A DNA stretch of 37,353 bases. It comes from an uncultured Phycisphaera sp. (lineage in GTDB: Bacteria > Planctomycetota > Phycisphaerae > Phycisphaerales > SM1A02). Position numbers and translations under genes: made by a program. The DNA is taken from the NCBI GenBank assembly GCA_937919685.1, contig CALFOM010000117.1, forward strand, positions 1-37,353. The letters are read 5' to 3'. Shown here piece after piece: positions 1 through 37,353 of this stretch. The notes beneath the pieces were generated by a model that made no database searches, was not told the DNA's origin, and worked only from the letters and a program-made list of their open reading frames with translations. The number at the start of each line of letters is the position of its first letter. Position 1 is the stretch's first letter.

Positions 1-159
1 ATGGAGTTGTTGGAGGCGGTGGGGCGGGAAACGCCGGGGCGGGTGCGGTTCATCCACTTGAACCACACGAACCCAGCGCTCAATGACCAGGATCTACAGG
101 ACGCCATCCGGGCCCGGGGATTTCCGGTCGCCGAGGTCGGCGAGCGGGTCGCGATCTGA
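1..159 (+). CDS. PqqB-like MBL-fold metallo-hydrolase, C-terminal fragment
   Basis: This is an open reading frame entering from the left edge and ending at TGA 157-159; 52 residues are visible. The segment FIHLNHTNPAL followed by an acidic stretch and a short tail ending GERVAI resembles the C-terminus of PqqB-type metallo-beta-lactamase-fold hydrolases, which end with a 'HxNNTNP'-like motif. PqqB is associated with pyrroloquinoline quinone biosynthesis, but many bacteria carry PqqB-like hydrolases without the pathway, and no other pqq gene is visible here. The catalytic HxHxDH motif would lie outside the window. The codon at base 1 is ATG but is probably internal, because the family is about 300 residues long. 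The neighbouring gene converges on it, with a gap of about 40 bases. The family call is fairly good; the PQQ role is unproven. Confidence 0.6.
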   Translation: MELLEAVGRETPGRVRFIHLNHTNPALNDQDLQDAIRARGFPVAEVGERVAI

Positions 160-200
160 ACCGCAGGTTCTGATGGAGAGCGAGGTGATCTGACGGAGGC

Positions 201-3200
201 TCAGCGTCCGGCTTCGATCCGGGTGCGGGTCGATTCCAGGAGCCTCGTGGCGGCGTCGTTCCGCAGCTCGGCACCCGGGATCGGGTCGATCGTCTCGCCA
301 TCGCGGGTGAAACGATCGCGGTCCTTGCACCAGCCGTGGTTGTCCAGAATCCAATGCATCGAGCCGGCACCGGACGGGGCGATGAAGGTGATTTCGATGC
401 CTTCGCCGGGCCCGATGGTGACCACCGCGCCGTCCACACTGGAGACCAGTTCAAGGACATCGCCAAAGTCGGTGTATCGCCCACGCTGGTGGCGGACGTC
501 CCAGAGCGGTGAACGCGTCGACCAGTCGTAGTCCGGGCACCGTTGTGGCTGGTTGATCCGCTTCGGGAATCCAATCGCCGAAAACCTGGCGGCGGTCGGG
601 TGGAGGCTGACAGAGAAGGACCCGGCCGGGGCGGGTTCACCGATCACCACGCGAAGACGATCCCAGTAGATCTCTTGATTGGTGCGGAGCCGAAGCGCGT
701 TGCATCCTTCGGGAAGGTCCGTCAACGGGAAGGCCGCGGTTCGCGGCATTCCCGCGGGATATCCAAAGGCGTGTTGCACCACGAGCCAGTCGCCGCTCGC
801 GTCGCGGGCTTCGAGGGTGGGGGCGTCGTAGGTGGCCTCGGCCTGCCAGGCCGCGAACATCGTCTGGGCGTAGGGGTACTCCACCCAGCCGTCCATGAGG
901 AGCCAGGGTGCTCGGCCGTCGCGTTCGGCGGGAATCGTTCGATCAAATTCGAGGGTCACAACGTGTTCGTCGGTGAGCCGGCCGATGAATCGATGGTCGA
1001 GCGGTGGCAGGGGTGCGGCCGACCGATCCGAGCTCGTCACCGCCTCAAGGATTGAGTCGCCGCGGTCGTTCGTCGCGGCGACGGGGTCAATCGTCGTCCG
1101 GAAGAAGATCGGTTCGCCGGTCGCGGGGGGGCCTTCGATCGCGAGTCGTTCATCGACCGCGAGCGACCAGCTTTCGGGCAACGACCATCCGACGAGTTGC
1201 ACCGCGTCGAGATAACAGACTTCCTCCATCGGCTCGCAGAGGACGAGTCGGAGTCTTCCGTCTTCGTCCGGGGCAAGCGATCCCTGGGGCATCGGAAATC
1301 GTTCGAATGGGCGAGGTTCACTGTAGACGCCGGGCGCCAGGAGGTAACCGACCCCACCGACGCCGAGCACGTCGCTCACGAACCGATAGTCCTCGCCGTC
1401 GTAGGCGAAGAGGACCGGGCAGGAGGAGACCTGGCGTTGGATCTCGCTGATCCGATCGACCGAGCCTGCGGCGAGCGAGGCGCCTTTGCCGCCGGCGTCA
1501 CCGACCCCCGGGACCTCACCTTGGAAGAGTCCGTCTGGCCAATCGATGAGCAGGTACGAGAGCGTCTCGGCGCCGCCGAGTCCGAAGGGCACCGGCTGCC
1601 GCGATTGCCCCGGCCCGGAATCGGGGCGCAGATTGGCTTTGATCGTCCAGCGATCATCGAGCCGAGCGGCGAGAATCGCACCAATGCCGTCGGCGTTACT
1701 CCGCATGGCCTGTGTGGTGTCCTCCGCGCCAGCCAGTTCGATTGCCGTGAAGGCGAAGCGGCCTGGCCCCGGGGCGATCATCTGCGGAACTCCCGTCCTG
1801 GTCAGCGCGATGACGCCGTAACCCCGCTCGGGATCCGCGAGCATCGGTGTCCAAGAGACAGGAGATGACATGCCCAGTGCCGAATCGGTCACGATCTCCA
1901 GACGCCCATCACCGTCGACATCCATGATGGCGAGATTGTCGGGAGGCGAATCGAACGAGTGAAGGAGGCGTGGTTCGAAGACGCCGAACCTGTCACGTAC
2001 CCATCGGTGAATGTCGCCGGAACGATCGGCGGTCACCAGATCCATGATGCCGTCGCCATCCAGATCCCCGCTCGTGGCGAGGACGAGGTCGGCGTTTCGG
2101 ATCCGATCGAATTCAACTTCCTGATGACGGTAGTTCCAAAGGCGGTCGTTGAGATGCACGAGGTGCGGAGGCGTGTCGCGGATCACGAGGAGGTCGAGGT
2201 CGCGGGTACCGTCCAGATCGGCCGCGAGAATGCGGCGGGAGCCGGCACCGCCACCGATGCCGGTGATGCCCGCCACGTCGGTGAACCGACCGTTCCGATC
2301 GTTGTTGAGGATCGCGTCTGGTCCGTCGGCGTTGGCGAGCACGATGTCGAGATCGCCGTCATGGTCGGTATCAACGATCGCGACGTCCCGCGTATCGAAG
2401 TCGCCGCCGGACGCGTTCGCGGAGCTCGTGACGTCAATCCAACCTCCCGGCGTGGTCTGGAAGAAGAGCCGATTGGGTCCGCGTCCAGCGAGATACGCAT
2501 CGGTGCGACCGTCCTGGTCGATGTCCGCGAATGATGCGAAACGAATGCCCGGGATGATCGCCAGTGGATGATCGGTCACCAGCCGATATCGCTCTTGGTC
2601 TTGGTCGCGAAGGAGGACCGCATTTGGGGCGTTGCCTTCGATGGCCGAGGCGATGAAGATGTCCACGTGGCCGTCGCCATCGAGATCGGCGACCGTGGGA
2701 ATCGGATCGCGATCGATGCCACTCCAGTCCGGTGACTCCCCGACAATGGAGAGTATTTCGGGCAGCGACCAGGCGCCGCCTGGTGGTTTGACGTGATCTG
2801 TGGTCGTCGGCACGCCGGGACGCGCCATGGACTTGGGGCCGAGTCGGCCATAGATCGGCCGGACCGTAGTGGCCCGGGGATTGTTCTCAAGGCGTTCGAA
2901 GGTCGCCAGAGCCGCGTCCGCGGTGGCGTCGTCGCCGAGACGAGCGGCGACTGACCCGAGTCGGTACCAGCCACTGCGTTGATACGGATCGAGGGTGACG
3001 GCCCGCTGGTATGCATCGGCGGCAGCCTCCGGGTCGTCTCGCTCGAGGGCAAGGCCGTAGTGGTACCACGCAAAGGGATCTGAGTCGTCCTGGCTCAGAA
3101 CCGTCTCCAGCCGATCCCGAGCGATCGAGTCGTTTCCCGCCCGGAGATGAAGCACGCTGGAGACGAACCCGGCACGAGGATCCATCGGGTAAAGCGCATG

Positions 3201-3515
3201 GATCTCATCGAGCATTGCGAGGGCATCCGCCTCGTCATTCTCTTCCTGCCGATTCATGGTGGCGATCGCGAGATCGATCCGGGCATCAACGCGATCGGGG
3301 TCTCGGTCGACTACCGACTGGAGAATCCGCACGGCGTCCTCGTAGTCGTAACGGGCGAGAAGACCGGCGGCCTTTCGATGAGGGCCGTCGAGATCCTCGG
3401 TGCCTTGTCCGGAGGGCGTGCCATCACCACAGCCGCCGAGGCCCACGAGAGTCACGAGAGTCACGAGAGTCAGCCCGAGTACCAGCATTCGGATGGGTGA
3501 GATGTCCGTGCTCAT
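201..3515 (-). CDS. Lipoprotein with TPR, VCBS/FG-GAP repeats and ASPIC/UnbV domain
   Basis: The protein has 1104 residues. The N-terminus is a lipoprotein signal: a hydrophobic core with TLV three times (residues 16-24), then GLGGC with the likely lipidated Cys29. TPR-type helices follow at roughly 45-210 (for example DPFAWYHYGLALERDDPEAA). At about 250-550 come calcium-binding beta-propeller FG-GAP/VCBS units such as DLDGDGHVDIF, DTDHDGDLDIV and DLDGDGIMDLV. An ASPIC/UnbV segment (FGLGGAETLSYLLIDWPDG) lies near 640-670. The remaining roughly 400 residues, beginning SCPVLFAYDGEDYRFV, are a beta-rich tail also found in CRTAC1-like proteins of planctomycetes and acidobacteria. It is probably exported and anchored at a membrane; its ligand is unknown. 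It is the last gene of the minus-strand block, 89 bases after the AsmA-like gene. No catalytic residues are recognisable, so adhesion or surface binding is only an inference. Confidence 0.85.
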   Translation of the reverse strand: MSTDISPIRMLVLGLTLVTLVTLVGLGGCGDGTPSGQGTEDLDGPHRKAAGLLARYDYEDAVRILQSVVDRDPDRVDARIDLAIATMNRQEENDEADALAMLDEIHALYPMDPRAGFVSSVLHLRAGNDSIARDRLETVLSQDDSDPFAWYHYGLALERDDPEAAADAYQRAVTLDPYQRSGWYRLGSVAARLGDDATADAALATFERLENNPRATTVRPIYGRLGPKSMARPGVPTTTDHVKPPGGAWSLPEILSIVGESPDWSGIDRDPIPTVADLDGDGHVDIFIASAIEGNAPNAVLLRDQDQERYRLVTDHPLAIIPGIRFASFADIDQDGRTDAYLAGRGPNRLFFQTTPGGWIDVTSSANASGGDFDTRDVAIVDTDHDGDLDIVLANADGPDAILNNDRNGRFTDVAGITGIGGGAGSRRILAADLDGTRDLDLLVIRDTPPHLVHLNDRLWNYRHQEVEFDRIRNADLVLATSGDLDGDGIMDLVTADRSGDIHRWVRDRFGVFEPRLLHSFDSPPDNLAIMDVDGDGRLEIVTDSALGMSSPVSWTPMLADPERGYGVIALTRTGVPQMIAPGPGRFAFTAIELAGAEDTTQAMRSNADGIGAILAARLDDRWTIKANLRPDSGPGQSRQPVPFGLGGAETLSYLLIDWPDGLFQGEVPGVGDAGGKGASLAAGSVDRISEIQRQVSSCPVLFAYDGEDYRFVSDVLGVGGVGYLLAPGVYSEPRPFERFPMPQGSLAPDEDGRLRLVLCEPMEEVCYLDAVQLVGWSLPESWSLAVDERLAIEGPPATGEPIFFRTTIDPVAATNDRGDSILEAVTSSDRSAAPLPPLDHRFIGRLTDEHVVTLEFDRTIPAERDGRAPWLLMDGWVEYPYAQTMFAAWQAEATYDAPTLEARDASGDWLVVQHAFGYPAGMPRTAAFPLTDLPEGCNALRLRTNQEIYWDRLRVVIGEPAPAGSFSVSLHPTAARFSAIGFPKRINQPQRCPDYDWSTRSPLWDVRHQRGRYTDFGDVLELVSSVDGAVVTIGPGEGIEITFIAPSGAGSMHWILDNHGWCKDRDRFTRDGETIDPIPGAELRNDAATRLLESTRTRIEAGR
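3444..3470. repeat. Three perfect 9-bp tandem repeats inside a signal-peptide coding region
   Basis: The unit cacgagagt occurs three times without mismatch. On the minus strand each unit encodes Thr-Leu-Val, so the repeats build residues 16-24 of the lipoprotein signal sequence. The unit is a multiple of three, so gain or loss of a copy would lengthen or shorten the hydrophobic core without a frameshift. Confidence 0.9.
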
Positions 3516-3604
3516 GAAGGAATTCTATAACCTTCACGGGCCAAGGTCATCCTCGATTCGGGGCATTGGCGACGAGTCGATGTCGAGTCGCTCACGTCGA
3601 AGCC

Positions 3605-5356
3605 TCAATACAAGAAGTGGATTCCGAACGGCGCCACCCGTACGGTCGTCTTGTCGATTTTTCCGCGAATGATGTACTTGACGAGTCGATCCGTGATCAA
3701 ACCAAGGATGGAACCGACCTCGCCGGTGGAATCCTGGAGCGCCTCCAACGGGCCGGCGTTCGCATCGAGATGAACACTCCCATCGAAACCGATGGATCCC
3801 TTCGCTCGGACCCCGATCGCCCCGACGAGCATGTTCAACTTGCTGAAGTCAAACTTCTCGTCGTCGATGGTGAATTCCAGGTCTGCCCGGTCCTTCTGTG
3901 AGGGATTGAGCACGACGAGGCGCATCAAGGCCGCCATGTTTTTCCATGCGTCCGACCCTCTCAACACGCCGTCGGAGATTCGGACGGTTCCGCCACCCTC
4001 CAGGCTCTTCAGCGGCGCCGCAAGATTGAGATCGACCTCAATCGATGCATCGACCTCGCCGGCATATCGATCAGGTGGACCGCCGTCGGCTCGTCGAAGA
4101 TCCTCGATCTTCATGTCCTCGATCCGGATGGATGCAAAGGCGTCGATCGACTTTGCGAAATCCTCGACCTGCTTGAGCGAAGTTGCGGGAAAGAAGTTTT
4201 TGTCGATACTCGTCTCGAGTTCCTTCAGAGACGCCGGAGAGGCTTTGGTCAGATCCTGCGGCGGGGCGCTCGGAGTCGGTTGCTTCGCCACGCTTGCGGC
4301 ATCCGGCTCTCCTCGTGTGGCCTCGTCGGAGAATCTCAGCGTTCCGGTCATCGTCCCGCCCATCGCCTTGATGACGATCGGTTCCAGAAGGAAGGTGTCC
4401 TTGTCTGTTCGTCCGCTTGCGGACGCCTTGTCGATCGAGAGCAGCATCGAGTCGACGGCGAAATGGGTCGGGCCGAGTTTGATGTCCATTTGGGTCTTGC
4501 TGGAGAGGAAATCGTCCATGTTGAACGATCCGTTCAATTCCACGTCCAGCTTTCCTTCGACCTGGCGTGCCTTGAGAAACGACTGCACCTGGGGTGGAAG
4601 CATTTTTCGAGACGTGTCATCAATGGCCATGTCCAATTTGACCAGGGCCAGTTCGACATCGAGGTTGTCGATGTTCACTCCGGCATTCACCTTGAGATCC
4701 AGCAGTTCCCCTTGGGTCAGGCGAGTGTCGATCTCATACCAGTCGTTGCTGCGGCCGAGATTGACCTTCGTCGAACCATTCTTGCCACGGTTGTCGAGTG
4801 AGAATTCAAGGCCCTTCAAGACCATGGGCTGGTCGTAGCCCTCGATGATGTACTCAAAGTCGAGTCCGGCGACGTTGATTTTATCGATCGCGAAGATGTC
4901 GCTGATCGGTCGATCGTCGTCGGCTTGGTCGGCGTCGCTCGTCGAGTCGTCCTTGATGAAATCTCCCCAGCCGATCAGGTCGCCGTCTTTGGTCACGGAG
5001 ATCTTGGCGATCGGATTCTTGAAATCAAGATCTCGAAAGACCAAGGGGCCGTCAAAGATCGGCAATCGATCGAGGGTGATGCTGACCTCTTCCGCGGTCA
5101 GGATGTCAACAGGCTTTCCGTCCGGGCCGTCGGCGGAGAGTTTCGGATTGATGATCGTGACATGAAGTGGGAAGGTGTATACGAGCTTCTCGACGGTGAG
5201 CGTCGGCTTGACGTACTGGGCCGCGAGGCCCAGGAGTTGAGCGCGGATCGTCGGTTCGGCGAGGCGAGCCACCAGGCTGATCCAGAGTGGCGAGGTCACC
5301 GCCAACAGAACAAGTACGACGAGTGATCTGAGAAGGAGTTTGCGGAATCGTGGCAT
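3605..5356 (-). CDS. AsmA-like / DUF748-like membrane-anchored protein
   Basis: The protein has 583 residues. It starts with basic residues and a single hydrophobic segment (about 7-26), followed by a long beta-strand-rich region, the layout of AsmA-family proteins. In Gram-negatives these are anchored in the inner membrane, span the periplasm and act in lipid transport or outer-membrane homeostasis. A segment at about 340-370 is low-complexity and rich in Ala/Pro/Ser (QPTPSAPP), probably a linker. The C-terminal part (SIGFDGSVHLDANAGPLEAL and onward) resembles the AsmA C-terminal repeat, and the protein ends IHFLY. ATG 5356 has no strong Shine-Dalgarno sequence but places the signal anchor at the N-terminus. 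It lies downstream of the tRNA gene on the same strand and 89 bases upstream of the VCBS lipoprotein. Its exact substrate cannot be told from the sequence. Confidence 0.7.
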   Translation of the reverse strand: MPRFRKLLLRSLVVLVLLAVTSPLWISLVARLAEPTIRAQLLGLAAQYVKPTLTVEKLVYTFPLHVTIINPKLSADGPDGKPVDILTAEEVSITLDRLPIFDGPLVFRDLDFKNPIAKISVTKDGDLIGWGDFIKDDSTSDADQADDDRPISDIFAIDKINVAGLDFEYIIEGYDQPMVLKGLEFSLDNRGKNGSTKVNLGRSNDWYEIDTRLTQGELLDLKVNAGVNIDNLDVELALVKLDMAIDDTSRKMLPPQVQSFLKARQVEGKLDVELNGSFNMDDFLSSKTQMDIKLGPTHFAVDSMLLSIDKASASGRTDKDTFLLEPIVIKAMGGTMTGTLRFSDEATRGEPDAASVAKQPTPSAPPQDLTKASPASLKELETSIDKNFFPATSLKQVEDFAKSIDAFASIRIEDMKIEDLRRADGGPPDRYAGEVDASIEVDLNLAAPLKSLEGGGTVRISDGVLRGSDAWKNMAALMRLVVLNPSQKDRADLEFTIDDEKFDFSKLNMLVGAIGVRAKGSIGFDGSVHLDANAGPLEALQDSTGEVGSILGLITDRLVKYIIRGKIDKTTVRVAPFGIHFLY

Positions 5357-5461
5357 AGCGGGTCACAGCCTATCCGGCGTCAAGGGATCAAGGTTGAGGA
5401 TCTGTGTCGCGGACGCTCCGTGGCACTCTTGGTCGTCTGCCGACCCAATCGTCCATCGAAG

Positions 5462-5498
5462 AACGCACGACGGAATCCCAAAGGGGCCGTCGTGCGTT
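5462..5498 (-). terminator. Strong hairpin behind the tRNA gene, probable terminator
   Basis: A perfect 12-bp inverted repeat (aacgcacgacgg / ccgtcgtgcgtt) encloses a 13-base loop that can itself pair ccc with ggg. It begins 3 bases after the 3' end of the minus-strand tRNA gene. In the minus direction the stem ends in GTT followed by CTTC, so the U-tract is weak. The position and stem strength suggest a tRNA terminator or a processing structure. Confidence 0.6.
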
Positions 5499-5501
5499 GA
5501 A

Positions 5502-5575
<74 letters not shown>

Positions 5576-5637
5576 GTCTGGATTTCGGATCGGTGATGGT
5601 AGCCGCGACGGGCAGCACGTCAAGGCCGCCGAGTGGC

Positions 5638-7551
5638 TCATGCGGTCGCCGTACACCCATTTCGCTGCCTCACCCAACGGGTGCCTGTTTCGGTGGCAGC
5701 GAAGGCCGGATCCACCTGGGCGAGCGCCGCGGCGATGAGTCCCATGAACAACGGCTGGGGCTCCAACGGGCGTCCCGTCAATTCAGGGTGGTACTGGGCC
5801 CCGATGAAGAAGGGGTGCGTCTCCTGCGGAAGTTCGAGCACCTGCATGATCGGGAATTCGGGGTGCCGGCCGGTGAATTGAAGGCCGCCGGAGTGAAGTT
5901 GGTCGACGTATTCGGGCTCGACCTCGAATCGGTGACGGAATCGTTCACGGACCAGGGTGCGATCGCTATGAAGGAAACTCACCAGCGAACCGGGTTCGAG
6001 GATCACATCCTGCGCGCCGAGTCGCATGGTGCCGCCCATGATCCCTTCGAGCTTCTTTTGATCAGGCAGTTCCGAAATCAACGGATGACCGCAGCCGGGG
6101 TTGAACTCGGTGGAGTCGGCGTCGGACAGGCCAAGCGCGTTCCTCGCGAATTCAATCACGGCGACCTGGAATCCAAGACAGATGCCCAAGAAGGGAATGC
6201 CTCGATTGCGGGCGTGCTCCGCGCAGCGGATCTTGCCTTCGACGCCACGGACGCCGAAGCCTCCCGGCACGATGATGGCATCCTTGCCGTCGAGCGTCGC
6301 GTCGGCATCGGCCGCCGTCACGATCTCGGTGGTATCGATCCACTCCGTCTCGATTTGGCAGTTGAGATGGATGCCCGCGTGTTCCACGGCCTTGTCGATC
6401 GAGGCGTAGGCATCGCGAAGGGCCGCGTACTTGCCTGCGATTCCGAGCTTGATCGAACGGGAGCGCGGGGCCGAGAGTCTTCTGGAGAAATCCTCCCACC
6501 TCACGCGGGCCTCGTCTTCATGGACCGGATCCACGCGGTCATGGAGCGCAAGCATCGAGAGGATCTCGCGATCGAGACTGGCCTTCCTCATCTCTTCGGG
6601 GATGGAGTAGACCGAATCCCGATCATGCATCGAGAAGATGCGATTCATCGGAATGTTCGAGAACATTCCGATCTTCTCCATGACCGTTTCGGTGACCGGA
6701 TTCTTAGCTCGACATGCGATGATGTTGGGCTGGATGCCCGCTTCCATCAGGCGTTTGATTCCGAGTTGAGCGGCCTTAGATTTCTGTTCGCCGAGAATCT
6801 GTGGTTCGAGGATATAGGTGAGGGCTACGAAACAGGCCGAGCCGGGGCCCTCCTCAAAGGCGAGTTCGCGGAGGGCCTCGATGTAGAAGCCGTTTTCGTA
6901 ATCGCCAGCGGTACCGCCGACTTCGACGAAGACGACGTCCGCGGGGCCGCCATTCTTGCCGCCTCGCATCGCGAGTTCTCGCAACTTGTACTTCACGGCG
7001 CCGGTGACGTGCGGAATCATCTGCACGTCACGACCGAGATAGCCGCCTCGTCGCTCCCGGTCCAAGACCTCGGTGTAGATCTGGCCCGCGGTGACGTAGT
7101 TGCGACGAGTGAGATTCTGATGAAGCATCCGCTCGTAGGTGCCGAGGTCCATGTCGGTTTCGAGGCCGTCATCGAGGACGAATACCTCGCCATGCCGATA
7201 TGGGTTCAGGGTGCCACTGTCGATGTTGAGATACCCCTCCATCTTGATGGGGGCCACCGAGAGTCCCTTGTCCTGCAAGAGTTTCGCGAGCGAACTCGAG
7301 AAGATGCCTTTGCCGAGACCGCTCATCACGGTTCCGATCACCGCGACATATCGGGTTCGCCCTCGGACGTATCCAGTTGGTTTCGGGCTGTACCACTCGG
7401 TGGACTCGCCAGATTTCCCAAAACTCGCCAGGAAGTCGATTTCTACCGGATCCGCGGCCTGGTCGAAAACGGGTTTCGCTGAGTTCGAATGAGAAGAGCC
7501 TCCGCCCTCGTGGGAGGCGGCAGGATGGAAGTGGCACGGCTTTTGGGGCAT
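5638..7551 (-). CDS. pyrG: CTP synthase
   Basis: CTP synthase makes CTP from UTP, ATP and glutamine. The protein has 637 residues, against about 535-550 for typical family members. The synthetase domain starts near residue 65 with a P-loop variant (GTVMSGLGKGI, about 73-83) and includes YLNIDSGTLNPYRHGEVFVLDDG. The glutamine amidotransferase half has the nucleophile motif FLGICLGFQ and the His-Glu motif QYHPEL near the C-terminus, so all catalytic parts appear present. The excess is mostly an N-terminal extension of about 65 residues, His- and Ser-rich at first. No ATG, GTG or TTG lies in frame nearer the domain, so either the extension is real or a non-standard start is used. The gene lies 75 bases downstream of kdsB on the same strand; KdsB consumes CTP. 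The sequence is divergent from the proteobacterial form. Confidence 0.95.
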   Translation of the reverse strand: MPQKPCHFHPAASHEGGGSSHSNSAKPVFDQAADPVEIDFLASFGKSGESTEWYSPKPTGYVRGRTRYVAVIGTVMSGLGKGIFSSSLAKLLQDKGLSVAPIKMEGYLNIDSGTLNPYRHGEVFVLDDGLETDMDLGTYERMLHQNLTRRNYVTAGQIYTEVLDRERRGGYLGRDVQMIPHVTGAVKYKLRELAMRGGKNGGPADVVFVEVGGTAGDYENGFYIEALRELAFEEGPGSACFVALTYILEPQILGEQKSKAAQLGIKRLMEAGIQPNIIACRAKNPVTETVMEKIGMFSNIPMNRIFSMHDRDSVYSIPEEMRKASLDREILSMLALHDRVDPVHEDEARVRWEDFSRRLSAPRSRSIKLGIAGKYAALRDAYASIDKAVEHAGIHLNCQIETEWIDTTEIVTAADADATLDGKDAIIVPGGFGVRGVEGKIRCAEHARNRGIPFLGICLGFQVAVIEFARNALGLSDADSTEFNPGCGHPLISELPDQKKLEGIMGGTMRLGAQDVILEPGSLVSFLHSDRTLVRERFRHRFEVEPEYVDQLHSGGLQFTGRHPEFPIMQVLELPQETHPFFIGAQYHPELTGRPLEPQPLFMGLIAAALAQVDPAFAATETGTRWVRQRNGCTATA

Positions 7552-7626
7552 AGACGAGTGTACCGCGCGAATGGGCTCGAACTCAAGGAGAGGCGCCGGA
7601 GTCTCGGGTTCGTGGATGACCCGCCG

Positions 7627-8400
7627 TCAGGTCCCGTGGATGCTTCGCCAGCGAGCAACGAAGGCGGCGTACTGCTCGGGGGTATCGATCCCGCCACAGT
7701 CCGAGGCGTGGATCGCCACGGCGATTCGGCCGCCGTGCTCGAGGACTCGCAGTTGCTCCAGCCGTTCTGCCTGTTCCAACGGCGATTCAGGCCAGGATGC
7801 GAACCGCTGGAGGAAGTCTCGGCGATACGCATAGAGTCCCACGTGTCGCAAGGGGGTGGCGCCCACGGCATCGCGATCAAAAGGGATCAGGCTCCTGCTG
7901 AAGTAGATCGCTTGGCCGTTCAGGCCGATCACAACTTTCACCTGATTCGGGTCCGCGGGGTCGCCGTCGGGCCCGAAGGGCGTCGCAATGGTGGACATAT
8001 CGGCCTCGGAATCGTTATTCAGGGCCAGAATCACCGCGTCGATCGCGGCTGGATCCAACTCAGGCTCATCGCCCTGAACATTGACGATGATGGCGTCGGT
8101 CGGGAGTTCGGAGGCCAGTCGATCCGCCACTTCAGCGAGACGACTGGTGCCGTTGGGATGATCGAAGGATGTCTCGATCGCCTCGACCCCAGCCTCTTCG
8201 ACGATCCGGATGATCTCGGGATCTGGGGCGGTGACGATGACCCGTTCAACGCTCAAGGCGGCACGGGCACGATCCACGACATGGAGGATCAAGGGTCGCC
8301 CGGTCTCATCCGCGAGCGCCTTGCCGGGGAATCGAGTGGACCCCAGTCGCGTCGGAATCACGACCGTGGCTTGGGGCGGGACTGATTTCGAAGCGCTCAG
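7627..8400 (-). CDS. kdsB: 3-deoxy-manno-octulosonate (KDO) cytidylyltransferase
   Basis: KdsB joins KDO to CMP, using CTP, for assembly of the lipopolysaccharide inner core. The nucleotidyltransferase signature IPTRLGSTRFPGK lies near residues 15-27, followed by VNVQGDEPEL and, further on, HVGLYAYRRDFL, all typical of KdsB. From the proposed start the protein is 257 residues, the normal size. The start is unusual. The only in-frame ATG is at 8490, giving a 31-residue extension encoded inside the upstream gene. A CTG at 8400-8398 overlaps the upstream stop as CTGA and has AAGGA about 9 bases before it. I chose the CTG because of this spacing, the family length and the 4-base overlaps seen elsewhere in the window. 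It is followed by pyrG. A functional outer membrane with KDO is implied but not shown. Confidence 0.9.
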   Translation of the reverse strand: MSASKSVPPQATVVIPTRLGSTRFPGKALADETGRPLILHVVDRARAALSVERVIVTAPDPEIIRIVEEAGVEAIETSFDHPNGTSRLAEVADRLASELPTDAIIVNVQGDEPELDPAAIDAVILALNNDSEADMSTIATPFGPDGDPADPNQVKVVIGLNGQAIYFSRSLIPFDRDAVGATPLRHVGLYAYRRDFLQRFASWPESPLEQAERLEQLRVLEHGGRIAVAIHASDCGGIDTPEQYAAFVARWRSIHGT

Positions 8401-9857
8401 CCTTCCAGTTCCTTGATCAGGGTGTCGACTTCCTTCCGCTTCTGGCGGATGTCCCGGTAGCTGATGTCCTTTCGAACGATCGCGGAACAAATTTCCGCGG
8501 CTTCCCGAGCCTCCTCCGCCGACTTCTCATGGCGAGCGAGATCGATCAGGGAGAGCATGAGGTCGTACCGAATCATGAGCTCGCGGTCCTTCTCCGTCCC
8601 ATCGAGCTTCTCGATCGCTTCACGGAATTCGCCCACGGCTTCCTGATGCCAGTTTTCGTGGGCGAAGCACTTCCCGAGCATGTGCGTGGCGCGAGTTCGG
8701 TACTTGGATTCGTCCTTGCACTGCTGGAACATCGCCATCGCGTCTTCGAAATTGCCTCGGTCGTACTCGATGGCGCCGAGTTCGAACTTGATGCCACGGT
8801 CCGTCGGATACTTCGCGACCCGCTCGTTGAACTCAACCGATCTCAACTTGAGGAGTTCCGCCTGAAGGGTGGCGGCTTCTTCGCCGCCTTCTCCGGCTTC
8901 GTCGAGCTTTCGAATGCGTTTCTTGAGGCGGTTCATCTTCACGTCGCCCGCAGCCATCTTGAAACGGTACTGTTTCGTCGACTCAAAGCCCTTCAGATAG
9001 ACCGCCGTCGCCGTCTCGTCGTCCTTCGGTGTGTCTAGTCTGCGAAGCAACTGTGCGTACTTGTTGATCGCGTCGGGGTTGTCGGGATTCTCCTCGGCCT
9101 CGATTCTCGCACGATCGATCGCCCGCTCGGAACCGGCGCCGCCGGAGAGCGATTCCTCGTCTTGCAGCGCCGACTGCTTGTCGGCGTCCTTGATGTGGCG
9201 TCGAAAGTCGCCGCCCTCCTCCGGCTGAGCCTGATTGAAGCCTCCTTCGGAGATGGTTCGTTGTGCCGAGAGTTGATTCAGTTCGGAGATTAGAGTCGAG
9301 TCCGAGGGATCGATCTGAATCGCCCGTTCCGCCGCAGCGAATGCTTCCTTCCAGGCGTCGACCTCACCGAAGAGATCCTTGCCCTGGGTATAGAGCTGCT
9401 TCGTCTGCTTCTTAGCCTTGAGCATCATCGCGAACATCCGCGGAGCGAGCCATTGGCCGAATTCTTTCTCGCCGGCCTTTCCGATCGCCTGCATCAGTTT
9501 CATCGCCAAGGGGAGATTGTTGATGTCCTTGGCCCATGCGAATTCCGCGACCGCCATCTTGTCGGCCGGGTTCGGCCCGTCGAGGGCTCGAATCTCCTTG
9601 CCCGATGCGGGCTTCCCGCTCGAATTGAGGTAACGGATCGCGGTCTCGTACAGCGCGAGGTGCGAGGCCATGTTGCCGGGCTCGAATCGGAGTCCACGGG
9701 CGTACATGTCGATCGCGTAGGAGTAGTTGCCGGTCTGGGCGACGGTCCGAGCGTGTTCAAAAAACTTTGCAGCCTTCTCGGGCTGCGCTCGCCATCCGCC
9801 GTCGGCGATTCCACTCGGAACCTCCTCTTCGGTCTTTTTCTTGCCGAACAACGCCAC
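8397..9857 (-). CDS. TPR-repeat protein of unknown function
   Basis: The proposed product has 486 residues starting MALFGKKKTEEEVP. The ORF can be read from ATG 9947, but GTG 9857 is preceded at good spacing by GAAGGAG, the clearest ribosome binding site in this part, so I use it. Helical repeat pairs resembling TPRs occur near the N-terminus (ARTVAQTGNYSYAIDMYARGLRFEPGN) and again in the last 200 residues (FELGAIEYDRGNFEDAMAMFQQCK). A charged coiled-coil-like stretch (KMNRLKKRIRKLDEA) lies between them. There is no signal peptide or membrane segment, so it is probably a cytoplasmic scaffold. Its stop overlaps the kdsB start by 4 bases, so the two are probably translated together, but no role in KDO or CTP metabolism can be shown. 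Confidence 0.8.
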   Translation of the reverse strand: MALFGKKKTEEEVPSGIADGGWRAQPEKAAKFFEHARTVAQTGNYSYAIDMYARGLRFEPGNMASHLALYETAIRYLNSSGKPASGKEIRALDGPNPADKMAVAEFAWAKDINNLPLAMKLMQAIGKAGEKEFGQWLAPRMFAMMLKAKKQTKQLYTQGKDLFGEVDAWKEAFAAAERAIQIDPSDSTLISELNQLSAQRTISEGGFNQAQPEEGGDFRRHIKDADKQSALQDEESLSGGAGSERAIDRARIEAEENPDNPDAINKYAQLLRRLDTPKDDETATAVYLKGFESTKQYRFKMAAGDVKMNRLKKRIRKLDEAGEGGEEAATLQAELLKLRSVEFNERVAKYPTDRGIKFELGAIEYDRGNFEDAMAMFQQCKDESKYRTRATHMLGKCFAHENWHQEAVGEFREAIEKLDGTEKDRELMIRYDLMLSLIDLARHEKSAEEAREAAEICSAIVRKDISYRDIRQKRKEVDTLIKELEG

Positions 9858-9876
9858 TCTGGGCTCCTTCGCGGTC
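9858..9876 (-). promoter_or_regulatory. Ribosome binding site deciding the GTG start of the TPR gene
   Basis: On the minus strand GAAGGAG lies about 6-7 bases before GTG 9857. It closely complements the 16S anti-Shine-Dalgarno sequence, while the upstream ATG at 9947 has nothing comparable. Confidence 0.65.
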
Positions 9877-10048
9877 TTGCGGCCGGTGTGCCACATGGTT
9901 GAATCGAGGACAAATGCCTCGCTCGAACGTTTCAAGGTACCCGCCACCGGCCGAGGAGGTCAATGGACCGGCGAGTCGATCTTCCGGTGGCCGGGCGGGT
10001 TTATTGTTCTTCGAATCGATCTTAGGGACCTGATGCAGATGGATCTTA

Positions 10049-10082
10049 TAGAACCCGGATTCAGCTAGAACCCGGATTCAGC
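10049..10082. repeat. Perfect 17-bp tandem duplication upstream of def
   Basis: The sequence tagaacccggattcagc occurs twice back to back (10049-10065 and 10066-10082) without mismatch, ending 23 bases before the GTG start of def. It lies in the 248-base divergent gap between the TPR gene and the def operon. It could be an operator pair or a recent slippage duplication. No recognised regulator motif is seen. Confidence 0.9.
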
Positions 10083-10105
10083 CTGGTTCATTACTATTTC
10101 CGACA

Positions 10106-10648
10106 GTGAACAGAAATCCAGCACAACCAGAGAAGATCGTTCTGTATCCAGATCCCGTCCTGACCCGTCGTGCAGGCCCCGTCGAGGTCTTTGATGAGCG
10201 GCTTCAATGCCTCGTCGATCGGATGGTGGAACTCATGCGGGAAGCGCAAGGGGCGGGCCTCGCGGCTCCCCAAGTGGGGATTTCACGGCGTCTCTTCGTG
10301 ATCGAGGACGACGCGAGACCGGAGGAGCCTCCCCAGCCGATGGTCTTCATCAATCCGGAGTTGGAACTCGGTGGAGATCTGGTCTCGTTCGAGGAGGGAT
10401 GCCTGAGCATCCCGGATGTCCGAGTCATGGTCCGCCGGCCTCAGCTGGTCCGCATCAAGGCGCTCGACGTTCATGGTGAGCCATTCGAACTCGAAGACGA
10501 GGATTTTCTTGCTCGGGTCTGGCAGCACGAGTTCGACCATCTCGAAGGCGTGCTCATCATCGATCGCATGAGTCCCCGGGATCGACTGGCGAATCGGCGA
10601 ACGTTGAAGGAAATGCGTCTGGACTTCGAGGAGGAGTTAGAACGATGA
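10106..10648 (+). CDS. def: Peptide deformylase
   Basis: Peptide deformylase removes the formyl group from the N-terminal methionine of new proteins. The protein has 180 residues. All three family motifs are present: GAGLAAPQ (49-56), EEGCLS (96-101) with metal ligand Cys99, and QHEFDH (140-145) with ligands His141 and His145 and catalytic Glu142. The start is GTG, the only reasonable start before the conserved region, and no Shine-Dalgarno sequence is obvious. It is the first gene of a plus-strand series; its stop overlaps the fmt start as ATGA, the common def-fmt pairing. The 17-bp tandem duplication lies directly upstream. The function is secure. Confidence 0.97.
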   Translation: MNRNPAQPEKIVLYPDPVLTRRAGPVEVFDERLQCLVDRMVELMREAQGAGLAAPQVGISRRLFVIEDDARPEEPPQPMVFINPELELGGDLVSFEEGCLSIPDVRVMVRRPQLVRIKALDVHGEPFELEDEDFLARVWQHEFDHLEGVLIIDRMSPRDRLANRRTLKEMRLDFEEELER

Positions 10649-11637
10649 CCGCGGACGGCCGACTTCGAATCGCCTTCCTTGGATCCGGGGCGTTCGGTCT
10701 CCCCACGCTTGAAGCGCTCGGAGCGGTCCACGACGTCGTCCTTGCCGTGTCGCAACCGGACCGACCCGCAGGACGGGGGAGGCAGTCGACCTGCACGCCA
10801 ATCTCCGCGCGGGTTCTCGAAGACCATGCACGGACCGACGGCCTCTTTGCGGAAACGGCGATTATCCGCACCGATGATGTGAATGCCGCGGCGGTTCGGG
10901 ATCGGATCGCCGACCTTCAGGCCGATGCGATGGTGGTGATCGCCTTCGGCCAGAAACTTGGGTCGGCCCTTCTCGATGGCCGTTTCGCCGTGAATCTTCA
11001 TGCGTCCCTGCTGCCTCGCTGGCGGGGCGCCGCGCCCATCAATCGGGCGATGATGGCCGGGGACCTTGAGACCGGGGTGAGTGTGATTTCGCTCGCGGAA
11101 CGCATGGATGCCGGAGGCGTGCATGCCATGCGATCGACGCCGATCGATCCAGCGGAGACCGCCGGGGAACTCCACGACCGTCTCGCCCGGCTGGGCATTG
11201 AACCGATGCTCGAAGTGCTGGAGAGATGGCAATCTCGTCTGGTCGAGACTGTGACCCAGGACGAGCACGCGGCGACGCCGGCCGCGAAACTGTCGAAGTC
11301 GGAGGCGACCGTCGATTTCGCGGCGCCGTCTTCTCTGGTTCGAGGGCGAATTCACGGCTTGGTTCCTTGGCCCGGCTGCCAGGTGGACGCGGTGTCACCG
11401 GATGGCGGTTCCCAACTCCTGAGAATCCACCGGGTGCTGGAGATGGACGAGTCGACCGGCGTTTTGCCGGGAACGATCGGCGAAGGGGGCGTCGTCGGTT
11501 GCGAGACCGGGTCGATCCGACTGCTCGAAGTTCAGGTGCCGGGCGGTCGTGCGATGGCCTGGGAAGACCTCCAACGGGGCCGACCGTTCCCGATCGGAAC
11601 GGTGTTGCGGCCACGATCGGCGGGAACGCCGACATGA
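10645..11637 (+). CDS. fmt: Methionyl-tRNA formyltransferase
   Basis: This enzyme transfers formyl from 10-formyltetrahydrofolate to Met-tRNA(fMet) for initiation. The protein has 330 residues. The N-terminal formyltransferase domain begins RIAFLGSGAFGLPTLEAL. The catalytic segment NLHASLLPRWRGAAPI supplies Asn117 and His119, and Asp155 in MDAGG is the probable third active-site residue. The C-terminal tRNA-binding domain begins around residue 210 with VRGRIHGLVPWPG. The length is normal, slightly above the E. coli protein. ATG overlaps the def stop, and its own stop overlaps the next start, both as ATGA, so coupled translation is very likely. Confidence 0.97.
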   Translation: MTADGRLRIAFLGSGAFGLPTLEALGAVHDVVLAVSQPDRPAGRGRQSTCTPISARVLEDHARTDGLFAETAIIRTDDVNAAAVRDRIADLQADAMVVIAFGQKLGSALLDGRFAVNLHASLLPRWRGAAPINRAMMAGDLETGVSVISLAERMDAGGVHAMRSTPIDPAETAGELHDRLARLGIEPMLEVLERWQSRLVETVTQDEHAATPAAKLSKSEATVDFAAPSSLVRGRIHGLVPWPGCQVDAVSPDGGSQLLRIHRVLEMDESTGVLPGTIGEGGVVGCETGSIRLLEVQVPGGRAMAWEDLQRGRPFPIGTVLRPRSAGTPT

Positions 11638-12425
11638 CGTCGCCACGCCGATCCAGAAGCTTTGTGGCGGAGTTCGCGTCCAACCTCTGGGACCTGCTCC
11701 AGGGACAAGTGGGGTCGGCGCGACGCGGTCGATTCGCCCCTTCGGCCCCGAAGGCGAAGTCGGCGCGTCCTCCCCGAAGATCACGCGGATCAGTGCCGCC
11801 GGCGGCACCGACCCCGGCCGTGAAGGGCCGGAGTTCCCGCCAACAGGGGCGGTATGACGAACTCGTGAAGACGATGAAGGTCGAATTCGGGTTGCGGGTG
11901 GTGCGATGGCGATCCAGTACCAGCGGGTGTGCCTGGCAGGTCTTTTATCAGGACGGTTCCGTCGCCCGGTTGATCGAATCGCCCTATCCCCGAGGGCCGA
12001 TGAGTTGCGCGGTGTTTCTGCACGAGGTCGGGCACCATGCCATCGGGTTCAAGACCTTTCGGCCTCGATGCCGAGAGGAGTATCACGCCTGGCGTTGGTC
12101 CTTCGAAAAGATGCTCGAACTGGACTTCAACCTCACCGAATCCGTCCGGCGGCGGCGGGATGAGGCGTTGCACTATGCCGTGGCGAAAGCCGCTCGACGA
12201 GGTCTGAAACGACTCCCAGCAGAACTGATTCCGTTTCTCGAACCGCGGTCCCGGGATCTCGAACCGTTGCCCGCACTGCTCGAGCCGCCCGTGAACCCGG
12301 TGCTCGCCGCCCGAATCAGGGCAGAGCGCGAGACGCTGGGGAATGTCGGGGGATCAGCGGAGGACGATCTCGGGACGGTTGTCGAATCCGGCGGGGTCGC
12401 CATCGGCGTGGAGCGTGGCGGGTAG
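11634..12425 (+). CDS. Putative HEXXH zinc metallopeptidase, family not recognised
   Basis: The proposed product has 263 residues from ATG 11634, which overlaps the fmt stop as ATGA. The longer ORF from 11226 lies inside fmt and is rejected. The first 70 residues are basic and rich in Pro, Ala and Ser, probably disordered. A folded part begins near 72. It contains HEVGHHAIG (HEXXH at 130-134), and 15 residues later CREEYHAW, where Glu148 or Glu149 could be the third zinc ligand, as in gluzincin or ImmA/IrrE-like peptidases. The tail is again Gly/Val-rich. There is no signal peptide, so it is probably cytoplasmic. It sits between fmt and queA with a 12-base gap to queA. The substrate is unknown; peptidase activity is inferred from one motif. 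Confidence 0.65.
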   Translation: MTSPRRSRSFVAEFASNLWDLLQGQVGSARRGRFAPSAPKAKSARPPRRSRGSVPPAAPTPAVKGRSSRQQGRYDELVKTMKVEFGLRVVRWRSSTSGCAWQVFYQDGSVARLIESPYPRGPMSCAVFLHEVGHHAIGFKTFRPRCREEYHAWRWSFEKMLELDFNLTESVRRRRDEALHYAVAKAARRGLKRLPAELIPFLEPRSRDLEPLPALLEPPVNPVLAARIRAERETLGNVGGSAEDDLGTVVESGGVAIGVERGG

Positions 12426-12437
12426 CATCGGAATTCG

Positions 12438-13616
12438 ATGGGGCTCCGTACTGATCAACTCGATTTCGAATTCGACCCGGCGCTCGTCGCGGCGTCGCCG
12501 GTCGAGCCTCGCGACGCCGCGCGGCTGCTGGTGGTGACGCTCCCCCCAATCGATGCGGACGATGGCCGTGAATGCGGCCTCGATCATCTTCAGGTTCGTG
12601 ATCTTCCGGACCTGCTCGAGAGAGGGGATCGGCTGGTGCTCAACGAGACGAGAGTGGTCCCTGCCCGCATTGCCTGCCGCCGGGTGGACACCGGGGGGCT
12701 CATCGACGGATTGCTCTCTGAAGCAGTCGGCGTCGGGCGTTGGTGGGCGATGCTCCGCAAAAGTCGTCGACTTCAGCCCGGGCACGAACTCCGGGTGATC
12801 GGTCATCGGGGGCAGGACACAGATTTTCGCCTCGTGGTCGAGGATCTCGACTCGGAGGGGCGGGTTCTCGTGGTGCTGAAAGTCGACGGGGACCCTTCGG
12901 GACCGGGGTCGGCAGTGGGCCATGATCAAGTGCTGGCACTCTGGCAGCAGGCAGGCCTCGTGCCGCTCCCGCCGTATATCCGGCATGCTCGCCGCGATCG
13001 TGGCCTTCCGGAGACCGATCCCCATGACCCTGACTGGTACCAGACGACCTTCGCGGCGCTCGACGACCCGACGGCATCCGTCGCGGCTCCGACCGCCGGG
13101 CTGCATCTGACCGAGGGCATGAGACAACGGCTCTCCGTGCGAGGAATCGAGGAGGTTCGCATCTCGCTGGAAGTCGGAGCTGGGACGTTTAAGCCCGTAG
13201 AAGAGGACGAACTCGACGCGCATCCAATGCACGAGGAGCGATGCCTGATCACCCCGACGGCGGTTTCGGCCATCCGAGAATGCGAAACCGCCCGGCAACG
13301 CGGCGAAGGACGGTTCGTGGCGGTTGGTACCACCAGCGTGCGAACGCTCGAATCGATGCCGGACCTTGACCATCTGCCGGCGTTGATCGAAGGGCGGCAC
13401 CAGTGGAGAACCGATCTTTTGATCCAGCCGGGATATGAGTTTCGTCGGGTTGATTCGATGCTGACCAACTTCCATTTGCCTCGCTCGACATTGCTTGCTC
13501 TGGTCGCCGCCATGATCGGCCTCGAACGAATGCACGACGTCTACGCCACCGCGATCGCGGAGCGGTACCGCTTCTTCAGCTACGGAGATGCGATGTTCAT
13601 ACGGCGTCCAAGATGA
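12438..13616 (+). CDS. queA: S-adenosylmethionine:tRNA ribosyltransferase-isomerase
   Basis: QueA transfers and rearranges the ribosyl part of AdoMet onto preQ1 in tRNA to give epoxyqueuosine, the penultimate queuosine step. The protein has 392 residues, slightly longer than the usual 340-360. Family motifs in order are LPLPPYIRHAR, VAAPTAGLHLTE, VGAGTFKPV, GTTSVRTLES, MLTNFHLPRSTLLALV and the C-terminal YRFFSYGDAMFI. Extra residues lie in the N-terminal third. It starts 12 bases after the putative peptidase gene and runs in the same direction as murE. QueG, the next enzyme of the pathway, is encoded at 31146-32264 in another operon. Confidence 0.96.
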   Translation: MGLRTDQLDFEFDPALVAASPVEPRDAARLLVVTLPPIDADDGRECGLDHLQVRDLPDLLERGDRLVLNETRVVPARIACRRVDTGGLIDGLLSEAVGVGRWWAMLRKSRRLQPGHELRVIGHRGQDTDFRLVVEDLDSEGRVLVVLKVDGDPSGPGSAVGHDQVLALWQQAGLVPLPPYIRHARRDRGLPETDPHDPDWYQTTFAALDDPTASVAAPTAGLHLTEGMRQRLSVRGIEEVRISLEVGAGTFKPVEEDELDAHPMHEERCLITPTAVSAIRECETARQRGEGRFVAVGTTSVRTLESMPDLDHLPALIEGRHQWRTDLLIQPGYEFRRVDSMLTNFHLPRSTLLALVAAMIGLERMHDVYATAIAERYRFFSYGDAMFIRRPR

Positions 13617-13684
13617 TGAAACGCTCGCATTGAAGGAACCCAGCTCGAATGGTCGATTCATCCAGCACACCATCAAGGAAACGA

Positions 13685-15229
13685 ATGGCCCGCGATACGA
13701 GCCTTGATCAACTGCTCGAAGACGTGGCGCTCGCCGGGACGATTCGCGTCGTCGCCGGGGACGCCGTCAGTGGCCATCTCTGTGGCATCACCGAAGACAG
13801 CCGAATCGTGGAGCCGGGGTTTCTTTTTATCGCTCGTTCGGGTTTCGATCACGACGGTGCCGACCACATCGAGGATGCGATTGATCGAGGCGCCACGGCG
13901 ATTCTGGCTTTGCCGGAGGTGGCCAGTCGGGTTCCCCCGCCGGTCATCGGGCTCGCCGCGGACGATCCGGGCTCGGCGGGCGGCGAGTTGGCCCTTCTCT
14001 GGAATGGACGGCCAGATCGCAGTCTCGACCTCGTGGGCGTCACCGGAACCAACGGCAAGACCACGGTTGCGACCCTGGTCCGGCAGATCCTCGACCGGAC
14101 ACTCGGTCGCACGGGCCTCCTGGGGACGGTCGAGATTCATGACGGTCGGTCCACGAAACCAGCCCGTTTGACCACCCCGGGCCGAGTGGCGCTCGCCGGC
14201 ATCCTCGGGGATATGGTGGATCGTTCCTGCAGGGCAGCGGTGATGGAGGTTTCGAGTCACGCGCTGGATCAGGGACGGACTGCAGGCCTCGACTTCCGGG
14301 TCGCCGTCTTCACCAACCTCTCCGGTGATCATCTGGACTACCACGGATCGATGGAACGCTACGGGGCGGCCAAGGCGAGCCTGTTCGCGGGACTTCGAAA
14401 CGATGCGACTGCGATTGTCAATCTCGAGGATGAAGCCGCGGGCGTCATGCTCGGTCGTTGCCTCGCGAATCGGATCGGTATCGCGCCGGCGAGTTTCGAA
14501 TGCGACGCGGTTTCGGAAATCGCAGTCGTCCGACATGCCGTGATCGACCGAAGTTTTGATGGCATGACGCTCGCCATCACCACGCCTGAGGGCGTGAGAC
14601 ACGAAATTTCCGTCCCGCTGGTCGGCGAACACAACGCATTCAACGTCACGGCGGCGGTGACCGTCGCGGTCGCGCTGGGCGCATCATGGGAGGCGGCATT
14701 GGAGGTCCTTCCGGCGATTCAGGCACCGCGGGGAAGGCTTCAACCGGTGCACCAGACGATCGATGATATTCGAGTCTTCGTGGACTACGCGCACACCGAC
14801 GACGCCCTGGTCAACGTGCTTGCCGGGGTTCGGCCCACGGTGCCACCGGGAGCGGACTTGCTCGTCGTCTTCGGCGCCGGGGGTGATCGGGATCGATCGA
14901 AACGTCCTCGTATGATGAAGGCAGCGCTGGAAGGCGCGGATCGAGTCGTGGTGACCAGCGACAATCCCCGGACCGAGAATCCCGCCGCGATCGTGGCGGA
15001 GATCGTCTCCGAAGCCACGAAGGCCGAACTGGAACGAACGATCTGCGAGGTGGATCGCCGAACGGCAATCGCGTCCACCATCGCGGGTGCCGGTCCGGGC
15101 GATGTTCTGATCATCGCGGGAAAAGGCCACGAGGACTACCAGATCATTGGCGTCGATCGAGTGCACTTCGACGACGTCGAGGAAGCAGGCGCCGCCCTAG
15201 CTCGCCGTCGTGGGAGGGTGGGGTCATGA
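13685..15229 (+). CDS. murE: UDP-MurNAc-tripeptide synthetase, probable meso-diaminopimelate type
   Basis: MurE adds the third amino acid to UDP-MurNAc-L-Ala-D-Glu in the cytoplasm. From ATG 13685 the product has 514 residues. The ATP-binding loop is GVTGTNGKTT (about 118-127), followed by MEVSSHALDQGR, FTNLSGDHLDYHG, HNAFNVTAA and VDYAHTDDAL. The motif SDNPRTENP near the C-terminus carries the DNPR sequence linked to meso-diaminopimelate rather than lysine. I chose 13685 because AAGGA lies 5 bases before it; the in-frame ATG 13649 has AAGGA 11 bases before it and adds 12 unconserved residues. The stop overlaps the murF start as ATGA. Confidence 0.96.
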   Translation: MARDTSLDQLLEDVALAGTIRVVAGDAVSGHLCGITEDSRIVEPGFLFIARSGFDHDGADHIEDAIDRGATAILALPEVASRVPPPVIGLAADDPGSAGGELALLWNGRPDRSLDLVGVTGTNGKTTVATLVRQILDRTLGRTGLLGTVEIHDGRSTKPARLTTPGRVALAGILGDMVDRSCRAAVMEVSSHALDQGRTAGLDFRVAVFTNLSGDHLDYHGSMERYGAAKASLFAGLRNDATAIVNLEDEAAGVMLGRCLANRIGIAPASFECDAVSEIAVVRHAVIDRSFDGMTLAITTPEGVRHEISVPLVGEHNAFNVTAAVTVAVALGASWEAALEVLPAIQAPRGRLQPVHQTIDDIRVFVDYAHTDDALVNVLAGVRPTVPPGADLLVVFGAGGDRDRSKRPRMMKAALEGADRVVVTSDNPRTENPAAIVAEIVSEATKAELERTICEVDRRTAIASTIAGAGPGDVLIIAGKGHEDYQIIGVDRVHFDDVEEAGAALARRRGRVGS

Positions 15230-16632
15230 TCGAATCCAGCCTCGACGAGATCGCGGTCGTGGTGAAGGGCCGGGTCGTCGGTGACGGATCTCGTTCTTTC
15301 CGCGGCGTCGGCACCGATACTCGTGCGGACTTGAAGGGCCGCCTGTTCGTGGCGATTCCGGGAGAGAACCACGATGGTCACGACCATCTCGAAGCCGCCC
15401 TGGCCGCAGGCGCGTCCTCCGTGTTGATCGAATCGGATTTCGTCGATCACGGTGGAGTTCTGCCGGAAGGGCTGAATGGCGTGGTGGTGACGTCGGTTCG
15501 ACCCGCACTGGCCGCGATGGCGTCGGCGCATCGAGCGGACCTGAACGGGGTGGTGATCGGCATCACGGGCTCTTCGGGAAAGACCACGGTTCGTTCGATG
15601 GCCCAAAGCGTGCTGGGTCTCAAGGGCTCCGGAACCGCAAGCATCCGGAGTTTCAACAACGACCTCGGCGTGCCGCTCACCATTCTTGCGGCGTCGAAGG
15701 ACGATGCATGGCTGCTCTTGGAGATCGGCACGAATGCGCCGGGCGAGATCGCATCTCTGACCGCGATCGCCAGGCCCACGATTGGCATCATCACCGGAAT
15801 TGGCCGAGCCCATCTCGGCGGCTTCGGCTCCGAGGCGGCGATCGCCGCGGAGAAGGCGTCGATGTTGGATGTGATCGGCGCAGAGCCCGGAGGCCTCGCG
15901 ATCGTCAACGTCGATGGATCGGCGATGCGATTGGAGCTGGAACAGCGCCGCGATTCAGGACTGGAAATCACCACCTACGGCGAGGCCGACGATGCCGATC
16001 GCCACCTCGACGCTCGAGAAGTGCTTCCCTCCGGCGGCCAGCGAATCAAGATCGGGGACTTTTGGGCGGATCTTTCGCTGGACGGCCGTCATAACGCCAT
16101 CAATGCCGTCGGCGTTCACGAACTGGCTCGCCGGCTGGGCGTCGACGACGTCGGAGTCGCCGCGGTGTTCCGCACGCTGGAGCCGCCGGCGATGCGATTC
16201 GTCAGGCATTCGATCGATGGGGTTCTGGTGATCGACGATACCTACAACGCGAACCCTGAATCGATGCGGGCGTCGCTCGAGACTTTTGCCGAGGTGGCGG
16301 CGACCGCCGAGCGGCGAGTCGTGGTTTTGGGTGCGATGCACGAACTCGGCCCGGCGTCGGAATCACTGCATCTTGAAATCGGAGCACTGGCCGCAGGCAT
16401 CGCCGACGAACTGGTTCTGGTCGGTGAGCCGGAAGCGACGTGGATGCAACGGGGGGCGCGAGCGAAGGAGTTCGCTGGACGGGTGACGACGTCGGTGGAT
16501 GTCGCGGCGGCGACGGCGTTCCTCGAACCTCGCGTACGACGGGGGGATGCGATCCTACTCAAGGGATCGCGCCGAGTGAGTCTTGAAATCATGGTTCGGG
16601 GGCTGATCAAGCCCGGGGAGGTTCGCGCGTGA
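15226..16632 (+). CDS. murF: UDP-MurNAc-tripeptide:D-alanyl-D-alanine ligase
   Basis: MurF attaches D-Ala-D-Ala to the UDP-MurNAc-tripeptide, completing the cytoplasmic pentapeptide. The protein has 468 residues, the usual size. The N-terminal UDP-substrate domain contains GVGTDTRADLKGRLFVAIPG. The ATP loop is ITGSSGKTT (113-121), followed by SFNNDLGVPLTIL, LEIGTNAPGEI, RHNAINA and VIDDTYNANPESM, all characteristic of MurF. It is coupled to murE (ATGA) upstream and to mraY (GTGA) downstream, the normal dcw order. Confidence 0.97.
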   Translation: MIESSLDEIAVVVKGRVVGDGSRSFRGVGTDTRADLKGRLFVAIPGENHDGHDHLEAALAAGASSVLIESDFVDHGGVLPEGLNGVVVTSVRPALAAMASAHRADLNGVVIGITGSSGKTTVRSMAQSVLGLKGSGTASIRSFNNDLGVPLTILAASKDDAWLLLEIGTNAPGEIASLTAIARPTIGIITGIGRAHLGGFGSEAAIAAEKASMLDVIGAEPGGLAIVNVDGSAMRLELEQRRDSGLEITTYGEADDADRHLDAREVLPSGGQRIKIGDFWADLSLDGRHNAINAVGVHELARRLGVDDVGVAAVFRTLEPPAMRFVRHSIDGVLVIDDTYNANPESMRASLETFAEVAATAERRVVVLGAMHELGPASESLHLEIGALAAGIADELVLVGEPEATWMQRGARAKEFAGRVTTSVDVAAATAFLEPRVRRGDAILLKGSRRVSLEIMVRGLIKPGEVRA

Positions 16633-17882
16633 TCTACCATCTGGTCGAAGCATTCCAGGGACCGCTGGAGAGCACGGGTCTATTCACCGTGCTTCAGGTC
16701 TTCTTTCAAGTCGAGTTCAGGGCCTTTCTTGCGGTGCTCGTCTCTTTCGTCCTAGTACTTGCCTTCGGAAGGCCGGTCATCCACTGGCTGCTCCGCCAGA
16801 AGGTGGGCGATTCGCCGGAGTTCCACAACGCGGATCTCAACGAGCTGATGCGCTCGCGAGCCGGAACGCCCACGATGGGTGGCATTCTGATCTGCGGCTC
16901 GATCCTGATCACGATTCTTCTCCTTGCGGAATTGCGAGAACGCTACGTTCACATCGCGATCGCGGTTCTGGTCTCCTACTCGCTCCTCGGCGTTGCGGAT
17001 GACTGGCTCAAACTCACTTCCGCACGACGATCGCCCGGATCTCGCGATGGACTTCGGCCTTGGGAGAAACTGCTCTTCCAGCTCGGACTCGCCGCCATGT
17101 TCTCCTACGTCATCTTCACGCAGGCGACGATCAACTCTTCGATGAATCCTGATTCACCGATGTTTCAGGACGTCGCGCGGGTCCTCAATCTCCCGTTCCA
17201 GAAGACCTGGCAATCTCCAGTCGATGGAAACCCGTTCTCCGGAGAGGAAGAGGCGATCACCGAACTTGCCTTGAATCCCAGTGTCATCGTGCTTGGGATC
17301 GGCGCGTTCATGCTGCTTGGCACATTGTTCATCGCGGGCACCAGCAACGCGGTGAACATCTCGGATGGAATGGACGGTCTGGCCGCAGGGGTGATGGCGT
17401 TCGCTTCGATCGGATTCATGATCTTGGTGCACATTGCCGGGAGTCAGAATGAGGCTCAGTCGCTGCTCGTTCCCTATGTCGCAGGTACCAAAGATCTGAT
17501 GGTGGTCGCCGGCGCCATGACCGGGGCCTGTCTCGGATTTCTCTGGTTCAATTCAAGCCCGGCGATGGTCTTCATGGGCGATACCGGGAGTCTCGCGCTG
17601 GGTGGACTGCTCGGATTTCTCGCCGTCGCCATTCGCCAAGAGGTGCTGCTGATCCTGATCGGCGGCATCTTCTTCCTAGAACTGGGAAGCGTGGTGATGC
17701 AGGTCGGATGGTTCAAATGGACGCGGATCCGGTATGGAAAAGGACAGCGGCTTCTTCGGTGCAGTCCGATCCATCATCACTTCCATCTTGGTGGGTGGAG
17801 CGAGCAGCAGGTGGTCACTCGATTCTGGTTAATCACCGTGGTGCTGGGGATGGCCGCATTCGCACTCTTGAAACTTCGCTGA
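16629..17882 (+). CDS. mraY: Phospho-MurNAc-pentapeptide transferase (lipid I synthase)
   Basis: MraY transfers phospho-MurNAc-pentapeptide from UDP to undecaprenyl phosphate in the inner membrane, making lipid I. The protein has 417 residues against about 360 usually, with around ten hydrophobic segments. Signatures are RAGTPTMGG (78-85), the aspartate pair in VADDWLKL (124-125), NAVNISDGMDGLAAG (from 240) and MGDTGSLALGG. The HHHFHLGGW near the C-terminus belongs to the MraY histidine motif. Extra length lies in the loop at about 165-215, a polar stretch (SPVDGNPFSGEEEAITE) between two membrane segments. GTG 16629 overlaps the murF stop. No murD, ftsW or murG follows; the next gene is convergent. 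Confidence 0.96.
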   Translation: MIYHLVEAFQGPLESTGLFTVLQVFFQVEFRAFLAVLVSFVLVLAFGRPVIHWLLRQKVGDSPEFHNADLNELMRSRAGTPTMGGILICGSILITILLLAELRERYVHIAIAVLVSYSLLGVADDWLKLTSARRSPGSRDGLRPWEKLLFQLGLAAMFSYVIFTQATINSSMNPDSPMFQDVARVLNLPFQKTWQSPVDGNPFSGEEEAITELALNPSVIVLGIGAFMLLGTLFIAGTSNAVNISDGMDGLAAGVMAFASIGFMILVHIAGSQNEAQSLLVPYVAGTKDLMVVAGAMTGACLGFLWFNSSPAMVFMGDTGSLALGGLLGFLAVAIRQEVLLILIGGIFFLELGSVVMQVGWFKWTRIRYGKGQRLLRCSPIHHHFHLGGWSEQQVVTRFWLITVVLGMAAFALLKLR

Positions 17883-17902
17883 CCAAGCTCGATGGTCTTT
17901 TT

Positions 17903-17929
17903 CGGCCTGCAAGCCAGAGCGTCAGGCCG
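17903..17929. repeat. Inverted repeat between convergent mraY and pseudouridine synthase genes
   Basis: CGGCCTG (17903-17909) and CAGGCCG (17923-17929) are separated by 13 bases in the 67-base convergent gap. No run of T follows the stem on either strand, so a canonical terminator is not shown, though a bidirectional transcript end is the likely use. Confidence 0.4.
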
Positions 17930-17949
17930 TCGCGTCATTCTTCAGGCTT

Positions 17950-19179
17950 TCAGGCTTCTAGGTCGTCGGTCGGCTCGAATTCGACTCGGCATCCTCGAAC
18001 GTTCGCCACCCGTCGATGCCGGTGCTTTCGCAGAAGTGAGATCAATTCCTTCATGTCGGGCCAGAGCGGCGCCGTGAAAGATCGTCGGTCACCATCGATG
18101 GGATGATCGAATTCGAGCAGTGCCGCATGCAGGGCCTGTCGCGCGAGAAGCGGCTCGTCGGGGCGGCGATCAGGATCATCCTCACCCTTCGCGATCACCA
18201 TCCCTCGGGTCAGTTTCGAGCCGCCGTAGTAGTCGTCGCCGGCGACGGGGTGACCGAGGTAGGCCAGATGCACTCTGATCTGATGGGTTCGGCCGGTCAG
18301 CAGTTCCAGTTCGACGAGGGTGTAGCCGTCGAAGATTTCCCGGACGCGATAGATGGTCTGGGCGCTCTTGCCGAAGTCGTCGAATCGCACCGCATATCGA
18401 TCGAAGATCCGCGGGTGACGGCCGATGGGAAGGTCGACGAGATCCGTCATGGTCTTCATGGTCCCATGGACCACCGCGAGGTATCGCTTGCCGACGGTTC
18501 GGTTCTGGAACTGGTGGCCAAGCCGCCAGTGTGCGGTGTCGGACTTGGCCGCAACCATCGCTCCCGTGGTGAACCGATCGAGTCGATGGACGATGCCCGG
18601 TCGGGCGAACTCCTCGCCCACCGTGGAGAGGCTCCCCGATGACTGATTCTGGAAGCGCCAACTGAGCGCGTTCACGATCGTGCCAGACTTCATGGCTCGG
18701 GCCGGATGCACGATGATGTCGGCGTGTTTGTTGATGATGATGAGATCCGCATCCTCATACAGCACGTCGAGGTGGATCGGTTCGGGTGGAATGTGATTGG
18801 ACGGCGGTGGGGGCAGGACCGCTTCGACCACGTCTCCAAGTCGCAGACGAGTGCTTGCCTTGGGTCGCCGCCCGTTTACGGTGACCGACTCCTCGTCGAT
18901 GAGTCGTTGGAGTGCGGTGCGGCTCATGAACGGAATGCGATCGACGAGGTATCGATCGAGCCGTTTCTTCAGATCGCGAGAAAGTTCGAAGCGGACGCTC
19001 ACCGGCGCGTCGTCGTCCTCGCGTTCTTCGTGGAGTCGATTGATCGCGTCGCGATCGACCTTTCCGCCCGCATCGAAGAGTCCGTTTGCGGCGGCTGAAG
19101 AGTCCGGGTCCGAATCCGCGATCGGTGTCGGATCAAGTGGGGCCTCGGTCCCTTCATCGGGCTCGGACGGTGCATTCAC
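17950..19179 (-). CDS. RluA/RluD-family pseudouridine synthase
   Basis: This family converts specific uridines in large-subunit rRNA (or tRNA) to pseudouridine. The protein has 409 residues. The first 60 are acidic and low in complexity. An S4 RNA-binding domain follows at about 65-125 (DLKKRLDRYLVDRIPFMSRTALQ). The catalytic motif GIVHRLDRFTTG contains the active Asp201, and GRTHQIRVHLAYLGHPV marks the C-terminal part of the catalytic domain. The S4-plus-catalytic arrangement matches RluD/RluC; the target uridine cannot be predicted. The start is GTG 19179, overlapping the upstream YfgM-like stop by 4 bases. The gene converges with mraY, leaving 67 bases between them. Confidence 0.92.
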   Translation of the reverse strand: MNAPSEPDEGTEAPLDPTPIADSDPDSSAAANGLFDAGGKVDRDAINRLHEEREDDDAPVSVRFELSRDLKKRLDRYLVDRIPFMSRTALQRLIDEESVTVNGRRPKASTRLRLGDVVEAVLPPPPSNHIPPEPIHLDVLYEDADLIIINKHADIIVHPARAMKSGTIVNALSWRFQNQSSGSLSTVGEEFARPGIVHRLDRFTTGAMVAAKSDTAHWRLGHQFQNRTVGKRYLAVVHGTMKTMTDLVDLPIGRHPRIFDRYAVRFDDFGKSAQTIYRVREIFDGYTLVELELLTGRTHQIRVHLAYLGHPVAGDDYYGGSKLTRGMVIAKGEDDPDRRPDEPLLARQALHAALLEFDHPIDGDRRSFTAPLWPDMKELISLLRKHRHRRVANVRGCRVEFEPTDDLEA

Positions 19180-19985
19180 GGTGCGTCGGGAGCGTCCGAA
19201 CCGGCGGGTGCCGGAGCTTCGGCGCCCGCTTCGGTCGTCGTGGCCTCGAGATCGTCGTCAAACATCTCGAGGAGATCGTCTGCGGCCGGCACGGTGTAGG
19301 CCTCGCTCTCGACCGTGGTGGCGACGGGGATCTGTGCCTGGGTCGGGAGCTGGGAGTGCATCGCGATGCCGTCAAGATTGGCAAGACGCGCGTCGGCCTG
19401 CTCGACCATCGGTGCGTATTCCGGCGCCGCGATCCTCGCGGCTTCCTGGAGGTAGGTCCGAGCATCATCGATTCGATTTTCGCTTTCCGCGACTGCGGCT
19501 CGACCAAAGAGGGAGGCGAGGATCATCGGCTTTCCGGCGAATCCACCACGGCTTTCCGCGAGTTCGGCGGCGCGGGCGAAGAATCCGTCGGCTTCTCTGA
19601 GGCTGTCGGCCTTCTCCGCGTCGCTCAGTCGGGAACCCTCGTCCGCCGCGGTGAGGCCGGGGCGGAGTCCGGTCTTGACGGAATTCAACAGGAGGTCGCC
19701 CGCGGTCAGCATCGCGAGTTCCGCGATGGCATCGACTTCTGCGTGGGCCTCCGCAACGCCTCGGAAGGCGGCGGGACTCGTCGCGGCTGCCAGTTCGTTC
19801 CACGCGGCGTTGCGAGCCTCATCCTGCCGACGGTTCCACCAGTCCCAAGAGAGAAAGGCGCACGCGACCAAGAGCAGCATGAGCAGGTAGTTCATGCCCG
19901 ATGTCTTGAGCCATCCCACAAATTCGTGGTTGACTCGGGAATCGGTCAGATCGGTGGTCTTAACCTGCTTGAGACGATCGTCCAT
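19176..19985 (-). CDS. Membrane-anchored TPR-like protein (YfgM-like layout)
   Basis: The proposed product has 269 residues from ATG 19985, with GGAG 9 bases before the start. The longer ORF to 20168 runs through a repeat-rich intergenic region and is rejected. The N-terminus is cytoplasmic and charged, followed by one membrane helix (about 31-50, MNYLLMLLLVACAFLSWDWW). A helical region follows with TPR-like pairs (ADGFFARAAELAESRGGF, DDARTYLQEAARIAAPEYA). The tail is acidic and rich in Ala, Thr and Pro. This layout is like YfgM, an inner-membrane SecYEG-associated protein in E. coli, but sequence identity is not obvious. The stop overlaps the pseudouridine synthase start. Confidence 0.7.
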   Translation of the reverse strand: MDDRLKQVKTTDLTDSRVNHEFVGWLKTSGMNYLLMLLLVACAFLSWDWWNRRQDEARNAAWNELAAATSPAAFRGVAEAHAEVDAIAELAMLTAGDLLLNSVKTGLRPGLTAADEGSRLSDAEKADSLREADGFFARAAELAESRGGFAGKPMILASLFGRAAVAESENRIDDARTYLQEAARIAAPEYAPMVEQADARLANLDGIAMHSQLPTQAQIPVATTVESEAYTVPAADDLLEMFDDDLEATTTEAGAEAPAPAGSDAPDAP

Positions 19986-20054
19986 GACTGAAGACTCCGC
20001 GCTTTTGCTGTACCGACGAGTGTCGCCGGCTGGGCCGAACATACTAGCAGGAGC

Positions 20055-20105
20055 CCGGGGTTGATCCGGTTGGTCCGGTGGGTCAGCAGAGAGGAATGTT
20101 TGACC
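20055..20105. repeat. Intergenic repeat cluster with inverted repeat (REP-like)
   Basis: The arms ggtca (20081-20085) and tgacc (20101-20105) enclose a 15-base spacer containing aggaatgtt. Directly to the left lie degenerate 9-base units (ttgatccgg, ttggtccgg, tgggtcagc). The minus-strand reading contains GQTFLSAD, a string I associate with dispersed non-coding repeats mis-annotated as protein in planctomycete genomes; this is from memory. It may also act as a transcript end for the kinase gene that stops at 20131. Confidence 0.45.
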
Positions 20106-20130
20106 AGTCGCTCCGGGGGATCCCGAATGT

Positions 20131-21114
20131 TCAGTGGATCCGGTGCAGACCGTCCTCCAGCTGCTCAAGAGCCGCCTTGACGTAGGTCGGGACGCCCTCG
20201 GTGCGGAGGAAGGCGGGGACGCAGGCGGCCAGCAGGATCCGTCGAATATCGGCGAACCGGGGATGATCGTCTCCGATTTCCAGACCGAGCTGCCGTCTGG
20301 CGGACGCGAGCAACTTCACTGGATTCCTGCCTTTGAGACGCTCGGGGCGGGCCCAATGAAGGCGTTCGAGGTAGATGGCGTCTTCGATCCAGTGTCCGGG
20401 GCGAACTTCCGCCAGGTCGATCAGCACCACCGGAGCGGCGTCGCCTGCCTCGCGGCTCATGCCGTTGGCGAGATGAAGGTCGCCGTGAATCCAACCGACG
20501 GGGGTCCGACCACGCCAAGTCTCGACGAGCTGGTCAAGGTGCTTCGAGGCAGTCTTGAGTGCCTTCCGCCACCGGGTGACCGCCATCAGGTCACGACCTC
20601 GGGCCACCTCTCGGGATCTCTTGAGCAACGTTTGCCAGTCTTCGTGCTTGAGGGCACGATCTACGGGATGTATCGACGCCGCTCCCTGGAATCTGGCCGC
20701 CGCGAGCGTGATTCGTTCGAGATGATCATCGTGCCATCGGGCGCCGATCGGACCGTACGGAAGGTGTTCAATGATCACCCATCCCAGGTGATAATGCTCA
20801 AGCGTGTCGCCGGAGGCGAAGAGGCGAGGGACGGGTAATGGCCGCGGCGCGTCTTGGAGTCGGCGCAACCAACGGAACTCCCGTTCGCTCACCGGGATCT
20901 TGATCACGACTTCGGATTCCGTTCCATCTTCCGACGTCCAGATCGCCTGGCCGGTGGAGGCGCCACTGCGTTGCCAGTCGGTTCGGAACCAAGTGATCGG
21001 ACCGAGTTGGTCGGCGTTCACTCGGCGAAGCACTGGCGAGAGTGATTGCCCCAGGCCGGAATTCCGACGGCCATGAGCATCGTTCGGAAGGGAATCGTCC
21101 GCGCGGATGTTCAT
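20131..21114 (-). CDS. APH/choline-kinase-like phosphotransferase
   Basis: The protein has 327 residues with the aminoglycoside-phosphotransferase/protein-kinase-like fold. The small lobe contains VVIKIPVSEREF, in which Lys72 is the probable ATP-binding lysine. The hinge WVIIEHLPYG and the catalytic-loop motif WIHGDLHLANG (His210, Asp212, Asn217) follow. The metal-binding aspartate is Asp233 in VLIDLAEV, in place of the usual IDF. Members phosphorylate small molecules, lipopolysaccharide sugars or proteins; the substrate here is unknown and antibiotic resistance should not be assumed. ATG 21114 is divergent from the HAD gene, with 98 bases between them. It is followed after 145 bases by the YfgM-like gene on the same strand. 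Confidence 0.8.
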   Translation of the reverse strand: MNIRADDSLPNDAHGRRNSGLGQSLSPVLRRVNADQLGPITWFRTDWQRSGASTGQAIWTSEDGTESEVVIKIPVSEREFRWLRRLQDAPRPLPVPRLFASGDTLEHYHLGWVIIEHLPYGPIGARWHDDHLERITLAAARFQGAASIHPVDRALKHEDWQTLLKRSREVARGRDLMAVTRWRKALKTASKHLDQLVETWRGRTPVGWIHGDLHLANGMSREAGDAAPVVLIDLAEVRPGHWIEDAIYLERLHWARPERLKGRNPVKLLASARRQLGLEIGDDHPRFADIRRILLAACVPAFLRTEGVPTYVKAALEQLEDGLHRIH

Positions 21115-21212
21115 TTGGAGTTGAGCGTACCACGGGCTCGGCCGCCCCTGTCGGGAACGATCCTCTATTCTTCACAGCCTCCCTTTTTATCCCCCGAAAC
21201 AGCCCTGCCTCA

Positions 21213-22067
21213 ATGCCGACCCGACTACTTGCCATCGATCTGGACGGCACCTTGCTCACCCGTGACGGGGTGTCCAGAGTGGATCGTGAGGCCATCGAGC
21301 GGGCGCGGGCCGCGGGCATGGAGATCGTCGTGGCGACGGGGCGGGCGTGGTCGGAATCGCTCGAGGCACTGCAGGCCATCGACGCGACCGGGGTCATGAT
21401 CGCAGCCGGAGGCGCGATTCTCCACGATGCCCAGAGCGGCCGCACGCTCGAACGCAGCATCGTGCATCCGGAGGTCATTGAGTCCGTCACCCGAAGTCTG
21501 CGTCGGCATGGCCATGTGGTGCATCTGCTTCAGGATGCGCCCCGGGCGGGATGCGACTACTGGATGATCGGGAGCGACCCGGTGAGCGAAGCCACACGAT
21601 GGTGGTTCGAACGGCATGGCGTCGAGGCTCGATGGGCGGAGACCATGGACCAAGTTGAGTCCCTTGAGAACACCGTCCGGGTCGGCACGACCGCACTCGG
21701 TTCTGAACTCGCCCATATCGTCGATGAGATTCGGGAGGATCTCGGAGACCGGGTCGTGCTCCAGTCGTGGAGTGCGGTGGTCGAATCCGAGATCAGCGGC
21801 GGGAGCATCCACCTGCTCGAAGCCTTCGATCCGACCGTCGACAAATGGACGATGCTGAGCGGGCTGGCTCATCGGCGGGGCATCCCGATCGAAGCCGTCG
21901 CGGCCATCGGTGATGGACTCAACGATGTCGGGATGATCCAGGGGGCTGGCATCGGCATCGCGATGGGGGGGGCCGACCAGCGGGTGGTCGCAGTATCGAA
22001 TCGCCGCACCGGCCCACTTGGATCGGGTGTGGGGGAAGCGATCAACCGGCTCCTCGAAGAGGGATGA
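21213..22067 (+). CDS. Cof-type HAD-superfamily phosphatase
   Basis: The proposed product has 284 residues from ATG 21213. The ORF can be extended to 21042, but that part covers the divergent intergenic region and the start of the opposite gene. HAD motif I is AIDLDGTLL (nucleophile Asp9, acid Asp11), motif II the Thr of VATGRAWSE, motif III the Lys of PTVDKW, and motif IV IGDGLNDVGM. The large cap domain between motifs II and III is typical of Cof/YbjI-type enzymes, which remove phosphate from sugar phosphates, nucleotides or cofactors. The substrate cannot be predicted. The stop overlaps the start of the following 1131-residue protein as ATGA, so a shared role is possible. Confidence 0.9.
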   Translation: MPTRLLAIDLDGTLLTRDGVSRVDREAIERARAAGMEIVVATGRAWSESLEALQAIDATGVMIAAGGAILHDAQSGRTLERSIVHPEVIESVTRSLRRHGHVVHLLQDAPRAGCDYWMIGSDPVSEATRWWFERHGVEARWAETMDQVESLENTVRVGTTALGSELAHIVDEIREDLGDRVVLQSWSAVVESEISGGSIHLLEAFDPTVDKWTMLSGLAHRRGIPIEAVAAIGDGLNDVGMIQGAGIGIAMGGADQRVVAVSNRRTGPLGSGVGEAINRLLEEG

Positions 22068-25000
22068 ATCGAGTTCTTTCAGACTCCTCGTGGTTCATCC
22101 ACCAGCGGACCGCTTCAGACTTGTACAATCGCTCCGTGCTCGAAGCTTCACGACGCTCGCCGATCGTCGATGCCGAGGTATTCGGTCTCGCCGAAGGGCG
22201 CGCGCTCATGGATGCCGCGGCCGTGGTCCTGAAGGGCGGACTGGAATCGGAGATCGATGTCGCCGGACTGCTCGTGGGTGTCGGCGGGGATTTCGATCGA
22301 TTGCTCGCCGCCGCGGACGACCCCGCGATCGCCAGAGTCCTGCACCGTCATCGGTTCGCCTTTCTGGCGCGAAGAAGTCCGGAACGCCGTCTGGTCGAGG
22401 CCGGGAGACTTGCGATTCGAGGCGCGGCCCTCGCGGTGATTGACACTCGGGAGATTCCGCGAGCCGTCTCTGCAATCGGAAGAGGTGGCGACGCGGCTCG
22501 TCGCGGACTGGTGGTGATCGCGATCGACGATCCCGAGGCGGCATCCGGAACGCCCGGACGCTCCTTGTTCGCGGGATTGGACATTCCGGTTCTGGAAGTC
22601 GGAAATCTCGACGATCTCCGACTGAAGATCGAACATGCCGCAAGATTGGCGGACGCCTCCGACGGTCCCGCTGCAATCATCATTGATGCATCCCTCTTCC
22701 GAGGCGCGGCGACGATTTCGGTTCGGGCCAATCGGGTGGTCGAGACCGTCGACACCGCCGCGGCGCTTCGGCGTCGACGGAGCCCACGTTTTGCGGCCGA
22801 CCGGGATCTTGAGCGGCTTGGACGCCGTCTTGAACTCGATGTCGCGGTCGCGATGCCGAGCCCGGGCGAGCGGGAGACACTGGGAATCATCGCGACCGGG
22901 CTCGCCTCGACGTCGGTCCGGCACATACTCGAGGAGACGAGGCTCACCGGTCGAATTCCCGCGGTCCATGTTGGGTTGGTTCATCCCCTTGATCCCGCCC
23001 TGATCGAGCGGCTGCTGACGCGAACACGCAAAGTGCTGGTGGTCGAGACCCGTCCGGGACTCTTGGCCGCTCCGGTCATCGAGATCGCCGAACGACTTCG
23101 ACGACGCGGCGAGACCGTGGCACAGGTGGCCTGGCGGCAGGTGCCAGGCCCCGGGGATTCCGTCATCGAACCTGGCGATGCCGGTCGACCTTCAAGACTG
23201 ATTCACAAGCTTCGAGATCTGCTTCTGGAGATGCGACCGACGTTGGAACTCTCCGATCGAGTGAATATGGAGATCGGCGATGTCGACGAGCAACCGTCCA
23301 TTCCACCTCGTCCGGGGCAAGTCGGGAGAGGACTGCTCCAGGCGGTGCGGAGGGCCGCGGTCTCCGCGGATCGAACCCTTCGACGAATCGAGGACGACAC
23401 CACCGAGCCGATGGCCCTCGCCATCAACGGTCGTCCGCCGGCCGGATTCTCGGGTCGGGTGATCGCGGTGGAGATCGTCGAGCGGCGGCGACTTCTGGAA
23501 GAAGCGGTTCTCCTCGCTGCCGGACGGGATGTCGGACGTCCTTGGATCACCCTCATCGCGGACGAGGGCTGGAACGACGAGTTGGATGCAGCACGTCTTC
23601 TCACCGCGGCGATTCCGACCGCGGGCGAGAACCCGGCGAGGGTTCAAGTACTGGAGATTGAAGACGACGCTTCTCTACGACGAGGGATCGAGGCAGCTGC
23701 TCGCGCGACCTACCCTTCCCTGCTGGTGGTGCGAAGACGGGAGATTACTTCGGTTCTAGATCCGGACGAGATCGATCGGCTCGGGTATGCCCCGTTGGTT
23801 CGAGTCAAAACGCGGATCGATGACGCGTGCGGTGTGCGACCTTCGGGCGAACCGACGGTCGATCCTTCCCTTCCTCGTCCCGACGACGTGACCGCTCGAT
23901 ACCGATTTGAACCGATCCGGAGTCGATTCAAGAGATCCTTCGTGCTACGGGTGGGTCGATTACTTGAGATCTCGGAACTCGTTCGGCAGCGAAATCCGCT
24001 CCCCGCCATTCCTGTTCCGCCGGAGCTCGGAATCGTAGCGCCAACACCACGCCACCGGGGAAGCGGGCGATGGCGTGTTCACATCGCGGGGGTTCGCGGC
24101 ACCTCGCCAGGAGGGGCAGGGAGCCTCATCTCTCTTGCCGGTAGAAACATGGGTTTCGATGTCCGCCTGGCTCATCTACCCCAGCCACTTTCGCCGGGGA
24201 GAACTGCGTGGGCCCAAGTTCTCTTCACGCGTCCGGTGCGGGAAGACGCCGCGGATACGTTGGTCCCTTCCATTCCTCAAGGCGAGGCCGACGTTCTGAT
24301 CGGGGTCGATCCACTTGAGACGCTGCGGGCGCTGGTCTCCGACCCGATGCTTCAGATTGCCACGCCCGGAAGGACCTCGATCATCGCGAATACCGAAGCA
24401 GCAACGGAGGAAGGGGCCATTTCCGCCGATCTCACCGTGATGCTCGAGGCGGAGGCGGAACGTCGATGCGGCACGTCAGGGGACCAGGTGGAGGCGTTCT
24501 CGAAACAGGTCCTTCAACAATTCGGAAATCGTCGACTGCTCGACGTCGTCTTGGTGGGCGTCGCGTTCCAGCGTGGTCTCATTCCAGTCTCCCTCGAGGC
24601 GATCACCGACGCGGCCCAGCAACTGGAGCGGGTCGGGTTCGGGAGAAGCGGTGAGGCTTTTCGTTTCGGCCGATTGCTCGCCTCCCGACCGCTCAACCAA
24701 CGCGTGTCAAAATTGCCCGGCGTCGAGCCGATCAGTCGCCGTCGCCGCGAGATCGTCCTAGAGACGCGGCTTCATCGGGGCGCGACCTCCGCGATCTGGC
24801 TCGATGAGCGTATCGGCCGATTCCTAGAAACGGTTCCTGGATTGCTTGAGACCGAAGCCGGTCGGATTGCCTTCGACGACGCCCAGCTCGCGGTGGCCAG
24901 TCTCTTCCGACGTGGCGGAAGCTCGCTGGTCGACGAGTACCTCGCCCGTGTGGAGCGGCTCTACCTCGCTGATCGAGGCGAGACCGGACGGGAACTCACG

Positions 25001-25459
25001 CGACTCGCGATCCTGCCTCTCGGAGAAGCGATGCTTGCACGCGATCTCTTCGCGCTGGCGGTGGCGGCGACAAGCCTTGATCACCGACGTCGATTGCGCC
25101 GGAGACTCGGGGTTCGAAGGGCACGAGGGGATCGATTGGAGAGGGTCTATCTGGTCCGAATCGACATCGTCGCCTTCGATCGACGCATGCGGGCGGAGAT
25201 ACCGATTCGCGACTGGCTGCTTCCGATCGTTGCTCGGATCGGAAGATTCGTTCCCGAGTCGCGTCGAGGCGATCGCGAATCCCGGGCGAGACGACTTGCG
25301 ATCGAGTCGGGGATCGATCTCGCGATGACGCAGAGCGGCGACTCCAAGGCTTATGGGCGATGGTGTTCCGTCCTCCGAAGCTGGCATGATCTGGCGACCG
25401 ATGGTCGACTTCACGAGACGCCGGTCTCGGTGCTCGCGTCGGCGTCGACGGCCGATTGA
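22064..25459 (+). CDS. Cysteine-poor relative of fused indolepyruvate:ferredoxin oxidoreductase
   Basis: The protein has 1131 residues, close to the roughly 1150 of bacterial fused indolepyruvate:ferredoxin oxidoreductases. Visible parts in that family's order are as follows. Residues 50-250 resemble the pyrimidine-binding domain (VVIAIDDPEAAS, LDIPVLEVGNLDDL). Near 295-345 is a transketolase-C-like segment (VGLVHPLDPALIERLL, RKVLVVETRPG). About 455-590 holds a reduced equivalent of the TPP domain. About 665-870 is a gamma-like domain (VHIAGVRGTSPGGAGSL, IPQGEADVLIGVDPLETLRA, VAFQRGLIPVSLEAI). About 950-1090 resembles the C-terminal DUF6537 region (DEYLARVERLYLADRGE). I see no TPP motif GDG(S/T)..N and only three cysteines in the whole protein, so the usual [4Fe-4S] sites are gone. 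It overlaps the HAD gene (ATGA). The homology is my reading of motifs, firmest in the C-terminal half; the function is unknown. Confidence 0.65.
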   Translation: MNRVLSDSSWFIHQRTASDLYNRSVLEASRRSPIVDAEVFGLAEGRALMDAAAVVLKGGLESEIDVAGLLVGVGGDFDRLLAAADDPAIARVLHRHRFAFLARRSPERRLVEAGRLAIRGAALAVIDTREIPRAVSAIGRGGDAARRGLVVIAIDDPEAASGTPGRSLFAGLDIPVLEVGNLDDLRLKIEHAARLADASDGPAAIIIDASLFRGAATISVRANRVVETVDTAAALRRRRSPRFAADRDLERLGRRLELDVAVAMPSPGERETLGIIATGLASTSVRHILEETRLTGRIPAVHVGLVHPLDPALIERLLTRTRKVLVVETRPGLLAAPVIEIAERLRRRGETVAQVAWRQVPGPGDSVIEPGDAGRPSRLIHKLRDLLLEMRPTLELSDRVNMEIGDVDEQPSIPPRPGQVGRGLLQAVRRAAVSADRTLRRIEDDTTEPMALAINGRPPAGFSGRVIAVEIVERRRLLEEAVLLAAGRDVGRPWITLIADEGWNDELDAARLLTAAIPTAGENPARVQVLEIEDDASLRRGIEAAARATYPSLLVVRRREITSVLDPDEIDRLGYAPLVRVKTRIDDACGVRPSGEPTVDPSLPRPDDVTARYRFEPIRSRFKRSFVLRVGRLLEISELVRQRNPLPAIPVPPELGIVAPTPRHRGSGRWRVHIAGVRGTSPGGAGSLISLAGRNMGFDVRLAHLPQPLSPGRTAWAQVLFTRPVREDAADTLVPSIPQGEADVLIGVDPLETLRALVSDPMLQIATPGRTSIIANTEAATEEGAISADLTVMLEAEAERRCGTSGDQVEAFSKQVLQQFGNRRLLDVVLVGVAFQRGLIPVSLEAITDAAQQLERVGFGRSGEAFRFGRLLASRPLNQRVSKLPGVEPISRRRREIVLETRLHRGATSAIWLDERIGRFLETVPGLLETEAGRIAFDDAQLAVASLFRRGGSSLVDEYLARVERLYLADRGETGRELTRLAILPLGEAMLARDLFALAVAATSLDHRRRLRRRLGVRRARGDRLERVYLVRIDIVAFDRRMRAEIPIRDWLLPIVARIGRFVPESRRGDRESRARRLAIESGIDLAMTQSGDSKAYGRWCSVLRSWHDLATDGRLHETPVSVLASASTAD

Positions 25460-25460
25460 A

Positions 25461-26651
25461 TCAGTCGTGAGCGACGGGATTCGCGCCGGACGCACGTCGC
25501 TCGTGGCGGAGTTGTCCGCAGGCCGCTGCGATGTCGCGGCCTCGGCTCGCCCGGATGTGGGCGTTGATTCCTCGATGCCTGAGTTCTTCCTGAAAACGTC
25601 GAACATCATCGGTGGCAGGCCGACGGAAGGGGAGTCCTGCGACCTCGTTGTATCGGATGAGGTTGATGTTGCATCGCAGAGACTTCGCGTGCGATGCCAG
25701 TTCTCGGGCATGCTCGACCCCGTCGTTGAATCCGCCGAGCAGGATGTACTCGATGGTGATCTCCCGTCCGGATCTCTTGAAATACTCTTGGCAAGAATCG
25801 AGGAGTTCCGGGACCGTCGAGTACTGCGCCCAGGGAATGATCTCGCGGCGAAGTTCGTCGTTGGGTGCATGCAGGCTCAAGGCGAGCGTGACCGGCAGGT
25901 CGAAGGTCGCGAAACGACGAATCGCTGCTGGAAGGCCGACGGTCGAGACGGTGATTCGACGGGCGGAGATACCGAGGCCCCATGGTGCGTGGATGCTTCT
26001 GATCGCATCGGTGACAGCAGTGAAATTCGCCAGCGGTTCGCCCATCCCCATGAAGACCACGTTGCTGAGTCGTCCGCCGTCGGGGAGGCGTCCGAGTCGC
26101 CAAGCCTGCTCCACGATTCTGCCGCGGGAAAGGTTGCCATCGAGACCGCCGAGCCCGCTGGCGCAGAAGCGGCAGCCGACCGGGCAACCGACCTGGCTCG
26201 AGAGGCAGCCGGTTCGACGATTCTCGGTCGGGATCATCACGCATTCGGTCTGCCAAGAGGGCTCGTTGCCCAGAACCGGAAGCGAGCCTTGAATCGGGGC
26301 AGCGCCCGGCTCGGGCCAGCCGAGGAGGATCTTGCTGGTGCCATCGGACGCGATCGGATGGGCGAGTTCGATGCCTTCTCCGAAACGAAGATGTTCCGAG
26401 AGGAGTTCCCGGCCTCGCTTCGACACGTCGGACATCGCCGCAGGGTCCAGAACGCCACGTTCGTAGACCCACTTCAGGACCTGGTCACCGAGGTACACCG
26501 GGAGATCGTGTTCGACCGCCCAGTCGCCCATCGACTCGGGGTCATGATCGAAGATGCTGGGTCTTGCCACCTGCCGAGGGATCATGTCTTCAATGTCCTC
26601 AACATTCTCATTGTCCTCACTCTCAGGATGTCCCGTGTTTCGATCGGTCAA
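25461..26651 (-). CDS. rlmN: 23S rRNA (A2503-C2) / tRNA (A37-C2) methyltransferase
   Basis: RlmN is a radical-SAM enzyme that methylates C2 of A2503 in 23S rRNA and A37 in some tRNAs. The protein has 396 residues. The cluster motif CPVGCRFC gives Cys156, Cys160 and Cys163. VVFMGMGEPL, LALSLHAPND and IEYILLGGFND follow. The methyl-carrying cysteine of the family is probably Cys378 (AACGQL). The start is TTG 26651, overlapping the ispH stop as TTGA; an in-frame ATG at residue 23 is an alternative. Residues 10-22 are acidic, encoded by an imperfect GAGGAC-rich repeat, and unconserved. The gene converges with the oxidoreductase-like gene, with one base between the two stop codons. Confidence 0.95.
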   Translation of the reverse strand: MTDRNTGHPESEDNENVEDIEDMIPRQVARPSIFDHDPESMGDWAVEHDLPVYLGDQVLKWVYERGVLDPAAMSDVSKRGRELLSEHLRFGEGIELAHPIASDGTSKILLGWPEPGAAPIQGSLPVLGNEPSWQTECVMIPTENRRTGCLSSQVGCPVGCRFCASGLGGLDGNLSRGRIVEQAWRLGRLPDGGRLSNVVFMGMGEPLANFTAVTDAIRSIHAPWGLGISARRITVSTVGLPAAIRRFATFDLPVTLALSLHAPNDELRREIIPWAQYSTVPELLDSCQEYFKRSGREITIEYILLGGFNDGVEHARELASHAKSLRCNINLIRYNEVAGLPFRRPATDDVRRFQEELRHRGINAHIRASRGRDIAAACGQLRHERRASGANPVAHD

Positions 26652-27706
26652 TTTGAGGCGCCAATCGTGAGGTCAACGGTTCGATGGGAGATGCCCTTGG
26701 CATCGAGAATTCGCTCCAGATCGCCGCCGGGGTCCACCGTGATGCTCCGATTCTTGGGATCCATACCCTTGGATCGCATGAGTTGCTTGAGCGACCCCGG
26801 GAGACCAAAGACGATTGTCTCGCGATCGATGTCCCGTTGCTCGACTTCACCACCGAATTGATCGATCAGATGCAGGACCAGTTCGTTGACCAGATGCTCC
26901 GGGGCGCTGGCGCCGGCGGTGATGAGTACCGTCTCGACGCCGTCGAACCACTCGTCCTGGAGCTCGCTTCGATCATCGACGAGTCGTGCCGGAGTTCCCA
27001 GGTTCTCGGCGATCTCCGTCAAGCGGAGGCTGTTGGAACTGTTTTGACTTCCGACCACCAGTACCAGATCGCATTCGGGTGCGATCGCTCGCACCGCGTT
27101 CTGTCGATTGGTCGTGGCGTAGCAGATGTCCTCGCTGGGCGGTGCCTTGATGCTCGGAATGGCCTGCTTCAGTGCCGAGATCACGGTATTCGCATCGTCC
27201 GTCGAGAGGGTCGTCTGCGTCAGATAGATCAACTTCTCCGGATCGTCGATTCGAAGACCCGCGATGTCCGCGGGCGTTTCCACGATCTGGATCGACTCTG
27301 GAGCCTCGCCGCGGGTGCCAATGACCTCCTGGTGCTGCGCATGACCGATCAGAATGATCTGCCAGCCACGCTGCGCGTAGCGAATGGCCTCCGCATGGAC
27401 CTTGGTCACGAGCGGGCAGGTGGCGTCGATGGCGACGAGTTTTCGTGCGGCGGCCTGCGCCCGAATCGCCGGACTCACGCCATGAGCGCTGAAGACCACC
27501 ACGGCATCCTCCGGCGTTTCATCGATTGTCTCTACGAAAATGACACCCTGCGCTCGGAAGCGGTCGACGACATGCCGATTATGAACGATCTCGTGATAGA
27601 CACAGATCGTCTCATCCGGGAAGAGCTTCAGCAATTCGTCGACGACGGCAATCGCCATGTTGACGCCGGCACAGAAGCCGCGGGGATTCGCGAGGATCAG
27701 TTTCAT
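26648..27706 (-). CDS. ispH: 4-hydroxy-3-methylbut-2-enyl diphosphate reductase
   Basis: IspH is the last enzyme of the MEP pathway and makes IPP and DMAPP with a [4Fe-4S] cluster. From ATG 27706 the product has 352 residues and begins MKLILANPRGFCAGV, the family's usual start; the extra 12 codons to 27742 are not conserved. Cluster ligands are Cys12, Cys97 (DATCPLVTK) and Cys195 (ICYATTNRQ). The catalytic glutamate region is TQTTLS-like and the SQNSSNS motif is present. Its stop overlaps the rlmN start. The gene is divergent from hpnC, 181 bases apart, so precursor supply and squalene formation share one intergenic region. Confidence 0.97.
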   Translation of the reverse strand: MKLILANPRGFCAGVNMAIAVVDELLKLFPDETICVYHEIVHNRHVVDRFRAQGVIFVETIDETPEDAVVVFSAHGVSPAIRAQAAARKLVAIDATCPLVTKVHAEAIRYAQRGWQIILIGHAQHQEVIGTRGEAPESIQIVETPADIAGLRIDDPEKLIYLTQTTLSTDDANTVISALKQAIPSIKAPPSEDICYATTNRQNAVRAIAPECDLVLVVGSQNSSNSLRLTEIAENLGTPARLVDDRSELQDEWFDGVETVLITAGASAPEHLVNELVLHLIDQFGGEVEQRDIDRETIVFGLPGSLKQLMRSKGMDPKNRSITVDPGGDLERILDAKGISHRTVDLTIGASN

Positions 27707-27779
27707 GGTCTCGGCTCGAATGGGACGGATGTCCGGACGCAACGGGATTGGTGAATGGTAGCAGTCCGACCCGTGATCG

Positions 27780-27816
27780 CCGCGGTTCGTGGATTCGAAC
27801 CACCTCGTAATCGCGG
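27780..27816. repeat. Imperfect hairpin between ispH and hpnC
   Basis: Outer arms ccgcg (27780-27784) and cgcgg (27812-27816) enclose an inner near-palindrome gtggattcgaaccac (27789-27803). It sits in the divergent ispH/hpnC gap. The inner part resembles a tRNA T-loop, but no cloverleaf can be built around it. It may be a regulator site or an mRNA leader structure. Confidence 0.4.
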
Positions 27817-27887
27817 TTGACGGCCCGCAAAGGGGGCGAACCCGGCTACACTCGGGGATCTACGGCGATCCCGCCGGGAACTTGCTG

Positions 27888-28874
27888 ATGGCCGACCGAC
27901 GTATCCATGAAGATCTTCTTCTCAACGGCCCCGACGCAGACCCGTCGTCTTGGTCGGCGACTACCGTGTCCGCAGCTCGAGATCGGTGCCGGCGTCTGGC
28001 ATCCTCGCGCCGCGAAAACTTCTCGGTGCTCACCCGACTCGTCCCCGCCGATGTGCGTGACGACTTCGCGGCGGTCTACGCGTTCTGCCGGACCGCGGAC
28101 GATCTCGGCGATGAGATCGGCGACCCCCACCGATCGCTCGAACTTCTGGACTGGTGGAGGTCGGAGGTCGATGCCGCCTGGGAGGGCAACCCGAGGCATT
28201 GGGTGTTTCGAGCGTTGCAGCCGACCATCGAGCGCTTCGATCTGGAGCAGGGGCCGTTCCTCGGCCTGATCTCCGCGTTCGAACAGGATCAGACCGTCAC
28301 GCGCTACGAGACTTGGGAACAATTGATCGACTACTGTCGGCGCAGCGCGGACCCCGTGGGCCGACTGGTGTTGAAACTCCTCGATGAACCGGGGTCGCCG
28401 GAGCAGTTGGAACGATCCGATGCGATCTGCACCGCGCTCCAATTGACGAATCACTGGCAGGATCTTCGTCGAGACCTGCTTGATCGAGACCGGATCTACA
28501 TTCCCACGGAGATGATCGAGATCGAGGACTTCGAGCGTCGATTCCGGGTCACCGCAAAGCAGGGCTGGGCGTCGGATGATCGATTTCTCGAAGAGTCGCG
28601 GCGACTGGTTCGAGCCTGCGTGGATCGAACCTGGCCGTTGTACACCTTCGGATCGGAACTCTCTGGTCTGCTTGGGCCTCGAGCGGCACCCGTCATCGAG
28701 GTGCTCGGCGGTGGCGGCGCAAGTGTGCTGCGGCGGATCGAAGACTGGGACTACGAGACGACCCTGAATCGACCGACCCTCGGATTGACGGGCAAGCTGA
28801 AGATCCTCGCGCGGGCCTGGTTCACAACCCGAAGTTCGCGGCGGACCGTCTCGTCCCGGGAGGCGGCGTCATGA
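27888..28874 (+). CDS. hpnC: Squalene synthase HpnC (hydroxysqualene synthase)
   Basis: HpnC converts presqualene diphosphate to hydroxysqualene in the bacterial three-enzyme route to squalene. From ATG 27888 the product has 328 residues. ORF extension to 27789 crosses the intergenic hairpin and is not conserved. The first metal-binding motif is AFCRTADDLGDEIGD (acidic pairs at about 71-77), and the second is QLTNHWQDLRRDLLDRDRIYIP, where HpnC proteins typically have a QLTNFWQDV-like sequence. The family call versus HpnD rests on these motifs and on gene order. The stop overlaps the hpnD start as ATGA. A hairpin-forming sequence lies about 75 bases upstream. Confidence 0.93.
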   Translation: MADRRIHEDLLLNGPDADPSSWSATTVSAARDRCRRLASSRRENFSVLTRLVPADVRDDFAAVYAFCRTADDLGDEIGDPHRSLELLDWWRSEVDAAWEGNPRHWVFRALQPTIERFDLEQGPFLGLISAFEQDQTVTRYETWEQLIDYCRRSADPVGRLVLKLLDEPGSPEQLERSDAICTALQLTNHWQDLRRDLLDRDRIYIPTEMIEIEDFERRFRVTAKQGWASDDRFLEESRRLVRACVDRTWPLYTFGSELSGLLGPRAAPVIEVLGGGGASVLRRIEDWDYETTLNRPTLGLTGKLKILARAWFTTRSSRRTVSSREAAS

Positions 28875-29755
28875 TGACGATGGATGCCCGGCTCACGGAG
28901 GCGTACGAGGATTGCGGTCGCATCGTCCGGCATCGGGCGAAGAACTTCTGGTACGGCCTCAGACTCACGCCGGAGCCTCGACGATCTTCGCTTTACGCGA
29001 TCTATGCGTGGATGCGACTGGTGGATGATCTGGCGGACGAGCCGAGTGTCGCGGTCGATTCGCGACGGTCCGGACTCGTCGCGTTTCGATCAAGGACGCG
29101 GGCTGCGTTCGGTGGCGAGGTCGGGGGGCCCGAGACGATCTGGCGAGCGTTCACCGATACCGTCGAGCGGTATGAATTGTCCATCGAACCTTTCGAGGCG
29201 ATGATCGACGGGCAGGAATCCGACCTCGATTGGACCCGGTGTCCAGATCGAGCGACGCTCGAACGTTTCTGCTGGCAGGCGGCCTCGACGGTCGGGCTGA
29301 TCTGCGTCCGAATCTGGGGTCACGATGGCGATCCCGAGATCGAGCGAATGGCCGCTGACCGGGGAAAGGCGCTCCAGTTGACCAATATTCTCCGCGATCT
29401 TCGCGAGGATTACGAACGCCAGCGGGTCTACCTTCCCGCCGACGAACTCGAAGCCGAGGGCCTTTCGATCGAAGAATTGCTGGCCTGGCGGGAGCCGGCT
29501 CGATGTCGACGTTTCCTCGAAGCGCAGATCGAGCACGCTGCCGCGTTCTACCGCCGTTCCAGCGGGCTCGAAAAACACATTTCCAGTGAATGCAGGGCGA
29601 CCAGTTGGGCAATGACCGAGATCTACCGTGGCCTGCTCGACCGCATTGCCCGTGATCCGCGTCGGGTGGTGAAGGAACGCGTGAGACTGGGGTCGATGCG
29701 AAAAATGTCGATCGCATGGCGAGCGAAACGGCTCGTCCGGAGCGGTGCCTCATGA
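28871..29755 (+). CDS. hpnD: Presqualene diphosphate synthase HpnD
   Basis: HpnD condenses two farnesyl diphosphates to presqualene diphosphate. The protein has 294 residues. The first Asp-rich motif is MRLVDDLADE (about 48-57). The second is LQLTNILRDLREDYERQRVYLP, a good match to phytoene/presqualene synthases. The start ATGATG overlaps the hpnC stop. ATG 28871 is used, although the second ATG three bases later would serve as well. It is coupled to hpnE downstream by ATGA. Phytoene synthase is the alternative by sequence alone, but the HpnC and HpnE neighbours favour squalene. Confidence 0.94.
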   Translation: MMTMDARLTEAYEDCGRIVRHRAKNFWYGLRLTPEPRRSSLYAIYAWMRLVDDLADEPSVAVDSRRSGLVAFRSRTRAAFGGEVGGPETIWRAFTDTVERYELSIEPFEAMIDGQESDLDWTRCPDRATLERFCWQAASTVGLICVRIWGHDGDPEIERMAADRGKALQLTNILRDLREDYERQRVYLPADELEAEGLSIEELLAWREPARCRRFLEAQIEHAAAFYRRSSGLEKHISSECRATSWAMTEIYRGLLDRIARDPRRVVKERVRLGSMRKMSIAWRAKRLVRSGAS

Positions 29756-31149
29756 GGCGTGCAGTCGTCATCGGTGGCGGGGTCGCGGGAATCGCGGCGT
29801 CGATCCGGCTCGCGGAGGCGGGGTGGAAGCCCATTCTCCTTGAGACCCGAGGAAAACTAGGCGGCCGCGCGACAAGTTTCGATGATCCGCGATCAGGCCG
29901 GGTACTCGACAACTGCCAACACGTCGTGATGGGCTGTTGTTCGAACATCATGGATCTCTATCAGCGGCTCGGCGTCGCCGATCGGATTGAATGGCATCCC
30001 GAGACCTGGTGGGCGAATCCACCGCGGCGGCCAGATCGGCTCCGTGCGTCACGTTTGCCTGCGCCAGGCCAGTTCGCCCCCGCATTCCTACGGATGAGGC
30101 TTCTCTCGACGGACACCAAAATCCTGATCGGGCAGGCGATGCTGCGGCTGATCCGGATGGGTTTTGCAGGGCGAATGGACTGGGCGAATCGTCCGTTCTC
30201 GGAGTTCCTTCTCGAGACCGGACAGTCTGAAGATGCGCGGCGGCTTTTCTGGGATCCAGTAGTCATCAGCGCCTGTAATCTTCCCTGTCATGAGGTGGCA
30301 GGAAATCACGCCATGCAGGTCTTTCAGGAGAGTTTCCTGGCTGGAGGCTGGCAGGCAACAATGGGACTTGCAACCTGCGATCTCCGTGCTCTCTACGATC
30401 CCGCGATCACCGCCGTGGAGGCGGCAGGTGGGGTGGTTCGCCTCGGAAACAGCGTGCGAGGAATCGCCTTCGACGGCATTCGCGCGAACGGCGTGGTCAC
30501 CGACGAGGGGCTCATTTCTGCCGCCGCCATCGTGAGTACCGTTCCTCCCGATCGGCTGGCGAAACTCGTCTCCAGTCCGATGAAGGCCGCCGACCCCCGA
30601 CTGGTTGATCTCCATCGATTCGAGCACAGCCCGATTCTTGGAGTGCATCTGTTCTTCGAGTCTCCCGTGCTCGTCGATGACGTGCGAACCTATCCGCACC
30701 TCGTCCTCCCGGGCAGAGCAACGCACTGGTTCTTCAACAAGGGGCGGGATGAATCCGGCCTGCATCACATTCATGCGGTGATCAGTGCCGCCAAGGACTG
30801 GATGGATCTCGACGAATCGGCCATCGCAGCCCGAGTGCTCGAGGATCTTCATTGGGCAATGCCGGGCAGTCGAGGACTCAAGCCCGTCGAGGTTCGCAGC
30901 GTGAAGGAGAAACGAGCCACGTTCCGAGCATGCCCGGGCATCGATTCGATTCGCCCTTCGGCGAGGCCCGGTGGATTCGGGGTCCCGAATCTGTTCCTCG
31001 CCGGCGATTGGTGTGACACCGGCTGGCCTGCCACGATGGAAGGCGCCGCCCGAAGTGGCTACGAGGCGGCAGCGGCGGTGACGGGCGTCGGCGGCGTGAT
31101 CGGGGACGTTCCGATCGGTTCGCTCGCTCGCTGGATGGGCCTTCGATGA
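29752..31149 (+). CDS. hpnE: Hydroxysqualene dehydroxylase HpnE (FAD-dependent)
   Basis: HpnE reduces hydroxysqualene to squalene. From ATG 29752, overlapping the hpnD stop as ATGA, the product has 465 residues. The FAD-binding Rossmann motif VVIGGGVAGIAASIRLAEAG is at the N-terminus, followed by GKLGGRATSF, typical of amine-oxidase/phytoene-desaturase proteins. The segment CQHVVMGCC is typical of HpnE. Near the C-terminus, NLFLAGDWCDTGWPATMEGA is the second FAD-contact motif with the catalytic-end signature. Length and order match hpnC-hpnD-hpnE clusters. No squalene-hopene cyclase is in the window, so the fate of the squalene (hopanoid, sterol or C30 carotenoid) is not shown. Confidence 0.94.
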   Translation: MRRAVVIGGGVAGIAASIRLAEAGWKPILLETRGKLGGRATSFDDPRSGRVLDNCQHVVMGCCSNIMDLYQRLGVADRIEWHPETWWANPPRRPDRLRASRLPAPGQFAPAFLRMRLLSTDTKILIGQAMLRLIRMGFAGRMDWANRPFSEFLLETGQSEDARRLFWDPVVISACNLPCHEVAGNHAMQVFQESFLAGGWQATMGLATCDLRALYDPAITAVEAAGGVVRLGNSVRGIAFDGIRANGVVTDEGLISAAAIVSTVPPDRLAKLVSSPMKAADPRLVDLHRFEHSPILGVHLFFESPVLVDDVRTYPHLVLPGRATHWFFNKGRDESGLHHIHAVISAAKDWMDLDESAIAARVLEDLHWAMPGSRGLKPVEVRSVKEKRATFRACPGIDSIRPSARPGGFGVPNLFLAGDWCDTGWPATMEGAARSGYEAAAAVTGVGGVIGDVPIGSLARWMGLR

Positions 31150-32264
31150 ACTTCGACGGGATCGCGGCCGACCTCGACCCCGAAGAACTGACTCGCCGTG
31201 TTCTCACGCGATGCCGGGAACTGGACTTCGCACTCGCGGGCGTCTGTGACGCACTCCCGACCTCGCACGAGGAACATGTCCGAACATGGATCACCGGGGG
31301 TCGGCACGGGACGATGGACTATCTGCAGCGGCGCATCGAGGAGCGACTCGCCCCGGAGACCTACGTTCCAGGAGCGACTTCCATCATCATGGTGGCGGAC
31401 CGATACCACGATGGCCGTCGAGATCGAGTCGATCCTTCCTCGCCCCCGCGCGGACGTATCGCTCGTTACGCCCGCGGCCGTGACTATCACAAGGTCATGA
31501 AGCGTCGTCTGGTTCGACTCGCCAAGGAACTTGGGGAGATTCTGCCGGGCCATCACTTTCGCCCCTGCGTCGACACCGCGCCACTCCTCGAACGCGAGCA
31601 CGCGATGCGGGCAGGTCTGGGGCTGGTCGGAAAGAACACGCTGCTGATCGAACCCGGCGTCGGAAGTTGGATGCTGCTCGGCGGCATTGTCTCGACCGCG
31701 AAGCTCGCGCCGACTTCGCCGCAGACCGAGGGGACCGATCCCTGTGGTACCTGCACACGGTGCATCGACGCCTGCCCGACCGATGCCATCACACCGTTCT
31801 CAGTCGACGCGACCCGGTGTCTTGCGTACACCACGATCGAGCATCGGGGTGAGATCAGCCCGGAGTTGGAGACCGCGACAGGAGACTGGTTGTTCGGGTG
31901 CGACATCTGCCAGGAGGTCTGTCCGCACGCCAATCGAAAAAAGCGGCGGCAGTCATTGCCGATCCATCCGGACTACGCGGAACGTCACTCCGACCTCGAT
32001 CTTCTGGAGGTCCTCGGCTGGAACGACGAGTCCCGTCGGCACGTGATCGAAGGCACCGCCGCCAAGCGGGCGGCGCTCGGGATGTGGAAGCGGAATGCCC
32101 TGATCTGCGCCGGGAACGTCCTTGGAGAACACGCCAACGCTCCTGGGCATGTGGAGCTGCTCGGGCGGATCAAGGAAATCGCGGGTGATTCCGACGAAGA
32201 CGCCGCGGTCCGAGGGACCGCGGCGCGGGTACTAGATCGATTATCGATGCCGGACGGTGTCTAA
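31146..32264 (+). CDS. queG: Epoxyqueuosine reductase
   Basis: QueG reduces epoxyqueuosine in tRNA to queuosine using cobalamin and two [4Fe-4S] clusters. The protein has 372 residues. The catalytic aspartate is probably Asp143 in RPCVDTAPLLER. GLGLVGKNTLLI follows. Ferredoxin-like cluster motifs are CGTCTRCIDACP (Cys200, 203, 206, 210) and the set Cys225 with CDICQEVCP (Cys252, 255, 259). The C-terminal 100 residues are HEAT-like. ATG overlaps the hpnE stop, so it is co-translated with the squalene genes, with which it shares no obvious function. It converges on the lipoprotein gene with a gap of 6 bases. Confidence 0.95.
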   Translation: MNFDGIAADLDPEELTRRVLTRCRELDFALAGVCDALPTSHEEHVRTWITGGRHGTMDYLQRRIEERLAPETYVPGATSIIMVADRYHDGRRDRVDPSSPPRGRIARYARGRDYHKVMKRRLVRLAKELGEILPGHHFRPCVDTAPLLEREHAMRAGLGLVGKNTLLIEPGVGSWMLLGGIVSTAKLAPTSPQTEGTDPCGTCTRCIDACPTDAITPFSVDATRCLAYTTIEHRGEISPELETATGDWLFGCDICQEVCPHANRKKRRQSLPIHPDYAERHSDLDLLEVLGWNDESRRHVIEGTAAKRAALGMWKRNALICAGNVLGEHANAPGHVELLGRIKEIAGDSDEDAAVRGTAARVLDRLSMPDGV

Positions 32265-32270
32265 AGGGAC

Positions 32271-34277
32271 TCAGCGACGACGCTGGCCGCCGCCGCCCAT
32301 CCCGCCCATCCCGCCCATCATGCTCTGGGCCAGTGATTCCTGAAGGGTCGCCATCGCGGCATCCGCGGAGTCGAAGTCTCCGGCCTTCACCTTTTCGACC
32401 ATGGCGTCGATGGTCTTGGCCATGCCGGCCATCATCCGGTCAATCATCGGGCCGGCCATCGCGACCATCATTTCGATCTGAGGATCGGCCTTGAGGGTCG
32501 CGTCGAGATCCACGAACCAGCCGTTCGCACCCTTGCTCACGATGATCTTCTGGCCGTCTTCTGATGCGAGGGTCCCGGTGTCGCCGTCGACCGAGTCCAC
32601 GGTGAAAGTGGATGAGAGCGGGCCATCGGCGATTCCCTCAGCGGAAGTGATCGCGGTTGCGGTTGCGTCCTTCCCGAACTTGGTGTCCATCGCATTGATG
32701 AGGTCGTTCAGGAGATCGCCCTGGGCCGTGAACATCTTCTTGAGTTGCGAGGCGGTCTCCGACTTGGCGACGAGGGCGGCGTTGAGTCGATCCGCGGAAT
32801 CGGCGCTGGTCGGGGGGTTGCTGAGGAACTTGGCGATCGCACCGGGGGTTGCGAATCCAAGGCCGGCGCCGGCAGCGCTGGAACGACCGGCAGACGATGC
32901 GGCCACGGTCCGGCTCGCGGCTCGATCAGTTCGCGCCGCGTCCGACATGGAGACGAGGTCGCCACCCTTGGCGGCTTCAATCGCCTGCTGGATCTGCTGG
33001 ACGATCTTCGCGTCGATCGCATCCTTGGTCTGCAGGCTGTCTAACGCATCAAGCCCCTTCTGCATCGAGGTGCTGGCTTCCAAGAGAAGGGCGTCGCGGC
33101 TGGCGATCGTCGTTTCAAGCATGGTCTTCATGCTGGTGCTGTCGGGAATGACGCCGGAGGCGACGACGCGAGCGATCACGTCCGCTCTTCGATTCTGCAT
33201 GGTTGCGGCCTCCCAAGCGACTCTGCCTTTGCCGAATTCGGCATTGGCGATCGCTCTGGACCCGCTCGCGGCTTCGGATTTGCTTCCGCCGTTCTTGAAC
33301 TGTCGAGCACTGTTGACCGCGGAGTCGAAGTCTCGCATCGATGCGCTGAAGCGAGGGAGGATCGTCTGGTCTTCAAACGTGTTCAACTCGGTCAGCGATT
33401 TGGCGATGGTTCGGGCGAGTTCATCCAGATCGGATCGAACCTTGCCAGCGTACGCCATCGCGGCATCCCGCCGGGATTCCGCATTCGCTCTTGCGGACCG
33501 AGCGCTGCCGAGCACGTTGTTCTGTCCGTCGCGTCGGGATTCCTCGACTCGGACGGTCGGTTCAAGTGTCTGAATGGCGATGTGGTCTCGTGCCGCCGCG
33601 ATTCGATGGCCTCGGGCCTCCTGTCGGAGCTCGATGGACTCGTTGATCTGATCCAGGCCGTCGAGAGGCCCGGCGTCGACGCCTGAGCGGCCCCGCTCGC
33701 CAGCCGTGGATTCGAGCGCTGCGGCGCGAGAAATACGCGAGTCGCGTTGCCCTTCGGCCTGCACGATTCGTTCATTGAGCGTGTCGAGTTGATCTTCGGC
33801 GTCCGCGATTCTCGATCGGGCATCCGCGAGGTTCGACTCGATGACGAGGTTCGCCGCCGAGGTATCCAGCGATTCGGCCGCCATCGCGGCGGACTGAAGC
33901 ATCTCGGCATCCGTCGCGAGAGATCGGATGATCGTCCGAAGGGCTTGCGCCGAGGATTCCATTCGAACGGCTTCATCGAATTCGAACGCTCCGGCCGCGG
34001 ACCGGATGTTCGCCGCAAGATTAGCAGCGGCCCTCGCATCAGTGGATTGTCCGATGGTGTCGGCTCGGGTTGCGATCCTTCGGAGTGCCTCGGCAGACTC
34101 GTCGATCGAGCCGCGTTCTTCACGGATGATCGGTCGTTCTCGAAGAACGGCGGCGTAATCGGTATTGATTTTGGCGATCGTGTCGCTCCCGCCATCCGAA
34201 CCATCTCCGCAACCGGCGAGGCCGATGGCAAGGACGAGGGAGAGGGGAAGCATGATGAGGCTCGGCCGTGGCTGCAT
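32271..34277 (-). CDS. Large coiled-coil lipoprotein, unknown function
   Basis: The protein has 668 residues. A short signal sequence ends in a lipobox (AIGLAGC, Cys23), so it is probably a lipoprotein. Residues 40-480 are almost all alpha-helical, rich in Ala, Arg, Glu and Asp, with coiled-coil character (DARSRIADAEDQLDTLNERI). A Ser/Ala-rich linker follows near 445-470. At about 540-590 is a small beta-rich part (SSTFTVDSVDGDTGTLA, GANGWFVDLDATL). The tail is Met/Gly-rich (MMGGMGGMGGGGQ) and ends QRRR. I recognise no family. The nearest gene upstream on the strand is the secreted CX4CH protein, 122 bases away. A structural envelope role is possible but not shown. Confidence 0.75.
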   Translation of the reverse strand: MQPRPSLIMLPLSLVLAIGLAGCGDGSDGGSDTIAKINTDYAAVLRERPIIREERGSIDESAEALRRIATRADTIGQSTDARAAANLAANIRSAAGAFEFDEAVRMESSAQALRTIIRSLATDAEMLQSAAMAAESLDTSAANLVIESNLADARSRIADAEDQLDTLNERIVQAEGQRDSRISRAAALESTAGERGRSGVDAGPLDGLDQINESIELRQEARGHRIAAARDHIAIQTLEPTVRVEESRRDGQNNVLGSARSARANAESRRDAAMAYAGKVRSDLDELARTIAKSLTELNTFEDQTILPRFSASMRDFDSAVNSARQFKNGGSKSEAASGSRAIANAEFGKGRVAWEAATMQNRRADVIARVVASGVIPDSTSMKTMLETTIASRDALLLEASTSMQKGLDALDSLQTKDAIDAKIVQQIQQAIEAAKGGDLVSMSDAARTDRAASRTVAASSAGRSSAAGAGLGFATPGAIAKFLSNPPTSADSADRLNAALVAKSETASQLKKMFTAQGDLLNDLINAMDTKFGKDATATAITSAEGIADGPLSSTFTVDSVDGDTGTLASEDGQKIIVSKGANGWFVDLDATLKADPQIEMMVAMAGPMIDRMMAGMAKTIDAMVEKVKAGDFDSADAAMATLQESLAQSMMGGMGGMGGGGQRRR

Positions 34278-34319
34278 GGTCGTGGTCGTCTCCGTCTTCT
34301 GAACGGTCCGTCGCGGTGA

Positions 34320-34335
34320 TCGGATCTCGATCCGA
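34320..34335. repeat. Short inverted repeat in the 5' region of the coiled-coil lipoprotein gene
   Basis: TCGGAT (34320-34325) and ATCCGA (34330-34335) are separated by ctcg. The repeat sits 43 bases upstream of the lipoprotein start, between two minus-strand genes. It is a possible small RNA hairpin or operator; the short arms make chance plausible. Confidence 0.35.
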
Positions 34336-34399
34336 CCCTCTAAGGGGCTGAACGAAGATTGTAGCGGGTCTGCGCGGGCCTGATCAGGGGTGCGGAGGC

Positions 34400-35944
34400 T
34401 CAGCGGCCGCGGCGGTCCTCGGGTGAATCAGGCGAAACCGGCTCAGGGAGATTGGGCGTGGAGATGACCGGAGCCTCGTAGTCGACGGGATAGCTCGTCC
34501 GCGGGCGGAACATGCCGTTCATCCACCCGAAGGCATCTCGAAGGAGTCTGGGGTTTCCCTTGCTAAAGACCGGAGACCACCCCCTGACCTCGGGATGTGG
34601 AAATCGAGCCTCGTTTCGAGGAAGGCCGTACTGGATGAGTAGCGAGCGACCCGGGTCGAGATAGTCCACCAGCGGCATTTCCAACTCATTCCAGCGTTCG
34701 AGAATCAAGAGATTCGTGTATCGAACTCGCTCGCTCTTGGAGTTGCGCCGGTGCAGGAAGAATCGACCGCCGTCGAGTCCGCCGTGGCAGCGGCTCGTGG
34801 CACAATTCGGGATCAGCCACGCGTCGTGAACCCTCTGGCGAAAGAGATTGAGCGCCGGCGGTTCGGAGTTGACTTCGATCCGAGAGTACAGATCGCGAGC
34901 CTTGAGTCTGAACATGAGATCCACGACTTCCGCCGATTCGGCTCGGAAGAGCGCCGTCCGACCGGCGCTGTCGGCGGGAATCAGGGGGCTCGCGCCGTAC
35001 TTCTCGAGGATCTCTCGAACCGTCTCCGGTGAAATGTGCATTCGGGGCGGCTTGCGGAAATCAATCTCGTAGACCCGGATGATGTTGACGTCGTCCGCGG
35101 AGATGATCTCCTGCGGAAGCAGATCTCGAAGATCCACTGGTCCGGTCGATCGTTCGTCGCGGATGGTTCGCCCATCGAGCGGTGAAGGCGATGTGGACGT
35201 GCCGGAGTTGGCCTCGAGAATGAGCTGGGCCTCGACGAGTTTCAGAAGCTCTACGGCTCGGGGGAGTTTCGATTCGGCGACGATCTCGATCAGTTCGGCG
35301 TGGGCCAGTTGATAGGCTTCCTCCTCGAAGAGCCAAGCTGCGAGCTCGAATCTCCGGGTGTACTGATCGGGCTCGATCATCTCTCGGAAGCGCTTGTACT
35401 TCTCCTCGAGTGTGAGATCGAGCCTGGTCTGGACGACGCTTGCCCTCGGGAGTTTGGTGGTCACGCCTTCGATGCGAATCACGACTTCGTCAAAGTCGTC
35501 CTTGACGAGTAGGCCGGCGAGAAGCGTGCCGTCGCGAAGTTCGACGAGGCCTGGTCGGGCCGTCTCGATATCGTTGAGGCGAATGAGCCGATGGAGTCGG
35601 TTCTTTGGGAAACTCCGGATCTTCCCATCCAGATCTCGAATGCTCAGCAGGTCATGATCTTCGTCGACGACGAATCCGCCGAGTTCCTCGTACCGGTCCA
35701 CCCAAAGATAGACGCGCGGGGGAGCAGATGCCGCTTCTGCCGGTGCTGCTTCTACGGGTGCTGCTTCTGCGGGGTCATCTACCGCCGGCAGAGGGGCAGT
35801 CGGGGCCTTGCTCGCTTCGGTGGCGGGATCGATCGCCGGTGGGTCGTCGGCCGATGGCGAAAACGCCGGCGAGAGTCCGAGAGTCGTGGCGAAAAGGGCC
35901 GAGATGACGGTGGCCAGAGCCACGCGAACCGGAAGGAGGCGCAT
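34400..35944 (-). CDS. Exported protein with CX4CH heme-like motif, function unknown
   Basis: The proposed product has 514 residues from ATG 35944, chosen because it places a clear signal peptide at the N-terminus (MRLLPVRVALATVISALFAT). The ORF extension to 36118 is intergenic. A Pro/Ala linker with near-repeats (EAAPVEAAPAEAASAPP) follows. At about 75-175 is a beta-rich part (LWVDRYEELGGFVV, VELRDGTLLAGLLV). A helical part comes next, then near residue 380 NCATSRCHGGLDGG. CATSRCH has the form CX4CH, a known though less common c-type heme attachment motif, and the CHGG context resembles planctomycete-type cytochromes. If so, the protein acts in the periplasm with one heme. Domain identity is otherwise unknown. 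Confidence 0.7.
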   Translation of the reverse strand: MRLLPVRVALATVISALFATTLGLSPAFSPSADDPPAIDPATEASKAPTAPLPAVDDPAEAAPVEAAPAEAASAPPRVYLWVDRYEELGGFVVDEDHDLLSIRDLDGKIRSFPKNRLHRLIRLNDIETARPGLVELRDGTLLAGLLVKDDFDEVVIRIEGVTTKLPRASVVQTRLDLTLEEKYKRFREMIEPDQYTRRFELAAWLFEEEAYQLAHAELIEIVAESKLPRAVELLKLVEAQLILEANSGTSTSPSPLDGRTIRDERSTGPVDLRDLLPQEIISADDVNIIRVYEIDFRKPPRMHISPETVREILEKYGASPLIPADSAGRTALFRAESAEVVDLMFRLKARDLYSRIEVNSEPPALNLFRQRVHDAWLIPNCATSRCHGGLDGGRFFLHRRNSKSERVRYTNLLILERWNELEMPLVDYLDPGRSLLIQYGLPRNEARFPHPEVRGWSPVFSKGNPRLLRDAFGWMNGMFRPRTSYPVDYEAPVISTPNLPEPVSPDSPEDRRGR

Positions 35945-36255
35945 CCCGACAGTTTCGCCGCCAGACCGGCTTCCTGCAAGGAACGAATGAAAAACCCCCC
36001 GCGAGGGTTGCAGGGCGCGGTAGTCTCCGGACCTCGGCGTCATCGGACGACGGCCGGACGGCGGTCGGGGTCGAGACGCCGGAGGAGGATCAAAGGTCAT
36101 TCGGTTCATCTTTTCCATGCCTTGAGGTCGCCTTTCATGGCGTTCTTGGAGCGCATCGGATCGAGGCCGCCGCCTTTGAATCTTCCGTCGCCGGCGTGGG
36201 GAATCGAAATCCGGCTCGTCGACGAGCCTCGGAACAGATCTGAAAGGAAGCGATC
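35945..36255. other. Divergent intergenic region (311 bases)
   Basis: The region lies between two outward-reading genes and must hold both promoters, but I see no convincing sigma-70 -35/-10 pair. It contains a run of six C at about 35997-36002, a possible 40-codon leader ORF (36137-36259, +) and a perfect 16-base palindrome at 36213-36228. The first 170 bases are GC-rich without other visible structure. Confidence 0.6.
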
Positions 36256-36259
36256 ATGA
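36137..36259 (+). CDS. Possible 40-residue leader peptide upstream of the isomerase gene
   Basis: ATG 36137 has GAGG 9 bases before it, and the frame stops at TGA 36257-36259, overlapping the isomerase ATG as ATGA, the same coupling used between true genes in this window. The peptide begins MAFLERIGSRPPPLNLPSP and ends in basic residues. No relative is known to me. The opposite strand also looks weakly coding here, so chance is quite possible. Confidence 0.25.
   Translation: MAFLERIGSRPPPLNLPSPAWGIEIRLVDEPRNRSERKRS
36213..36228. promoter_or_regulatory. Perfect 16-base palindrome, candidate operator
   Basis: GGCTCGTCGACGAGCC reads the same on both strands, with no spacer. It lies 27 bases before the start of the isomerase gene and before its ribosome binding site (AAGGAAG, about 36242-36248). 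The position suits a repressor site or a 5'-UTR hairpin. The binding protein is unknown. Confidence 0.45.
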
Positions 36260-37248
36260 AACTGGGCGTCATGGCGGCACTCTTTGCCGACCGAAGTCTT
36301 GAAGAGACGTTGGCCTACTGTGCGGAGAGTGGTCTCGATGCGATCGAAATTCCGGTCGGGGCCTATCCCGGCTCCCCCTTCTTCGATGCTGCCCGGGTGC
36401 TCGGTTCCCCAAAGGAGCAGGATCGGATCAAGTCGGCGCTTCGGGACCATGGTCTCGAACTCTCGGGACTGGCGGTGCATGGCAACCCCGTTCATCCCAC
36501 AGCCCGAGCCGCCAAGGCGGATCACACCGCCTTCGAACGAGCAGTCAAACTAGCGCCCAAGCTGGGTACCGATGTGGTCATCACCTTCAGCGGATGCCCC
36601 GGTGGGTCCAAGGCGGACCGGACGCCCAACTGGGTGACCTGCGCCTGGCCCAACGATTTCTCCGAGATCCTCAAGTATCAGTGGGACGAAGTGCTCGTCC
36701 CGTACTGGGCGATGCAGGCGAAGTTCTGTCGCAAGCACGGTGTTCGCGTCGCTTGGGAGGCTCATCCTGGATTCTGCGCCTACAACCCAGACACCCTCAT
36801 CAGGCTCAGCGAGCGGTCGATGAAGGCGTCGGGATTGAAAGGGAAGCCGGTACTTGGAGCGAATCTCGATCCATCCCATTTCTTCTGGCAGGGCATCGAT
36901 CCGATCGAGGCCGCCCGAGTGCTGGGTGAGGCAGGGCTCCTCTTCTACGTCCACGCCAAGGACACCGAGCTCAACCCTCACCAGGGTCGGATCAATGGTT
37001 ACAACGATGCTCGTCCCTACACCGATCTGAAGCATCGTTCCTGGACCTTCCGAACCTGCGGATGGGGCCACGGCCATGAGTTCTGGAAGCCGTTCGTCTC
37101 GATGCTGCGGATTCAGGGCTACGACCATGTGCTTTCGATCGAACACGAAGATCCGCTGATGTCGGTCGAGGAAGGCCTTCAGCGAGCCATTGAATTTCTG
37201 ACCGACGCGATCATCTTCGAACCGCCCGCGGATCCCTGGTGGACCTGA
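36256..37248 (+). CDS. Sugar phosphate isomerase/epimerase-like TIM-barrel protein
   Basis: The protein has 330 residues of the xylose-isomerase-like TIM-barrel family. It begins MKLGVMAALFADRSLEETL, typical for the group. Candidate metal ligands are the Glu of VAWEAHPG (about 173), the Asp and His of NLDPSHFFWQG, the His of YVHAKDTE and the Glu of SIEHEDPLM near the C-terminus, in the usual order. AAGGAAG lies about 7 bases before ATG. There is no signal peptide, so it is cytoplasmic. Such proteins isomerise or epimerise sugars or inositol derivatives and are common in planctomycete sugar catabolism; the substrate is unknown. A strong hairpin follows, so it may be transcribed alone. Confidence 0.88.
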   Translation: MKLGVMAALFADRSLEETLAYCAESGLDAIEIPVGAYPGSPFFDAARVLGSPKEQDRIKSALRDHGLELSGLAVHGNPVHPTARAAKADHTAFERAVKLAPKLGTDVVITFSGCPGGSKADRTPNWVTCAWPNDFSEILKYQWDEVLVPYWAMQAKFCRKHGVRVAWEAHPGFCAYNPDTLIRLSERSMKASGLKGKPVLGANLDPSHFFWQGIDPIEAARVLGEAGLLFYVHAKDTELNPHQGRINGYNDARPYTDLKHRSWTFRTCGWGHGHEFWKPFVSMLRIQGYDHVLSIEHEDPLMSVEEGLQRAIEFLTDAIIFEPPADPWWT

Positions 37249-37278
37249 TCGGCACGCCGAAGGGCCCCGGACAAAATC

Positions 37279-37317
37279 GAAGCGGCGGTGGATCCCTGAG
37301 TGGTCCACCGCCGCTTC
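37279..37317 (+). terminator. Hairpin terminator behind the isomerase gene
   Basis: A perfect 14-bp inverted repeat (gaagcggcggtgga / tccaccgccgcttc) with an 11-base loop lies 31 bases after the isomerase stop. It is followed by attggtgatttt, a modest T-rich stretch. The stem is strong and GC-rich; the U-tract is not immediate. Confidence 0.75.
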
Positions 37318-37353
37318 ATTGGTGATTTTCAAGGCCGGATCGGGCACGCCATT

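Follow-up and report, generated by a model that had tools for sequence, protein, structure and literature searches.

A zincin-like protein family of the class Phycisphaerae with a putative sliding-clamp docking motif

The gene at 11634–12425 of the window (the whole stretch of 37,353 nucleotides of uncultured Phycisphaera sp. DNA analysed here) encodes a member of a zincin family that is absent from the family databases searched, and our analysis gives a first hypothesis for its role. Homologues number hundreds, and all those seen belong to the class Phycisphaerae. We propose, at about even odds, that the family is a class-restricted zincin protease that would dock on the sliding clamp DnaN via a short motif on a flexible basic linker and cut proteins obstructing the replication fork; by analogy, it may be to bacteria what SPRTN, a protease of the replication fork, is to humans.

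The open reading frame, which encodes 263 residues, had been pointed out in an earlier reading of the letters alone (the sequence-only reading), and its layout is confirmed: its ATG start (11634) and the fmt stop codon overlap in an ATGA at 11634–11637, the queA start at 12438 lies 12 bases past its own stop, and translation places HEVGH at residues 130–134 and the glutamate pair at residues 148 and 149 (codons 12075–12080), as claimed. The ORF is not a product of chance, because 45 of 60 relatives carry it and none of the 133 distinct homologues departs from the H, E, H, E and E. Pfam identifies the neighbours of the gene as def, fmt, queA and murE. The features are as follows.

11634..12425, + strand: CDS of the zincin family protein with the putative clamp motif, 263 aa (ORF translation; orthologues)
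11676..11699, + strand: residues 15–22, ASNLWDLL, conserved short docking motif, putatively beta-clamp-binding, at the position equivalent to QLxLF (87 of 133 members; logo; codon variation)
11700..11837, + strand: residues 23–68, disordered basic Pro-rich linker (low-confidence part of the model; family linker charge)
11838..12239, + strand: residues 69–202, predicted zincin domain, alpha-beta-beta-beta-alpha(HExxH)-alpha(Glu)-alpha (AlphaFold2, pLDDT about 97; alignment)
12021..12035, + strand: residues 130–134, HEVGH, presumed pair of zinc ligands with the catalytic Glu (no variation among 133 members)
12069..12080, + strand: C146-R-E148-E149, candidate third zinc ligand (E148 or E149) and near-invariant Cys (conservation, n = 133)
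12240..12422, + strand: residues 203–263, disordered C-terminal tail, kept only within the genus (model; relatives)
10106..10648, + strand: def (peptide deformylase), context only (Pfam)
10645..11637, + strand: fmt, context only (Pfam; order-level loci)
12438..13616, + strand: queA, context only (Pfam; order-level loci)

The statement that the protein belongs to no known family was right, as Pfam, NCBIfam and PHROGs hold no match to it; PADLOC and PDB sequences gave nothing significant, and 15 diverse members compared with Pfam, PADLOC and NCBIfam returned scattered weak matches only. The family is present in those 45 of 60 relatives at identities of up to 84% (46 of 61 counting the window's own genome) and in 61 of the 198 genomes of the class Phycisphaerae. 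When 392 genomes from the whole phylum were searched with a profile, it was recovered in the window's order only, and a single-sequence search elsewhere in the phylum gave two marginal matches. At least 231 related stretches came out of a scan that covered 84,980 species genomes, and the 80 of them that were retained are labelled Phycisphaerae, other planctomycetes, plain bacterium and, once, Vicinamibacteraceae (L085), a label that looks mistaken. A mobile or viral origin was rejected on zero matches in viral contigs, plasmids and phages, and a defence system on the weakness of the PADLOC matches, the best being 0.0024 (peptidase_U41, in 4 of the 15 members).

In the presumed active site, all 133 distinct members share H130, E131, H134, H135, E148 and E149 (window numbering), which covers every position whose conservation the sequence-only reading had singled out (His130, Glu131, His134 and Glu148/149); C146 is kept in 132 of the 133, and W92-R93, G98, A100, P117 and P119 are invariant in what is a strongly conserved sheet region. 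We infer that the family core binds zinc, and we would likewise expect it to be a protease, with the substrate proposed below. Cys146 (12069–12071) stands two residues ahead of the paired glutamates, one of which is the putative third zinc ligand, an arrangement that would suit a cysteine switch.

A full-length AlphaFold2 model built with 91 sequences gives residues 69–202 a pLDDT of about 97 and both tails low values, and a model of the core only reaches a pLDDT of 96 and a pTM of 0.90. The predicted core runs through a helix, three strands, the HExxH helix, a second helix starting near the Glu pair and a third helix. HExxH lies within helix 122–137 and E148/E149 open the next helix, 145–162, both at a pLDDT of about 97. 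Together with the invariance of the motif in orthologues, this HExxH helix followed by a Glu helix supports the zincin reading made from the sequence alone, and of the two findings that the sequence-only reading had named as counter-evidence, neither turned up. The family has the sequence and model features of clan MA type zincins, namely HExxH with a conserved downstream candidate for the third ligand, adjacent helices and a preceding beta-sheet.

Neither a profile search of the PDB nor a PDB fold search with the full model and the core gave a significant match. In a viral structure library the top match is unnamed (E 2.3e-4) and stands above IrrE-like phage proteins at probability 1.00 (E 1.1e-3 and 3.1e-3), with SprT-like proteins at probability 0.99; the named IrrE matches have TM values of at most 0.38/0.50. 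Profile comparisons with local SprT and M78 alignments were run in local mode, global mode being uninformative: against M78 proteins of the same class, hhalign put the strands, the HExxH and the Glu helix in register at a probability of 30%, and against SprT it aligned the region around HExxH only, at 20%, the reversed control standing at about 1%. At its threshold PF06114 (ImmA/IrrE, M78) matches neither the window protein nor any of the 15 diverse members, and the comparison with ImmA/IrrE that the sequence-only reading had suggested thus yielded no Pfam match, the weak in-register resemblance to the M78 profile being the best found. The likeness to ImmA/IrrE lies in the HExxH and in a Glu that comes after it within an ExxAxxxA helix; the family differs in having no HTH and no paired repressor, and its HExxH-to-Glu spacing is 14–15. 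PF10263 (SprT) likewise matches neither the window protein nor the 15 members, and the HExxH...H ligand set is not found, the third position being Glu. The predicted core is a confident, compact zincin-like fold whose nearest relatives, by weak resemblance, are ImmA/IrrE-like and then SprT-like proteins, and we read the family as a distinct compact zincin family that is distantly akin to M78 and not a member of it.

The N-terminal tail is disordered and changes fast save for one short motif, NLWDLL at residues 17–22 of the window protein (LWDLL, 18–22). The sequence-only reading had described this end as disordered and basic: its basic, Pro-rich character is indeed conserved, but its sequence is not, except for LWDLL, which that reading missed. 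The Gly/Val-rich C-terminal end that it also described is present in the window protein but is confined to the genus of the window. The pattern LW[DEHNGR][LIMVF] occurs in 87 of the 133 tails against a shuffle mean of 0.5, and the residues of the LWxL motif stay fixed while synonymous Leu and Asp codons vary. The 46 tails without LWxL carry Q..LF in 16 cases (0.28 in shuffles), Q[LP].LF in 13 (0.06) and the exact clamp consensus QL[SD]LF in four (0.00), counts that, like the 87, are not phylogenetically independent. Q..LF is found in none of the 87 LWxL tails, so that the two types are mutually exclusive, and reversed motif patterns have zero matches in tails. Examples of the Q type are HRQLSLFEQ (L171, L182), ERQLDLFAF (L170), RQLGLFDHL (L050, L167) and MQLELF (L132). 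Both types align as x-L-x-L-[FW]-[DE]-x-L, and RQLDLWNLI (L096) bridges them.

On the tree, QxxLF members nest among LWxL members, L132 falling inside an LWxL clade, and a single clade among the LWxL rows (f4, support 99/98) carries its motif at the C-terminus instead, for example KQLWLFGAGR (L020). The placements of L132 and f4 therefore indicate that the motif has changed form and place repeatedly, and this repeated replacement, rather than the counts, is the main argument; given the nesting and the C-terminal form, the motif behaves like a docking site that can be carried from one place to another. Across the drawn root lies the f11 clade (15 rows), which lacks both tail and motif, so clamp docking would not be universal in the family. 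In the window's genome, a survey with one DNA pattern found LWDLL in no other plausible gene; two further pattern matches were dismissed as not lying in plausible genes.

The Q-type tails resemble the published bacterial clamp motif, QL(S/D)LF, which is known to vary (PMC9690074), and the mycobacterial ImuB motif, QLPLWG, shows that an aromatic Trp is accepted (PMC10421592). Within the same genomes DnaE carries a QxxLF-type motif (GQNMLFGG, GQESLFGG and similar; AGQNMLFGGG in the window's genome), Pol IV-type proteins carry QLGLFDQQ (one Pol IV of the class), TQESLFED and VQAGLFEQ, and a DnaN gene is present in the window's genome. The clamp clients ImuB, DinB and DnaE thus share with the zincin family a QLxLF or QLPLW-type pentapeptide in a tail or loop, but they are polymerases or polymerase relatives, whereas the family here is a zincin. 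The window protein itself has the Gln-less form NLWDLL, the Q..LF type being that of the 16 of 46 members above. Clamp docking via the tail motif is, at the level of sequence, well supported but unproven. Two DnaE2-type polymerases (L293 and L295, genomes G000 and G006) carry DDDLPLFGELE or DDDLPLFDTLE, likely a Gln-less clamp motif, which hints that the clade tolerates Gln-less forms.

Past the motif the window protein has 13 K/R and zero D/E in 52 residues, and linkers across the family have a median length of 35 residues and a median net charge of +8, positive in 85 of 87; such a basic linker is of the kind that would be expected to touch DNA. In the mechanism that we propose, the tail motif would bind DnaN, the basic linker would contact DNA, and the clamp would thereby keep the protease where DNA is replicated or repaired, and there the zincin would cut nearby fork-obstructing proteins. 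The most plausible targets would be DNA-protein crosslinks or clamp clients that have become trapped; SPRTN acts in this way with PCNA. The layout resembles that of SPRTN in combining a small HExxH metalloprotease domain, a basic disordered region and a sliding-clamp motif (in SPRTN, HEXXH at 111–115, basic region at 220–230 and PIP box at 325–332; PMC9240642). In contrast to SPRTN, the family's third ligand candidate is Glu and not His, no UBZ or p97 motif was seen, and its motif is of the bacterial clamp type and usually N-terminal. That the family is a DnaN-tethered protease for replication-coupled crosslink repair, of separate origin from SPRTN and converged on the same protease-linker-clamp motif arrangement, is a narrower and more tentative proposal, which we hold at roughly one chance in three. 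Counted against the clamp reading are the Gln-less SNLWDLL of the window, the motif-free f11, the lack of a conserved DNA-repair neighbour in the loci compared, the lack of a PDB fold match and the report that SPRTN's own PIP box is dispensable for its recruitment (PMC7782752).

The main rival is an IrrE-type regulatory protease: a clamp-docked regulator of the damage response that would detect forks that have stalled and cut one particular repressor or replication protein, as opposed to a protease for crosslinks in general. IrrE/PprI cleaves DdrO and senses ssDNA directly (PMC10904395), and both the closest fold matches and the M78 profile match, which covers the strands, HExxH and ExxA helix in register, lean the same way. 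However, that profile match has a probability of only 30%, the family has no HTH domain, no adjacent repressor gene was seen and no partner gene travelling with the family was found, and we consider such a regulator unlikely. The chance that the zincin fold is catalytically inactive or non-proteolytic and serves as a scaffold is smaller still: the family has no known activity, but inactive relatives rarely keep what is kept here, the H, E, H, E and E in every member and Cys146 in all but one.

It is also possible, though we would put it at odds of about one in five, that LWDLL/QxxLF binds a partner other than DnaN and that the zincin has its targets elsewhere, nascent proteins handled together with Def and Fmt being one example. 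Most members carry LWDLL without Gln, and fmt lies immediately upstream in 70 of the 76 order-level loci with room for it; queA follows downstream in 30 of 69. Yet exact QLSLF or QLDLF replaces LWDLL in related lineages, and no def, fmt or queA occurs in the neighbourhoods of members outside the order. This gene context is order-specific, and operon placement therefore says little about function; operon function was rejected as an explanation since its genes are not common to members outside the order. The link to protein N-termini, tRNA modification and the cell wall that the sequence-only reading had drawn from these neighbours is for the same reason not supported, and also because the docking motif points to DNA replication; of that reading's overall interpretation, the zincin part stands and the link falls.

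Clamp-tied proteolytic crosslink repair is known from eukaryotes. The literature searched holds no clamp-bound bacterial protease, and if our proposal of a DnaN-docked protease is true, a clamp-tethered zincin across much of Phycisphaerae would be the bacteria's own version and a simple, testable system. In bacteria, loss of cytosolic ATP-dependent proteases left survival after crosslinking agents unaffected (reviewed in PMC6945406).

At one locus of a close relative (L057; genome G007, contig C192, about 6937–7139) queA lies about 1.7 kb further downstream than in the window, and the gap ahead of it holds two pieces resembling residues 196–263, the C-terminal tail. The SprT-like proteins of Phycisphaerae (PF10263) are also HExxH zincins of similar size and form a separate family. 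Among genomes of the order, 6 of 10 that lack the zincin family have SprT-like genes versus 2 of 31 that carry it (Fisher p 0.001), a suggestive pattern to which we give little weight; at class level 11 of the 61 family-bearing genomes have both, where about 13 are expected, which is near chance, and a role for the family as a general SprT replacement was rejected. One SprT-like protein (L211), from a genome without the zincin family (G022), begins with a clamp-like MEAEPTLFDPP, and the f15 SprT-like proteins (L252 and other loci) often have an N-terminal LW[TK]P stretch; judging by these stretches, the SprT-like proteins of these genomes may dock on the clamp too.

Follow-up and report, generated by a model that had tools for sequence, protein, structure and literature searches.

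The 2-oxoacid:ferredoxin oxidoreductase (OFOR) class is defined by TPP and Fe-S chemistry. What, then, is the role of a protein that keeps the domain order and length of a fused indolepyruvate:ferredoxin oxidoreductase (IOR) without a TPP motif or the Fe-S ligand set? This question is raised by a gene of an uncultured Phycisphaera sp., located on contig CALFOM010000117.1, where the window, the whole stretch of DNA that was analysed, comprises 37,353 nucleotides. The frame (22064..25459, + strand) is open throughout, as the initial annotation had stated, and encodes 1131 residues from an ATG at 22064 or 1107 residues from a likelier GTG at 22136. The cysteines of the 1131-residue product are confined to positions 589, 802 and 1101.

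Homology and predicted fold

The relationship to fused IOR, originally proposed from motifs, proved significant by NCBIfam, hhalign and Foldseek. In NCBIfam, the window protein matches PRK13030 (fused IOR) with an E-value of 3.7e-21, the best stretch being residues 665-877, and IOR_alpha with an E-value of 1.2e-6 (residues 270-344). When a profile of 27 family members was compared by hhalign with one built from 16 canonical fused IORs, the two aligned over their full length (1093 columns, E 2e-103), in the order IOR alpha, gamma and DUF6537. The PRK13030 score of 74.6 bits falls below the curated NCBIfam cut-off of 816, which by itself is a weak argument because the protein of a canonical order-mate, L038, likewise falls short (468 bits). 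Searches with the window protein alone against Pfam and, by phmmer, against the PDB returned zero matches, both methods being too insensitive here, and a scan of a defence-system library gave no match.

An AlphaFold model derived from 49 sequences (mean pLDDT 84.8, pTM 0.78) has pyruvate:ferredoxin oxidoreductases (PFORs) as its top Foldseek matches in the PDB (E 2.7e-10, ~960 columns), with a whole-chain TM of just 0.34. When the gamma and C-terminal part was modelled separately, the significant matches were all OFOR proteins, chiefly gamma subunits, with TM values that reach 0.75 on the target. Both folds, OFOR and gamma, are thus matched, and the structural comparison that had been suggested speaks for the homology.

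Along the + strand, the alignment places a pyrimidine-binding-like domain (residues ~41-225, 22184..22738) ahead of domain II, which is transketolase-C-like (residues ~226-400, 22739..23263), and a collapsed TPP(PP)-binding-like domain (residues ~401-560, 23264..23743). These are followed by the remnant of a ferredoxin-like domain, free of clusters (residues ~561-655, 23744..24028), the gamma (PF01558-like) domain (residues ~658-880, 24035..24703) and a C-terminal helical, DUF6537-like region (residues ~881-1131, 24704..25456), recognised by hhalign and in the model. The gamma domain (PF01558, domain III) is confirmed by both sequence and fold: Pfam POR was detected in 4/27 family members, and PF01558 matches exceed the cut-off in several. 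DUF6537 (PF20169) was found by Pfam in 9/27 members and the region is aligned by hhalign, the window protein itself having no Pfam match. Profile comparison and predicted fold therefore both support the domain order and length first ascribed to the protein.

Loss of the cofactor-binding sites

In OFORs, domains V and VI harbour the [4Fe-4S] clusters, and TPP is located between domains I and VI (PMC5020499). Canonical proteins of order-mates carry CPGCPH, HGDTGC, GDG and AMTG together with two Fe-S motifs, and the catalytic glutamate (Glu71), CPxCPH, the Gly and Asp of GDG, Asn534 and eight cysteines are present in 15/15 canonical proteins. A site table of 52 family copies reveals that Glu71, CPxCPH, the GDG Gly and Asp, and Asn534 are not retained, the position of the TPP-activating glutamate being occupied mostly by Ala, Pro, Gly or Ser. 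Among the eight Fe-S cysteines, just the Cys648 position persists (46/52 copies) and the others are lost. The PP domain is partly deleted in the cofactor-free family, and Pfam TPP_enzyme_C, found in 16/16 canonical proteins, is detected in 0/27 of its members. In the window protein, CPxCPH, HGDxGC, GDG and AMTG are deleted or replaced and Pro106 stands at the position of the catalytic glutamate, so that every TPP site and this glutamate are missing, as are at least seven of the eight Fe-S cysteines; Cys589 is the sole residue that aligns with a former ligand.

The initial count of three cysteines in 1131 residues was exact, but the low total characterises this genus (2-4 cysteines), other family members having 5-22; the informative fact is therefore the loss of specific ligand positions. 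The absence of a TPP motif, which had also been noted, holds across the family. Judged from the residues retained, an intact TPP pocket appears improbable, no TPP motif being left, and the [4Fe-4S] clusters, whose absence had been suspected, would have lost their ligands except at the Cys648 position. A protein of this kind would be incapable of 2-oxoacid oxidation. Because the TPP and cluster features of the enzyme were looked for and found missing, the family is regarded as homologous to, yet outside, the fused IOR enzymes.

Distribution and origin

Within the same family of the Phycisphaerales, the gene is present in 57/61 and 115/117 genomes in two samplings, and nearly all frames are intact across deep divergence; named relatives are Phycisphaerales and Phycisphaeraceae MAGs. 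Loss of the cofactor sites extends to all 52 sampled same-family copies, and order-mates possess intact canonical genes. Cofactor-free forms also occur in two further order-level lineages, f4 (with L046) and the genus g60, and families f5 and f6 are mostly canonical where the gene is present. The cofactor-free copies form one clade (UFBoot 100), which persists in a tree built without the TPP and Fd regions (support 0.99). Its attachment among planctomycete IORs is unstable, lying with L047 in the full tree and beside the canonical group once the cofactor region is omitted.

Three fused IORs of order-mates (L047, L169 and L170) retain all eight cysteines, carry GDA, GAA or GQG where canonical proteins have GDG, and are altered in the AMTG region. 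This combination of kept cysteines and altered TPP motifs suggests that TPP/Mg binding was weakened before the clusters were lost. On the sequence trees these proteins appear to lie beside the stem of the cofactor-free clade, not on it, in a poorly resolved position.

Origin from a duplicated paralogue was considered and rejected: canonical and cofactor-free fused copies do not occur together in any genome examined, and the g60 gene keeps a canonical-type neighbourhood. The latter gene is divergent to a ketoacyl synthase, as are the canonical L037 and L168, and this shared neighbour renders replacement in place likelier than duplication. Such a divergent ketoacyl-synthase gene adjoins canonical and g60 cofactor-free genes alike (L037, L168, L048 and L171-L173).

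Constraint and newly fixed residues

Since all of its catalytic motifs have been lost, the gene could be viewed as a pseudogene in decay or a leftover of drift. This explanation is refuted, and has next to no credibility, in the face of a dN/dS of 0.07-0.16 among close relatives, similar to that of the neighbouring RlmN and HAD genes and denoting purifying selection, of frames almost all intact over deep divergence, and of the newly fixed residues and conserved promoter-like element described below. The dN/dS and the near-universal intact gene likewise uphold the kept function that had been proposed. As the cofactor sites are lost and the gene is intact in almost all of the family, the protein must therefore have some other present job. 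It is probably an ancient pseudoenzyme with the OFOR fold, whose most likely role is a non-redox one in binding, regulation or scaffolding.

Within the family, the gamma domain is the most conserved, domain II ranks second and the PP domain is the least conserved. Thirty-three positions, 14 of them Arg, are newly fixed at a level of at least 90% in a state that differs from the canonical one; many are Arg or acidic, and most are in the gamma domain and domain II. Arg678 and Asp827 co-occur in 51/52 family copies, the single exception lacking both, and the corresponding canonical residues are Gly and Asn in 17/17 proteins. The glycine-rich GxGG turn of the gamma domain has thereby become GxRG, paired with Asp827, and the two residues may form a new salt bridge.

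These substitutions, the Arg678-Asp827 pair and the strong constraint on a core gene would equally suit a new enzyme, in which the OFOR fold is re-used for a reaction independent of TPP and clusters and the gamma domain or the former substrate site probably houses the active site; TPP-independent catalysis would leave identical traces. However, no new catalytic motif or cofactor site is recognisable, Arg678 and Asp827 are not shared by the cofactor-free lineages f4 and g60, and the neighbours, mostly RNA-modification and squalene genes, provide no pathway context. A new enzyme is accordingly the less likely reading, albeit one with a real claim. The pseudoenzyme reading, with a non-redox binding or regulatory role, is the one that we infer for the family.

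Start codon and genomic neighbourhood

A Cof-type HAD-IIB phosphatase gene (21174..22067, + strand) lies directly upstream, and the initial annotation had taken the two genes to be translationally coupled. This is rejected for the present genus. Two congeners contain an in-frame TGA in the stretch of the ATG at 22064, which overlaps the HAD stop codon, and a -10-like element, TACAAT (22124..22129, + strand), located 6 nt before the GTG start (22136..22138, + strand), is identical in eight genus-level loci; the ATG is therefore an unlikely start. Within the window, TAYAAT-N6-DTG before a long frame is a single case, with 0.18 expected per strand, and other family loci often have TANNNT 6-8 nt ahead of an in-frame start at the equivalent place. 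Translation probably begins at the GTG, 72 nt further in, under its own leaderless promoter, with a putative leaderless transcript starting at 22136. The pairing of a HAD gene with a cysteine-poor protein does recur, the HAD gene immediately preceding the cofactor-free gene on its strand in 39/47 family loci with enough flank, but it is not universal, as in eight it is inverted or not found. Adjacency is weak evidence for a putative partnership, because synteny spans many genes.

Downstream, a convergent gene for an RlmN-like radical-SAM rRNA methyltransferase (25461..26651, - strand) provides context only. Further along the window, a run of three genes (27789-31149), two for squalene/phytoene synthases and one for an amine-oxidase-like flavoprotein, fits HpnCDE squalene synthesis. 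In f4, a Rho-like ATPase gene (PF00006) is directly downstream of the cofactor-free gene (L036:5791-6969, L045:6040-7458).

Neighbours such as RlmN and RluA in f1, the adjoining Rho-like ATPase in f4 and RF1, together with an Arg content of 13.9%, a Lys content of 0.8% and a pI of 10.0 among mostly acidic neighbours, could indicate a nucleic-acid- or ribosome-associated protein. This is improbable: canonical planctomycete IORs equal the protein in net charge (+14 on average) and also have RF1 neighbours, high Arg and low Lys track GC content, and adjacency carries little information within such extended synteny. RNA binding deduced from Arg content was consequently set aside as weak.

A dead partner subunit, pairing with an active OFOR or a separate TPP/ferredoxin protein, is more doubtful still. 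Other OFOR genes do exist in some family members (G039, G015 and others), but the source genome (G000) and seven congeners contain no further PF01558 protein, no PF02775 was found in G000, and the gene itself is kept in all eight; no active partner was therefore found, and this role is unlikely in the genus. The search for a canonical paralogue that had been suggested likewise yielded none in the genome by PF01558 or PF02775. The lack of any PF02775 match in this 97% complete assembly also means that acetolactate synthase is apparently absent or was missed.

A model for repurposing and its significance

Under the pseudoenzyme reading, a fused IOR gene in an ancestor of the Phycisphaerales would have lost TPP binding and then, in this presumed order, its two [4Fe-4S] clusters, while the overall fold was retained and the altered protein became a core gene. 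Domain II, the gamma domain and the C-terminal helical region, as the sites of highest constraint, would be the parts through which the protein acts, with the new Arg-Asp pair taking the place of the glycine-rich turn. A more ambitious proposal, namely a clade-wide OFOR-fold core protein devoid of TPP and Fe-S that has acquired a new biochemical function, with order-mates displaying a TPP-first, clusters-second route, is offered tentatively; the candidate function may be that of a new enzyme or of a sensor whose gamma domain recognises a ligand resembling CoA or a nucleotide.

No description of a cofactor-free OFOR clade was found in the part of the literature covered by the search. The conversion of a 120-kDa redox enzyme into a conserved cofactor-free core protein represents a clean natural experiment in the repurposing of a large enzyme, as canonical, altered and cofactor-free forms coexist within one bacterial order. 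Homology-based annotation would wrongly assign an OFOR to these marine and freshwater MAGs.

Comparison with known systems

The closest known system is the fused IOR (PRK13030/PRK13029; an IorA-IorB-DUF6537 fusion), which the window protein resembles in domain order, length, full-length homology and possession of the gamma and DUF6537 regions, but from which it differs in having no TPP motif, catalytic Glu, CPxCPH or Fe-S ligand set and in scoring 74.6 bits, short of the 816-bit cut-off. The PFORs of Moorella and Desulfovibrio (6cip, 2c3y, 7plm) provide the best PDB fold matches over ~960 columns; however, identity is ~10%, the domains are arranged otherwise and the window protein is without cofactors. 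OFOR gamma subunits (3on3, 3g2e, 2raa, 8ys5) share the fold of residues ~658-880, whereas their GxGG turn is GxRG here. Finally, the split IorA/IorB proteins of G039 (L050:4120-7581, - strand) and G015 (L051:4087-7572, + strand) belong to the same superfamily but are cysteine-rich (35-37 Cys); L050 joins a TPP-type IOR alpha subunit to a GltD-like NAD(P)-binding domain in one fusion, and L051 is similar to it in length and cysteine richness.
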